From the NCBI GenBank assembly GCA_017506865.1, contig JAFCMP010000064.1:1-64000 (forward strand): 64,000 bases of DNA. Reading direction: 5' to 3'. Shown here piece after piece: positions 1 to 64,000 of the stretch. The stretch comes from Tribonema minus. Taxonomy: Eukaryota; Sar; Xanthophyceae; Tribonematales; Tribonemataceae. A program made the translations under genes and the position numbers. The notes below the pieces were generated by a model that saw only the letters and a program-made list of their open reading frames with translations, was not told where the DNA came from and searched no databases. Positions within the stretch are counted from its first letter, which is position 1; the number at the start of each line of letters is the position of its first letter.

Positions 1-2304
1 CCCCGCCCCGCGCTGCCGACCGCTACACGATGTTGAAAGTATCGCCTCTACGCCGGCCGCTGGAAGTTGTGAGCAGCAACGTCGTCAGTAGAGAGTGAGC
101 CAGGGTGAATGCCCCGCTCCAGTGCTTCGCCAGCAGGTAGCGAGAGAGAGCCCGCAGGCAACGTCTCCGGCTGCTGCCGCATGTCGCTAGGGTCGCGACA
201 CTTCTTGGTGAGGCGCATCGATATGCGCGTAGGCCGTCCGTTGATGTCCACCAGAAGACACCGGCCTGCACACGCTCCCGCCGCTCTCCGCCGGGCCCGC
301 TAATATTATGCTATAGGGCCCATGCCATCTATCCAAGAGCTTCTTGCTAAAGAGTGTGCGCTTCGCCTTGTTGAACTCCCCGCCACTGGTGCCGGCTCCG
401 TGTCTGCAGATGCCGTATGCGTGCGCGGCACATGGTAGTACCACACTCGCTCACAGCGCTGAACGACTGACGTAGTACAAATGCCTCCGCGATCTCGGTG
501 TTCTCGCGGAGCACCTTAGCCCGTCGCAGCGCATGACGTTGGTTGGCAATGGTGTTGGCTGAGCGCTGCCGCTCAAGGATGTCGAACACTAGCTGTGACA
601 CTGAAGGATGTGTGCCAGGCTTGACCAAGGGCTGTTGAAGCTTGCCCAGTATGAGGTGTAGTGCGACGGCGGCCCTCGCGACCAGTAGCCAGAAGGAAGG
701 GGGTTGCGCCGGTGGCGCGGTTGTAGGCAGTGTTGTGGGCAAAACTGATATGAGGTAGCCAGTCCGCCCAATTGTTCTTGGCACTATCAACTAACATGGC
801 GAGCATCTGGGCTAGCTCCTGCATGAAACGCTCACACTTGCCGTTGCACTCAGGGTGGTATGCGGTAGTGGAAAGCTTCTTGACGCCCATCTGCTTGTAG
901 ACAGCTTGAGAAAGCTCTGCCATGAAGAGGCTGCCGCGGTCGCTGAGGAGCTTAGAAGGGGGGACCGTGACGAGTGCTGTGCTGGTTGACTAAAAACTTC
1001 AGCTGTGCCAGCAGCACTGTAGTCCCCAGGCTTGATGGGATAGCACCACACCCAGCCCGAAAACAGGCACATCACCACCAGTATGTACATGAAGCCGCCA
1101 GCACTGAGGGGTAGGGGGCCGAAGTGGTCAAGCGCTAGGCTATGAAAGGCGTAGGGGGGCCTCTCGCGCCATATAGTGGGCCAGCGAGACAGCTTGCCGG
1201 TGTGCTTGAACGCTTGGCAGGGCAGCAATGATTAACCCAGTAGTTGACGTCTAGGGTCCAAGAGGGCCACCAGCAGTGCGCGCGGGTGCGCTCCAATGTG
1301 CGTTTAATGCCCTGGTGGCCTGCCCAAGCTGAGCCGTGCATCGCCTCAAGAACTTGATCCCTAATGGACCGGGGAATGGCAAGCTGTGGAAGCGGGGATT
1401 CGGGGGTGTTGTGCACCAAGAGCTGAGCGTTGCCGCAGACGACAAGGCTGCACTGCAAGGCCCATTTCTGTACCTGGGCTGCAAGCGCCGCGTCTGCTGG
1501 CAGTCCTGCTCCAAGCAGCATGTTGCAAATTGGCCCCAGCTGAGCATCTGCGCGCTGCTCTCGCTGCCAGTCACCAGGCGTCATGACGCCCAGTTGAGGA
1601 TGCTCAGCGAAGCACTCCCATGCACCCGCCTCAGCGTCTGCCGCCTCAGCAAGCGCGGAAATCTGCTCCTCTCCCCCTCCTTGAAGCGCTGCTACCACCT
1701 CCGTGCAGATGTTGATGTACTCTGCTGTTGCAAATGCCTCCAGCCGCTCCCACTCGTGGGCCTGCAGGCAGTACGCCTCGAGCAGCCGCTCGCGCTCGCT
1801 CTCCTCTGCATCTTGTGGTGTAGCAGGGACAGGATTGCGGCTTGGCCCGTCGGCATTGCCGTGTGACGCGCCCTTCTTGTAGCGAATGGTGATGTTGAAG
1901 GCGCTGAGGAACTCGCTCCAGCGCGCGCCGCGCGCGGTGCGCTCGCGAAGGCTGTCGATGTACTGAAGAGCGCGGTGGTCGGTGTAGAGGACAAACGGCG
2001 TCCCCCACAGGATGTGTTTGAACTTCTTGATGCCGAAGACGATGGCGCCGGCTTCAAGGTCGGTAGTAGACCAGTTGCGCTCATTGGGTAGAGTCGCGCG
2101 AGATGTGAAGGCGATCGGTTGCTCCGCGCCGTCGTTGTTGGCCTGCGAGAGCACTGCGCCAAAGCCCTCCTTGCATGCGTCTGTGGCAAGGACAAAGGGG
2201 CGCTCGCCTGTGCTGGCGCGCGCGTTAGTCGGGGTACTGCATGCAAGTGTGAAGCGCCAGGGCTTCGTTGACCTCGCGGATGGCTTGCTGTTGAGCACTG
2301 CCAA
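1..2304 (-). pseudogene. RNase H and integrase part of the gypsy-like element (decayed, cut by window edge)
   Basis: RNase H is visible with FVLATDACKEGFGAVLSQ and FVLYTDHRALQYIDSL. The integrase zinc-binding region (HQGIKRTLERTRAHCWWP), the catalytic core (LALDHFGPLPLS and HPECNGKCERFMQ, containing the last acidic residue) and a C-terminal GPY-like module (LLDRWHGPYSIILAGP) follow in order. This part is broken in several places, unlike the upstream Pol. The region after the GPY-like module to base 1 is the element's 3' end, with the LTR still further left. Confidence 0.85.
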
Positions 2305-5300
2305 CTATGAAGTCCACCCCCTTGGCCATCAGATGGGTGAGCGGTGCTACCAGCTTGGCCATGTTCTGAATAAATCGCCGGTAGTAGTTTGCGAGGCCAA
2401 GCCACGCACGCAGCTGAGAGATGTTGCAGGGGATGGGCATCTCAAGTAGGGCTTGAACTTTGGATGGATCTGGCCTGATGCCATCAACGCCCACAATGTG
2501 CCCCAGGAACTTGATGTGCTTACACCCTATGTGCAGCTTGCTGGGGGCTAGCTTCATCCCATGATGCTCTAGGCGCTGAAAAAGGGCTTTGAGGTCGTCG
2601 AGGTGCTGAGCCGTGGATGTAGAGTGCACAATGACGTCGTCAATGTAGGGCTGGACGCGCTCTAGGCCGGAAAGCACCATCTGCATGAGGCGTGTAAAGT
2701 GCCCTGGCGCCCCCGCTGCCCCCTGTGGGCACCGTAGCCACTCATACAAGCCAAACGACGTGACCATGGCAGTGAGGGGGATGCTGTCTGCATCTATGGC
2801 ACTAGTGAAGTACCCACTGGTGATGTCCATGGTGGTGAAGACCTTTGAGCCCCCCAAACTATTGAGAAGATCCTCTATGTTGGGAATGGGGATCTGGGGG
2901 ATCTTGGTCTGGGCGTTCAGCTTCTTGTAGTTGACGGTGATTCGGGCAGTGCCATCAGGCTTGAGCACTGCCACCACTGGGGATGCCCACTCAGAGTTGG
3001 AAGGGCGGATGATGCCAGCAGCCAGCAGCTTGTCGATTTCGACCTTGACCAGAGCCGTCATTGCAGGAGAGTACCTATATGGACGGTCATGGTGCGGTGT
3101 GCTGCCCTCTTTGAGATCAAAGCGGAAGGGCAATGTGTTACAATGCCCTATGTCCCACTTGTCTTTTGAGAGCATTTTGCTGCTATACTGAGCGAGCAGT
3201 AGGCACAAACACGCCACCTGATCAACGTCCCATCCCTGCAGGTCAACGCGCACTGCCAGCATGTAGTCTGGCAAGTGCTTGCGTGCCTCAGCCAAAGCAG
3301 CATTAACCTTAGGGTCTTCGTGAACGTATGACCCCAAACTTAAGCCGCCGCTGTCAGGAATGTGTACTTTTGCGCTCCCACTAGGCTCAAAGTCAACGGC
3401 CTCACCGAGGTGTTGCTGCAGCGCCTCTCGCACGGCTGCTGCGCCCTTCGCAATAGTCGCGTCAGCGCTGCTGCCGGCGTCACCCTCCGGCTCCGCCTCG
3501 CAGCGCATAATGTCAGTGCGCAGGTCCAGCACAAAGATGTCCTCCTCCCTCCCAGCGCGCGCTGGCGCCGCCGCGGCGGCGCCTGCCGCGTGCGCGGGCT
3601 GCGCCGCTGTATCTCTTGTCACTGATGCTGCCGCTGCAGCATTGCTCCCACTAGCCGCTGCCGCATGCGCGGCGTCCTCAGACGCCGCTGCCGCTGCAGA
3701 GCGCTGCTGCGCCGCTGCCGCCTGTGCGGAGCTCGCCCACTCCACTGCGGTGGCCATGTGCACTGCGACTGGTTCAGCGCCAGCATGCGCCGCTGCTGCC
3801 GCAGTGCTCTGTTGAGTTGCCACTCCATGCGCGGCGCTGGTCGGCGCCGCGGCAGAATCAGCGTATGCCGCGACAGGCGCGGCGCCCGTAGGCGCCGCTG
3901 CCACCGCAGCGCTCCGCTGCGCGTCCGCCGCTTGGGTGGCGCTCGCCGGCGCCACCGAAGAGACTGCGCGCGCTGCAGCTGGCGCGGCGCCCACAGGCGC
4001 TGCTGCTGCTGCAGCACTCCCTGGTGTCACTGGTGCGCGCGAGGCGTGCGCCGACGCAGCCGCTACACCAGCAGCACGCGCCGCGACTGGCGCGGCGCCC
4101 TCGGGCGCCGCTGCCGTCGCAGCGCTCCGTCGCGCAACTGTTGCCTGCGCGACCTCCTTATGAGCCGCCCCTGAGGCAGCTTGGGCCGCAGCGCGCACGG
4201 TGCCAGCCGGCACCGATGCCGCCGCAGCGCCCCGGCATGCAGCCGCTGCCTGCGCAGCAGCAGCAGTGTCGCCGTGTAGGGGGCCAGAAGACGTCTCTTT
4301 TGTCGCAGAGCTCCGCGGCGCGGCCGCTGACTGCGCGGCACCCTGCGGCGCCGCGGCAGCAGCCCGCGGCGCACTGCGCGCAATGCCTGTATATGCTGCC
4401 GCCGCAGCAGCGCTTGCCGGCTCTGCTGCAGCAGCGCTCGCCGGCGCCGCCGTCGCAGCGCTCGCCGGCGCCGCCGCAGCTGCAGCAGCTTGTGCTTGAG
4501 GGGCGCGCGCTCCGCGCGCCACACGTCTGCGCGCCTCCTGTGCAAGAGCCACTCCATACTTGCCGAAAGCGTGGTGGGTGCCAGAATTGATGAGGGTTTG
4601 TACTGGATCTGGCAGCGACGATGCCGCCGCCTGGTCCACGACATCATGCAGCAATCCGCTCTGCAGCAGGATCCCCCCCAGTAGGTCCGCCATTTGCGGG
4701 CACACCGCGTTCGCCAGCATCTGTGAGTAGGCAGTGACGTCAGGCGGCTCTGGAGCATCCCACTTGTACGAGGTGGGGAAGCTGTGAATGGCGCGCAGCG
4801 CATGCCAGGGTAGGTACTCCGCGCGCGCGTGCTCAGCCGGGTCCTGCGTAGCATCCTGTGGTCGCACGTCCATGTTAGGCTGCAGGTTTCGGCGGTATGT
4901 GCAGCCGCGAATGGTCGGCGCGGGGCCGTCCATAGAGTGCACCTGTTTGGCCTTAGTGTTGCGGCCAACTGTTGCAAAGAAGTCGCGCCGCTGACCGTTG
5001 GAGTCAAGCACGTCGCTGGTGACGTTGCGCACGGTGTCGTACTCAGCTTGCTGCTTGGCATATGTCAGCAACTGCACTGCCTGGTGCATAGACGCCTGCA
5101 TGCGCGCGCTGTCGTGCTCGCCAGTGCCAGGTCGCCCCAGCAGCCAAAACACACGCGTGCGCGTCTGAGCAATGCGGCTGTCTGCACCAGTGATCACTAG
5201 CTCCTGCTGCACCGTGAAGCCGCCGTGTGCTGCGCAGCGCAGAAACTCCGCCAGCTCCGGTGCCGCCCTAAGGCCCGGAACATTTTCAATCTGCAGTAGT

Positions 5301-8077
5301 CGGCAGGTCTCTGCGCCCATTGCTACCTCCAGCATGTAGTAGAGGTGCTCCATGCCCAAAGCCGTCTCCCCCTCCCCTGCTGTTGAGAACTTCTGGCAGG
5401 GGGGGCCCCCTAATAAGACCTCGGCGCGCAGCCGCCTCATATCTGCAATGAGCTCTGCGCGCGTAGATGGGTCCGCCATATCCCGGCGGCGGACGTCCGT
5501 ATGAGGGTGATTCTCCTTGTATATCCGAAGAGCGCGCTCCTCAGAGTCAACGGCGAGCTTGACGTTCAAGTAGGGCTGGAGCCCCTCCGCCAGGCCGCCA
5601 GCGCCGCAGTAAACGTCTACCGCCGTGGCGCGCGCGTTCGGGTCTCGTTCCAGCACGCTGTCAGTTACCTCACGTAGCGGCCGCGCCTTGCCCAGCACGG
5701 TGCCACGTGGCAGCGAGACGGGCTCCCCCCGCTGCTCGAGCTTGACCGGCTTGGCATGCAGCCCAACCGTCAGCTCGCGTGTGTACATGTGATTCAGGAA
5801 TTCCTCCGCGATGGTCACATGTGCTGTGTCCAGTTCTCCCGGGCAGGAGACGACAGGTGTGATCCCATCAGACTCCATCACTTGAACCCAAACTGTCTGC
5901 ACACCATGTTCAAGGCCATCTAGCTCTGTTGCGACGCGCACTACTGCCACCCAATCGCGTTCCTCCCCGTAGGTGTACACTGGGACTTTGGGACTGAAGC
6001 TGGGGGTGGGCTCTGCTGATGGCTCGCCATACACGTATGTGGGCCCACTGCCACTATGACTTGCATGCCACTTATGTCTGCTGATGTGGTCACGCCCAAT
6101 GATGATGTCGTGTGGCAGATGTGGTACAATGAGCGCCAGCTGAGTGAAAGCTACCCCGTCTGGGCCATCAGCCTCAAAGTGAAGCGCTACAGCGTGGGTG
6201 ACGCGCTGTGGCTTCTTGGATGTGTCAACACCGGCTACTGCCCTAGGTTTGCTGAGTTGGTGGACATCCCGTTGCTCTATGGCTCCTGATGCAACTAATT
6301 TGCGGAATGCTTGCTCCCTGATGGCAGTAACTGAGGCCCCAGTGTCCCAGAGAATGTCCCTAGAAAACTTGCAACGTAGTGCGCGCGCAGAGCGTAAACG
6401 GGCCTTGAACCTAGAGTGCACGTCAGTATAGAGTTTGCCCCTTACGTTGGGCATGCTTGCCTGCTGTGGTACAGGTAGTACTGCGGCCTCCATCGCTGCC
6501 ACCTCAGCGTAGTATGCCAAGACCGCCCCGTCATCAGCTCCGTCCTCCGGCGCCCACATGGCCAGTATCTCGAAGCAGCGCTCAACAGTGCGCGCCTCCT
6601 CTGCCATGGCTATCTCCACCGCTGTCAGGCCCGCCTCGCCGTCCAGCACCTCGTCGATGGCGCCAAGGGTCTCTGCCGCCGGCGCCCAGCTGCGCATCCG
6701 CCGCTGCGGCTCAGGTTGAGCCGTGCCATCCACCTTGAAAGCATGAAGCCGCTGCAGAGCTATCAGCCTGCGCTGCTGCTCCGCTGCAAAGGCGGCGTCG
6801 TCGGCGGCGTGCGCCGCCGCAGCAGCGTCGCCGCCGCTGAGTGGTGCTGAAGGCGGTCTTGAGGAATGTGTGGGAGTCGCAGTTGATGTCAGAGTTGAAG
6901 TTGGTGTAGAAGATGGAGTTGTCGTGTGTCGTGTCGCAGCAGCTGCTGCAGTCGCCAAATGTGGCGCCGTTGCCGGCGCAGAAGTTGCAGTTGTAGTCGT
7001 GCTGCAGCTACTCACTGCTGGTGCTGGTGGTATCCTCACCCCCCCTTGCGATGACGCGTGCGCGCCAACTCCATGACCCGCCGCAGCATGCACGGGTCTC
7101 CATGCTGGAGTACCAAGCTCCTGAATAGGGCTGAGGGGTGCTACCGGCTGTCGAGCGCGCTGCTCCTGCTGCAGGCGCTCCGCGCGCGCGCGCCGTAGCC
7201 GCGCGCCGCTGGACTTACGTCGCCCCAAAATAGGCCATCGCTGTACAGTCGTAGTTGTTGTCGCCGGCGACTGTGCAGCACCATCAGGCGCCGCCAACGC
7301 CGCCGGTCTCCATCGCGCCGTTGCTGCTTGAGCAGCGTTCGTGGGCGCCTCCTCAGCAGCAGCGCTCAACGGAAGCTGCGCCGTCGTAACGCTCTGCTGC
7401 GCAGCTGCTGCGTGGGCGGCGCTCGCCGCTGCTGCAGAAGCTGCATGCACTGCAGACAGCGCAGCGCCCAAAGGTGCCGCTGCTGCCGCAGCGTTCCGTG
7501 GTGCTGCTGGTGCGAGCGCGGCGCGTCGCGGCGCCGCCACACCAGAAGCACGCGCCGCGACTGGCGCGGCGCCCGAGGGCGCTGCTGCCATCGCAACGCC
7601 CCGCTGCGCGTCATCCTCTTGGGCGGCGCCCGACGGCGCCACTGAAGAAGCTGCGCGCGCCGCTTGCGCGACGTCCATAGACACCGCTGCTGCCGCAGCC
7701 CTCCGTGGTGCTGTTGGTGCGTGCGCGGCGCGCGCAGGCACCGCCAAACCAGCAGCACGCGCCGCGACCGGCGCGGTGCCCGAGGGCGCCGCTGCCATCG
7801 CAGCGCTTCGTTGCGCGTCAGCCGTTTGGGCGGCGCTCACCGGCACCCTCGCAGAAGCCGCGCGTGCTGCAGCTTGCGCGACGTCAGTAGGCGCCGCTGC
7901 TGCCACAGCACTCCGTAGTGCCTCTGGTGCGTGCGCGGCGCGCCGCGGCGCCGCCACACCAGAAGTACGCGCTGCGACTGGCGCGGCGCCCGAGGGCGCC
8001 GCTGCCATCGCAGCGCTCCGCTGCGCGTCAGCTGCTTGGGCGGCGCTCGCCGTCGCCCCCGCAGACGTCGCGCGCAC
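2225..8077 (-). CDS. pol: Pol polyprotein, N-terminal part: protease - cytosine-5 methyltransferase - reverse transcriptase
   Basis: One open frame of about 1,950 codons. The first ~250 residues are Ala-rich tandem repeats. A retropepsin-like site (ILWDTGASVTAI) lies near residue 575. A complete-looking C5-methyltransferase spans roughly residues 812-1139, followed by a second Ala-rich repeat block. The reverse transcriptase follows at about residues 1620-1870, with the TMDITSGYF motif and YIDD catalytic site, then FLGHIVG and LGLANYYRRFI, typical of Ty3/gypsy. RT copies the element RNA, the protease matures the polyproteins, and the methyltransferase is predicted to act on cytosines in DNA. 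The unbroken frame through all three enzymes argues that the methyltransferase belongs to the element and is not a later chance insertion. Its expression mode relative to Gag is not visible. Confidence 0.9.
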   Translation of the reverse strand: MRATSAGATASAAQAADAQRSAAMAAAPSGAAPVAARTSGVAAPRRAAHAPEALRSAVAAAAPTDVAQAAARAASARVPVSAAQTADAQRSAAMAAAPSGTAPVAARAAGLAVPARAAHAPTAPRRAAAAAVSMDVAQAARAASSVAPSGAAQEDDAQRGVAMAAAPSGAAPVAARASGVAAPRRAALAPAAPRNAAAAAAPLGAALSAVHAASAAAASAAHAAAAQQSVTTAQLPLSAAAEEAPTNAAQAATARWRPAALAAPDGAAQSPATTTTTVQRWPILGRRKSSGARLRRARAERLQQEQRARQPVAPLSPIQELGTPAWRPVHAAAGHGVGAHASSQGGVRIPPAPAVSSCSTTTTATSAPATAPHLATAAAAATRHTTTPSSTPTSTLTSTATPTHSSRPPSAPLSGGDAAAAAHAADDAAFAAEQQRRLIALQRLHAFKVDGTAQPEPQRRMRSWAPAAETLGAIDEVLDGEAGLTAVEIAMAEEARTVERCFEILAMWAPEDGADDGAVLAYYAEVAAMEAAVLPVPQQASMPNVRGKLYTDVHSRFKARLRSARALRCKFSRDILWDTGASVTAIREQAFRKLVASGAIEQRDVHQLSKPRAVAGVDTSKKPQRVTHAVALHFEADGPDGVAFTQLALIVPHLPHDIIIGRDHISRHKWHASHSGSGPTYVYGEPSAEPTPSFSPKVPVYTYGEERDWVAVVRVATELDGLEHGVQTVWVQVMESDGITPVVSCPGELDTAHVTIAEEFLNHMYTRELTVGLHAKPVKLEQRGEPVSLPRGTVLGKARPLREVTDSVLERDPNARATAVDVYCGAGGLAEGLQPYLNVKLAVDSEERALRIYKENHPHTDVRRRDMADPSTRAELIADMRRLRAEVLLGGPPCQKFSTAGEGETALGMEHLYYMLEVAMGAETCRLLQIENVPGLRAAPELAEFLRCAAHGGFTVQQELVITGADSRIAQTRTRVFWLLGRPGTGEHDSARMQASMHQAVQLLTYAKQQAEYDTVRNVTSDVLDSNGQRRDFFATVGRNTKAKQVHSMDGPAPTIRGCTYRRNLQPNMDVRPQDATQDPAEHARAEYLPWHALRAIHSFPTSYKWDAPEPPDVTAYSQMLANAVCPQMADLLGGILLQSGLLHDVVDQAAASSLPDPVQTLINSGTHHAFGKYGVALAQEARRRVARGARAPQAQAAAAAAAPASAATAAPASAAAAEPASAAAAAAYTGIARSAPRAAAAAPQGAAQSAAAPRSSATKETSSGPLHGDTAAAAQAAAACRGAAAASVPAGTVRAAAQAASGAAHKEVAQATVARRSAATAAAPEGAAPVAARAAGVAAASAHASRAPVTPGSAAAAAAPVGAAPAAARAVSSVAPASATQAADAQRSAAVAAAPTGAAPVAAYADSAAAPTSAAHGVATQQSTAAAAAHAGAEPVAVHMATAVEWASSAQAAAAQQRSAAAAASEDAAHAAAASGSNAAAAASVTRDTAAQPAHAAGAAAAAPARAGREEDIFVLDLRTDIMRCEAEPEGDAGSSADATIAKGAAAVREALQQHLGEAVDFEPSGSAKVHIPDSGGLSLGSYVHEDPKVNAALAEARKHLPDYMLAVRVDLQGWDVDQVACLCLLLAQYSSKMLSKDKWDIGHCNTLPFRFDLKEGSTPHHDRPYRYSPAMTALVKVEIDKLLAAGIIRPSNSEWASPVVAVLKPDGTARITVNYKKLNAQTKIPQIPIPNIEDLLNSLGGSKVFTTMDITSGYFTSAIDADSIPLTAMVTSFGLYEWLRCPQGAAGAPGHFTRLMQMVLSGLERVQPYIDDVIVHSTSTAQHLDDLKALFQRLEHHGMKLAPSKLHIGCKHIKFLGHIVGVDGIRPDPSKVQALLEMPIPCNISQLRAWLGLANYYRRFIQNMAKLVAPLTHLMAKGVDFIVGSAQQQAIREVNEALALHTCMQYPD
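3540..4500 (-). repeat. Ala-rich coding tandem repeat between methyltransferase and RT
   Basis: A diverged version of the same unit as the N-terminal block is visible at about 3,877 and 4,087, again 210 bp apart. The methyltransferase therefore lies between two low-complexity blocks of common origin, which look like flexible linkers. Confidence 0.7.
4660..5640 (-). other. Cytosine-5 DNA methyltransferase domain inside Pol
   Basis: The canonical C5-methyltransferase motifs appear in order: motif I DVYCGAGGLAEG (AdoMet binding, about 5,610), motif IV GGPPCQKFSTAG with the catalytic Cys (about 5,400), motif VI ENVPG with the catalytic Glu (about 5,280), motif VIII QTRTRVF (about 5,160) and motif X ANAVCPQMA (about 4,700). 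The order I-IV-VI-VIII-X is the standard, non-permuted one. The length of about 325 residues matches compact Dcm-like or catalytic-domain-only enzymes. The interval between VIII and X, where target recognition resides, is short. No BAH, CXXC, PWWP or other eukaryotic maintenance-enzyme domains are visible. All key residues are present. Retroelement-borne C5-methyltransferases are known from Klebsormidium and Symbiodinium; I cannot tell whether this one shares their origin. Confidence 0.93.
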
Positions 8078-8110
8078 TGCAGCTTGCGCGACGCCCGCAG
8101 GCGCCGCTGC
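7330..8110 (-). repeat. Ala-rich coding tandem repeat, N-terminal block of Pol
   Basis: A unit of about 207-210 bp (69-70 codons) recurs. The same GGCGCGG(C/T)GCCCGAGGGCGC core is at about 7,561, 7,768 and 7,978. It encodes low-complexity Ala/Pro/Arg sequence such as SGAAPVAARASGVAAP. Multiples of three bases keep the frame open. Confidence 0.8.
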
Positions 8111-8221
8111 TGCCGCAGCGTCTCTGACTGTCGTCGGGGGGAGGGCGTCACTCCCCCCCCCAGTGACACTAGAGGCTCCAAGTGCTCCCCCCCAGCCAGG
8201 AGTGGGCTGGGGGTCGCACCC

Positions 8222-11200
8222 CTAGGTGCCCCTGTTGCCACTGTTGCCACGGCCGCCGCGGCCGTAGCCGCCCCCGTAGCGGTTGTAGCTCCTGCCACCG
8301 CCAGCGCCACTTCCGCTTCCACCATCTGCGGAATCTCTGCCGCGCGGGCCCTGAAGCGAGGAGGCATCGCCGCTGTTGAAAGCACGTATGCGCGACCGGA
8401 GTGCCTGCCACGTCGTCTGGTTCGTAGGCGCAAATTTCTGCACCAGTGGGCGTTGTACTGCTGCCGCTGCCCAACCTGCGTGGTTGAATGCCTCCGAGCA
8501 TGCGCTGAACAGGTGATCACCGCCGCAGTTGTAGCACCCCAGCGCGTTACCCCGCGCCCGCTCCGAGCTGGTGAATTTCTCCTCCACCACTGCCAACAGA
8601 GCCATGGAGTTCAGTGTCACTGATTCACGCTGCTGCCTGCGCCTCCTGTCGCCCAGCGCGTAATCATTGGTGCCACCGCCACCATTGCCGCCACTTAGAC
8701 CGCTGGCGCCTCCGCCTGAGCCCGTGCTGAGTGTCTCGGGGTATATAGAGTAGCCGGCGGGTGCGCCGCTGGCGAGATGCTGCACGGAGCGGTGCGCCTT
8801 GAGCGCCTCAAGCGCCTGGTGCATGCTGTAGCGTGTGTGGCGGTTGATGATGTCCCGAATGTTGTCCTGCGCGGCAATTGTTGGGTATTGCCTGTTTACC
8901 AAGCCCGTAAGAGCTTGGACGCGTAGGTTGTCGTTTGTCGGGTCGATCATTGCGGACAGGTTGCACTTGGACTGCATGTAGTTGAGCGCATCACGGAATG
9001 GCGTGTCTTTGCGCACCGCCACGCGTAACAGGTCCGCCGCAATGCGAGAAGGCTGACCTTGCTGGAAGTGCTCCCCCAGTTGTTCCATGAGCCACTTGTA
9101 GAGCTGCAGGTCTCTCGTGCCAGCCGCCACTCCCCGTGCGCCCTCCGCGATCCATTGTTCTGCCTGCTCGCGCACCGTTGCTGCTGCCGGATGCGAGCCC
9201 CGTAAGGCGACACACAGGCCCATGGTAAAGGGGGCCAGCCATTCGCAACCAAAGTCGTCCTCCCTGTTGAGCACCTGCGGCAGCTTGGCCTTCTGACGCG
9301 CGAGTGAGCAGGCGTGGCGCAGGTGCACCAGCAGTTGACTGCCAATCTGCCACACGACATACTCGTCGCCGCGGTTTACAGGCGTGAGGCCATGGAACAG
9401 CTTGTCCAAGTCTGCCGGTACACGGCGCAGAGCCCAGCCATCACGATCAAAGTTGTCGTCACGGCTGCCTCCACTGCCGCCACCACCAGCGCCACCTGCA
9501 CCACCGCCGCCTCCACCGCCGCCGCCGCTGCCGCCGCCAGAGGCTGCGCCAACCGGTACAGTGCCCCGGGGCGATCTAGAGGGGCCGCTGCCGCCTCCGC
9601 CACCGCCGTCGCCGTCGCCGCCGGCGCCGCCTCCGGCGCCGCCGCTGCCTGCAGCGCCGCCGCTGCTGCCGGCGCCGCGGGCTGCGGCGCCAAAGTCGCT
9701 GCTGCCGCCGTCCGCGAGGGTGGCAGCAGGCAAGGCAGTTGGCGCAGCAGTCGTCGACGGCCTCTGCTGGGTAGCCGCTGCTTGCATAGTACCTGGGGCG
9801 GCCGCCATTGCGGCCGTTGGCGCCGCCGATAGGCCAGCGTTGACCCTCCGTAGCTGCTGAGCCTCTGCCGTAGCTGCATCGCGCTGCATAGTAAGTGTCA
9901 TCAGAGCCTGATGGAAGTGGCTCTGATCTGCTGCATGCTGCAGCTGCAGCTGAGCGTCGGGCTTCATAGTGGGCTGCGCTGTGGGTGCCAAAGTCGCATC
10001 CGACGAGTCAGCAGCGTAGCTGCTTGTTACACGTTCCAGTTGTTGACGCAGTGGCCGGGCGTCAGCGCCGCCAGCAGGAATGGTCGGCGCCGCCGATGCG
10101 CTCGGCGACACGTGCTTTCCAGGCCCAGCCAATGGTGCAGCGTATGGCGCAATGGGCGGTCGTGCCACGCTGCTGCTGCGGATCGTACTAAGCGGCACTG
10201 CCGGGCCGCTGGTGCTGAAGTCTGCTACTGACACGCTGTCCTCGGGAGCCACACTGGGTGCTGCGCTGCCAAAGTTGCTACCCACAGAGTGGAAGGATGT
10301 CTCATACGCCGTTGTGGTACGACGCTGCGCATCAAGCATCGCAACTTTAGTGCCCACCTCAAATAGCTGGCGCCGCATGTCCCCCACGCCCGCTGCAGCG
10401 TTGTTGTGCCGCCGCAGCAGATCCTCGTGCCGCGCGATCACCTCCTCCATGCGCTTTTGCCCCTGCGCAACCTCCGCTGCCACTCCTGACAGGCGCTCAC
10501 CCATGTGGATCAGCCGCAACTCCGCAGTCGCGACCCTCTCACCGACCTCCGCGATGCTCTCCGCGATGGCCGCCATGTCTCCTTGTATGACAGGAATCAC
10601 ATCCTGTACCAGCGCGTCCATGTCGCGCTGTGATGCTGCACCGCCTGCGATGGTGGGGCCACTCCCCATCTGCGCCAGTGCACTAGCGTGCTCCGCCAGC
10701 TGCATCTGGTGCCTGCGCAGCGATGTGTCGATACCGGGCAAGTTGTGCGTAATTACCATGCACAGATCCTGCCCCATGAGAGAGGTGGTGTTGGCCACCC
10801 CTGCGAGCCCCCCTTTGAGGCTGGTTACCTCGGACTGCAGGTACTGCAACTCCATGTTGAGCTGCAAGTCCAAGTCCTCCTCGGCAGTCATATGCCCCAC
10901 CATCGCAGCTTCCTTTCGCTGCTCCTCCTGCTCCATTTCACGCTCCCTAGGAGAGGGCACCGCGTCCATTGCGGGCCCAGATCCCATCGGGCGGATGACC
11001 AGGTGCTTCGGGTTGTCGGCGAGGGCGCCAAGAAGTCCTGTGGGTCCAGAAGGCTTGCCGCCAGACTCGTGCCCCCAGTCGGCAGCAGCACTGTCTGCCC
11101 ACTCCACCAAAGCGTGGTCAGCGACAGATACTGGACCTGAAGTGGTGTCGCTGCTCCCGATGGTGGACAAGTGGTGCGGAGCCGCCGCAGCAGCGTCAGT

Positions 11201-11482
11201 TGCAGGCCCTGGCACAGGCTCTGTTCTCACTGCGCTGCCGCTTGCTAGCTCGTTCGCACTCTGGGCTGGTACGACTGCGCCACCAGCAGCGCCTCCAGCC
11301 TTGATCGCAACAGCATCTGCCAGTGATGCTGCGCGTCCCACGGACAAACTCCGTGACCTCTGCACACGCCTCGGCTCCGGGTTGTGGCCATAGGGCAGCT
11401 TGGCCAACACAACTCCAGAGCTCCGCGTTGCGCGAGAGTTTACTCCTGATGCAGCACGCGCCGAGTCCTGCTCGTGCGCCAT
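8222..11482 (-). CDS. gag: Gag polyprotein of the gypsy-like element
   Basis: An uninterrupted frame of about 1,086 codons starts with MAHEQDSARAAS. The N-terminal half is Ala/Ser-rich with heptad-like stretches (around residues 190-380, for example LNMELQYLQSEVTSL) that could form coiled coil. A long Gly-rich linker follows (about residues 590-690), then a capsid-like helical region. Near residues 978-991 lies a zinc knuckle CYNCGGDHLFSAC, spaced C-x2-C-x3-H-x4-C, one residue shorter than the usual CCHC. The C-terminus is Gly/Arg-rich, suiting nucleic-acid binding. Gag proteins of this family package the element RNA into cytoplasmic particles. The Pol frame begins about 145 bases downstream in another frame. 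The overlapping proline-rich plus-strand frames are shadows of the Gly-rich linker. Confidence 0.85.
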   Translation of the reverse strand: MAHEQDSARAASGVNSRATRSSGVVLAKLPYGHNPEPRRVQRSRSLSVGRAASLADAVAIKAGGAAGGAVVPAQSANELASGSAVRTEPVPGPATDAAAAAPHHLSTIGSSDTTSGPVSVADHALVEWADSAAADWGHESGGKPSGPTGLLGALADNPKHLVIRPMGSGPAMDAVPSPREREMEQEEQRKEAAMVGHMTAEEDLDLQLNMELQYLQSEVTSLKGGLAGVANTTSLMGQDLCMVITHNLPGIDTSLRRHQMQLAEHASALAQMGSGPTIAGGAASQRDMDALVQDVIPVIQGDMAAIAESIAEVGERVATAELRLIHMGERLSGVAAEVAQGQKRMEEVIARHEDLLRRHNNAAAGVGDMRRQLFEVGTKVAMLDAQRRTTTAYETSFHSVGSNFGSAAPSVAPEDSVSVADFSTSGPAVPLSTIRSSSVARPPIAPYAAPLAGPGKHVSPSASAAPTIPAGGADARPLRQQLERVTSSYAADSSDATLAPTAQPTMKPDAQLQLQHAADQSHFHQALMTLTMQRDAATAEAQQLRRVNAGLSAAPTAAMAAAPGTMQAAATQQRPSTTAAPTALPAATLADGGSSDFGAAARGAGSSGGAAGSGGAGGGAGGDGDGGGGGGSGPSRSPRGTVPVGAASGGGSGGGGGGGGGAGGAGGGGSGGSRDDNFDRDGWALRRVPADLDKLFHGLTPVNRGDEYVVWQIGSQLLVHLRHACSLARQKAKLPQVLNREDDFGCEWLAPFTMGLCVALRGSHPAAATVREQAEQWIAEGARGVAAGTRDLQLYKWLMEQLGEHFQQGQPSRIAADLLRVAVRKDTPFRDALNYMQSKCNLSAMIDPTNDNLRVQALTGLVNRQYPTIAAQDNIRDIINRHTRYSMHQALEALKAHRSVQHLASGAPAGYSIYPETLSTGSGGGASGLSGGNGGGGTNDYALGDRRRRQQRESVTLNSMALLAVVEEKFTSSERARGNALGCYNCGGDHLFSACSEAFNHAGWAAAAVQRPLVQKFAPTNQTTWQALRSRIRAFNSGDASSLQGPRGRDSADGGSGSGAGGGRSYNRYGGGYGRGGRGNSGNRGT

Positions 11483-11542
11483 CGTACCGCTATCGCCTGG
11501 TGGATTTGGTCAAAGGTCGTCTTTTCGTACTCGGGAACCAAC

Positions 11543-11734
11543 TGATGAAACAACTAGTCTCCGTACTACACTTCAGCAAGTGCAGGGAACAATGCAGAGA
11601 AGACACCCACACACAACACAGCTGACCGAACTGTGCTATGTGTATTCTGGGGCTGCTGCTCTTGTCTGAGCCAAACAAACACAACGAACAACTCGTAACT
11701 GCCAACCGTAACAGTTACAGGTGACACTCCAACA
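11543..11734 (-). repeat. Candidate 5' LTR of the gypsy-like element
   Basis: On the minus strand this stretch begins TGTTGGAGTGTC and ends ...TCA, just before a TGG that could open a primer-binding site (plus-strand 11,526-11,540). The Gag start is at 11,482. LINE-A-like sequence begins right beyond it. Only one LTR is in the window, so the boundaries rest on TG...CA ends and context and could be off by tens of bases. A 192-bp LTR would be short for the family. Confidence 0.35.
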
Positions 11735-11978
11735 TCCAGTGTCACCACAGCTCCACATGGCGTACTCTGGCCGTGTCATGACACACATGGCAGAATCCAG
11801 GGGGGGGGGGCACATGGAGGAGGACGTAGGGGAGGACCCCGAGATGCCATTTGGCGGCGGCGGCGTTTGAGTGGTTGTCGTTGCGACACTTTCAGACTGT
11901 CATACGACATGTAGATTCCTTACAGCTAGATGCCAATCATCTGGGCTTTTTCGCGCCCTGAGCCAGAATTAATAAAAA
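11735..11978 (+). mobile_element. LINE-A 3' end (5'-truncated), plus strand
   Basis: This stretch matches the 3' end of the minus-strand LINE-A copy at 13,740-14,454: the last coding residues (HMAYSGRVMTHMAES...), a poly-G run, the terminal DPEMPFGGGGV-type residues, then a 3' UTR ending in AATTAATAAA followed by AAGTAC. The left side meets the gypsy LTR, so the gypsy element probably inserted into this LINE and the rest of it lies left of the window. Confidence 0.75.
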
Positions 11979-12291
11979 GTACATGTTACCGGTTTCAATA
12001 AGTTTGACGTGTAACCGAGGGCAAGTGCAGCAGTGCAGGCTGGAGTGAAAGCAAGGGACTCCGAGCCAGTTTGCTGTCACCGGGGTTTGATTGATGTGAG
12101 TGAGTCAGTGCGACACTCATTGGGATGTGTGACTGGTGAATGTCCACTCACGTAGTACTTGCTCAAACACCTCAGTACCTTGTTATTCCACGACGCGCTG
12201 CATGCTCGTGAGCAGAAACAGTTCATACCCGGCGGTCGAGTGATGATACCGACCCCTGTCCCTTGTGCCCTTACCGCCTTTCCTCATGCAG

Positions 12292-13050
12292 GTCTTTGAG
12301 CATGTGCTCAACTTCATGCGGGAGGTCGAGCTCCACTACGAACTGCTCTCCAGCGCAGAGCTCGTTCTCCTGAGGACTGAGGCGCGTTTCTACCGTCTCC
12401 ACGCACTGGTCAACGCCATCGACGAGGCCGCAACACCAGCTACCGTGCCTGCCGCAGCAGCAGCGGCGGCGCCAATCGCAGCAGCAGCGCCAACTGCCGA
12501 AGCGCTGAAACCTACAGCTGCTGCAGCAGCAACTGCGGGAGGCGTGCCTGATGGTGTGCTTGAGGTTGGCCCATACTACACTCTGGACGCTCTCGCCACC
12601 ACAGCTACGAAAATTGGAGTGAAGAAGCGCATCGCTGTAGTTGCAGGGCCGATACTGCAGGCTGGGGTACCTCTTGCAGTGCGCATCATAGCTGCTAGCA
12701 TGTCCAACATCAGGGTAGGCATCGCACCCCACGACATAGCGCAGAAAACCCTAGATGACTTCCAAGTCGACAGAAGCGAGTGGTACATTGATGCCTGGTC
12801 TGGGCGGCTGTTCAACAGTGCTCCGAACAGTGCCAATGGCAGGCCCCCTGCCTGGCAGAGCGGCAAGATCAAGGCAGGAGCCGTCGTTGGTGTTTCCATG
12901 AATGCTAGTGGACAGGTTTTCTTCACGGTGGATGGCCATCCCATCAACAGTGAGGCGGCGGCGTTCAGGCTGCCGCCTGACCATGGGCCCGTGCGTCTGG
13001 TAGTCATGATGACTCAGGCATGCGACCAGGTGAGGTTGGAGAGGCTGTGA
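12292..13050 (+). CDS. KCTD/BTB C-terminus plus SPRY-like domain protein, last exon
   Basis: The exon follows a clear acceptor (pyrimidine-rich, TTTCCTCATGCAG). It opens with VFEHVLNFMREVEL and ARFYRLHALVNAI, the end of a potassium-channel tetramerisation (T1/BTB) domain, which in KCTD proteins mediates oligomerisation and often cullin-3 binding. An Ala-rich linker of about 60 residues follows. The C-terminal ~160 residues look like a SPRY/B30.2 fold (SNIRVGIAPHD, WYIDAWSGRLFNS, AGAVVGVSMNASGQVFFTVD), a protein-binding module. The first half of the BTB domain is missing: nothing between 11,980 and 12,291 resembles it. Upstream exons must lie left of the transposon pile-up, which would then sit in an intron, or the gene has lost its 5' end. 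Stop at 13,048-13,050. Confidence 0.7.
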   Translation, partial: VFEHVLNFMREVELHYELLSSAELVLLRTEARFYRLHALVNAIDEAATPATVPAAAAAAAPIAAAAPTAEALKPTAAAAATAGGVPDGVLEVGPYYTLDALATTATKIGVKKRIAVVAGPILQAGVPLAVRIIAASMSNIRVGIAPHDIAQKTLDDFQVDRSEWYIDAWSGRLFNSAPNSANGRPPAWQSGKIKAGAVVGVSMNASGQVFFTVDGHPINSEAAAFRLPPDHGPVRLVVMMTQACDQVRLERL

Positions 13051-13724
13051 AGTGCAGTGATCATGACGAATGTTGGCGGAATGAAGAGATTGACATCCAG
13101 CAAACCACATAGGCGCCGGCAGAAGGGGAACTTCGGATGCGATGGGTTGCCTTCTGCACTGGCAACATACCCCTGTATGCCGAAAGCTGTAAAGACAGGA
13201 TTGACATCCTTGAAGTATGTGCATTCTGTGCCATTCATAGCAGGCCTTTCAGGCGGGTTCCACAAGTGCAAATGCAGGCAGGAATGAATAGGCGGCCGCC
13301 AAGGATAGCTCCATGACCTGCAAGCAAGCCTGAGGGGGGGAGTTGGTGCGGATCAAGCCCAATACCATAGCCATAGGGGACGGACCAATCCACATTCACC
13401 ATTTTTCCATGTGATGATGCTGTTCATTAGAGTATACTTGCGTATATATACTCATGCGAAGCTGGCCCAGCTCAGTGGAAGCCGTCAATTCCACGTCCGA
13501 CACCAGTGCATAATGACACCTCTGCATTAGCTCAAGTGCATACGCCCATCAGAGTTATAATATATATTTTGGGTTTGTGCTTTCATGCCACAATGTGTGT
13601 TCAGCTTGCTTGCACTGCAGCGTGATTTGCATGTGTCTGCACGGGCCTCAAGGGAGGCTGGCAATTGGGAACACAGCAGCGCATTTGTAGAACTCTTCTC
13701 AACAATGTCAAGAGTACGTCTCAA
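13051..13724. other. 3' flank of the KCTD-SPRY gene
   Basis: No gene recognised. It contains an AT-rich patch near 13,556-13,568 and no convincing coding frame. The polyadenylation signal was not identifiable. Confidence 0.5.
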
Positions 13725-13739
13725 TGCCAATGTGTACTT

Positions 13740-14454
13740 TTCATTAATACTCGCTCAGGGCGACAGTCTGAAAGTGTCGTAACGACAACCACTCAAACGC
13801 CGCCGCCGGCAAATGGCATCTCGGGATCCTCCCCTACGTCCTTCTCCATGTGCCCCCCCCCCCTGGATTCTGCCATGTGTGTCATGACACGGCCAGAGTA
13901 CGCCATGTGGAGCGGTGCAGACAGTGCCGAGCGCAAGTGCGCCAGGGCGATGTCCTTGAGAGCTTTAGAGCGCGCACCGCCGGGCACTGACATCCTGCTG
14001 GCATACTCGGTCGCCACAGCCCCGCCCCTGCTCCCCGATGCTGCCAAAAGACCCAAAGTGGCAAGTTTGTAGCAATTCTGGTCATATTGACCAGAATAGT
14101 GGGATAACTTGGCGGCCTCTTGGTCGCGGCAGCAGCGCTCGGGGTCTGCTGCAGTCTTCGCCGCCCGCGACGCCACCTGTGCCTCGAAGCAGGTAACGCC
14201 CACCATGAGCGGTAGGTGACGTGTCGGGTCGTCGTAGCCGGTCACCGGGAAGGCGTCGGCAGGCAGCACGATGTCCATCCTGCGACTCCCCGGCGGCCCG
14301 GCGGATCCCAGAAACGGCGTGTAGTCCTCGTCCACCAGTCCCGTTTTGAGGTATTGCCGCAGGATGCGCTGCGTGGCCCTCTTGACGCTATTGTGGACGA
14401 TGGTGTCGTGCGCCTTGACACGTGGCGCTTGACACAGCCGTGCATGCAGGGTGC
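13740..14454 (-). mobile_element. LINE-A, 5'-truncated copy with 15-bp target-site duplication
   Basis: Flanked by perfect TGCCAATGTGTACTT at 13,725-13,739 and 14,455-14,469. It encodes the C-terminal ~220 residues of a non-LTR retrotransposon ORF (minus frame ending near 13,793): NSVKRATQRILRQYLKTG, GSRRMDIVLPADAF and EAAKLSHYSGQYDQ. These align in order with the restriction-like endonuclease region of LINE-B (QKRCLQRILRQHH, GYRADTVIDP, EDAKVKHHTG). The acidic residue in the LINE-B segment GIVLDTSV corresponds here to LMVGVTC, so the catalytic centre may be changed. The 3' UTR ends at 13,740. Confidence 0.85.
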
Positions 14455-14568
14455 TGCCAATGTGTACTTGGTGTTTCATTGTTGGTGTGTGTCCAAGAAG
14501 CCCTCGTGGTTCGTGCAGCAAGTCATGATGTGAAGCTGGTGTATGAGCAGTTCAGGCCTCAATGTACT

Positions 14569-14673
14569 TTTATTTATGTCGCTTTGCTAGGGGCGCGAAA
14601 AAGCCCAGATGAATGGCATCAAACTTGAAGATTGCTGTACGGAATCTACATATTGGTGACAGTCTGAAAGTGT
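14569..14673 (-). mobile_element. LINE-A 3'-UTR-only copy with 11-bp target-site duplication
   Basis: About 105 bp of LINE-A 3' UTR (GCGCGAAAAAGCCCAGATGA and GACAGTCTGAAAGTGT are shared), flanked by CTCAATGTACT at 14,558-14,568 and 14,674-14,684. Severe 5' truncation is typical of target-primed reverse transcription. Confidence 0.8.
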
Positions 14674-14859
14674 CTCAATGTACTGTCAGTGAACCCTTGC
14701 CTACCACACTGGCAGGTGCGCCAGCGTGTTCCGTAGCAGCGTTTACCGTCTTGCTCAACTTCGCAGTTGGCTGCTGTCTGCCTGCGGTCTGCTGACCTGA
14801 TGAATGTCATCGGGTTTCTGCCTGGCAATGTGGGCTACCTGTCTACAGAAATGCAGTAC

Positions 14860-14943
14860 GTATGGACCAGTAATTATAAAGGCCCAAGGGAGGCCGGGTT
14901 GCCTATGCAATCGAAAAGCTTGCGTCAACGCAGCAGCCTAGTC
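14860..14943 (-). mobile_element. LINE-B 3'-tail fragment with 8-bp target-site duplication
   Basis: 84 bp matching the 3' end of the full LINE-B at 56,683 onward (shared GGCCCAAGGGAGGCCGGGTT and AAGCTTGCGTCAACGCAGCA). Flanked by TGCAGTAC at 14,852-14,859 and 14,944-14,951. The right-hand duplication overlaps the target of the next LINE-A copy. Confidence 0.8.
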
Positions 14944-14959
14944 TGCAGTACTGGTACTT

Positions 14960-15101
14960 TTTATTAATTCTCGCTCAGGGCGCGAAAAAGCCCAGATGAT
15001 TGGCATCTAGCTGTAAGGAATCTACGTGTCGTATGACAGTCTGAAAGTGTCGCAACGACAACTACTCGAACGCCGCCGCCGCCAAATGGCATCTCGGGGT
15101 C
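14960..15101 (-). mobile_element. LINE-A 3'-tail copy with 14-bp target-site duplication, inserted beside a LINE-B tail
   Basis: 142 bp covering the LINE-A C-terminal residues (DPEMPFGGGGV) and 3' UTR. Flanked by CAGTACTGGTACTT at 14,946-14,959 and 15,102-15,115. The left duplication overlaps the LINE-B duplication, so this copy landed after the LINE-B tail. Confidence 0.85.
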
Positions 15102-15543
15102 CAGTACTGGTACTTGCTCAGTGGTATTTGCATGTGCATATCGTGGCATCAATGTTCAGTGCGAAAAGAAATGGCATGGCAGGCATCGCCATCACCATGG
15201 TCACCAAGGTAGCAGCATGCAACACAGCTCGCCGCAGGAAAACACATCGTTGAGCAGCCATGCATGAGGAAACAGGCCAAAAAACAAACTAAACCAATAC
15301 CTGACATGTATTCATAAGCGTGCCAGCAACGCCCGTAGGTGTCGCTTGCGCACGTTCGATTTGCACGCTGCGCGCCGATGAGATGTGGTTTGATGGGCTT
15401 GCTCGAACACACACACGCTGCTGATGGAACGCTGCGATTGTACTATGCGATGGAAAGTGCGTGTGCGGCGCACGCTGCTTTGGCACCAGCAAAAGCCAAT
15501 CGAGGAGACCTTGTGAGAATTTGGGAGCACAGTCTGCCACAAT

Positions 15544-15564
15544 GGGGGGGGGGGGGGGGGGGGG
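15544..15564 (+). repeat. Homopolymer run of 21 G
   Basis: Uninterrupted G run. A potential quadruplex former and a likely assembly or polymerase-slippage site. Confidence 0.95.
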
Positions 15565-16484
15565 TCGCTAGGGCGGTGGCCTGGTTTGAAAGAGTCTGAT
15601 GGATCATGAAGGGGGTGGAGTGAGTGGGTCATCTGACTCTGTATACACGTACGTCTTGATGTGAACTGGGCACAAGGTGGCAGACCTTCAACGGGTGTGG
15701 CAAGGGTCCAACGAGCTAACCTCTGAAAGTACACATGCAACGCGCAACAAGAGGGCTGATGCGACTCACGCGTAGGGCGTGTCTAATACTAACGAGCCTG
15801 GCCTTACTCCAGCCGATCAGGGCTGCCGTAGCAACGAAGGCGACATACGAACACTTGCGGCGGTGACTGGAGCACTGCTGCAGTGGCGGTACTAGCAGCC
15901 TGGTGCCGCTGGCCGTACAGACTGCGCAGCAGCGGTAGTAACTCTGCAGCGACGCTGCAGAGCGCAGCGGCAGCGACAGCAGCAGCGGCTGCAGCAGCAG
16001 CAGCGGCGGCAGCAGCGGCAGCGGCAACGACGATGCGGCAGCAGCCGCGCTGGCAGCAGCGGCAGCCGCGGCATCGTCATCGCAGCGCCCCGAAGGGGAA
16101 TGCTGCGGTACTGGCCCCAGTAGCAATCGGGAATCACACGCGGGACGCGGTTTCATCTAGTGTGGCGGAGCTGGTGATGCGGCGGTCTCTGTCTTCTGCC
16201 GCAGCTGCCGCTGCTGCCACTGCAGTTCGGCGCCACGACTGCCACCGGACGTCGACGGCAGACGCGCACGGTGGTGCTGCTGTTGCTGACTCCTGCTCCC
16301 AGGCCTGCGGAGCGCAGTGGCGGGCATCAGGATGAGCCTCAAATCGTGTCAGCAGATATCGCTGGCAGCGCAGCAGTGCTCGCACGACATTTTTTTATGC
16401 GCCTCAACACAAAGGAAGAGCTGGTCTTAGCATTGGCACATGCGCTGGCTGCTTGTCCTGAATCGATGTCACAGGCGACAGCAG

Positions 16485-16642
16485 ACGCTGCTGCAAATGC
16501 AACAACGCCGTGCTTTCGGCGACTTTGACGCTTCTTGAGGTACTACATGTCCAGCATTAACGTCATGGGTGACTGCAAACGCTGCTGCAAATGCAACAAC
16601 GCCGTGCCCTGAGTGACTTTGACAATTCTTGAGGTACTACAT
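16485..16642. repeat. 94-bp period direct repeat, two copies
   Basis: Both copies share ACGCTGCTGCAAATGCAACA, a GTGACTTTGAC-like segment and TTCTTGAGGTACTACAT. Copies at 16,485-16,548 and 16,579-16,642. Confidence 0.75.
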
Positions 16643-17426
16643 TATAACGCGCCCAAAAACACAGATCCTGGACATCCAGGTATGCAGAGCACTGCCACAT
16701 GAATACTGAGCATCGCCACCTCACACCGACACAAACAGCACCAGCATGCATTGCGAACAGAAAACGTGAATTCTGTCTGTGCTGGCTGAACGCGCCAGTT
16801 GGGCCACCAGTGGCAGCAGCAAAATGGGCGCTTAAATAAGTGACACAACAAGTGGAACGGTGTGGTTCACCAGCTCACGTTGCGCTAACCCCTGAAGCTT
16901 GCCCCTGAGTAGCTGCATTTGTTGGTAACAAATGATTGCTGTGTCCATTAGCGCTTGCTTCTGGGTCTCAGGTGTCATTTGACTACCCTTGTGTCTAACG
17001 CCATCTCTGTTGATACTTCAAATTAATGAAGAGCAACATGCACATGTCATGCTGCCATCTTGTTGAACTTTGCACTCTATGCACTGGTATATCGCAATAT
17101 CTCTGGCAATAAAGTTGCGTCGACACAATGACACGTGCCATGCACCAATAAGTTCATGATATCATCAATACATCGGACCTCTGCCTCACCTTCAAATCCA
17201 AGAGGAAGTATCATACATCGGGCCACTCCCTCACCTTGGGGGGGCCCGCTGCAACCAGAGGAGAGAGCGACGATACATGGCTCGAGCTCTGCGGCTGGTG
17301 CTGCTGCTGCTGCTGCCAGTGGTGCTGCTGCTGCAGCTGCGATGCGACCGCAAACGCATCTTGGCGTACGCGCCCCCCCGTGTTTGCAAAGTAGATGGCC
17401 CCCAGAGTGAACCCATTGTCCTGGTG

Positions 17427-17466
17427 TAAACAGGGTTAGGGTCAGGGATAGGGTTGGGGTTAGGCG
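17427..17466 (+). repeat. Degenerate interstitial telomere-like tract
   Basis: Irregular GGGTTAGGG/GGGATAGGG/GGGGTTAGG spacing. A complementary CCCTAA-like patch is near 17,873-17,900, and single-unit echoes occur near 21,559, 51,300, 53,225 and 61,308. Confidence 0.5.
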
Positions 17467-18084
17467 GTGCTGTGAGGTGCTGGCATGCGGCCAGTATTCG
17501 TGAGAGTGGCGGCAAGAGGATGCGACAGCCCTTTAAACTGCCACCAAACGGGATGGTAATAAGACTGTTTACCCTCAGACAACATTGCCTGTGTCTGTAG
17601 GGACAGAGGTCATTGGAGCCCAGGCACCGTCGAAGAGGTGCCTTCACAGAGTGGTTGATGGCATACATGCCCTCATTTCAATACATAACCCCCAAATGTA
17701 TGCTGCATGGCGAAGAGAACTCTTCAGAGTTGCAATATACGACTCATGCACGAGTCATCCACTGGACATGGAGTGGTGTCGCGTTGCTGGAAAGGAGCAG
17801 CAGGCCGCGGCGCAGTCATGAATGCAGACGGTGCCTGCCATAGCTGTGCAGTTGTCTATATCAAACACGCTCACCCTAACCTTCATCCTAACCCTAAACA
17901 TCAACAACTACGGCGCACTGGCGTGATCTGTACCCTCAACACCTCGCCAGATGTACCATGGCCTTCAGCACCGCAGCCTTCGTTCAGCAGGCGACCCTGA
18001 CACTACTCGAATCACCTGCTTACTGCATTTGCACTCCGAATTGTGGGGTCAATATAAACGAGGCCTTGTCCACAACTTGTGACC

Positions 18085-18205
18085 GCAAGCAAGGAGAGTC
18101 ACCAAACTACAGAACATGCTTGCGCCCACATCTGCAAGTCGATGCTCGCCATCATGGCAAATGCCACCACAAGCATGTATGTCAGCACGCCAATGATGAC
18201 TGCAA
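18085..18205 (-). pseudogene. Duplicated, decayed copy of the terminal membrane-protein exon
   Basis: The minus strand after a TTCTTGCAG acceptor reads VIIGVLTYMLVVAFAMMAS and then an early stop. It parallels SIFGVLADVPVVAFAIMVS of the exon at 18,231-18,453, and the shared sequence continues into GGTGACTCTCC. It lies just downstream of that exon and looks like a tandem exon duplicate. Confidence 0.5.
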
Positions 18206-18230
18206 GAACACAGAGTCATAAAGCTTCAAC

Positions 18231-18453
18231 TTAATGCTTGATTACTTCAATCAGAGGAGAGTCACCAAATTTCAACTTCATGCTTTGCGGCACGTCAGCG
18301 CTCACCATTATAGCAAACGCCACCACGGGTACATCCGCCAGCACGCCAAAGATGCTCAGCAGTATGAGCACTGCCGCCGTTGCGGTGAACGCGGACGATG
18401 CCGCCATGGACACCAGCTGAACGCGCACCAGGCTCTTGTACACGTCGTCGCCC
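18231..18453 (-). CDS. Polytopic membrane protein, probable terminal exon
   Basis: After an acceptor (GCACTGCAGCAG) the frame reads GDDVYKSLVRVQLVSMAAS, a hydrophobic helix (TATAAVLILLSIFGVL) and a second one (VPVVAFAIMV), then ends KLKFGDSPLIEVIKH and a stop near 18,230. Together with exons at about 19.2, 20.0 and 21.4 kb it suggests a multi-pass membrane protein. The arrangement of four or more short exons each coding about one or two helices recalls serpentine receptors, but I recognise no family. The exon grouping is inferred from shared strand, splice signals and hydrophobicity. Confidence 0.45.
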
Positions 18454-18793
18454 CTGCTGCAGTGCGGGATAGCGTGAAAGAGGGCGCAGGTGCTGCTTTC
18501 AGTTCAGGTCCTTCTTGATGAAAGCAGGACTAACAGTGCAACGCATGCACGTCTGCACACTTCAGACATACTCACATAGTGCTCGTGGCTCCTGCGTCTT
18601 ATCCTCTGCGCACGTGCAGTAACTGGGTCGCTCTTCATCACAAAAACGAGTCAGAAGATCATAGAGCTCTATGTAGGTGACAAGGTGTGCTTAGCACACT
18701 GACTGCCTTCCACCAATCACAATGTATTGTCAACGGCCCACATCTGCGCATGTTCCATGCTGCCCAACGGCATTGCTCAACGCATGCTATCAC

Positions 18794-19222
18794 TCACCGC
18801 ATGCCCCCCCCAACATTAGCACCTGTTGGCGCCCGCGACCGCACCGACGAGTCCTCCCCCCCGCTGATCCCCCCCCCCTCTACTCCCGCCAAATCCCCCA
18901 CCCCCCCGCCGCCAACACTCGCGACATCATCAGCACTGCTGCGTTTGGCCTCGCTGGTGTCGGCAGCGGTGCGACTTGACAACGCTCCGCTGAGGAACCC
19001 GCTGAAGAACGTTCTTGGCGAGAACGTTCTTGCCCCGCAGGAGAACAGTCCGGCCAGGCGCTGCGCTGAGAAAGCGCCGCGCGAGAACATTCCTGGGGCG
19101 CGCGTCGTGAACCCCGCTGCGCGCACCGCGCGGATGTGCACCAGCAGCGGCCAGGAGAACAGCGCCGCAAAGCAGATGTGGCAGGCCAGCTGGAACACCC
19201 ACTTGAGCCCAAAGGCTACAGG
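18794..19222 (-). CDS. Polytopic membrane protein, internal exon with long polar tail
   Basis: The acceptor is preceded on the minus strand by an extreme C-rich tract that includes the 20-base G run of the plus strand at 19,238-19,257, acting as the pyrimidine tract. The frame reads PVAFGLKWVFQLACHICFAA and LFSWPLLVHIRAVRAAG, one long hydrophobic stretch, followed by about 90 Ser/Arg/Gly-rich residues with no domain. The polar part could be a cytoplasmic tail or intron read-through, since a donor could lie anywhere inside it. No family recognised. Confidence 0.4.
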   Translation of the reverse strand, partial: PVAFGLKWVFQLACHICFAALFSWPLLVHIRAVRAAGFTTRAPGMFSRGAFSAQRLAGLFSCGARTFSPRTFFSGFLSGALSSRTAADTSEAKRSSADDVASVGGGGVGDLAGVEGGGISGGEDSSVRSRAPTGANVGGGMR

Positions 19223-19237
19223 CTGCGGGTGGGGGAA

Positions 19238-19257
19238 GGGGGGGGGGGGGGGGGGGG
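19238..19257 (+). repeat. Homopolymer run of 20 G just upstream of a minus-strand acceptor
   Basis: On the minus strand this is a 20-base C run about 16 bases before the inferred acceptor at 19,223, forming an extreme pyrimidine tract. Confidence 0.9.
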
Positions 19258-19834
19258 TAGAGGAGCGCCAGATGTGCACTTGAAGTGCTGCGTGGGCGGT
19301 GAAAAGCGGAGAGCGTCGATAATATACTGCAACTACACACTGCAAGTACACACTGCAAGGAATACATGGCGGGGACTGAATTATGGGCCAAATGGCCAGC
19401 ACTGCAAAGCGCTTGTAGCCTCCCCCAGCTGGCACAGCCTCTTGAGCGCAACAGGCAGTTGCTGCGGGGAAGCGTCAGATATGTGACTCAAGTGTCAGAA
19501 ATGTTCAAGTGACGGAAGTCGGGGGCATAAGTGCTCAACTGCTTGTATGCCATCGGGCGTCCTCGGTGCGACCGGTCATGGAATGAAATCGGTAATAACA
19601 GAGTGTGTAATGCAACTCTGAGTGCTACCAGACAGTGCTCGGTGCACGGGCCTACTGCTTGCTGCAGCACTCCTTGCGTACATATCATGGGCACACGCCA
19701 CACACAACACGACACTTGACTGTACTGGTGAGGTGTCCTGTGGACGTCACAGATTCACAATTGGATGACGTGTGCAACTTCAAGTAGTACTGAACTTCAA
19801 GTAATGGTGGCACACGCGTTGTATTGCCAGTTAC

Positions 19835-20059
19835 CTCGAATGCATATTCGCAGTGCACGGGGACCCTGGGGTCATCGGTCGCGTGCATCTCCAGCGTAAC
19901 CGCCACCGCCGTCAGGGCCGCGACGTAACAGATGAGCAGCGCGCCGCCGATGCGACGCCAGGGGGCCCAGTGGGGGTTTATCGCATTGACTGCGTTGGCG
20001 CGTAAGAAGAGGTGCAGGAAGGCCAGCGCGTTGCTGGTGTTGCGCATCACTAGCCACGC
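19835..20059 (-). CDS. Polytopic membrane protein, internal exon
   Basis: A 225-bp (75-codon) exon bounded by a good acceptor (CTCGCCGCGCAG) and donor (GAG|GTAACT). It reads AWLVMRNTSNALAFLHLFLR, then ANAVNAINPHWAPWRRIGGA, then a strongly hydrophobic helix (LLICYVAALTAVAVTL) and a polar end with PRVPVHCEYAFE. Both splice sites and the open frame agree. A loop Cys and an NTS glycosylation sequon are present. No family recognised. Confidence 0.55.
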
Positions 20060-20610
20060 CTGCGCGGCGAGGATTGGGCGCATGGAAAAGAAAACACGGC
20101 AGTTTAGCATCATCGACGACGCCTGGTGACTGAGCACCACCAGCCACGCCTGTGTAGTAGCGCAGTGCTGAGATTAGGGATGCAGAGCGTATGGCGTTTG
20201 GGCATCAGCGAGTGCGCGTTGGGGATGCAGCCATGCCTGAGCAATGGGGGTGGGGCGCATGGAGGATAAAAACAGCAGTTGAGCATCATCGACGGCGCCT
20301 GGTGACTGAGCACCACCAGCCACGCCTGTAGGGCAGTGCCAAGATTCGGAATGTGGCGCGTGTGCATGCAGCAGTTGAGCATCACTAGGTAGACCTGGCG
20401 ATTGAGCATCACCAGTTCCAGTTGCACCGTGCACGTATTATAACGATGTACGAAATACAACAGTTGAGCATCAGCAGGGAATTTTGAGCATCAAAAGCTA
20501 CGCCTGAGCGAAGCCAATTGGTGGGGGTGGCGTGCACAAACACGCGCGGAGCAGTTGAGCATCACCATCGACATCCGAGCATCACCAGCCACGCCTGTGA
20601 GCAATGCCCA
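20040..20610 (-). repeat. Degenerate array of exon-start echoes
   Basis: The acceptor-plus-exon start of the 19,835-20,059 exon (minus strand CAGGCGTGGCT..TG) recurs at about 20,130-20,155, 20,310-20,330 and 20,590-20,600, embedded in variable repeats sharing CAGTTGAGCATCA. The array lies directly upstream of the real exon and looks like local exon-end duplication. Confidence 0.6.
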
Positions 20611-20998
20611 AAATGTGTATATACTTCGAAGTATGAAAACGAATCAAAAGATCGTAGAGCTCTACGTGACAAGGGATGGTTAGCAGCAACTGCCTTCCAC
20701 CAGTAACCTTGGTCCCCGCTGCTGCAGTCATTGGCCACGAGTCAAACAGGGCCAATATTTCCACAGGAGCCGAAAGACTTCTGTGTGCAAGCTTTTAGCA
20801 TTCGAGGCATTCGTGTTCCGTATGGAAAGGTCTCACGCGTTCGGTGGGCCAGCTTCGGCTGGTGGCCGAACATAGGCGGTTCTCTAGACCTGAGCACTGA
20901 TTCGATGACGTGGCCTTGCTTGTAGGACCACAACCAGTCTTTCAGTCACCCAAAGTTACTCAAATGTAGGCCCCGACAACATCATCGTACGTACGCAC

Positions 20999-21097
20999 CT
21001 TGAAGTCCGCGCAGCTGCCCATGTCGCTGGCCGTGTCAACGTAGAAGAGGCAGAGCTGGTAGACGCAGTACGTGGCGCTGATGCACTGAGGCCAGGC
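20999..21097 (-). CDS. Membrane-protein exon, third tandem copy (possibly decayed)
   Basis: Codes SATYCVYQLCLFYVDTASDM and GSCADFK before a GTGCGT donor. The 5' part is out of step with the other copies, so this one may not be used. Confidence 0.4.
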
Positions 21098-21128
21098 TGA
21101 ACTTCAACATATGACCCTACCGACGCAC

Positions 21129-21226
21129 CATGAAGTCCGCGCAGCTGCCGACGTCGCTGGCCGTGTCGATGTAGTAGAAACAGAGCTGGTAGACGCAGTA
21201 CGTGGCGCTGAGCGCGTAGGCCAGGC
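21129..21226 (-). CDS. Membrane-protein exon, second tandem copy
   Basis: Codes LAYALSATYCVYQLCFYYID and TASDVGSCADFM, ending at a GTGCGT donor. Nearly identical to the 3' two-thirds of the exon at 21,282-21,446, with a weak acceptor. Confidence 0.5.
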
Positions 21227-21281
21227 TTTGAACTTAGAAACCAACTTCAGCATACAATTTTGTGCGACTCTACTTTCTCAC

Positions 21282-21446
21282 CATGAAGTCCGCGCAGCTG
21301 CCCACGTCGCTGGCCGTGTCTATGTAGTAGAAGCAGAGCTGGTAGATGCAGTAGGTCGCGCTGAGCGTTGATGCCAGGCAGCCGGTGCACGATATTGCGT
21401 TGCGCATGTGGCGCGCCGCGACGCGTGCCGCAAAGAACCATCCCGT
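21282..21446 (-). CDS. Membrane-protein exon, first tandem copy
   Basis: 165 bp (55 codons) after a TTCTTATCAG acceptor and before a GTGAGA donor: TGWFFAARVAARHMRNAISC, TGCLASTLSATYCIYQLCFY and YIDTASDVGSCADFM. It has a hydrophobic, Cys-containing segment. Two further copies follow at 21,129 and 20,999, an arrangement seen in genes with mutually exclusive exons but equally in decaying tandem duplicates. The downstream exons of the same inferred gene are at 19,835 and below. Confidence 0.55.
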
Positions 21447-23713
21447 CTGATAAGAAGAGAAATGTGGACCATGATGAGAAGAAAAACATGCGGCGCGCAT
21501 ACAAGTGGTCGTCTGGAGCGGGCGTGAGCATTGACCGCAGGGGACACGACCGCACTTAGGGCTAGGGTTGACATTAGGTTCGGGTGACGCGGCTATTTAG
21601 CAGCCCCTGTGGCCGGACCTCAGCCACTTGCTTGATGAACTCTCTCTGTCCGGCCTCAAGCAAGTTCAGGTTCTTCAGATTGGATGTGAAGAAGCAGAAA
21701 AGTTCAATCTACAAGTGCGGAGCACTGCATGGCGATAGCATATGAGGTGAGATGGTGACGGTCTGCCGGTGCCACGCATGCAGCCCATGTGCGAGCAATG
21801 CTCAATGCTCAAGGCGAGGCGGGCATGTATGTATGCATGACAAGGCATGTGACACTTCGCGCGTGTGCGAGCAGCGTGAGTGTGCTGGGGAGCGGCTCAT
21901 GGTGAGTTGCGTACGGTCTGCTGCTGCAATGCATACCCAATTGAATTTGAAGTGCGAAGACAGTCATCTGCACACATGCTGCAACTGACTCTGACCGCCT
22001 GACCGTGTCAACCGCTACGCAACTCGCACGTTGTCATGCTGTGTTCACGCGCCAGCGCACCTGCACGGCGATGGTGGTCGAAATTGACAATCCCGTCACC
22101 TCCAGCAGCTCCTGGAAAGCCGTGTAACCCATCCTCAGTGCTCAGCCAACAGCAGCGCTCAGCTCCAAACGTGCTGCCACAGTTGATTAACAGCGGCCAA
22201 GCAGCAGCAGCTTGTTAATCACCCCTCCGAAGTGGGGCGAATTCGAGCTGGGCTGGCTCCGAGGCTGCTTTCAGGAGGGCATGCACGCTGTCCTGCAGTT
22301 GCGCACGTCAACATGCAGGGTGGAGTGAGCACCGTTTACGCACAGCGATGATGATTGAGTGCCTGGACGGAGGTGTGCAACGGCAGTGGCCAAGAAATAA
22401 TGACAGTCTTATAACACTTTTTCTGTGATTGCTATGACTGCGCCATGGTTTGAGTGCCATCTAATTGAAAGAGCTCAGCGCACAGTCATCGCTATGAGGA
22501 CATCAAAATTGGCAATGAAGAAAGCTGCGTCGATGAGTCTTCAAGCTGGATCTAGCAAACGAACAGGTGTGCGCCGTCCTGCGTAGACGTAGCTCAGATG
22601 ATTGCTACACGACAGAGCCGAGCTCTCAGCTGCGCAGGCAGCAGCAGCAGCAGTGCAAGAGACGCCCAGAAACTCACGCAGCAGCAGCGCTGCGTTGAGC
22701 CTTGGACAGCACAAGCACACTAGTGTCTGCGCACAGCTATCCACTACGCTGCTGTACATTGGGTGACGATCAAGGCTGTACTGTAGCGTCATTCCCCACG
22801 TGTTTACTACTGCCACTCGCTTTTTTCAGCTGATGTGTCCTGCTTGCCCCGCGCCTCAGCGTACGCTCAAACGACTTGAAGTCCGCGTGGATGCAAGGCA
22901 CCACTGATGCGTATATGTTGATCCGCCTCTCACACCACGCGTTGCACGCCAGCCCGGTGCAGCGAGGCGCCAAGCCAACCAAGCGCACACAGATTTTTCG
23001 TTTTACGACTTACCCGCTTGCCAATGCTGCTGATAAAGCCGCTAAAGCTGCGGCTAGGTCGCGTGTCGCAGGCGCGCCACAGTCCTCCCTCCTTCCTGGC
23101 ACACGCAGCTCCGCGACAGGCCGAAGTGTCTTTCTGGGCAGCAGAGATTGGTTTCTGTGTGCGACCGTGTGTGCGCGAGAGAGTCCGCTTGCAGCTGGCA
23201 GGCAAGATAAGGCGCCCCCGTCTGTAGGCACGCGACACGGGCTGCTCGCCTGCAAATCCCGCACGACCCGCCCAACAAACGCCAAGCGCAGCGAACAACG
23301 CCCTCGTGGCACACTGGTTGTGCTGTGGCATCAGATGGTTATGGTTTTGAAGTTGGTCACGAGTTGCCCCACCACGGTCGCGAGAACGACATGGCAGGAG
23401 AGGTGTGCGACGGCGTTGATAGTACAGTTGCATTTTATCATGTGAGCGCTGATAGGGATATTGTTTGGCGACCATCAGCAAGTTGTTCCGATGAAGCGCT
23501 TGCCTACTGAAATTGTCTACTGAAAGCACCGCGCCTCTCTGTTTGGCAGCACCAAAACAGGATGATGTAGACCGCTCAGCGATTCGGCAGAGACGTGCTG
23601 AGCGCACTTGAAGTCTCACTGCACCCTCAGGCCTTGCTCTACACCCTTGTCGTAATGGGTTCACCTCGCTGCTCATGCTCATGCTGCCTCTTTTATGTTC
23701 TCTGGCGCTCGCT
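21447..23713. other. Inter-exon region of the membrane-protein locus
   Basis: No confident gene. A minus-strand stretch at about 22,850-22,960 reads GLACNAWCERRINIYASVVP and HADFKSFERTLRRG, and one at about 23,010-23,060 ends at a perfect GTAAGT donor. Both could be further exons of the membrane-protein gene, but acceptors and frames do not agree well enough to call. A short GCA repeat lies near 22,625-22,650. Confidence 0.35.
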
Positions 23714-24283
23714 CAGGTCATGACGATATGGGCGGAGGTGAAGGAAGTGGCGCGCATCGTAATTGTCCCTGTGGCCATCTCTGGGGGGGTTTGATCCTTG
23801 GGCAACGCCGCTTGCCCAGGGGCGACACCCGCTCGCCAGGACAACCTCCACCTCGCATTCGAGGGAACTATGACGAACCCCTGCGACTCCCCGTCCAGCT
23901 TGAGGTGCAGTTCCCACCGCTGACGGGGCGTATCGAAATTTTCGCCGTCAGATTCCCGGCGCGGGCAGCGAGCAGCAAGCGCGTGTGAGAGCATGCGGCG
24001 CTGGTCGTGCCGCCGGAAATCTGACGCGAACCTTCTCGTTACGCCGTCAGCGGTGTGAACTGCACCTCGAGCTGGGCGGGAAGTCGCAGCGGATTCGTCA
24101 TGGTTCCCTCGAATGTCAAGTGGAGGTTGCCCTGGGCGAGCGGGGTAGTGCCCTGCGCGAGCGGCGTGTTGCTGAGGGTGGTGCCTAGGTTGATCCCCCA
24201 AGGACCGAAAGACCCCCATAGAAGCCAGAGGGACAAGTACGATGCGCGCCACATCCTTCACCTCCTCCCATATCGTCATCACC
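23714..24283. repeat. Inverted duplication of a membrane-protein exon
   Basis: The plus strand after CTCGCTCAG (23,717 onward) and the minus strand after CATCCTCTCAG (24,283 downward) encode the same module: VMTIWxEVKxVARIV followed by a hydrophobic segment, a PLAQG-like patch and PLRLPxQLEVQF. The two arms meet near 23,990. The minus-strand arm keeps the sense of the neighbouring gene. The arms are clearly diverged. Confidence 0.65.
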
Positions 24284-25959
24284 TGAGAGGATGCCAGAGA
24301 AAATGATTAAGCAGCAGGTGTGAGTCCATCTGCCATAAAGTGAGGGCGGACTCCAGAAACAGGCCTGACAGCTAGGGTACTGTAGAATGAGGGACTCAGA
24401 TTAATGCGCCTCCCAGTCGCTGAGTGGGGTGCATCACCCTTTAGTGCTACTATTCAGGCGGGGGATGCACAGGGTGGAGACCGCAAAGGTAGCGCGATCG
24501 CACGAGCCTAGGTCTAAGGGGGATAAACATAGTATCACACAGCAATCCGAGACAGTGCTGCGCCCTGCAGTAGCGTCTTGCTGTGGTGCTCTAGCATTTA
24601 CGCCCTCAAAGTGTTGTTACCACATATGATAGTATGCTCTGTATGCAGGCTTTGTCTGCCTGAAATCTACCCGCACGCTTCACTTGCGTGATGCCACAAC
24701 AGCTGACGATTCAAAGTGACGCACACACCTCCAGAGAACTCGATGCATACACGCAAGAACACTGTATGCCATGCATGCGTTGACGCAATCATTGTGTCGC
24801 CATGAAGTCAGACCTGGACAGATTTGGTCGCTGCAGCCAAAAGATAGCATGGCCGCACTCAGGCCTGCATTGAGGGTGTCTGTACTGCATCGCAAATTTC
24901 CAGTGCGGTATCGTAGTAATGGCAGATCTGTGCTGGCCGCCACGGCTCCAGCAGCTTGAAGAAGTTCTGCTCCAGATAGACCAGTCCCGTGTCAGACCGG
25001 CGGTGTGTTCGTCATCACAAGAAACAGCGACGCAATCTACCTGCAGGCACAGATGTTTGGACATGAGGTATGCCACTTGCATATGCAAAGAGAGCCGTCT
25101 GCACATGGCCGTCCTGAAATGACGGGTACAACACATTGTACAACAAACACAACCGTTGACGACGCTCCGCGTCACCTTGTCCATCACAACAGAGTGTTGG
25201 AGAAAACACGCGCGCACGCCATACATATGCGCGCACCAAATGCACCAAGTGACGGCACCAGCATCGCAACGAGCAGAGCAGGCAGTGGTCATAGAGAGGG
25301 CGATGACACAGTGAAGTAGTCAGACATGCCATTGGTGTGCGCGTTGATGTGCAGGCTTCACTGCTTCAAAGCCGCTCTATTGCGCGAGCAGACAAACCAT
25401 AAATGGCTGCGCAAGAGCTGACCCTAGACAAGGCAAGCCCACGTCTAGGCAGGCCATAGGTAAGCTTTGCAGTCTCGCACTGAATGCCAGACCGCAGGAC
25501 CACCTTACTCAGCTGGCCCAAGGGAGTTTAACAGCAGGGTACATTGAGATGGATTGTGGGCTGGTGGCGCACATGGGCCGCAACGCGCAGTGCGCGCGGG
25601 TTCTGCGTGCAAGCAGCGCGGATCTGAGTGCGCATGCGCACACCATCTTGAAGGCGCTTCTCTGAGAGCAAATTACCACAACAAATAAACAACGCGCATC
25701 CGCCACACTTCGCGCTTCCTGCCACAGAGTAATCTCTACAGGGCAGCACCGTGACGGCCAAAGCCGTAAGCTACATCTGGCACCTGTCACTTGCCTGCAG
25801 ATGCACCATGATCATCACCGGCGCTGGCAGTGTCAGCCGCAATGCAGCACGCCTACCACAGAGCGGGCGGCACGACTAGCGTTGTATGCTTGCGTACGCG
25901 GGTGCGTCTGCAGCTCGTCTGCCGCGCCGGAGCTTTACTGCGGACCCCGTCATCGTCGC

Positions 25960-26180
25960 CATTGGGACCCGTCCGCAGTGCAAACTTCACCTCGAGTTTG
26001 GCCGGCAGGCGCAGTGGATTGCTGATGGTGCCATTGAAAGCGTGCTGTAGGCTGTGACTGAAGTTGCCCTGGGCAAGCGGAGTACTGCCCAGTGATCGAA
26101 AACCCCCAAAGATGGCCAGAGGCAGTAGCACAATCTCCGCCACAACCTTGATCTCCCTCCAGATGGTCATGACTTGAGGG
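25960..26180 (-). CDS. Membrane-protein exon (VMTIW module), third copy
   Basis: The minus-strand frame reads VMTIWREIKVVAEIVLLPLA, IFGGFRSLGSTPLAQGNFSH, SLQHAFNGTISNPLRLPAKL and EVKF. It has one hydrophobic helix and an NGT sequon. It is the best-preserved of three copies (others at 23.7 and 24.2 kb), although the base before its start is AAG instead of CAG. It may be the N-terminal part of the polytopic membrane protein whose later exons lie at 18-21 kb. The link is positional only. Confidence 0.45.
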
Positions 26181-26357
26181 ATCGTGCACGCGAGAAGAAG
26201 AGGCAGCAGGGGCGACGTGAACCCATTTCTGATAACAGTTGTGTTGGCGCGAACCGCAAAAAGAGGCCTCACAAGGTAAAGTGAGGGACATGCAAGGCCG
26301 GTCAGCACGCCTGACAACTGCCTCGGAGCTGCTGATTGGTCTGCATCACCTTTGTGC

Positions 26358-26463
26358 TGGCGGAGGCCGCAAAGGCGGAGCCAGCCTAAGTCGCTCACAA
26401 GGGGGGAATGCTTGGCGGAGGCCGCAAAGGTGGCGCCAGCCTAAGTCGCTCACAAGGGGGGAA
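26358..26463. repeat. 55-bp tandem repeat, two copies
   Basis: Each copy contains GGCGGAGGCCGCAAAGG and CCAGCCTAAGTCGCTCACAA followed by GGGGGGAAT. Confidence 0.9.
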
Positions 26464-27174
26464 TAAACACACACACGCGGCGATCCGAGACAGTCCTGCG
26501 CTCCTTTCATAGCTGCAGAGCCCAGCAGTGCTGGCCGTGTGCTCGCGCACAAGTAGCCAAGCGAGAAGCATCGGGACAACAACCAGGGGTGTGATGGTGT
26601 CGCCAGGCAGACACGTCCCCATCGGCGCGGCGCTCACGTGCTGGAAGTTGCCACTTGCAATACACACCGATGCTCACCTCCTTCTGTGTTGTTCTTCGCA
26701 AGGTGCGGTACGTCGGTCAATGACAGTCAGCGGCCGCAGATGGTGTCTCAATGCCACGGCAGATCTGGGAAATGAGAACCCCACCAACCAACTGCATGCA
26801 ATCGTCAAACTTCAAGAGCCACTCCCTTGACCCCTAATTGGTCACAGTCTGTGCTGCACGAGTGCTGCACCTGCCGTGCATCAGCTGCCATTATGCAAAG
26901 AGGTGGAGGCGCATGTCGGTGCTGTCGTTTTCTGCTCCACGTTTCCCACGTTTATTTACTGACTGTCAAACGTGCAACGTGGGCATGCAGATTCATGATG
27001 ACACTGTCGTATATACACTGACGTATGGCAGCACGTGATTGTTGACTTGGCTGTTTTAACAGCATCAGGTAGCAACAGCAGCGTTATAAGATTTCATTGA
27101 CACTTAATGTTGTTGCCATGTGTGGTATGTTGTGTAGGCGTCGTCTGCTTAGAATCCACTCGCACACTGCTCTT

Positions 27175-27565
27175 GTAGTGAGGCAACCCTAGGCGGAGCA
27201 GTAGTTGAAGTAGGGCTTGCATTGCGAATGCCTTTTGTGCAGTAATCAGACACGACTTTAACCTTCAACATGGCACAGCTTCTTCTGCTTCTACCTGTTT
27301 AGCCACGCTTGCATATCAGGGTGATATTGCACTTGGGGAGGGCGCTCCGGTCCACCTCCCACGGCACCAGGCAGTGGGCATTTCCGGCTGTTTCAAGTCA
27401 AGGTTGAGACTGGGTCTCACACACTTTCACCCTCTGTGGTTGGCACACCACCACAATGGCGATCTCGGCAGGACACGAACCTGCAGCCTTCAGCTTCGGA
27501 GACTGAAACTCTATCCATTGAGCCGTACAGGTCGAAATGCGTTGCATTGACCACCTGGGCGCACA
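27175..27565 (-). mobile_element. 391-bp non-autonomous element with tRNA-like promoter and 5-bp target-site duplication
   Basis: Minus-strand ends are TGTGCGCCCAGG... and ...CCTCACTAC. Flanked by CTCTT at 27,170-27,174 and 27,566-27,570. The related segment at about 24,665-24,690 is an empty site, reading through the same flanks without the insert. A tRNA-Arg(CCG)-like body lies about 32 bp from its 5' end. Both ends are shared with the 2.95-kb element at 43,258-46,210. It resembles a tRNA SINE by its Pol III boxes, but the fixed 5-bp duplications and sharp ends are not typical of LINE-mobilised SINEs. Confidence 0.8.
27460..27533 (-). tRNA. tRNA-Arg(CCG)-like sequence inside the 391-bp element
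   Basis: On the minus strand: D arm GCTC/GAGT with A-box-like GGCTCAATGGAT; anticodon stem TCAGT/GCTGA closing loop CTCCGAA (anticodon CCG, plus-strand 27,497-27,499); T arm GCAGG-TTCGTGT-CCTGC with B-box GGTTCGTGTCC. The acceptor stem pairs only about 4 of 7 and one or two extra bases sit before the D arm. So it looks like a tRNA-derived Pol III promoter, less likely a working tRNA gene. Confidence 0.65.
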
Positions 27566-28089
27566 CTCTTTGCGTGATGCCACGACAGGCACAGGAGATA
27601 TAAAGTGATGCAGCACACACCTCTAGAAAACTCAACGCATACCTGCAAAAACGCTGTGTGCCATGCATGGACGCGACCTTTTGTCAAAGTTGAGAAGTTT
27701 TGGGACTGTCCGGTCCATGACGTGTGCATAGTTTGGGGATATCAGGGGGTGGCGCAAATAGTTCCAGATTTTGAAGGGTTTTCGCGGGGTCAGTGTTGGG
27801 ATATCAAAGTGGCATGACACTAGTGCGGTAACTTGCACACCCGCTGCAACATAATGCACGCACTACTGGTCAACTCAACGGAAAGCGCGTGGACTACTGC
27901 GTCCATCACACTTCCACATCCACGCACTTGCCCGCCGCGGCGTGAAGTGTGTGCTCTAACACCACGGCACCGGCGGCATAGTCCTGCGGCATCAAGGCCT
28001 GCGTGTAAGACCCAAGACATCAACCGCAAGGCCTGCGGTAAGTGCCAAGTTATTAGGTGCGTGAGCTTGCTTGTTCCAGGACTAGAGTC

Positions 28090-28280
28090 GGCGTAGCCTT
28101 GGTCTGATCTGCAGTCTTCGACGCACGGATTGCTTACCGTGGCTCTTTCCTAGCTTGGGCGTTGGCGGTATCTGCAGTCTACCACGCAAAGACAGCGTGT
28201 CATGGCTCTTTCCTAGCTGTGGTGTTGGTCTTATCTGCACACTGCAACGCAAGGCCCGCTGAACATGGCTCTTACACGGC
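28090..28280. repeat. Tandem repeat of about 75 bp, three degenerate copies
   Basis: Recurring (T)ATCTGCAGTCT..ACGCA and TGGCTCTTTCCTAGCT segments. Confidence 0.7.
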
Positions 28281-28766
28281 CAAGCGGCAGCGGATCATCC
28301 GCAATCTTCAAGGCTAGCGCGGTTTGTGCTGGCACTTGAGGCAAGCGGTACACATCTGCACTCTATAAGGGACGCACTAAATGATGCACTCTGCAAATCT
28401 ACCGCTTCTTGTCTGCGCTTTACAAAGCCAGCGCTGTAGTCGCTGCACAGAGCAGCATCTTGGCTGCTCTACAGGACTATCCGCTCCCGAGCCTTATTGT
28501 GTGTGATCTGCAGCAGCCTGTGCTGCTGCTGCTGCCAGCTGTGGTGGTGCTGCTGCTGTTGTTGCTGTTGGTGTACTGTTGCTGCTGAGGGTGCTACTGC
28601 TGCTCACACCTTTTAGCTCTCGCACTTTGCAGGAGGGCTGACTGCTGGACCTATACCATACAGCCTAGGGCTATTGCTGCATGGTTTGACAGAGACAGAA
28701 CATCGTGTAGCCCTTGCACCTTGCAGGATGGATGCTGGATCTTCACCATGCAGGCCTAATGCATCA

Positions 28767-28954
28767 TTCACAACAATTTGTGGCACTCGCATGACAGGGC
28801 TGGCAGGACTGTTTTAAACGCTGCGCTAAGCAACACAGCAGAGGTACTGGCCTGCTGCTCATTCACAACAATTTGTAGCACTCGCATAACAGGGCTGGCA
28901 GGAGCTCTTCCAAACGCTGCGCTAAGCAACACAGCAAGAGTACTGGCCTGCTGC
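28767..28954. repeat. 94-bp tandem duplication
   Basis: Two adjacent copies share ATTCACAACAATTTGT, CAGGGCTGGCAGGA, AACGCTGCGCTAAGCAACAC and TACTGGCCTGCTGCTCAT. Confidence 0.9.
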
Positions 28955-29274
28955 TCATACTTTCGTCTCCTGCTGCTCTACCTTGCACAGGCCAAAAGAC
29001 TTGACAAGCTCTGCAGGACGGGACCAGCACATCAGAGCACTGCTTACAGGTCACCGTGAGCTGGTCGATGGTCGGTGTTGGCTTTCCTTAACACAGTGAA
29101 GCAGCACGCTAGTAGCGACCACATGAATTGCGCTAAAGCATTCTGCAAATGACAGCAGTGGCAATATTGCAAAACTTGTATACTGGATGGTCGTATTATG
29201 ATCACAACTCAATCGTATCAAGTGTGTCAGCTGCTGTCAGTGCGTGTTGTGGCTCCAGAGAACGCACAGGAACA

Positions 29275-30340
29275 TGGGGCACTTGCACATTGCAATTCTA
29301 GTGCTGCATATCCTGCAGGACTCTTGCTGCACATTTCAACACAGTCACAAATGTTGTAGATTTGCACCTTGCAGAGCTAATGCTGCACTTTGCTAATGCC
29401 AAGCTGCAAACTTAAACGCAGTCACAATAATTGGGGCACGTTTACATTGCAGGGATAATGCTGCACATCTTGCACGGGTTATGCTGCAAACGTCAACGCA
29501 GTCACAGTAATTAGGGCACTTGTACATTGCAGGGATAATGCTGAACAATCTTGCAAAGGCCATGCTGCTAACTTCAACGCAGTCACTCATGCTGTGGCTT
29601 TACACATTGCAGGGCTAATGCTGCACATCTCGCAAAGACTGTGCTGAAAACTTCAACACGGCTACAATAGGTGGGACACTTGCACATTGCAGGGCCAATG
29701 ATGCACACCTTGCACATTGCAGGGCCAATGCTGCACATCTCGCAAACTTCAACATGACTACAATAGGTGGGACACTTGCACATTGCAGGGTTAATGCTGC
29801 ACATCTTGCAACGGCTGTGCTGAAACTTCAACAAAGCTACAACAGTTGGGACACATTTTGCACATTGCAGGGCTACTGCTGCACATCTTGCAAAGGCTGT
29901 GCTGAAAACTTCAGCGCGGCTACAACAGATGGGACACTTGCACATTGCAGGGCTAATGATGCACATCTTGCACATTGCAGGGCTAATGCTGCACAGCTCG
30001 CAAAGGCTGTGCTGAAAACTTCAACATGGCTACAATAGGTGGGACACTTGCACATTGCAGGGCTAATGCTGCACATCTTGCAAAGGCTGTGCTGAAGCTA
30101 TAACACAGTTACAATAGTTGCGACAATTTCACATTGAAGGGCTAATGCTGCACATCTTGCAAAGGCTGTGCTGAAGCTTCAACACAGTTACAATAGTTGC
30201 GACTATTTCACATTGAAGGGCTAATGCTGCGCTTCTCGCAAAGGCTGTGCTGAAACTTCAACACAGTTACAATAGCTGGGACACTTTCATTGCAGGGATA
30301 ATGCTGCACATCTCACAAAACTTCAACACAGTCACAACAT
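29275..30340. repeat. Minisatellite with unit of about 85-110 bp, roughly ten copies
   Basis: Each copy has a GGGACACTTGCACATTGCAG-like box, GGGCTAATGCTGCACATCTT, GCAAAGGCTGTGCTGAAA and CTTCAACAC..GTTACAATAG. Copies become more uniform toward the right end. Confidence 0.85.
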
Positions 30341-30437
30341 GTATTGACGTTCATCCCTTGCAGGCTAGTGCTGGTATTATACAAGAGCTGCTGTTGACGC
30401 TGCACGCGCCATTGCATTGTCATCGCTCTCAGGCACC

Positions 30438-30653
30438 ATGTTGAGCGACATCGTGGGCAAAAACATGGCAGCTCGTGCCAGCAAGCACCTGTACGGGAGA
30501 GCCAAGACGCACTTCAGCACTCTTGTTCCCAATTGTAGTCCTGAGAATGTGGAGATTGGCATGAAAGAAGAGGCGAGAATTAAGGCGCTGGCGGTACCAT
30601 CGCGTCCGGTTGGCGAGACCTTCGACTTTGAAGAGTCCACAATCGAAAGCGAG
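30438..30653 (+). CDS. Unknown four-exon gene, exon 1
   Basis: Starts at ATG 30,438 (MLSDIVGKNMAARASKHLYG) and ends at a GAG|GTAAGC donor, 72 codons, phase 0. It is Lys/Arg- and Glu-rich with no domain recognised. A CTCTCAG just before the ATG leaves open an earlier exon. It splices in frame to 30,871. Confidence 0.65.
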
Positions 30654-30870
30654 GTAAGCTCAATTCGGCAACACCTCATTTTGCATCTGCATGCCATAGT
30701 GCACCTTCCCAACAAACTCAGCATTGCACATTGAACCGGTAACACATCTCCAGTGCTAGCAGCTTGAATCCAGCGTGCAGCTACCACATAACACTTGCTG
30801 GTATGTATACTACATCTGTACTCAAAGTTTGTACCTGACCATACACCTGTATCGCTCCTGTACTGTGCAG

Positions 30871-31553
30871 GTCTCCTGGGTGAGAACAACCAAGTTTTCA
30901 TCAAAGCTGATCCTCACAAACGTGGTCGACCCTGCCACGGGCAAGAACAAGGCCCTCTACTGCACCCCCCGTCCCACACCATCATCACAGCAGGAGATCA
31001 TCTTCAACTACACCCGCTGGGCAGACATCACCTCATACGGGCTAGTGCCTGGTAAGACCGTCCTCAACGACGGCGGCGTACTTGTCGACACCAACGGTCA
31101 ACACTTTGTGGTGCGTTATGGAGATGGAGCTCGGCGCACCCTTTCTGCTCGGGCGGCTGTACCGCCGCCCCCGCCTCCACCTCTGGCGCTGGCCCCAGCA
31201 CCGCTACCACCACCGCCACCAGCTCCTTCTGCGCCCAGATACAACCTCGTCACTCAGATGCCGGACCCAACGGAGTTCACCGACCACTTCTCCGGGTACA
31301 GGATCTTCTTTGCCAAAGATGATCGCTGGCACATCGGCGACATCAAGAGCTGCACCATCAGTACAGGGCGGACTCCTGCTTTCCAGGTTGAGGTGTCGTT
31401 CAACATGAAGCAGATAGCCTCAACCACTGCGATGGCTTTGCTGGAGGAGCCCGAAGTGTTCAGCTTCAGAGCCCTGCACAGCCAATACCTCGGCAGCGGC
31501 GAGCTCAAACACCGCGCCAGCGGCAATTGGTTCCTGAAGGAGGTACTGTCAAG
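30871..31553 (+). CDS. Unknown four-exon gene, exon 2
   Basis: Follows a CTGTGCAG acceptor and ends TCA AG|GTGAGA (phase 2). It codes about 228 residues: VSWVRTTKFSSKLILTNVVD, WADITSYGLVPGKTVLNDGG, a Pro-rich hinge (PPPPPPLALAPAPLPPPPPA), then FSGYRIFFAKDDRWHIGDIK and SGELKHRASGNWFLKEV. The alternating charged/hydrophobic, beta-like pattern on both sides of the hinge suggests two small globular parts. I do not recognise the family. The next intron (31,554-33,672) is almost entirely 378-bp satellite. Confidence 0.7.
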
Positions 31554-31625
31554 GTGAGAACTTCCCCTGAACCTTTGTGCACACTTGTTTCTGCCTCTGG
31601 GCCTGTCGGAAAGTGCTTTCAGAGG

Positions 31626-33600
31626 CTGACCCTGAATGGGGTCGGTGCGACACTAGCTAGATGTTGTAAAGTGCAAATAATCATGGTCCAGCATCAAAAG
31701 AGTAGGTGAGATCAGTGTAAGAGAGGTTCCAGCGTCCCCCAGCATTAGCAGAGGCCATACTAAGGCTTAGAGCACAAAGTTGAACTTGTGATGAAACTGA
31801 AATGGGCCTGTCGAGAAGAGAGTTCATAAAGTGTAAATAATTGTGGCTCATGATCGAAAGTGTGGGTGGGGTCAGGCTAAGAGAGGTTCAATCTATCCCT
31901 ACATGAGCAGTCACCATACTAAGCCTTGCAGCACAAACTTGAACTTTGGCACACACTTGAAGTTCCTGAGGCTGGGCCTGTCGGAAAAAGTATTTCTCAG
32001 AGGCTGACCCTAAATGGGGCTGGTACGACGCTCGCTAGATTTTCGTAACCTGCAAATAAATAGGGCTGCTGATCAGAAGTGTAGGTGAGATCAGTGTAAG
32101 AGAGCTTCGGGCGTCCCCAGCATTAGCAGAGGCCATACTAAGCCTTAGAGCACAAAGTTGAACTTGTGTTGCAATTGAAGTGGGCCTGTTGAGAGAAGAG
32201 TTCATAAAGTGTAAATTATTGTGGCTCATGATCGAAAGTGTGGGTGAGGTCAGGCTAAATGAGGTTCAATCTATCCCTACATGAGCAGTCGCCATACTAA
32301 GCCTTACAGCACACACTTGAACTTTGGCACACAATTGAAGTTGCTGAGGCTGGGCCTGTCGGAAAAAGTGTTTCTCAGAGGCTGACCCTAAATGGGGCTG
32401 GTACGACGCTCGCTAGATTTTCGTAACTTGCAGATAAATAGGCTGCTGATCAGAAGTGTAGGTGAGATCAGTGTGAGAGAGCTTCAAGCGTCCCCAGCAT
32501 TAGCAGAGGCCATACTAAGCCTTAGAGCACAGAGTTGAACTTGTGTTGCAATTGAAGTGGGCCTGTCGAGAGAAGAGTTCATAAAGTGTAAATAATTGTG
32601 GCTCATGATCGAAAGTGTGGGTGAGGTCAGGCTAAATGAGGTTCAATCTATCCCTACACGAGCAGTCGCCATACTAAGCCTTACAGCACACACTTGAACT
32701 TTGGCACACAATTGAAGTTCCTGAGGCTGGGCCTGTCGGAAAAAGTATTTCTCAGAGGCTGACCCTAAATGGGGCTGGTACGACGCTCGCTAGATTTTCG
32801 TAAGTTGCAGATAAATAGGGCTGCTGATCAGAAGTGTAGGTGAGATCAGTGTGAGAGAGCCTCAAGCGTCCCCAGCATTAGCAGAGGCCGTACTAAGCCT
32901 TGGAGCACAAAGTTGAACTTGTGTTGAAATTGAAGTGGGCCTGTCGAGAAAAGAGTTTATAAAGTGCAAATAATCGTGGCTCATGATCGAAAGTGTGGGT
33001 GAGGTCAGGCTATGGCTGCTGATCAGAAGTGTAGGTGAGATCAGTGTAAGAGAGGTTCAAGCGTCCCCAGCATTAGCAGAGGCATACTAAGGCTTACAGC
33101 ACACACTTGAACTTGTGTTAAAACTTGCAGTTCCTGATGCTGGGCCTGTCGAGAAAAGGGTCCATCAAGTGTAAATAATTGTGGCTCATGATCGAAAGTG
33201 AGGGGGGGAGGTCAGGCTAAGTGAGGTTCAATCTATCCCTACATCAGCAGTCACCATACTCAGCCTTACAGCACACACTTGAACTTGTGTTAAAACTTGA
33301 AGTTCCTGATGCTGGGCCTGTCGAGAAAAGGGTTCATAAAGTGTAAATAATTGTGGCTCATGATCGAAAGTGTAGCTCAGAGAGGTTACAGCTTTCCCTA
33401 CATGAGAGCTCGCCATACTAATTAATGACACAAAGTTGAGCTTGTGCTTGAACTTGATGTCACCGAGGCTGGGCTTGTCGAGAAAAGTATTCATAAACTG
33501 CAAATTAATTAGGGCTCAAGATCGAAAGTGTAGGTGAGGTCAGGCTAAGCAAGGTATTTCCCTACATCAGCAGTTATCATAATCAACCTTACAGCACACA
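31626..33600 (+). repeat. 378-bp satellite filling an intron
   Basis: The landmark CTGACCCT(G/A)AATGGGG recurs at 31,626, 32,004, 32,382 and 32,759, a period of 377-378 bp. Each unit contains two related halves, each with GGGCCTGT(C/T)G(A/G)(A/G)AA, CATACTAAG and TTGAACTT(T/G)(G/T)G landmarks. After about 33,000 the order breaks up into shorter half-unit copies. It lies wholly in the intron 31,554-33,672. Confidence 0.9.
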
Positions 33601-33672
33601 CTTGACGTTATTCACCACAACTGCAAAGTCTTGATACCTACTCCATCAATTGTCACTTCCACATCTTGGCAG

Positions 33673-35503
33673 GCATGCGCCTCCAGCTGCCCCCGCCGCG
33701 CCAGCCGTCACTCCAGCCGCCCCTCCAGCCACCCCTCCAGCCGCGCCAGCCGCCACGTCAGCCGCCCCTCCAGCCACCCCTCCAGCCGCGCCAGCCGCCA
33801 CGCCAGCCGCCCCTCCACCCATCCCTCCGGCCGCCCCCCCTGCGCCTCCAGCCGTACCTACAGGGGTGGAAGAGTATGGGCTGTCACCCATTCTCTCCGA
33901 GGCTCGTCCCGGCCAGGGCGTCACCTCCCTTGAGGATGCTTGGCGCACATTCCTACTGCAGCGCGCCGTCATCATGTTCAACGGAGTCCTCATCTTCCAC
34001 GACTACACCACGGATCCAAGCAGAGTCAAGAAAACCGGCAAGCGCATCGACACCATCAACTACAAGAAGAACGGCATCATGAAGCTGAGGCGGTACAACA
34101 GTGGAGGGCAGAACGGGGAGGAGGTGCAGGAGGAGAGCGTGGGGGACGAGGAGGGTGGGACAGACGAGGAGGATGTGGAGGACGAGGGGGAAAGCGAGGA
34201 CAGCGACGATAGCGATGGTGAGGACGAGGGGGATCAGGAGAGCGGGGACGGTGCGGAGAGCGAGGGGGAGGAGGACTGGGCGGAGGCTGGGCGCGGTGAC
34301 ATCGGAGGTGGATACGTCAGCATAGCACCGGGCGCACGCACAGGCGGCATTATGCAGGCCATCGTGGACTCGGTGACCGCCCGTCAGCTGCTGCCCCCCT
34401 CCGGCCTCTGCCTCTACAGCAACGCGGTGCTCGACACGGAGTACGGGCAACTAGCCTGGCCGTCGTTGTCATGGGATGTAGTCAACAGCTGCCGCCTCAT
34501 GAGATCCCCAGAACTCACCATCGGCAACGCATCAGACATCCCCGTCAACAACTGCATCAAGATCCTCAGCTTAGCGGCCGTCATCGGCCGCGCTCCGACG
34601 TGCACATCCGGCTGCACACTGCTCACACCCGCTGAGGTTCAACTCGTGTTGAAGCGGTGCAAGGGCGCCGCGCGCGTTGACGACCCCGAGCACACCCGTA
34701 CCCCCAAGCCTCCCATCTCCCTCAGGGGCGCACTGCCAGCGTCGCTGGCGCATCTCGTCTGGGACTACGATCTCAAGACTCGCCGTGAGGTGGTGGACAG
34801 CTGGACGCTGGTGAGAGCGGAGATAGCATGCAAGGCGGCAGACGTCGGCGTACGAGAGGAGCAGTATACCGCCACCAGCATCAACAACATCAACTGCGCT
34901 GCCCGTTACTTGTCCCACACCGCCAAATACTTCAACACCACGGCTGAGGCAGAAGAGCACCTTTCCGGCTACTTCAGCGTGCTGCACAAGCAGCAGGTGA
35001 GCTACCAACTGTTCTGGCGCAACCAACTGGCGGCAGAGCACTCCGCCAACATCACAAGCAACATCAAGCTGCGCAAGGGGCGCCTCGTCGACACGGCCAC
35101 CTGGGAGTACGTGAACGATCGCATGATCGGCGTGATGGTGGAGGGGACGTGGGACCCTTTTCAGCGCGCCATTGACAAGTGCCTCAAGGACAACGGCAAG
35201 TCCTGGGCGGATATAGACGGCCTCGGCAACATCCTCGTCAAGGTCGGCGAGAGCGACAACTTCGGCACCAACAGGGGCAAGAAGCCCGATGCCTCCCACC
35301 TCACCGGAGTTGGCTGGGTGCAGGAGCTGGCAGCGCACCTGCGGGAGACAGTCAAGGTCAACCTCTACGACTGCTGCAACCTGGAGCTGCTCACCCACCT
35401 TCTTGCCTACATGGAGAAGCCGGTGCGCCAACAGGACGTCTGGCATAACAAAGCATCGCTCGTCTTCGCCAAGATCATCAACGGAGAGATACGCCTTTTC
35501 CTG
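33673..35503 (+). CDS. Unknown four-exon gene, exon 3 (main body)
   Basis: The acceptor CATCTTGGCAG and phase fit exon 2 exactly: AG plus G makes the Arg codon before HAPPAAPAAP. It starts with a Pro/Ala repeat of about 70 residues, then a folded segment (SLEDAWRTFLLQRAVIMFNG), an acidic stretch of about 80 residues (mostly E/D/G/S), and about 400 residues of ordinary composition (LPPSGLCLYSNAVLDTEYGQ; LVWDYDLKTRREVVDSWTLV; FNTTAEAEEHLSGYFSVLHK; ELAAHLRETVKVNLYDCCNL). It ends LFL|GTGAGT. The acidic run and size suggest a nuclear or DNA/histone-interacting protein, but this is composition only. No family recognised, and no transposase, polymerase or nuclease motif seen. Confidence 0.75.
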
Positions 35504-36344
35504 GTGAGTGATGTAGTGCCGTTAGGCTGGATGTGTTTGACTGCTGTGGGCGCCATTAAGTTTTGTTATGCAGAATACATACGATGAGGTCATGCATGCT
35601 CCGCGTGTTTGCTCTAGCATATGTACTTCAATAGTTCATAGGACTTGCATCAAACTGCTTTCAAGTGTGCGAAGTAGGTACGGCATTTCAGGCAAAGTTC
35701 TCCACCACTCCATACTCCCAACTTCAACTCATCTGTTATTGTTGTAACGGTTCAAGGTTGACACATTAGTGATGTGTACTGAGCACAAAGCAAAGTATGT
35801 TGCAATAGTTGCTGAATGTGCAACGCCATGGCTTTGCTGTCTGAGCTCGTGATGTACTGATGTCTGCAAGGCTTTGCATGGCGATGTGCACTGATGCTAT
35901 GATTGTTGCATGTGTGCCTCTCCCGAACCATTTACTTGTTGTGCAAAACGCGTGCAACTAAATGAGGCCAAGCATGATCTGAGCATTATACATAACGTTT
36001 GCTATAGCACAAGTACTTCAACAGTGCAAAGAACTTGCGTTACACTGCGTTTCATGTATCCTAGGTAGGTATGGCATTTGACGTAGAGTGCTCAACCGTG
36101 ACATCAATGACTGTACACTACAAGCTACTGCTACAAGCTACTTATTTGACGTGCCTGAAACTTTGCGAGAGTGACACATCAGTAATTTGTACTGAGGACA
36201 AGGCATAGTATGCCGCAGCAGCTGCTGAATGTGCAGCGCTATGGCTTTGTTGTCTGAGCTTGTTGTATACATATTGTGTCTGCAAGGCGTTTGCGTCACC
36301 GTATATACTGGTGAATGCTACTGTCACATGTGTCCCTCTCCCAG
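35504..36344 (+). repeat. Intron 3, a tandem duplication of about 400 bp
   Basis: The halves correspond: GCTCTAGCATATGTACTTCA (35,611) with GCTATAGCACAAGTACTTCA (36,002), and GACACATTAGTGATGTGTAC with GACACATCAGTAATTTGTAC (about 35,759 and 36,172). Both ends fit GT-AG. Confidence 0.75.
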
Positions 36345-37688
36345 ACCATCGACTCGCCCGCCAACAAGAAGTCCATGGGGAAGGGCAAACTTTAAGGGAG
36401 GGCCGGCAACCTCAACGACCCCCTCCCCACTTCCATCCCACTGCCGAAGGAGCTGACCCGCATATTCCTCGTCAGCCTCTTTGTGTGCCGTACTATGCGG
36501 CTGCAAGTCCAGCAGAGCGAGTCCACCAAAGCCGCTGACCGAGCAAAGCCTGTGCCCGACTTCGTCATCGGCCTCTGCGGCAACAGCAACAAGAGGATGG
36601 GAAAGAAGACCTTCACCAAAATCCTCACCAAGCTGGGCATGTGCCACTTTGCGTTGTCCAGGTGGGGTCCTTACTCCATCCGCAATCAGTGGGTATCGGA
36701 CATGTTCATGCAGGCGCACAACATTGAGGTGACGATGGGGAGGGCCGCGGCGCAGGAGTACCTGGCTAACGCAATGAAGGACATCCACAGCAGCCTAGAT
36801 GCGGCAATCACCAACTACAACCAGACGCTGAGGATACTGTACGCCAGCTGCCTGCGGCCGTCCAGTACCAGCGGGTCAACGACGGGTATGGGACGGAGGC
36901 AACTGCTAGTGCCAGCGAGAGCGTCAGCAGCGGCGGCGGCTCCAGCGGTGGCGGCATCAGCAGCTGGGGGGCAGACACATATGGTGGGGGGGCGCACGCC
37001 ATGCCTCTTGGCAAAGACATGTTGATCTTGCAGCAGCGGCAGACTGCTGCTATGAAGCAGATGGCAGCAGCCACAGCAGCGGCGCAGGCCACATCGGCTA
37101 CGACGCAAGCCACACTGGCCGCTGTGCTGGCTCATATACAGGGTGAGCAAGATAAGACCGATGCAGCGTCGGCACCCTCCACCACAGCAGCACCCTCCCA
37201 CGCCGCATCACCCTCCATTGCTGCACCGCTGTCCAGCGCCGCACCACCGTTTACAAAGGCTGCAGCGCCAACAATGCCCCCTCAGCAGGTTGCGCAAGCG
37301 CCGCCCCCCCTACAGTACATGCAAGCGCAGCCCCCCCCACAGTACAGCGCAGACTAGGCTGCTGCGTTGACGCAAGCTTTTCGATTGCATAGGCAACCCG
37401 GCCTCCCTTGGGCCTTTATAAATACAAGTCCATACGTACAATGTCATGCAGCTGGCACTTCCCCACCAGTACATGCAGATGATGCTCCACCAGCAGTATA
37501 TGCAGATGGCATTCTGGCAGCAGGCTTTTATGCCCCAAGCTCATGTGCACCAGCTTGGAAATGCGCAGCCCATGCGCCGCACAATCAGCGTGTCCCCGCA
37601 TGCGCTTCCACGCAGTGTTCAGAATGGCCCTCCCGGTCTCTACTTCACAGGCCTTGAGCACATGGGCAACAACACAAACAGGCCTTGA
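36345..37688 (+). pseudogene. Unknown four-exon gene, exon 4, disrupted
   Basis: After a CTCTCCCAG acceptor the phase-0 frame reads TIDSPANKKSMGKGKL and meets a TAA at about 36,393. The same frame then stays open and protein-like (PTSIPLPKELTRIFLVSLFV; FVIGLCGNSNKRMGKKTFTK; LGMCHFALSRWGPYSIRNQW; EYLANAMKDIHSSLDAAITN). Near 36,815 coding character moves to another frame, continuing into SSWGADTYGGGAHAMPLGKD, a Gln/Ala-rich helix and a QY-rich tail (PPLQYMQAQPPPQY). The tail is cut at 37,345 by a LINE-B fragment and resumes after it (MQLALPHQYMQMMLHQQYMQ) to a stop at about 37,688. So a nonsense codon, a frameshift and an insertion all affect this exon. Either the gene is recently dead, or some of these are unrecognised introns or assembly errors. 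Confidence 0.6.
37346..37435 (+). mobile_element. LINE-B 3'-tail fragment inside an exon
   Basis: About 90 bp identical in layout to the LINE-B 3' end (AGCGCAGACTAG stop region, then GCGTTGACGCAAGCTT..., CGGCCTCCCTTGGGCCTTTA, ending AAGTCCATAC). Flanked by GTAC(A) at 37,342 and 37,436. It adds the residues SAD and a stop to the interrupted host frame. Confidence 0.8.
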
Positions 37689-38742
37689 GCAGGGGGCGGG
37701 GTACTGTCAAGGGTTCGTTACTGCATCGTGTGCCGTGCTTGTAACATTAGTCATCCGATAAGTTGGCTAGGACGCAGTGGGCGTGCATGCCTCGGGTGCC
37801 TGTGGAACTAACCAGAGTGAAAGTGTTCCTGAGGCACATTAAATTTTGCTTTATGCTGTGTGTGGTAAGCAGGCTAAGTTCAATCTGAAGGCTCTGACGA
37901 GGTGGTGCTGTTCTGCTGTTCTGCCTTCTGTTGTCGTTGCTTGTGCATTCTGACATTGTTTGCTACATGTAATCGCAGCACGCTGGCCACGTTTGCAGTC
38001 CCGCATTCTGGCACTCCGCCAACGTAGATGCATGCACATGCTCATGGGGTGCAATGCTTGCCTGCCACCACCAGCCCCAAATTTGTTTCCGCGTGACACC
38101 GCTGACACTGCCGGCATGCGACTGCTTATGTTGTGCAATAGCCATGATGTGCCCCCGGCCGGATAGTCATCATCTCGCTCGTCAATGTTGAGGAATTGAC
38201 CATCTCTTAGCCTGATTGCGAACATATGTAGCGTAACAAAATACGCACAACTCGTGGAAATCGAATACCAGTGAAAGCAGCAGCATGAAAAAAAAACAGC
38301 ACACAAATAGAACAGAGGCTTCAGGGTTGCGAACATATGTGGCATGACGAAGTGCACACAAGCATGGAAATTGAATACGAGCGGAATTGGCAACATAAGA
38401 AATCACAGCACGCAAATCGAAATCCAGACATCATGATGCCCAAGCGTTGATTCTATTACATGGCACAGCGCTTCTGCAAGAAAGCGCGATGGTCTAGCTG
38501 GTCGTCATACGTGGCACGCAGCTGGTGGTTCTCCTTGTGTAGTGCTGCAGCCGACCGCGAATATGGTCATTGTGCTGACTCAGAGCCATATCGAATAGTG
38601 CATCACTCTCACTGCTGTATTTCCCGATACATATGCCCCTTGCTCTACACATGCTAGTGACCTCAGCCCAGAGCTCATACCTCTGATTGGCCAAGACATC
38701 ACGTGCAACTTTTAGCGCTTTGACCTCCTGCCTCAGCCGCTG
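37689..38742. other. Intergenic region with a two-copy repeat
   Basis: No gene recognised. At about 38,218-38,440 a segment of about 113 bp is tandemly repeated (GCGAACATATGT, GTGGAAAT(C/T)GAATAC(C/G)AG, GCACGCAAAT-type landmarks). Confidence 0.5.
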
Positions 38743-40350
38743 TTAATCCTCTCTCAGTGACCGACTCTCCTCTACGTGTTCCGCTCTCATGTCCCCCAGC
38801 CTTACAAGCCAACGGCTCTGCACATCCTGCATTCCCGCCGCCGTCGCCTCCGCGGCTTCTACGCTGGCGCGCAGGCGCGTTGTGTCCTCCTCTGCTGCCT
38901 TGCGCGCACGCCTGTCTAGCACCTTCTGCAGCACGTCCGTGCCATGCTGAGTGTAGATGTGCTGCATTGTTGCCAGCGCGTGCTGCGGGGCGCCAGAGGC
39001 GAGCGTGCTGACAATCTGGCGCACCTCCTGCTCACCGCCATGTGTTATAGCGTCTGCGACATGGGTCGCAGCTGCCTCCATGATGTGGGACAGCATGGCA
39101 CTCTTGTTAAGGCCAAAGCCCCCTTGAACGATGTGACCAGGCAGCTCGATGTCTGACACCACCGGCCACAGCGTACGCACCCCCGCATTGCTTGTTACTA
39201 TGGTCCACCGATCGGTGTACACGTTGCCGGAGTAGTCCCTCGGTAGACTGATGCGGTACCCGGTGGAAGCACGAGGCAGCGACGTGTGGAAGTGCCGCAC
39301 GCCAAAAGAGCTGCTCATCCGCCCCACTGTGCTGATGAACGACTTCAGGCCGTCCCGAGTCGGTTTGCATCCACCACCGAGGTGCACGAACAGGAAGAAG
39401 GACGGGGCTGTGCGCCCAGGTGGTCAATGCAACGCATTTCGACCTGGCTGTGCGCCCAGGTGGTCAATGCAACGCATTTCGACCTGTGTACAGGTCGAAA
39501 TGCGTTGCATTGACCACCTGGGCGCACAGGGCTAAAGCTCCGCTGCCCGTAGCCACGACGACCGCCGCAGCATCCACCACATTGCACAGCAGCGCCGTGG
39601 TCCGTATGCGTGCACAGATTGTCTGCGTATCGGCGTGTGGAAACAGCTGCCATGAGGGGTTCCGTGCATCCTCGACTTCCGCAACAGACCAGCCCTCCTC
39701 TTCTTGGTGGCGAAGATCCGTGAGGCGGTGTTCGGAGAAGATGTACCGCTGCTTGTCGTCTTGACGTATGCAACGTCGTGCAGGCTATTGTCGGGCAGCT
39801 GCTTCTGGAACAGCAGGGGATGGTAATTGATCTGGATGATGTAGCCGCACCACTGGCTCGGCAGCCGCTGCTGGTGGCTCGCCACGAACTGCTGCAGGCG
39901 CGGGTAACTGTTGTTGAAGGCCTGGAACACGTCTGCATCCACCGAAATGCGAGGGACGGTTGCGGCAGTTCCTTGAGCGAACGGAACCAGTGTACCGGCA
40001 GTCGGCGCGGGGGCCCTTACCAACGACAACTGCTGGCCAGCAGCCGGTGGAAATAAGCGTCGAATCTCGTTCTGACCCGCAATTATGCTGCTGGCCTCCG
40101 GCTGCACGAGGGTGATGGTGTCGCCGAGCTGTTTCTGCCTCATCGCAGTTGCTATCTCCTTATAGTGGGCACGGCAGCTGCGGTTTGTCATGCTGATTAA
40201 CACCGATCCATGTGGCCCAGGCACAACGGCCATTGTGGAGGGCACACTTCGCGCAGCTTGCAATACCAGCTCCGCTGCTGCGGGTACATCGCTGATGTAC
40301 TCCAGCCGGTAAGCGCTGCTGCACTTGTGTGGATCCTTATTGGGCGACAT
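38743..40350 (-). CDS. Unknown gene (paralogue of the ORF at 47,507), interrupted by a small mobile cluster
   Basis: Starts at ATG 40,350 (MSPNKDPHKCSSAYRLEYIS). The N-terminal ~75 residues match the ORF at 47,507 in pattern (SSAYRLEYISD / TYYKLEYELRG; SVLISMTNRSCRAHYKEIAT / SVVIRLKQQRSCETHCRLMI). A middle part (PRISVDADVFQAFNNSYPRL; QWCGYIIQINYHPLLFQKQL) is followed near 39,700 by a change of frame. The reading then continues as RNPSWQLFPHADTQTICARI to GSGALA, is broken by the 119-bp cluster at 39,410-39,528, and resumes at PSFFLFVHLGGGCKPTRD through SGNVYTDRWTIVTSNAGVRT. It ends in a coiled-coil-like helix (LDRRARKAAEEDTTRLRASV). Function unknown. The conserved N-terminal module may be a small alpha/beta fold. 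The present copy is probably not functional. Confidence 0.6.
39410..39528. mobile_element. 119-bp cluster of three 40-bp heads of the tRNA-bearing element
   Basis: Two direct copies and one inverted copy of the unit TGTGCGCCCAGGTGGTCAAT...CGACCTG, the same unit that forms the 5' head of the elements at 27,175 and 43,258 (minus-strand sense). The second and third copies form a near-perfect 80-bp palindrome around TGTACA. The cluster is flanked by GGGCT at 39,405-39,409 and 39,529-39,533, again 5 bp, and the interrupted frame is in register on either side. Confidence 0.75.
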
Positions 40351-41984
40351 GGTGCTTGCAGCAGTATCAGCAGCAGCAGCAGTAGAGCCGGTGACGGTGT
40401 GCTCTGTCCTCAACCGCCACCCTGACAGCTATACCGCAAGCACTCACCGCTCTCTATCTCAAGAGCAACTTTGTCCCTCAGCCCACTGCTGCTGCTGCTG
40501 CTGCCTAGTTTTGAAATCGTCTCAAGGGGTGGGGTGTCTGCAAATTGTTCTGGAACGCGCTGTGTCCGGGGTGTCAGCTGCTGCTGCTGCTGCTGGCTGC
40601 TGTGAAACCACATGACGCTTGTTGTAACTGGTCTTTTCGAGGAGGGGAGTGCAGCGAGTTGTGTTCTCAGTCCCTGACCTGCAGCTGCGAGCCCGAGAGC
40701 TGCGCCGCGAGCTCGGTGTCGCCGCGTTCTCACACCACAAACTTCTTTTCCCAGGCCTCTGACGCATTCCTTTAAACTGTCACAAAAGGCGTGTCCACAC
40801 AAAAGTTGTCTGGAACCGAAGAGCTGAAGATGAGCTCGCGGGTCTCGGGTGTCGGCTGACGGTGGCGGAGTTTTAGAGCAAGACCTGTGTTGTTGTTGGC
40901 CTCGTCAAGGCGACCAGCATCGGTGATGCCATTCCATCTTCAAGCGTCACAAGGAGGCCCGAGAGCTGCGCCGCGAGCTCGGTGTTCGCCGCGAGCTCTC
41001 ACAACACAAACTTCTTTTCCCAGGCCTCTGACGCATTCTCTTAATCTGTCACAAAGGGTGTGTCTACAAAGAAGTTGTCTGGACCCGAGAGCTGAAGATG
41101 AGCTCGCGGGTCTCGGTTGCCAGCTGCTGCTGGTTTCTAAGGCATGACCTTTGTTGTTGTTGGCCTCGTCAAGGCGACCAGCGGTGGTGATGTTTTGTGC
41201 CTGCTGCGATCCACACCTTTGTCAATGGTTCTACTTCAGGTTCCTTTGGGCAACCTCAACTGCACCGGTGGTTGTAGCTGTCGTTGCCTGTTGCATTAGA
41301 TGACTTAAGGCGCGAGATGCAGATGATAATACAGGAGCGGGCGTGCAAGATTGACAAAGATGGCTCACTGCCCTACTTGCAGCCAAGAAGGCGTTGCAGA
41401 ACTACCGGTGGTGACAGTGCTATAGCCTGCCTTGAAATTGGCGACGGAGGCGCAACAATGCAGGCAAGGGCAAGAAGTGTGCGCACCACCATCCTTGATG
41501 AAAAGCAGCAAGTCAGCATGCAGACATGTGCAGGAGAAGCCTGACACCACCGTTAATACATGGTGGCCTACTCTTTCTCTGTCTTGAGGCTGAAACATGT
41601 TGCGCCCTCATGTAGGGGATGCTCCGACCTCCATCAAACTAATACCCTGCTGATAGCTTAAAGCTCACCCTCTTGCAGTTCCTTTAGCTTACGCTGGTGC
41701 GCTACTCTCCTACACAGTGAAGGTTTGGTGCAGCCTCACACCATCTGATTTGATCTGATCATTCACGATTCAACACCAACCTAAAGGAGGCTTTTCTGCT
41801 CTTGCTCTTGCACGCCACGTTTGTTCTACCGAGCGGTAGACATCTGGAGGGAGTGCTTCATCTCTTCCCTCAAGGCACACAGGCAGGCAGCTACACGCTC
41901 ATGAGGAGGACTTGTTTGGATTTGACATTCAACAGCAATTGCAAGACACCGCTGTGTGAGGGACACCCCCCTACACAGTCAGCC
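40351..41984. other. Intergenic region with a 278-bp-period duplication
   Basis: No gene recognised. About 40,690-40,930 is repeated at about 40,960-41,195, sharing ACAAACTTCTTTTCCCAGGC, AGCTGAAGATGAGCTCGCGG and TTGTTGTTGGCCTCGTCAAG. CTG repeats flank it near 40,480 and 40,580. Confidence 0.7.
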
Positions 41985-43252
41985 CGTCAGCCCCCCAATG
42001 GTTCCAGCCTCCATAATCACCGCAGAACATGCCCCTCCATGTCAACTTTAGCTGCAGATATCCCGGTCGCCTAGCGCCTAACGACTAGGTGCGCCAGCCA
42101 AGGCCTTGACTTATTGCCAAATGTGATTTCAGTGCAACAGAACTCATAGGAGATTGTGATGTGAAGCCTTTTTGTTTGCTTTCAAAAACAAAACAGTGGC
42201 GCCTAGGCGCTAGGCGTAGGCGCAGGCACTTTTGTACATACCATCAGTCAGCCCCTCGGCCCCCTGAGTGTTTCCAGCCTCCATATCTACAGCGAAACAC
42301 GCGCCTCTATCTCACCTTTAGCTGCAGTCACCTGGTCCGTTCGCCTGCGCCTAATGTCCAGGTGCGCCAGGCAAGGCCTTGACTTACTGCCACATTTATT
42401 TTCAAACAGAACTCAGGAATTCCTGACCTGTAGCCTTCTGGTTTGCTCTAATTTACACACACAGGTCAGCCTAGATGGCAGCGGCAGCGCCTAGGCGCTA
42501 GGCGCTAGGCGTAGGCGCAGGCATTCTTTTGGATTACGTACCATCAGTCAGCCCCTCAGTGGTTTCACCCTCCATACTCCCAACAGAATATGCCCATCCA
42601 TCTCAACTTCAGCCGCAGATCATCTCCATCTAGCTGCAGATATCACCGGTCCCTAGCGCTTAATGACTAGGCGGGCCCGATATGGCCTTGACTTACTGCC
42701 GCATATCTTCAGCCAAATACGGCCTTGACTTACTGCCACATATCTTCAGCCAAATATCTTCAGTGAAAGAGCTCTCATAATAATATCATAGTATTGTGAT
42801 CTGAAGCCTTCTTGTTTGCTCGAGCTCGAAGAAAGAAACAGGTCAGCCTACTTGGCAGCAGTAGCGCCTAGGCGCAGGCGCAGTCAGCCCCTGGGTGGTC
42901 TCAGCCTCCATAATCGCGGCAGACATCGATCAACTTTAGCTGCAGATATGATAATCACCATTCGCCTGCGCCTAACGACTAGGCGCGCCAGGCGAGGCCT
43001 TGACTTACTGCCAAATTTATTTTTCAGTCAAAGAGATCTCATTGGATATCCTGATCTGTAGCCTTCTGGTTTGCTTTGAAAAAGACACAGGTCAGCCTAC
43101 ATGGCAGCGGCGGCGCCTAGGCGCTAGGCGCTAGGCGTAGGCACAGGCATCCTTCTGGTTTACGTGCCATCAGGTAGCCCCTCAGTGGTTTCAGCCTCCA
43201 TACTCCCAGCAGAATATGCCCATCCATCTCAACTTCAGCCGCAGATCATCTC
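41985..43252. repeat. GCGCCTAGGCG-rich satellite, left part
   Basis: Four or five degenerate units of roughly 250-300 bp. Each has CAGTCAGCCCCT, a TTCAGCCTCCATA-like box, AGCTGCAGATAT, a CGCCTAACGACTAGGCG-like palindrome, GGCCTTGACTTACTGCC and a TGGCAGCGG(C/T)(A/G)GCGCCTAGGCG head. The nested GGCGCTAGGCGTAGGCG motifs are themselves short inverted and tandem repeats. Confidence 0.85.
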
Positions 43253-43962
43253 CATCTGTAGTGAGGCAACCCTAGGTGGAGCAGTAGTTGAAGTAGGACT
43301 TGCATTGCGAATGCCTTTTGTGCAGTAATCAGACACGACTTTAACCTTCAACATGGCACAGCTTCTTCTGCTTCTACCTGTTTAGCCACGCTTGCATATC
43401 AGGGTGATATTGCACTTGGGGAGGGCGCTCCGGTCCACCTCCCACGGCACCAGGCAGTGGGCATTTCCGGCTGTTTCAAGTCAAGGTTGAGGCTGAGTCT
43501 CACACACTTTCACCCTCCGTGGTTGGCACACCACCACAATGGCTGATCTCGGCAGGTGCTGACCTGTCCAGTACTATATCGGATAGTGCTCCAACACACA
43601 GCTTTCGCTGTTTCCGTCGGCACCTCTGCTGCACGCAACCTGAGGTGGCTGGGGTTCAAACTTCTGCACCATTAGCTGTGCCGTCTACTGGCGTCCTTAA
43701 GGGGCCACTTACAGCACTCGGTGGATCCAGGGGCTTCAGAACCAGCCACACACGGAGTTCCGGTCAGCAGCAGCAGCTGTAAACGGCGACAGCAGAGTTT
43801 TCGGGATTTCTATAGCTGGGGGCGTGCTCGTCGTAAGGCGCCCTTCGGCTCTCCACTACTTAGCAGCAGCAGCAGCTGCTGCTTCAGCATACTGCCACCT
43901 TCCTGGCAGCACGTGCTCATCTACTATTCAGCAGCACCTTAACACCTTTTACTGGAAGCAAA

Positions 43963-45960
43963 ATGGTGGGGGGGAAACGTGCTGTTGCGAGTCGGGCTGA
44001 AGCGCTTAGCGTGTACACCCGGCTGCTCAAGAAGGGACGTTGGGGCTCAGCCTCGGAATGGTTTTACAGCACCGGAGACAGGGACGTGGGGGAAAAGCTT
44101 GGTGAGGTGCTCAGCGCAATGACCTATTTTGTCTCTGCGGAGGTCAAACTGCAGGAGGAGCGACGCCGGCTCAGCACGTGCCTTGCAGAAGCCACACAGG
44201 GAGTCGCTGAGGAGCAGCAGAGAGTCAGCATCCTGCAAGAGCGGCTACAGCAAAGCAAGAAGGCTGAGGCAGCAGCGCAGCGAGAGCTGGAGCGGCAATG
44301 CGCTGCTGATTCAGCAGCGCTGTTGCAGCTGCGGAGTCGGGTGTCGGAGCTAGAGGAGGATGCTGCGAGAATGGCTAGAGTGCTGGCGTCGGCGCGCGCA
44401 GCCGATGGCAACGCGGGCACCAACAGCTGCGCCAACAACAGCGGCGGCGTATGTGCCGCACGCTCAGCGCCGACGGAGGTGCTTCCAACATCGCAAGCAT
44501 GCAGCAGTGGCGCGCTTGGCAGCAGCGGCACTGCAGTCGTGCTCTCAGCGCCGACAACGGCGGCGCATGCAGCTGTGCCTGCATGCGACATCGGCGGGCA
44601 CAACAGCGGCGGCACCGCAGCTGCGCTTTTGGCCCCGGCGACAGCGGCGCTTTCACCGCTGCGCGCACGCAGTGGCGCGTGTGACAGTGGCGACACTGCG
44701 GCCCCGCTCCCAGCGCGCGGCAGTGGCGGCGGCGACAGTAGCGGCGGCGCGCGCGGCGGCGGCAGCGGCGGCGGCTGCAGCGGCGCACGCGACGGCGGTA
44801 GCGGCGGCGCGCGGGGCGGCAGCGGCGGCGCGCGAGGCGGTGGCAGCGGCGCACGCCATCAAGGCGGCGGCGGCGGCGCACGCCACCAGGGTGGCGGCAC
44901 TGGTGCGGCGAGCTCGGCGACGGCGACGGTGCCGATGCAACAGCGCGCCGGCATCAGCGCTGCGCGGCGCAGCATGCGCGCCGCAGGCAGCAGCTTGGGA
45001 CGGCCGCTCTCGCGGCGGCAGCAGAAGCGGCGGGAGTACTGGTCGGCGCATACGCCTGAGGAGCAGCAGCGCCTCCGCGACTGGCAGGCGCGGCATAAGG
45101 CGCTGCACAGGCGGCATGCGAGCAAGGAGAGGCGTGGCGATGGCGCGCAGCCGCCTGTGCAGCGCCTTATGCCGCGCCTGCCAGTCGCGGAGGCGCTGCC
45201 GCTCCTCAGCCGTATGCGCCGACCAGTACTCCCGCCGCTTCTGCTGCCGCCGCGAGAGCGGCCGTCCCAAGCTGCTGCCTGCGGCGCGCATGCTGCGCCG
45301 CGCAGCGCTGACGCCGCCGCGCGCGCCGCCGCTACTGCCAAGCGCGCCGCCTCGCGCGCCGCCGCTGCCGCCCCGTGCTCCGCCGCTACCGCCGTCGCGT
45401 GCGCCGCTGCAGCCGCCGCCGCTGCCGCCGCCGCGCGCGCGCCGCCGCTACTGTCGCCGCCGCCACTGCCGCGCGCTGGGAGCGGGGCCGCAGTGTCGCC
45501 ACTGTCACACGCGCCACTGCGTGCGCGCAGCGGTGAAAGCGCCGCTGTCGCCGGGGCCAAAAGCGCAGCTGCGGTGCCGCCGCTGTTGTGCCCGCCGATG
45601 TCGCATGCAGGCACAGCTGCATGCACCGCCGTTGTCGGCGCTGAGAGCACGACTGCAGTGCCGCTGCTGCCAAGCGCGCCACTGCTGCATGCTTGCGATG
45701 TTGGAAGCGCCTCCGTCGGCGCTGAGCGTGCGGCACATACGCCGTCGCTGTTGTTGGCGCAGCTGTTGGTGCCCGCGTTGCCATCGGCTGCGCGCGCCGA
45801 CGCCAGCACTGTAGCCATTCTCGCAGCATCCTCCTCCAGCTCCGACACCCGACTCCGCAGCTGCAACAGCGCTGCTGAATCAGCAGCGCATTGCTTCAGC
45901 AGCGCATTGCCGCTCCAGCTCTCGCTGCGCTGCTGCCTCAGCCTTCTTGCTTTGCTGTAG
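43963..45960 (+). CDS. Coiled-coil ORF reading into a palindrome
   Basis: Starts at ATG 43,963 (MVGGKRAVASRAEALSVYTR). Residues ~60-145 are a strong coiled coil (EVKLQEERRRLSTCLAEATQ; ELERQCAADSAALLQLRSRV). Then comes Gly/Ala/Ser low complexity, and a basic helical segment near residues 345-390 (SLGRPLSRRQQKRREYWSAH; RLRDWQARHKALHRR). Beyond about 45,150 the frame simply reads the second palindrome arm and is unlikely to be natural; the real end is unknown. The start lies outside the inverted arms. No family recognised. Coiled coil plus basic helix could suit a DNA- or RNA-binding accessory protein of the element, but this is inference. Confidence 0.45.
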   Translation: MVGGKRAVASRAEALSVYTRLLKKGRWGSASEWFYSTGDRDVGEKLGEVLSAMTYFVSAEVKLQEERRRLSTCLAEATQGVAEEQQRVSILQERLQQSKKAEAAAQRELERQCAADSAALLQLRSRVSELEEDAARMARVLASARAADGNAGTNSCANNSGGVCAARSAPTEVLPTSQACSSGALGSSGTAVVLSAPTTAAHAAVPACDIGGHNSGGTAAALLAPATAALSPLRARSGACDSGDTAAPLPARGSGGGDSSGGARGGGSGGGCSGARDGGSGGARGGSGGARGGGSGARHQGGGGGARHQGGGTGAASSATATVPMQQRAGISAARRSMRAAGSSLGRPLSRRQQKRREYWSAHTPEEQQRLRDWQARHKALHRRHASKERRGDGAQPPVQRLMPRLPVAEALPLLSRMRRPVLPPLLLPPRERPSQAAACGAHAAPRSADAAARAAATAKRAASRAAAAAPCSAATAVACAAAAAAAAAAARAPPLLSPPPLPRAGSGAAVSPLSHAPLRARSGESAAVAGAKSAAAVPPLLCPPMSHAGTAACTAVVGAESTTAVPLLPSAPLLHACDVGSASVGAERAAHTPSLLLAQLLVPALPSAARADASTVAILAASSSSSDTRLRSCNSAAESAAHCFSSALPLQLSLRCCLSLLALL

Positions 45961-46164
45961 CCGCTCTTGCAGGATGCTGACTCTCTGCCGCTCCTCAGCG
46001 ACTCCCTGTGTGGCTTCTGCAAGGCACGTGCTGAGCCGGCGTCGCTCCTCCTGCAGTTTGACCTCCGCAGAGACAAAATAGGTCATTGCGCTGAGCACCT
46101 CACCAAGCTTTTCCCCCACGTCCCTGTCTCCGGTGCTGTAAAACCATTCCGAGGCTGAGCCCCA
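44041..46164. repeat. Large palindrome with arms of about 1.05 kb and a 34-bp spacer
   Basis: Left arm 44,041-45,115, right arm 45,150-46,164. The minus strand of the right arm re-encodes the same coiled coil almost residue for residue. The arms differ by a few substitutions and by a Gly-rich tract of roughly 60 bp missing from the right arm. Near identity implies recent origin, gene conversion or an assembly fold-back. Confidence 0.9.
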
Positions 46165-46215
46165 TTGTCGTACAGGTCGAAATGCGTTGCATTGACCACC
46201 TGGGCGCACACATCT

Positions 46216-47470
46216 AGCTGCAGATATCACCGGTCCCTAGCGCTTAATGACTAGGCGGGCGATATAAGGCCTTGACTTACTGCCAAATATATTCAGCCAA
46301 ATATCTTCAGTGAAAGAGCTCACATAACGATTATCGTGATCTGAAGCCTTGAAGTTCTCGTTTGCTCTCGGCGAAGAAAGAAACAGGTCAGGCTACATGG
46401 CAGCGGTAGCGCCTAGGTACAGGTGCAGTCAGCCCCTGGGTGGTTTCAGCCTTCGTAATCACAGCAGCAATCGCTTAACTTTAGCTGAGGATATCACTGT
46501 TCGCCTGCGCCTAACGACTAGGCGGCCAGAAAAAGGCCTTGACTTACTGCTTTTTTTTTCTTCGGTGAAAAAAAAAGAGATCTCATAGGAGATCGTGATC
46601 AGAAGCCTTCTTGATTGCTCTCATGAAAAAGCAACAGGTCAGCCTACACGGCAGCGGTGGCGCCTAGCCAGTAGGAACATAGGTGTAAGCTTTTTCTTAC
46701 AACATACAATCAGTAACCAGCTCCTCAGTAGTTCCAGCCTCGTAATCATAGCAGAGCACGCCTCTCCATGTCAGTTGCAGCTGCAGATATCACCGCAGTC
46801 GCCTGGCACCTAACGCCTCAAGGTCAGCTAGGCGCGTGTTGTGTGCCCCCTTGCTTCCGATCCAGTATCGAAAAGCCCATGCGTTAGTGTAGCTCCTCTA
46901 CCAGGTGCTCAACACCGCCTAGGCGCTAGGCGTAGGCGTAGGGGCAAAGCGGCGCCGAAAGCAGGCGTGAACTACATACTTCAAGCTGTAGCACCAGCTG
47001 AAGCGCATGCGCCTAGCGTCCAGCGTTTGCTTCTCGCCTCGACTAGCTCGCCAAATATTTTTCGTGAAAGAGATCTCATGATGAGAAATTCAGAATTTCT
47101 CATCATGAGATCTCCATCAGATCACATTCAATGTGATCTGATGAAGCCTTCCTGTATGGTCTAAGAAAACATAGGCAGCACGTCGGCCCACCCGGTTGCG
47201 CTAGGCGCGTCTAAGGCGTAGGAATTTTTTTCTAAGCATGTAGTATAACCAGTCAGCCCTTAGCGGCTTGACAGCAGAACGCGCCTCACCGTCTTACGTC
47301 CAGCAGCAGACATCACCGCAGTCGCCTAGCACCTCACGCCTGACGTCTAACTCGGCACGGTTCGTGTGCTGTTTGCTTCTGAACCGATAACGGTGCTTTG
47401 TCGGCTTTGACGGTGAATACAGCTGCGTGACCAGGTGCTCAACACCGGCGCTAGGCGTAGGCTCAGAATA
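46216..47470. repeat. GCGCCTAGGCG-rich satellite, right part
   Basis: Continues the satellite of 41,985-43,252 after the 2.95-kb insertion, with progressively more diverged units. Includes a short perfect palindrome around 47,083-47,118 (TGATGAGAAATTCAGAATTT...). Confidence 0.8.
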
Positions 47471-47506
47471 TAGTGACAGAGCGGCTCAGAACAATAAATA
47501 ACAAGT

Positions 47507-47875
47507 ATGGAAGAGAGCAGGAAGAGAACTACGTACTACAAGCTGGAGTACGAGCTGAGAGGCCCTAACGCAGATGCTCAGTCGCAACTCATAACAGCCG
47601 CGTGCAGTCTAGATAACACGGATACTGCAGCAGCAGGTGAGGGCAGGTCTGTGGTCATCAGGCTCAAGCAACAGAGAAGCTGCGAGACCCACTGTCGGCT
47701 GATGATACAGGCACTGACCGCTATGGGCGTCACATCAATCCAGTGCACCAGGGCCACTCCAATACCTGCGCCGAAGCCACCTCTCTCTGTTCCAGCAGCG
47801 ACGTCCACAGCAATCGTTCCAGCTGCAGCTCAGGGGCAGGCGACCCTCCTTATGGACGAAGAGATGCAAGAGTAA
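47507..47875 (+). CDS. Unknown ORF, paralogue of the N-terminus of the 38,743-40,350 gene
   Basis: 122 codons from MEESRKRTTYYKLEYELRGP to DEEMQE and a stop. The first ~85 residues share layout and key residues with the N-terminal module of the minus-strand gene at 40,350 (Y-LEY, RSVVIRLKQQRSCETHC). The C-terminus is Pro/Ala-rich. It may be a complete small protein or the first exon of a longer gene; the rest of the paralogue is not visible downstream. Function unknown. Confidence 0.55.
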   Translation: MEESRKRTTYYKLEYELRGPNADAQSQLITAACSLDNTDTAAAGEGRSVVIRLKQQRSCETHCRLMIQALTAMGVTSIQCTRATPIPAPKPPLSVPAATSTAIVPAAAQGQATLLMDEEMQE

Positions 47876-48308
47876 CTCCAGTCCTTCATGGTTTATGGCC
47901 TTGTTGTTACTTGTTTGTACAAAAACTGTGAGGTTGCAGCAGCCTTCAGGACATTTCAGCCAAACTCGGTGCTGTCACATTTGTGTCCCCCCATTACGTC
48001 ATTGCTTGCTGCTGTTGCCATCATGAGCATGAAATTGCCATCACTGGGGGCAAGGTGCAGTAACTGTCATCAGACCTTGCAGCACCAGCAGCCGTCCTTC
48101 AATATTTGCAACAACAGTAGGTTCTTTCGTCTTTGCATCGGCCGGCCCTGGGCAAACCTGGGCCGAGGGCCAGCAGCGCGCTGTGGTGACTCTGCACCAG
48201 GTCACGTTACCTGCCCCAAAACTATATTTGCTAGGAGCAGCATGCACCACTCCCTCTCCTTGCATGTGCTGCGAAATGAACTGTGTACTTCCTGTAGATC
48301 TGCTTGCA

Positions 48309-48700
48309 GGTGCCAATGACAGCAATGGCGCGATCAGGAACGCCCAGGACCTCAGCAGCCTGCTGGGCAAAATTCTGCGTGTGCGCGTTGCGCAGGAGCG
48401 GCTACCACAACTGATGGCTTCCTGTATACAGTACCTGCAGACAACCCCTTTGCGAAGGCGCCACGGCCGGCAGGCCAAGCGGGCCCGCTGCACAGCATCT
48501 ACGCGTACTGCATGCAAAACCTCTGGCGTTACTTGTTTGACAGGTCAGACGACACACTGTGGTGCGCTGACGTCGGGCAGGACAGCATTGAGGGTATCAA
48601 CATGGTCCGAGAAGACGACAATTATGCAAGGCGTGAGACGGTGCACAGTGCGGTCGCTTCTGTTCTTTGGCATGTGACGACTCCAACAATTCGAAAGTGA
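48309..48700 (+). pseudogene. Glucose/sorbosone dehydrogenase (HHIP-like) fragment
   Basis: After a TTGCAG acceptor the frame reads NAQDLSSLLGKILRV, the conserved NAQ-LLGK(I/L)LRI motif of soluble PQQ-type glucose/sorbosone dehydrogenases. A shift near 48,405 then leads to DGFLYTVPADNPFA, SIYAYCMQNLWRYLFDR and LWCADVGQDSIEGINMV. These match the family's Y-IP-DNPF, YA-GLRNPWR-SFD and GDVGQ-EEIN signatures in the right order and spacing. The family has a six-bladed beta-propeller and includes Hedgehog-interacting-protein-like proteins. Only about 125 residues remain, with a frameshift and a stop after VTTPTIRK, just upstream of a MITE. Upstream exons are not recognisable. Confidence 0.7.
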
Positions 48701-48755
48701 TTTCTTGACTATTTTGGTAAGGGCCCCGAGCGAGGCCGGTCATCTTTTGTGCAAA

Positions 48756-49297
48756 CCAGACATTGTCGAATACTTTCCTGACACCGAGTTTGTACTAGAG
48801 TCTGACCGAGCTTTACGCGGAACTCTGTGTTTCAGACGTACCGAGTATACTCGGTGTGAACTTGCTCGGTCTGCACAGGAGGGCATCAAAAACTGCTCGT
48901 GTTGGCTTTACTGACCGAGTCTCAGCACCGAGTTTTCTCCTCCGCAGCAGCAGCAGCAGCAGCGGCGGCTCAGCAGAGCACAGCGCAGACACCGAGTTCC
49001 TGCGCCCTGGAATACAGCATTTGACACTACTGTTACCTCGACATTGTGTTGTGGAGTGACGCCTGCATGCAATACTCGCCATACTCAGCAAAAACTCGCC
49101 TAAACTCGCCTGGAGTCATATGGTCAAACACTCAGTGGTGGAGTAAAAACTCGGACTCAGTTTTTCGGCTGAGCGGATGTACTCGTACTCGTCGGTCTTG
49201 CCACTGCAAGTTTACTCGGTACATACTCGCTGGGTATCGGCAGCTGTCCTCCAAAATCGTACTGGGGGGGTTTGTGTGCAGATTCGACAATGTCTGG
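48756..49297. mobile_element. 542-bp MITE with 16-bp terminal inverted repeats and 6-bp target-site duplication
   Basis: Ends CCAGACATTGTCGAAT (48,756-48,771) and its exact complement (49,282-49,297). Flanked by TGCAAA at 48,750-48,755 and 49,298-49,303. The interior is crowded with ACCGAGT/ACTCGG(T) motifs in both orientations and a GCA repeat at 48,945-48,966. No coding capacity. Transposase superfamily unknown. Confidence 0.85.
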
Positions 49298-49303
49298 TGC
49301 AAA

Positions 49304-52300
49304 CATCGAAAATCTGCAGGTGACGCTGTAACAGTTCAGCAGAGCCGTGTTCGAGCACTGCTGATACCGGGCGCGCTGCGCTGCGGAGCATTGCTGCTCC
49401 GGGTACATGCGCTATGATGCGCTCGGCTCCTATACTAGCGACCTGCTCAGCGCTGCAGTATCTGTTCCTTGTTGGCTGCAGCTCTGCTCGCTATCTGTGC
49501 CTCCGTGCCCCTTGAGCACAGTGCTGAGTGCCATGCCAGGTCCTTGACACTTCTGCGCCCTTGTGCCCCCAGCTGCCCGGTAAGACTGCAGACAAAAGGG
49601 ACGAACACCCGAGACGAGTTCAGCGCGCCGCTGTGGTGGTCAGCCTTTTCCTTCCCGCACCTCCGCTGCATGGCTACCCTTACTTGCCCGCCATGTTGCT
49701 GGCCGCCCGGGCACGCACAGTCGTGTCTGCGACCATGCCCTTGCCTTTGCGCTGGACAAAGTTGCTACAAAGTTGATGGTATGTTGAAACGCACTCACTG
49801 TCATCACACCGCGTCTTGTGACCGCGATGGTGTGCGATGCTGGTGGCACATGACCTACTGCTAGGACCGACATAACGCACACTGACCACTGACACAATAC
49901 CTTTACTTCAAGACATCAGCGCCCATTCCAGCTTATGGCTACTTCAGCGCGCCATTCCGCATTTTACGAGATATTCAATATGAATTGGCCATTCACTTTC
50001 ATGATCGTGCTGGCGGGCCAATGTGTACGAAGCCGATATGGTGGCCTCTCAGGAAGGGATAGACCAGTGTGAAATTGACCAATGTGGCTTCAACTCATTG
50101 AAGAATTCTTTAAGGAGTTGGGAACAGGTTTCCCTAGGTGACTTAACTCCTACATAAGTATGAGTGGAGCACTCAATATTTGACTCAGTTTGCTGCATGT
50201 TTCGAACTGACAGCAACTTGAAGCTGGAGGCACCATATTTTTACATGGAGGGGGCGCGTGGTTGACTGTGAAGTAGGATGATGCTGAGCAGCATAGTGAG
50301 CAACGCTTCATGCAGTGTATGAGTTAATGAGATCAGTCAATGCAATGCACCACTTCATGACAAAGAATGCAGCTGCACACAAAATATTCTGCATGCAAGA
50401 TTGCGCAGACCACTCATGAGTACGCTGTTGCAGGCATTTGCAGCAGGAACCACATAACATTGGCATGTCAAATTGAAACTGGAGCATGATACATCAATGC
50501 TCTGCTGCAGCCAGCACTGGCGAATAAGCAGAAGGCCAAAATCAATGCTATTTTGCTAGAAATCCTGGAGCCACAAAAAAAGGGAAACACCTGCAGCTGC
50601 GGCATCGACACCTACAGATGTTGCGGCAAGAAGATGACAATTTTGGCACAGAAACAGAGCTGACGACAAGTGAAAGTTCGCACATCATCATCGAGAGGCT
50701 GTCTCAGCTCTCTGCTGTTGAGAGTGCCCGTCACTCTGCGCCAGGTGCGTCCTGATTTTGAAGTTGGCTGCTGCGTATCTTTTTTTCCGAGCTCGCTGTT
50801 CCTTGCTTGTGTCAGCATGCTGCGGGCTTGTCGATCCCCTGATGCTACAGTGTCCTGGTTCATTGGTCAGCTGGCAGGCGCTCTCTACCTATTAGTAAGG
50901 TCCGACTGTGCATCTGCAATGCCAACAAACGCCATAGTTACAACGCTCTGCTAAATAAGTACACAAGGCAAGCGACAGCAATGCCCTGTTGGGTGTCGCA
51001 TGCATGTATGCACACACAAGTGCTCAACGCTTGCATGAATCCGTGTTTGATGGGCCGCATACCTCAATGCAGTGCTGGACGGCGCAATGTTGTCGAGGCC
51101 GACATGCATTCTGATCTATTTTTCTCACAAGGTATATCAGTTTAACTTCATAGGCCTTGATTTTGAAATCTGGAATCTGTTGAAGTCATAGAGCCTGTTT
51201 GGTGGCAGACAGCTAACAACCTCATGTGCGTCACGGTTGCTTCCAGCCTGAGAGCGCTCATCATAGGCAGGTCGTGGTTTGGGACTGTGGTTGTGAAGAG
51301 TTAGGGCAGCGTTCAGCTAGGGTTGGGGCGTAGTAATGAGTTAAGGTCAGTGCTTAGCACTGTCTTGCTGCACTTTGCTAAGGTGACGTATGCTCTGCGT
51401 TTTGGAATGTTGCTTAACCCCAACCCACAGTCGTGATGTCTGATTGCTCAGGACCGAGGAGCAGCCAACACCGTAGAGTCATCGACAGCTGGCACTACTG
51501 CTGTCCCACACGATGCCTGTGACCACACTGGCGGCGGTGCATCGCCGCCATCGCTGCTGTGCGCCCTGCCGCTGCCCGGAGCACAGGCGAGCATTGACAT
51601 GAGGTTTGCTCTAGCCCTGACGTTGCCCGCACAAGAATGCTCTCCAAGCAATGCAACTTCTCAGTGCACCACCGCTACTGCTGTGCGCCCCGTTGCTGGT
51701 TGTGCTGCTTGAAGCACAGATCAGCCTGATTTGACGTACGCATGTACACACACTATGGAGCGGGTACTGAGTCACTTGTGTTGACGGCTGCGGCATTTTG
51801 CGTAAGCACGTTGTGGTGCCATACATAATTCACACTGAATGTGTGCCATCCATTACGTTAGTGCATTTCGCAAGCATCATTAAAGTGCGTCCAGTGTGCA
51901 GGTCATCCACTGCCAGCGTCCCTGCTCTGATGGTGATGTCCCTGCTCTGATGGGGACAGCCTGTTGTTGTGCCGTGATTCCTTGCATGACACATGATCTC
52001 AACTGCACCCTTCACATGTGCTCAAGACGTACTTTGACATTTGTGTTAAGTTGAGAGCTGCTTCACCTTTGCGGAGCGAAGCGCGCGGCGCAACAGTTAT
52101 CTCGAGCTGCTTGGAATGAGTGATTGACTAAGCACCTGAGCGCTGCGTCATCTTGGCAGGCGGCGCGAGGCGCAGGCACAGGCTCAACTGCAGCGGTGAC
52201 GCCTGTCATGGAAGGGAGCGCTGATGCATCTCTACAGCTGTGCATGGGAACCGTCGACAGCTACTTTGGGCGGCCGTGTTAGCATTCACCTGCAGCATGG

Positions 52301-55300
52301 AGCCACCGAGCAGGTATGAATGTAGCACACAACCTCAACTTGACTCCATAATCACGTAAGACTTTCACAGGGCCTCTTTTGGCGCAAACTGTGCTTTGCA
52401 TTGGTGACAGCTAATAGTACTGGCGGCTGCCAGTGTACTTTAGTTACTAATTAAATTAATTAATGGTGCGCAGCCAGTGTTCAAGTGTACTCTGAAGCAT
52501 GCATATAGTAGTATGCGCCAATGTGTGTCAATCGCATGAATTTTCTGTTGCTTCGTGGCCAGAGATGCGTCAATGAAGCTGACATGCAAGAAAACTATGG
52601 ATGACAACAGCTCATGACACCAGGATGGCCTGAGAGCTGGAGTTGCCGTAGCTTTGACCTGGTCATGGTCAGTAGGCGCAGTTGGGGTGGGTGACCATTA
52701 ATCACCCACCTACTCTGACGAGGTACATGCGTAGCACATGTGTGCCCTCAGTTTCTAGCGAGGTAAGTTTCGACAAATGAATCGTCAATCGTCACGCAGG
52801 TTGAAACAACAGGTCAGAAATTGACAAGATCATCATGGTCTTTGGTGAGGGCAGAGGGGGGGCACCTGGTGCAGGCACTGCAGTCGAAGGTAGGCATGCG
52901 GCTGCATTGTCATGCAGAAACACCGAGTTTACATGATGCATGCTGAGAACTAATGCAGGATTATGAAGTCCTAGTCATTCAAACCTAATGACAATCACAG
53001 GTACTGCGAAGCATACACGTATGCCATGCTCCAATTCAACGCTCGAGTGATGATTTTGGCGCTTCAGAAGGTGATAACTTGATAGCATGGTCATTTACGG
53101 CTGGCTAAGTCATCCGCTCTGCAGGGTGCGATGTCAGATGTGTTGCGTGCCCGCTTGCACACAGCAGCATACCAACGGTGCGCTAAGGATACAGGTGCAG
53201 GTTTGTGCTTTTTTTCCAAACTCTAACCCTTATCCCAACCCTCAGCAGCGAGACCTCAATGCCGTATCTTTACTGCTCGGCATCTGGTGTCCAAACGTGA
53301 AATGACTGCAACAGAAGCCAACAAAGCACAGACCTCGCATCTCTTCGAGCTGATGTGCTTTGTCATGTGCGTTTTTGATTTCAAGTGCACTGCGCGTCAC
53401 CCCCCTCCACTGAGCCGCGAGGTGTTTCACGATCACAAGGGAGGCAACCGCGAGCACATTTGCTGCCATTCGTGACATCAACTGTGCGTTGTGGCCACCG
53501 GAGAAGCAGGAGGTGCTTCGCATCATCATGATTGAAAGATACAAACCCTGTGTGAACAGCTTCAGTTGCGCAGTAGGGCCAGGGTCTCGAATTTACATTA
53601 ACCTCAACTCGATAACCGTGGGGTTCGGGCTATGTGACGGCTGAGGATGGATTTGCTTTATACATGACTCAAACTGGCAGGCACTAATGAGTGGCAAAGT
53701 TTGAGAGGGTCCAGGCAGGGAGCAGGCAGCTTAGGGCTGCATGCAGGCGATGGTGCGAGTCATGGTTACGGTCAGGGCTCAGATCAGGAGGTTGAGCAAA
53801 GCACTCGCCTCGTAGGGAGGGGTGATACTCAGCTTGTGGCCCCGCGCCACATCAAGATGCTTGCTGCTTGAAGCAGTTGAGCTTGCATTTGGTCTAGGGT
53901 GGAGGTAACGTGCAGGTCCAGTGCGGCAGATGAGTCCAAACCCAGACTGCATTGATACGGTGTTTGCATTTGGACAACCAGGCCTATGCAGCTAGACTAA
54001 GTCTACACTCTGATTGTACAACCCCTATTGCCGTGGATAGCTCTGCAGGCAGGGTTGGATTCGAACCCTATTCTTAGGTCTTGAACTGAAAGAATTAATA
54101 CCTGGGTTTAGCTCATTGACCAGACTCTGCATGCCAAATGCATTATCAAAGTACCGAAGATAAGGTGATTTTGTACGCATGCATATGCGTTTTGGCCAGG
54201 CCTTGCTCGCACCCTGACCACACAGCTTTAATAGGGCTTGGTTAGGGTCAACAGGCTTTAGGTACAATCCTGCCCCAAGGATACCCCAGGAGCTTATAGC
54301 TCAAACCCAACTCGGTCACCTCAACGCTCTAATGATTGGGTGTGTTGACCCATCGTCCATGTAATGAAATTCACGTGTTGACCTTTACCCTGACCCCACG
54401 CCTTATGAATCTGCTCTACTTCAAATCGAAACTACAAAAGTGCCTTTGTTAATCAGTCGCCGCGCATTGCGTGAACGTCCCATACGTACTGCCCACATCA
54501 CTCCATTTGGAATCTAACCAAGCTTGGTGAAGCACTCTTGATTGTGCAGGGCAATGGGTTCTGTGCATAATTCGGTGTTTTGCCACTTGTGCATGTTTCG
54601 CTTTGTCCATTACAATATGTAATATCTCTAGAGCAGCGCATTGAGGGTCCGCGTCGCAACTGCAACAGTCATGGATGGTAACATGCCTGCGCAACATGTG
54701 CTCTTGCATGCGTGCTCCGACAGCTCAAATGCAGGTTCTTACCATGTGAAGAGACAAATGTCTAAGGTTTGACGTCAGACGCGGTGCTCACAGTTGAAGC
54801 TGAAGAACCATCAAGTTTATGTTGCCGCACATGTCTTGTGGCTTGTGGATGGTACTGTTGCCACCTGTAGTTTGCATTACGCCACCACATTTTCAAGAAT
54901 CCTCTGTCTCCACCTATGGTGTGCACGCTTAGAGCTATGTAGCTGTGATGACTGATCAGTGTTATGCACTTGCTGACGCGATCCTCGCTGACAGGGTACC
55001 TGCAGCATGCGCTCTACAAGTGACCGAAAGCAGCGCATTCGGTGTACAGGCAGTGCTGTAGCAAGACCCGAATTGGATCTGGGGCACAGCACGCACAAAG
55101 GGCGTGGGAGGATGGAGCTGGACACTGTTTCCTGTGCTGGTCGAGCAGCCAATTGGGGCCTGCTTCAGGAACGACATGTTGGTGTCTGATGTGAGTGAGT
55201 ACACTCGGGTGGGGGGGGTGGGGCGGCAAGGACTCTTGTGTGCGACAGTACTTCAAGAGGTGTCGTACAGTTGATGTGCACAACGGTCATGTACGCAGAT

Positions 55301-56199
55301 GCAGGACATATCTGTAGATGCACCAGATGTAGACGCACGTGCAGCGCAAGCAGCATAGATTTAGTGTGCGAGCAGTCAGAAGAGCAGCGCGGGCATCACA
55401 GCAATACACCCAAATATATGTTCATGGCATTCATGGCGTACGCGTGTCTTCGCGCGTGCTCGCATCCTCATATGCTTGTCATTGCCCAGGTGCATACGCT
55501 GCGCGCTCTGCCGCCTTTCACGTATACATGGTCTCCACTGCCTTTGCCTGTGGGCACACATAGGCCCTGTGCGGCGTGCCACAAGGTGTCATGCTGTAGG
55601 CCTTGCATGCTCGTATACCTTGCTCAGTGTGCTTCATGATCAATCCTGAAGCAAAAAAGTGTACCAGGGTCAATAGGGTTTTGCAGAGAGTCTACACAAC
55701 CCCATTGCCTCTGACGCGCCACGGCATTTGAACCGATCGTGGTGTCTGAAGCTCATGTCTGCTGTCGCTGTCCTTATGTATTTGCAAGTAGCATGCAGCA
55801 GCAAGGTATATGCCACAGGCTGATAAGCACAAATGGGGCAATAGCAGCAGCAGCAGCAGCGTGCCGGGCAATCCGATGCAAAAATTATGCATGCGCAAAT
55901 TGAGAGGTTTATTTGCAAGCTAGGGTTTAAACTGCAGGGCCCGGTATGCGGCACCAAAGCAGTGCTGGTGCATGCTGTGCACGTGTGACTGATGAACGAT
56001 GTGGCGCAACAGAGCGTACGGGCTCGATGCTGCAAGTTCGCGACTTCATGGATCGGTACACGAGGGCCATTTCCATTGAGCAAGCAGGCCCGGGCAGCAC
56101 TCCATGGATGCCACGCACACTTCCGGCAGGAACAAAGCCTTGTGCTTGACAACAAAGGCTACTCGACTTGCAGCGGCAGCATTGTAACCTAAGGCTTAC
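49304..56199. other. Gene-poor region of about 6.9 kb
   Basis: No gene recognised on either strand. Minor contents: an AT-rich patch at 52,440-52,465, telomere-like single units near 51,300 and 53,225, a GCA repeat near 55,845-55,860, and many short unconvincing frames. One minus-strand frame at about 53,300-53,540 (NVLAVASLVIVKHLAAQWRG) could be an isolated exon with one hydrophobic helix, but splice signals do not decide it. Confidence 0.45.
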
Positions 56200-56580
56200 T
56201 CAAACCTCCCCCTGAAGCGCACCTGCTGCCGTGCAGGCAGCCCCTGCACATGAAATCCATGGGTGCTGCAGAAGCTCCACTGCCGATTCGCGCACGTCTT
56301 TCGCATGGGCAGAAACAATGCCCAGAAAATTGCGGGCATTGTCGCTGATGGCAAGGTTGACGTATTGGCGCAGCATCACCCCCATGCAGTGTAGATCTGA
56401 AGCAACCGTGTACAAGCTGCCAACGAGAGCGTGCGGACCCCAGTGCGCAGGCGGATGTGCCATCGCTGGTTTGCCATCCGCCCGGGCACACATCTCAAGA
56501 TCCAGCAGATAAAAGCGGCTTGCAGACTCCATGTCGCACGCTAAGTTGGGCCAGCGCAGGTCCCGGTGGACCAGCTCAGC
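56200..56580 (-). CDS. Protein-kinase-like C-lobe exon
   Basis: Begins after a GTTGCTGCAG acceptor and ends at a stop near 56,200 (127 residues). The catalytic loop reads LVHRDLRWPNLA (HRD and the metal-binding Asn kept). The DFG site reads LLDLEM, so Phe and Gly differ. The region corresponding to helix F is TVASDLHCMGVML, and it ends with AVELLQHPWI, the typical last helix. The N-lobe with the ATP-anchoring Lys is not in this exon. The HRDLR-PN pattern resembles atypical kinases common in algae, oomycetes and other protists. It faces the LINE-B insertion at 56,683-61,039, so its earlier exons may lie beyond that element; I see none there. Confidence 0.6.
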   Translation of the reverse strand, partial: AELVHRDLRWPNLACDMESASRFYLLDLEMCARADGKPAMAHPPAHWGPHALVGSLYTVASDLHCMGVMLRQYVNLAISDNARNFLGIVSAHAKDVRESAVELLQHPWISCAGAACTAAGALQGEV

Positions 56581-56899
56581 CTGCAGCAACGTGCACCAGA
56601 AGCAGCAGCACACAGCAGCGTCGTTTTTGACGTAGGTGTTTTGCGAAAACCTTGATGTAAAGTACTTCCTTGGCCTGTGCACGTATGGACTTGTATTTAT
56701 AAAGGCCCAAGGGAGGCCGGGTTGCCTATGCAATCGATAAGCTTGCGTCAACGCAGCAGCCTAGTCTGCGCTCTGCCCTAGGAGCTTGGATACCGGCGCC
56801 GCAACACAGCCCAGCATTCGCGCTCCACGTGTGTACGCCATGACGCGCTCCGCCAACTCCTGCGCCAGCGATATGCTCAGCTCAATGAGGATCTGACGC

Positions 56900-58762
56900 T
56901 TAGCTAACCCAGCCTTGCGTAACACATCTGCCTTCCCCCCCCCTGAGCACAGGCTGAGTGCATTGCCAACTCCTTAACAAAAAGGCTTGTCTGCTTGCCC
57001 AGCCGTGCCGTCCGTACGACTCCTGCACGAATGGCACAAAAGCCCAAGATGACGTCAAGGTGCCGGTGTGGTGCTTGACCTTCGCGTCCTCCCCCACCCC
57101 AGCAGCATAGCCGTCCGTGTTTGAGGCATTTGTTTTGCCTGTCAGGTACGAGCTCGCTGTGGGCGCGCGCACACTTGTGTCTAGCACTATTCCCTTGTTA
57201 CGGTATGCACTGCTAAAGTGCAGACACCCTGGGTCAATGACTGTGTCCGCCCGATACCCCGGTACCTTGAAGACGCTAGCGTCCTCATTGCGGACAATAG
57301 AGACATGGTGCTGTCTCAAGATGCGCTGCAGGCACCGCTTTTGGGCAGTGTGTGTCGCGTTGTGCCCCCGTATGTGCTGGCTGGGGCAGCTGATCGCATG
57401 CGTGGAGGTGGGGCTCACGTCACTGCACCGCCATGGGCACACCTCGCCCTGTATGCCCCACCCGTCTATGAAGATCGCAACCAAAATCATCGTGGCTGCT
57501 GCCATACTGGACATGGGCGCCGCACCCGGGCGGTCATTGGCAGTGGCTGGCACGCTCATCCACGCCATTGCCCCGGACGCACGCTGGCTGCGCAGCTGCG
57601 CCAGGACCCGCGCGCTAGCCTGTTGGCGGCGGCGGCTGGTGTCGCGCGAGTCACCAATAGGTGCAGCCTCCGTCGGCTTGCCCACGGCACCAGCCGAGGC
57701 AGCCTCTAGGTCCTCCACCAGGCAATCCTCGTATCGACGTCGAAGAACATTTGAAAGGCCGGCTTGTAGTCCGTGCGTGAAGTGACCGCGCCGGCGGCGG
57801 GGCACTACCTTCCTGCAGATCTCGTCAGCATAGGCCTCCCAGTCGTCGTCGTGGTCCTCCTGCCCGCCGCTGCAGCTGCTTTCTTCCGCGCTAATTTGTG
57901 TTTTAGCGGGCGTGGAAGGGGCAGCCGCGGCAGCGGCTTGAGGGCCAGGTATGGTCGCCGCCGCAGCGGCCGCCTCGGCGCCAGGCACAATGCCGTGGGT
58001 GTGTGGGGCTGGCTCAGTGGTCACCGTCTCCGTGACGGCAGTTGCGGCGTAGATCGCTTGCACCGCAGTGGGGAGCGTCGACGCTGCGGCCGTCGTATCT
58101 GCTGCCCACCGTAGCAACGATGCTGGGAGCTGCTCGGCCACAGCTGTGCGTGATTTTTCGCCGCCATCAGCTGTCAGCGCTCGCGTAGAGCGTCGCACGG
58201 CCTCGATGATTGGCGGCAGTCCCTGGTCCTCGCGTATTGCGCATGAGTGCTGCGCGAACCAGGTGACTGCGCCGTGTTCGTCAGTGCCGAGCCTCAGGGC
58301 CCCTGCTGCCACAGTGGCATGAATTATTGCCGGCCGCAGTGTTGTGCATGCCTGGGCCGTGTATGCGGCTGGTGCCAGTAGCCCCAAAAGCGGCATGCCC
58401 AGACCGCCTCGTCGCTCCGGCAACCGTGACGCCCGCAGTGGCACTGCGATGTCCGTGAGTTCTGGCGGGCCCAAGCGCGGCAATACCAGCACGCTGCCAT
58501 TGCTGGCTTCCTCATTGTCACCAGCAGTGCAGGCGGCCAGCAGGTGTGACTTCATGGCTGCCGCGGTAGCGCAGCCGTGCAGGTGCAGCATGCGTTCGAG
58601 CGTCCATGCACAGAACCCGTCAAACGCGTGCAACCATGTCTCACTCAAAGCCGTGTCAACGACCCGAGCTAAGAAGCCCATGCGCTTCGTCAGTGACCTG
58701 CGCAGAATGAACTGTGCTGCCTGTAGGTGATGCCGCGCCATTCCAGCTAGCTGCCACGACAA
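56900..58762 (-). CDS. LINE-B C-terminal region: RT thumb, CCHC and restriction-like endonuclease
   Basis: In frame with the RT after one TGA. Starts with the helical thumb-like part (ILRRSLTKRMGFLARVVDTA; SETWLHAFDGFCAWTLERML). A CCHC-like motif CPWRCSDVSPTSTHAISC (C-x3-C-x8-H-x3-C) at about 57,405-57,460 immediately precedes the endonuclease-like domain. That domain shows GYRADTVIDP, GIVLDTSVRAP and EDAKVKHHTG, the spacing expected of a PD-(D/E)XK core, then FVPFVQESYGRHG. Another frame takes over near 56,900 (LSISLAQELAERVMAYTRGA) and ends QSAD and a stop at about 56,765. The endonuclease nicks the target strand to prime reverse transcription. Confidence 0.8.
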   Translation of the reverse strand: MSWQLAGMARHHLQAAQFILRRSLTKRMGFLARVVDTALSETWLHAFDGFCAWTLERMLHLHGCATAAAMKSHLLAACTAGDNEEASNGSVLVLPRLGPPELTDIAVPLRASRLPERRGGLGMPLLGLLAPAAYTAQACTTLRPAIIHATVAAGALRLGTDEHGAVTWFAQHSCAIREDQGLPPIIEAVRRSTRALTADGGEKSRTAVAEQLPASLLRWAADTTAAASTLPTAVQAIYAATAVTETVTTEPAPHTHGIVPGAEAAAAAATIPGPQAAAAAAPSTPAKTQISAEESSCSGGQEDHDDDWEAYADEICRKVVPRRRRGHFTHGLQAGLSNVLRRRYEDCLVEDLEAASAGAVGKPTEAAPIGDSRDTSRRRQQASARVLAQLRSQRASGAMAWMSVPATANDRPGAAPMSSMAAATMILVAIFIDGWGIQGEVCPWRCSDVSPTSTHAISCPSQHIRGHNATHTAQKRCLQRILRQHHVSIVRNEDASVFKVPGYRADTVIDPGCLHFSSAYRNKGIVLDTSVRAPTASSYLTGKTNASNTDGYAAGVGEDAKVKHHTGTLTSSWAFVPFVQESYGRHGWASRQAFLLRSWQCTQPVLRGGEGRCVTQGWVS

Positions 58763-59908
58763 TCACCATGTCCCTGCGTCAACAAGACGCTTGCTCATGG
58801 CAGCATGCACATAGGCTGGGTGCCCTACCGGTACCCCGACCGACGTAAAGCCCTGACTGGATTCTGGCATGGTGGCGTCCACAAGCGGTATGTCAAGGGC
58901 GCGCAGGCGTGCTCTGGCCGCTTCATCAAACACTGTGCCGCGCATGGCAATGGCCAGCGACTTGTCTGGTCGAACGCGTAGGCCCCCTGCCGCCAGCCGG
59001 CGGATCACCTCTGCCACCCCAGCGGCCGCTGCATCGTCGAAATAGGCAGCTTGCAGCACGTTGAGGTCATCCAGGAAAGCACAGTGCGGGGCTGGCGGTT
59101 CCGCTGTGCTGTGGCCGTAGGCCGGCATACTGCCGGGCGTCGCATTCACTCCATCAGGGTAGAAGAGTAGGAAGGCCGCTGCCACTGCAAAGTACAGCGG
59201 CCCTAGAGGGTCCCCTTGCTGGCACCCTAGGTGGGAGCAGATAATGCGAGCTTCACCGTTCACCTCCACCCGCATCTCTGGGGCAGTGTCACCACAGTAT
59301 ACGGACTCAAAGTGCGGGAGCAGCTCCGGACAGAAGAGCATAAGCCCCCGCACAATGGCGGCGCGATCCACACTGTTAAATGCGTTCTCACAGTCCAGCT
59401 GGATTGTGGTGCCATACAGCTCGTGCCACACGCGCGCGCGCGCTGCCACATGCTCGACGCCAGACCGGTATCCTACGCCAAACTGCGACATGGAGGCCAG
59501 CAGCCCCGATATCTTGCCCTTGACACTCCGTGCCGCTGTGGACCCGAGGAGTCTGCGCCAGACACTGGAGCAGGCGATCGGACGCCGCTTCTGTCCTATG
59601 CCTGAGAGGGCCGCGGCGCGGAGAAGCCGCAACGGTTGCGATTGCTCCGGCAGCAGTTCGGGCTCAACAAGCAGCGTCGTGAACACCTTGGCCAGGTGAT
59701 GGGCGAATGCCGGTTCCATCACATCTGATTCTGAATCACCAGCTAGACTAAGTCCTGGCGAGGCACTGCCCACGGGGCGGGTGGCTGCTTTCACTGGTGC
59801 ACCAGGCCTGGCGGCCATCAAGAGGTGTTCATAGCGTAGGCCGTCCAGCCCTCCTGCCTTACCCACCCCTGCTGCGGACAAGGTCGACAGTATGTCTGTC
59901 GCCTCCAC
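58763..59908 (-). CDS. LINE-B reverse transcriptase region
   Basis: Non-LTR RT motifs in order: KAGGLDGLRYEHLL (RT0/1-like), IGQKRRPIACSSVWRRLLGS (RT2), IQLDCENAFNSVDRAAIVRG (motif A), CSHLGCQQGDPLGPLYFAVA (motif B) and CAFLDDLNVLQAAY (motif C with DD; Leu replaces the usual Ala/Val before it). RT copies the RNA by target-primed reverse transcription. The frame ends at a single TGA after RLVDAGTW, and the next codons in the same frame continue the protein, so this is one in-frame nonsense codon. The frame upstream of 59,908 is also broken. Confidence 0.88.
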   Translation of the reverse strand: MEATDILSTLSAAGVGKAGGLDGLRYEHLLMAARPGAPVKAATRPVGSASPGLSLAGDSESDVMEPAFAHHLAKVFTTLLVEPELLPEQSQPLRLLRAAALSGIGQKRRPIACSSVWRRLLGSTAARSVKGKISGLLASMSQFGVGYRSGVEHVAARARVWHELYGTTIQLDCENAFNSVDRAAIVRGLMLFCPELLPHFESVYCGDTAPEMRVEVNGEARIICSHLGCQQGDPLGPLYFAVAAAFLLFYPDGVNATPGSMPAYGHSTAEPPAPHCAFLDDLNVLQAAYFDDAAAAGVAEVIRRLAAGGLRVRPDKSLAIAMRGTVFDEAARARLRALDIPLVDATMPESSQGFTSVGVPVGHPAYVHAAMSKRLVDAGTW

Positions 59909-60517
59909 CTCGAGGCGCCGTCTGGCTGCGCTGGCAGCGTCCTCAGGCCTATCGCTGTGATCATGTGCCTGACCCGATTCGAAGACAGGACTGCCGCTGC
60001 CAGCTGGCCCGGCCCGGCGGTCGTTGCTACCCCTGCGCTGTGTAAGCAGTGCCGCCGGGCGTCGCGTACCAGGCCGCGCACTTGCTCCATTGGCGTATCG
60101 ACTACCCCCGGCCGGGTGCCAGTTTCAGGGTGCTTTGCTGCCAGCACCTGTGCCGTGACCTCGTCTGCTGGGGCGCATGCTTCACGCGCCTCTAGTCGTG
60201 CGGCAGCCAAGCCTACCCCCCGTCGCTTGCCTGAGAGGGCAGCGCATGCTGTTTGCTGCCTGGAGTCAGCCTCCGTCCAGTCGGCATCGAAGTTCGTTTG
60301 TGCCGACGCCGTTACGTTACAGACGCCGCCGCCGCGTTGTTTGGTTTGGGGGCCCGCAGCGTCGCTGCTGCTGACAGCGTCTTTCTCAGTAGCTCCGCGA
60401 AGTCGCCAGACAGCAACGCTGCCAGCCGGGCCGCAGGCGGCATACCGGTTCCCTCCGGTTGCCTACCAAAGGCCATTGCTGCTAGCAGGTGCAGCAGCAG
60501 CCTGTAGCGGCGCTGCA

Positions 60518-60994
60518 CTAGAGTCTGAGAAACCTGATGAGCAAACGCCCCGGCACCATGGTGGAGGCGCACCCGACGCGGCGTGCCGCCTCACGTGCAC
60601 TGTCTGTGGCGTCCGCCAGTAGTCGTGTGGCGTGCTCCACTAGCCGTGCCCACTGGGTGCACTGCAGCTGAGTGCGAAAGGGGTTGGCAGTCGTGGTGAA
60701 CCGCAGCAGCAGTAGATCCGCCTCATTGGTCTGGTCAAGTGCGTGGACGACCGAGGGCGTCGAGAGGTCCCAAGCCAGGGATGCTCGTGCCTGGGGCTTT
60801 GAGGGCCTGCCACAGTGACTGGTGGTGGTGGTCGGGGGGGGCGGTGACGCGGCATCGTCCGGCGGGTCCACGTCCATGCCCGCCCATCCCACGGCCGTCC
60901 CGTGGGGGGGGCTGCTGTCCTGCAGCCTCAGGCTGTCAGACTGAGTGCGGCTGCCGGCGCTGCTAGTCGGTGCCGCAGCAGCCTGTGCACTCAT
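60518..60994 (-). CDS. LINE-B ORF, N-terminal region
   Basis: Starts at the first ATG, 45 bp inside the element. About 95 low-complexity residues (Ser, Pro, Thr, Asp) are followed by a helical part (WARLVEHATRLLADATDSAR; ASTMVPGRLLIRF). It closes near 60,518, and coding character continues in another frame (LLLHLLAAMAFGRQPEGTGM; SGDFAELLRKTL). No zinc-finger DNA-binding domain is visible, unlike R2 elements. Confidence 0.6.
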   Translation of the reverse strand: MSAQAAAAPTSSAGSRTQSDSLRLQDSSPPHGTAVGWAGMDVDPPDDAASPPPPTTTTSHCGRPSKPQARASLAWDLSTPSVVHALDQTNEADLLLLRFTTTANPFRTQLQCTQWARLVEHATRLLADATDSAREAARRVGCASTMVPGRLLIRFLRL

Positions 60995-61046
60995 TGCAGG
61001 CGCTGTGAAGCCTGGCTTGTGCAGCAGGGGCTAATAGTATGTGCAC

Positions 61047-61422
61047 GCTATATTTGGTGACACCCCTCAGGCTGGAAAGAAGGGAACAAAAACTCACAAG
61101 GGTGTGGCACGCAAAAAAGAGGTGAATAGGAAGCTTAGAAGTGAAGGCCTAAGCAGCTTGCGCCTCTTCTTATCTTCCTCCCATCCCTCACTTGTAGCGT
61201 TGCCCTGAAGTTACTTAGTTTGTCTGCTGCACGTGCTCCCTTCAAGCGCCCCAAGTGTGTTCTGCAGGGTTGGATCTATGTGTCATGTGATGTGCTAGTT
61301 ATGCAGTTAGGGTTAGCAGTACGCCATTGCTCTCTTGGCAGGCATCAGTGACCATGCATGTCCACTGTGTCAAGCCATGCTGAGATTTAAAGTGTTGTGC
61401 CCGAGGTTATGTACAAGGAGCA
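61047..61422. other. Short intergenic region
   Basis: No gene recognised; it contains one telomere-like unit near 61,308. Upstream exons of the next gene could lie here but are not evident. Confidence 0.4.
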
Positions 61423-61673
61423 TTGCCACCAGCAGCGGTCAGCGGAGGGATATTGTATGGTTGTAACGGTGTGTGGCAGCAAGGCGTGATCCACACAGAT
61501 ACGCAGCAGTTCCTGCCGGCTCCTCTCACGCGCATCATCATGTGGACTGATGGGTGCGCTAAGCAGTACAAGGGCAAGAGAAACTTCAAGTTTGTCGCCG
61601 CAGCCGCCGAGGAGCTAGGCTGCGAGGGGCCTGACCTTCGAGCACAACTTCTTCCCCACTGCGCACGGCAAAG
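61423..61673 (+). CDS. Transposase-like protein, exon with SDG/HGKG-type core (first part)
   Basis: The frame reads RIIMWTDGCAKQYKGKRNFK and FVAAAAEELG, then a one-base shift near 61,630 leads to LTFEHNFFPTAHGK before a GTGAGTC donor (phase 1). The pattern (S/T)DG-x-x-QYK-...-F-...-HNFF-...-HGKG-DG-G is shared by a widespread set of uncharacterised, probably transposase-derived eukaryotic proteins in which the Asp and the HGKG motif look catalytic. Family name not known to me. The start of the exon is uncertain, and the 5' exons are missing or unrecognised. Confidence 0.55.
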
Positions 61674-61944
61674 GTGAGTCACTGTATTATTTATGATGAA
61701 ACCATTGTCAAGTGCATGTGCAATTGGCAGCCGCACTAAAACTGTAAGGACACCATGGTGATTTGTCTGCGTGGGTACAGCAGGCCGTTGGCATCAGATT
61801 TACTCATTCTAGCCACGCATTTCACGTTCATGTGCATTTGTGCCAGCCTCCCGCGTTACTTGCAGATGTATGCTGGTGGTTCATCCTTTTTGATAACGAA
61901 GCCTGCCACCCATTTCTCTGCACGGTCCTGTTTGTCTGCCTCAG

Positions 61945-62171
61945 GTCCACACGATGGCATTGGTGCTGTCGTCAAAAAGAAGCTGCGACTCGGGAAGCGG
62001 GCCGGCGTGCGCATCACCAACGCACAAACGGCAGCCGCTTATCTCAAGCAGCAGCTGACGGCACCTGCTGATGATGCAGAGGGCATAGAGAGGCGGAAGG
62101 AGTTCCTAGCCAATTGGACTCCCTATAGGATTAAGAGTTTTGAGATTATCCATGGGAGGCAGGGGGAGTGA
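61945..62171 (+). CDS. Transposase-like protein, second exon
   Basis: The acceptor CTGCCTCAG joins in phase: G plus GT gives Gly, producing HGKGPHDGIGAVVKKKLRLG across the junction. It continues RITNAQTAAAYLKQQL and LANWTPYRIKSFEIIHGRQG to a stop at 62,171. In another frame at about 62,285-62,400 a Cys-rich tail follows (RQASCYCVACRDGPYTEC), resembling the Cys motif that ends related proteins, so a frameshift probably separates it. The exact splice fit supports a real, once-expressed gene. Confidence 0.65.
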
Positions 62172-62409
62172 CGAGGACTGATGGCTCTGGGGTTGGAATC
62201 GGAGGCACAATGTCGGCAAATCAGCTCGAGGGCGGCCCCGCTGCTCGGAAAGCGCAACGGCGTCCTGATCCCACTCGGTACCCGTTGATCGTACGCCAGG
62301 CCTCTTGCTATTGCGTAGCTTGCCGCGACGGTCCTTATACAGAGTGCGTATCATTCAGGAGCGGATTTGGGGACTTTGTTTGTCAGCGAACGCTAGATTT
62401 TGACGTTGA

Positions 62410-64000
62410 CCGCCAGACTGCGCCACGTAATGCTGTTGTGCAGCCAGCTGTAGCACCAGCTGTGGGGCCCTCGCCAGTGCCCAATGCTAGCGTAATGGTG
62501 TTGCAGTCACTTTCAATTAGCAATGTGTTGTGCCAATGTGCCGTGTGTGTGCGCCCCACCGCATTTTGTGTGTTTGCCTGCTTTGTTTTTGCTGTTGGAA
62601 AAAAGCGTTACAACATTTTATGCTTCCACAGTCACATGCATTGCTGTATGCGCACGACAGAATGCCGAATGCATAGGTGCCGACATGCGTCAAGCAGTAG
62701 TGTAGCAGATTTGTAACCATGCCCGGAAGTCAATGGCTAACCAGATTGAAACACCGGCGACAGAGAATATTTGCCACAGCGCTATGCATTGTGACAATGG
62801 AGACAACAGCTGGTATTGCTCTTGTCTTGTCGCACTGGCACCAGTGGCACTTGCCTTGCCATGCATGTTGCAGCACTCCTTGTTGTTAAAGCTATTGCCC
62901 TGACATGTGATGCAGATGCCACGGGGCGCACTTTTCGCCGCTCTAGTCGATGATGCTTGACGGGCCAGTATCGGCACCTCACTAATACAATGATACACCA
63001 CCAATTCGAATAGCGTGCAAGTGCAAGGTGCCAGTGCAATGCTCTGTCGTATTAATGTTGTTTGCATGTATGCAAAGACCACCACATGTCAGGCTACAAT
63101 AACCTTACGGATGATGAAGTTGCTACAATTACGGCCTTCTTCAATGCAGTCGTTTGATAGCACTTGCAGACCTTGGTGCCATTGAAGGCGTATGATAAGA
63201 ACTTGGATGGCACTGTAGATGCCGCGGAGAAAGCAGAGTGAAGCGCACTATGGAATGCGGTTTCCCCTTCTCAGGATAGTGACGGCAGTGATGCATTGAC
63301 GCTCAATGAGTTGCTGGTGTACAATGCGTGTCAAAAGCGGAGAGTTGTGACATGCTGAGCCTGCTGCCAAGCAGCAAACATCCAGTCAATTGACACAGTG
63401 CCTCCACAGCAGCAGCAGTAGCAATAACCAGACATGTGAACAGCAGGCGGAGCAGGGTAACAGTAGCACCAGCTAAGCTGGGGCAGAGACAGGCCAAAGG
63501 CTAGAGTGCTATTCTTGTGAAGGTGCGCATCATGCTGCGAGTGAGAGGACATAAAGCTGCTGGTGACAAACCACTCATCTCAAGTGTTGCACACTGCCCG
63601 TGACACGCATCTGGAACCCTCTGCGACGCCTTCAAACTTGTGGCCGCCTCTCGCCTTGCGCAGTTATTCTTGATGGCACCTGCACGCGCAGCAGCATAGG
63701 TTTGGTGATAAAGTGCTGGTCAACAGTCATTCTAGCATGAGACTTTGCAGTGTGCTCCTGCTTGCATTGTGTCATTTTGCTCGCGCGTGTCGGAGAGGCA
63801 CCAAATGCAGATGCCCACCCCACCCTGTATGCCTGCCCCCAAATGTGTGCCCGCCTCAAAATGTGTGTCCACCACCTGAAGCATGTTCCCCCCCACCTCC
63901 TGCATGCATTCAAATTGTCAACGCAGCGCTCGGTGCGTCTGACCGGCGAGACCCAGTAGCAGATGCCGCGTGTGAGCACTGGCCGACTGGGGGCAACATG
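62410..64000. other. Right end of window, no gene recognised
   Basis: Short unconvincing frames on both strands only. A CAG repeat is near 63,405-63,420. Confidence 0.45.

Follow-up and report, generated by a model that had tools for sequence, protein, structure and literature searches.

A C5-cytosine DNA methyltransferase domain inside the Pol frame of a Ty3/gypsy-type retrotransposon family from Tribonema minus

The Window Copy Carries a Methyltransferase Between Retropepsin and Reverse Transcriptase

A C5-cytosine DNA methyltransferase (MTase) domain lies inside Pol of a gypsy-like element of the alga Tribonema minus, as had been noticed from the DNA letters and is confirmed here, and it is a regular part of the element family. 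Judging from the features identified, the window (the whole stretch of 64,000 nucleotides from contig JAFCMP010000064.1 that was analysed) contains a single copy of an LTR retrotransposon family of the Ty3/gypsy type, with the Pol order retropepsin (PR), MTase, reverse transcriptase (RT), RNase H and integrase (IN). This copy comprises:

11541..11749, minus strand: 5' LTR of about 209 nt, first letters TG (length taken from the likely end before TGG)
11521..11540, minus strand: candidate primer-binding site TGGTTCCCGAGTACGAAAAG, starting with TGG immediately after the LTR
8225..11482, minus strand: Gag frame from ATG, without Pfam match
8498-8536, minus strand: CCHC-like knuckle motif CYNCGGDHLFSAC in Gag
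8222..8224, minus strand: in-frame UAG at the Gag/Pol boundary, Gag and Pol being in one frame
8176..8213, minus strand: predicted H-type pseudoknot 8 nt past the UAG, with a 9-bp stem and a 7-nt loop pairing downstream
6422..8221, minus strand: Ala-rich N-terminal part of Pol (33% Ala, 105-nt repeats)
6089..6355, minus strand: PR, motifs ILWDTGAS ... IIIGRD
4652..5641, minus strand: C5-cytosine DNA MTase domain, motifs I, IV, VI, VIII and X, PF00145
3122..4654, minus strand: Ala-rich linker after the MTase (36% Ala, 105-nt repeats)
2492..2965, minus strand: RT, PF00078, E 2.1e-24
1897..2205, minus strand: RNase H, PF17917, E 5.1e-34, in frame 1138-2304, here another frame than that of RT
1225..1377, minus strand: integrase H2C2 zinc domain, PF17921, E 7.8e-15, broken end

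Matches to the 5' region start at window positions 11746-11750 in 35 of 42 cases, and the first 181 nt of the LTR were found again about 12.52 kb downstream in the copies on C340, C309, C163, C388 and C291, whereby 40 of 131 candidates were scored in the LTR-pair search. Direct LTRs, as represented by this 181-nt part, are present at both element ends in these five other copies, and the 3' end and 3' LTR of the window copy fall beyond the contig start. A genome search with the complement of positions 4-19 of the candidate primer-binding site gave 36 sites, among which no tRNA gene was identified.

The window copy is broken past RT. The copy L061 on C551 has an uninterrupted frame after the stop, in which MTase, RT (RVT_1, 1753-1910), RNase H (2006-2108), H2C2 (2282-2340) and rve (2370-2456) follow in that order, the rve match being below the cut-off (30.8 bits vs 32.6). 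RT is thus located ahead of the integrase with RNase H between them, which is the Ty3/gypsy arrangement. The PR region of L061 is 99.7% identical to that of the window. The PR of the window copy gave no Pfam match, and the homologous frame of L062 reached 19 bits against gag-asp_proteas (PF13975), below the cut-off of 28.2. Related 105-nt (35-aa) Ala-rich repeats form two arrays, at window positions 7343-8164 before PR and 3636-4487 after the MTase. Since such repeats occur at both places alike, the earlier suggestion that the Ala-rich blocks mark a capture of the MTase is not supported.

The Domain Looks Like an Intact C5-Methyltransferase

Motifs I, IV (with the catalytic Cys), VI (ENV), VIII and X were found in order in the Pol frame, and the predicted fold agrees with a full domain of the PF00145 class. 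The original prediction is supported in part: it holds in this respect, as it does for the order PR-MTase-RT in a gypsy-like element, which is present in many copies. The window MTase looks intact, and catalysis is predicted. A first structure prediction from a shallow alignment had a pLDDT of 43 and was discarded. The top structural match of the predicted fold is M.HaeIII, and the fold is also near the host-type enzymes DNMT1, DIM2 and ZMET2. Dnmt3 chains were absent among the 50 matches listed in either fold comparison, an absence that does not exclude them. Likewise, PDB searches at E≤0.01 listed no Dnmt3 chain among 14 distinct sequences (single-sequence search) or among 35 (profile search). 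On account of these sequence searches, a capture separate from the Dnmt3 elements of Klebsormidium and Symbiodinium, as had been proposed, is likely, though not proven.

The domain resembles stand-alone phage and bacterial C5-MTases (M.HaeIII, Bacillus phage phi3T type, E. coli prophage 3g7u) in its top fold match and in sequence, where 14 phage records align with 80% or more of the domain length at 23.9-27% identity, but in the sampled tree these enzymes are placed apart from the retroelement clade (98/98, see below). A close phage relative was considered and rejected, as all 50 phage records matched were below 60% identity (23.9-27% among the 15 listed). A viral source was likewise rejected: a peptide pattern matched two stretches of viral contigs, neither of which codes for a relative.

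The Methyltransferase Is a Regular Part of the Element Family

A search of the genome gave 122 MTase matches at E≤1e-10, fragments included. Ordered by identity, these comprise 39 matches at 87% or more (with the window copy), 15 near-full ones at 64-65%, and then groups at 50% and 34-40%; several of the weaker matches contain stops. Clade-A RT was found downstream on the same strand for 68 of the 90 MTase rows compared, with a spacing of exactly 1648 nt in 17 of them, and on the opposite strand within 5.5 kb for four of the 90. Conversely, 14 of the 82 clade-A RT rows compared have none of these MTase rows upstream, a number in which truncation and loss are not separated. Other copies therefore carry the domain at the same place and in the same order, and the objection that other family members might lack it there has failed. 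All these numbers are matches and not independent insertions, and some copies may represent one insertion assembled twice, since the flank of the window copy is also present on C309. Two element starts on C340 (2192 and 15684) and two junctions on C112 (1113 and 14595) each lie in the same direction about 13.49 kb apart, as if in head-to-tail pairs.

Between L061 (A1 type) and L062 (A2 type), dN/dS (NG86) was determined. The values were 0.24 for MTase, 0.20 for RNase H-IN, 0.17 for PR (synonymous sites near saturation), 0.115 for RT and 0.37 for the PR-MTase linker. Twenty-six of the 30 best MTase matches are of equal length, and all 26 are stop-free and keep the catalytic Cys; four of them vary just before this Cys and one in QTRTRVF. 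One of the four loci left out has two stops. Among recent copies, pooled pN/pS was 0.57 for the MTase and 0.37 and 0.44 for its flanks, indicating weak constraint on the MTase, as is expected if most copies evolve neutrally once inserted. Many MTase copies are DNA-identical, and recent amplification has thus taken place.

Gag and Pol Are Separated by an In-Frame UAG Followed by a Predicted Pseudoknot

A 19-mer from the junction was found at 70 sites in the genome with at most one mismatch (61 exact), and a reversed-pattern control yielded 0. A clade-A MTase row lies 1.5-6 kb downstream of 48 of these 70 sites. TAG is kept at 69 of them; since the search pattern itself includes TAG, and one of the nine mismatches in the one-mismatch sites falls in TAG, which is about chance level, the site count alone proves little, and by the same mismatch count old copies show no extra care for the stop. 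A stronger point for a conserved UAG is that the 19-mer is identical in the window (A1) and L062 (A2), though their Gags are 27% identical.

The pseudoknot pairing was read at 22 junctions out of the 70, of which 17 are distinct. There, 98.6% of 219 cells are paired and three pairs are changed on both sides; none of six slid versions gave any such pair. The covariation score was not reached in any of 500 shuffles, while the number of two-sided pairs was reached in 7 and that of further pair types in 66. The two-sided changes set the A1 type apart from the rest and thus reflect few events. The 9-bp stem was predicted in 21 of 22 single folds, and a single fold of the junction region was no stronger than shuffles (z -0.79). 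We infer from these data that Pol is probably produced by UAG read-through aided by the pseudoknot. Gag-pol read-through of the MLV (gammaretroviral) type uses an in-frame UAG, an 8-nt spacer and an H-type pseudoknot. The Tribonema junction is alike in these three features but belongs to an algal Ty3/gypsy element, in which read-through is predicted; sequence homology is not claimed. Window positions 8176-8228 (minus strand) accordingly present a conserved UAG and a covarying pseudoknot, like a retroviral stop read-through signal, in an algal Ty3/gypsy element.

Relatives Outside the Genome Have Intact, Damaged or No Methyltransferase

When the RT was used as a query against about 5.8 billion proteins, 95 matches were obtained at E≤1e-20, 15 of which have an RT identity of at least 60% over the whole query. 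An MTase profile search detected the domain in seven of the 95, each time between PR and RT, these seven having also been part of the search profile. PR and MTase share one frame in P0005. In three of the 15 close relatives (P0009, P0018, P0023) PR and RT are 284-320 aa apart and the MTase is absent, and five of the 15 gave no PR match and are hence uninformative on its presence. The catalytic Cys is missing in P0010, P0011, P0015 and P0016, and the ENV motif is altered in these four and in P0021. Since three relatives lack the domain and four lack the catalytic Cys, the MTase is not needed for transposition as such. In the four Cys-less metagenome relatives the MTase-like domain is still open.

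In the RT tree, P0009 (no MTase) is sister to P0010/P0011 (dead MTase) with support 100/95, and P0018 (no MTase) is sister to P0015 (dead MTase) with support 98/78, unstarred. The RTs of P0010 and P0011 are near-identical, whereas their MTases differ 12.5 times as much. For the listed intact pairs, the MTase/RT rate ratio is 2.3-3.3 (window-L062, window-L063, window-P0019, L063-P0019) and 4.8 (window-P0013); for the window against damaged MTases it is 4.4-6.3, and for the listed pairs with a damaged member 4.4-12.5. Distances between the MTases are correlated with those between the RTs (r 0.53, Mantel p 0.0057, 10 taxa). These patterns fit a single capture followed by vertical descent with RT, the enzyme having become inactive in two or more lineages. 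In P0023, which is basal in clade A, the MTase may never have been present.

A Second Group of Elements Has the Methyltransferase Before Retropepsin

At the locus L064 (C4:548500-556500), a single frame encodes Gag, MTase, PR and RT, with the MTase ahead of PR (MTase-PR-RT). Identity to the window is 25% for its MTase and 30% for its RT. B-type RT was found downstream of 75 of the 100 non-A MTase rows compared, at 2050-2450 nt in 70 of these, and nearby on the opposite strand for one of the 100. The order of L064 is shared by lineages C and D, and among the 91 matches of a search with the L064 RT it recurs in the metagenome proteins P0104, P0105, P0106 and P0109. Lineage E presents a third type with broken frames, in which PR was not located. 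In L064, L073 and L006/L015, where the MTase precedes PR, the PR active site is DCG, DTG or DSG depending on the member.

In the RT tree, the sequences of A, B/C and E are placed apart from one another. In contrast, the MTases of A to E form one clade (14 of 24 rows) against phage, bacterial and stand-alone MTases with support 98/98, in a tree to which five phage rows had been added and from which P0001, P0002, P0015, L017 and Dnmt2 had been left out. A first tree united A to E against six others with support 94/88, unstarred, and here a grouping of A with B-D alone, E excluded, was not rejected (AU p 0.088). In these trees, which contained no Dnmt1, 3 or 5 sequence, the window domain sits with other retroelement MTases and not with a single host gene, the latter having been named beforehand as an outcome speaking against the original prediction. 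Three stand-alone C5-MTases with open frames of 367-390 aa are present on C223 and C181 (L001, L002, L003), the first two of which branch outside the clade of retroelement MTases. It is possible, and we propose it tentatively, that one non-Dnmt3 C5-MTase family moved as a module between unrelated algal Ty3/gypsy lineages with two insertion places (PR-MTase-RT in clade A, MTase-PR-RT in clades B-D), that its dose in clade A is set by pseudoknot-driven stop read-through, and that it is carried on in some lineages in a catalytically dead state.

What the Methyltransferase Might Do for the Element

The explanation we favour with moderate confidence is that the family has a Pol with a full MTase, which is made by read-through, is packaged with RT and methylates element DNA, giving an advantage against host recognition and decaying where there is none. 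Ribosomes would pass the UAG with the help of the pseudoknot, so that Pol would arise only by read-through; the MTase would then be made in smaller amounts than Gag and be packaged with RT in the particle. There it might methylate cytosines of the new double-stranded element DNA, before or at integration, and the methylated copy might thereby gain a benefit linked to the way in which the host recognises unmethylated DNA. The domain would decay within the polyprotein or disappear where this benefit is missing. CpG depletion, considered as a sign of self-methylation, gives no support, as it was not seen in the element compared to the rest of the window (0.93 vs 0.75-0.76). In a codon shuffle, CpG of the element is slightly below expectation (603 observed vs 642±9).

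It is also conceivable, if unlikely, that the MTase acts in trans on host DNA or chromatin, such as target sites or silencing loci, and thereby steers integration or blunts silencing. The more than 100 MTase matches of the genome, which include fragments and a few stand-alone genes, could alter the methylome of the host, an effect that PMC5890265 proposes for Symbiodinium, and the nearness of the fold to host-type enzymes would agree with such a role. However, the position of the MTase inside Pol beside RT and IN, behind a probable read-through stop, favours packaging. Somewhat less probable again is that the domain is no longer relevant as an enzyme and is kept in Pol as a spacer with a structural or nucleic-acid-binding role. 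The four Cys-less relatives, the altered ENV motifs and the strong divergence between the MTases of P0010 and P0011 would be in line with this, but the examined representatives of lineages A to E in this genome retain both PC and ENV, dN/dS of the MTase between A1 and A2 is 0.24, and the MTase/RT ratio in the listed intact pairs (2.3-4.8) contrasts with that in pairs with a damaged member. That the domain is a neutral passenger, inserted by chance into one copy and then amplified along with it, we regard as very improbable: the DNA-identical copies do speak for recent amplification, but the same place and order recur in subfamilies whose RTs are only about 65% alike and in the metagenome relatives, which refutes a chance insertion into one copy, and purifying selection is seen between the subfamilies. 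Methylation of cDNA has been suggested for retroelement MTases in PMC5890265.

Comparison With Known Retroelement Methyltransferases

KnitGypsy-Dnmt3 of Klebsormidium nitens, described in PMC5890265, is a Gypsy LTR element that encodes a C5-MTase within its Pol frame; it is intronless and occurs in several copies, with catalytic residues kept and purifying selection. The Tribonema family is alike in the MTase in Pol of a Gypsy element, the lack of introns, the several copies, the kept residues and the selection. It differs in that the KnitGypsy MTase groups with Dnmt3, whereas no Dnmt3 chain is among the PDB matches listed for the window MTase, and in that the KnitGypsy repeats are described there as DIRS-like, whereas the Tribonema LTRs are simple direct repeats. 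The same source reports SymbioDIRS-Dnmt3 and SymbioLINE-Dnmt from Symbiodinium, where two SymbioDIRS architectures coexist and both of the SymbioDIRS enzymes assayed in yeast methylate CG; for the Klebsormidium enzyme in yeast it gives an inconclusive negative. These Symbiodinium MTases are likewise retroelement-borne and present in large numbers, but reside in DIRS and LINE elements and are of Dnmt3 or an orphan lineage, unlike the Ty3/gypsy element of Tribonema. Published retroelement DNMT3s are placed in Copia and DIRS elements in PMC12344493.

Within the open-licence papers considered, the apparent enzyme family, its two placements in one genome, the contrast of live, dead and absent domains and the read-through signal are new. 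Retroelements that carry a DNA MTase of their own are few, and a red-plastid alga and metagenome relatives are now added to them, apparently with another enzyme family. In the host genome, nuclear rbcL fragments resemble the red-type (Form ID) enzyme, and 92 matches to light-harvesting proteins were obtained, two of which, used as queries, hit mainly chains of the fucoxanthin chlorophyll a/c and ACP/CAC types; a prymnesiophyte 18S probe found no match there. Close relatives with a live, a dead or no enzyme offer a natural contrast that makes the question of function testable. In our judgement, expression by means of a read-through pseudoknot would be unusual for a Ty3/gypsy element, and it predicts packaging of the enzyme.

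Elsewhere in the window, a second RT-like frame is present at 58766-60124 (minus strand; PF00078, E 4.9e-8), and a 68-nt direct repeat at 13762-13829 and 15035-15102 has 93% identical units that are 1273 nt apart.
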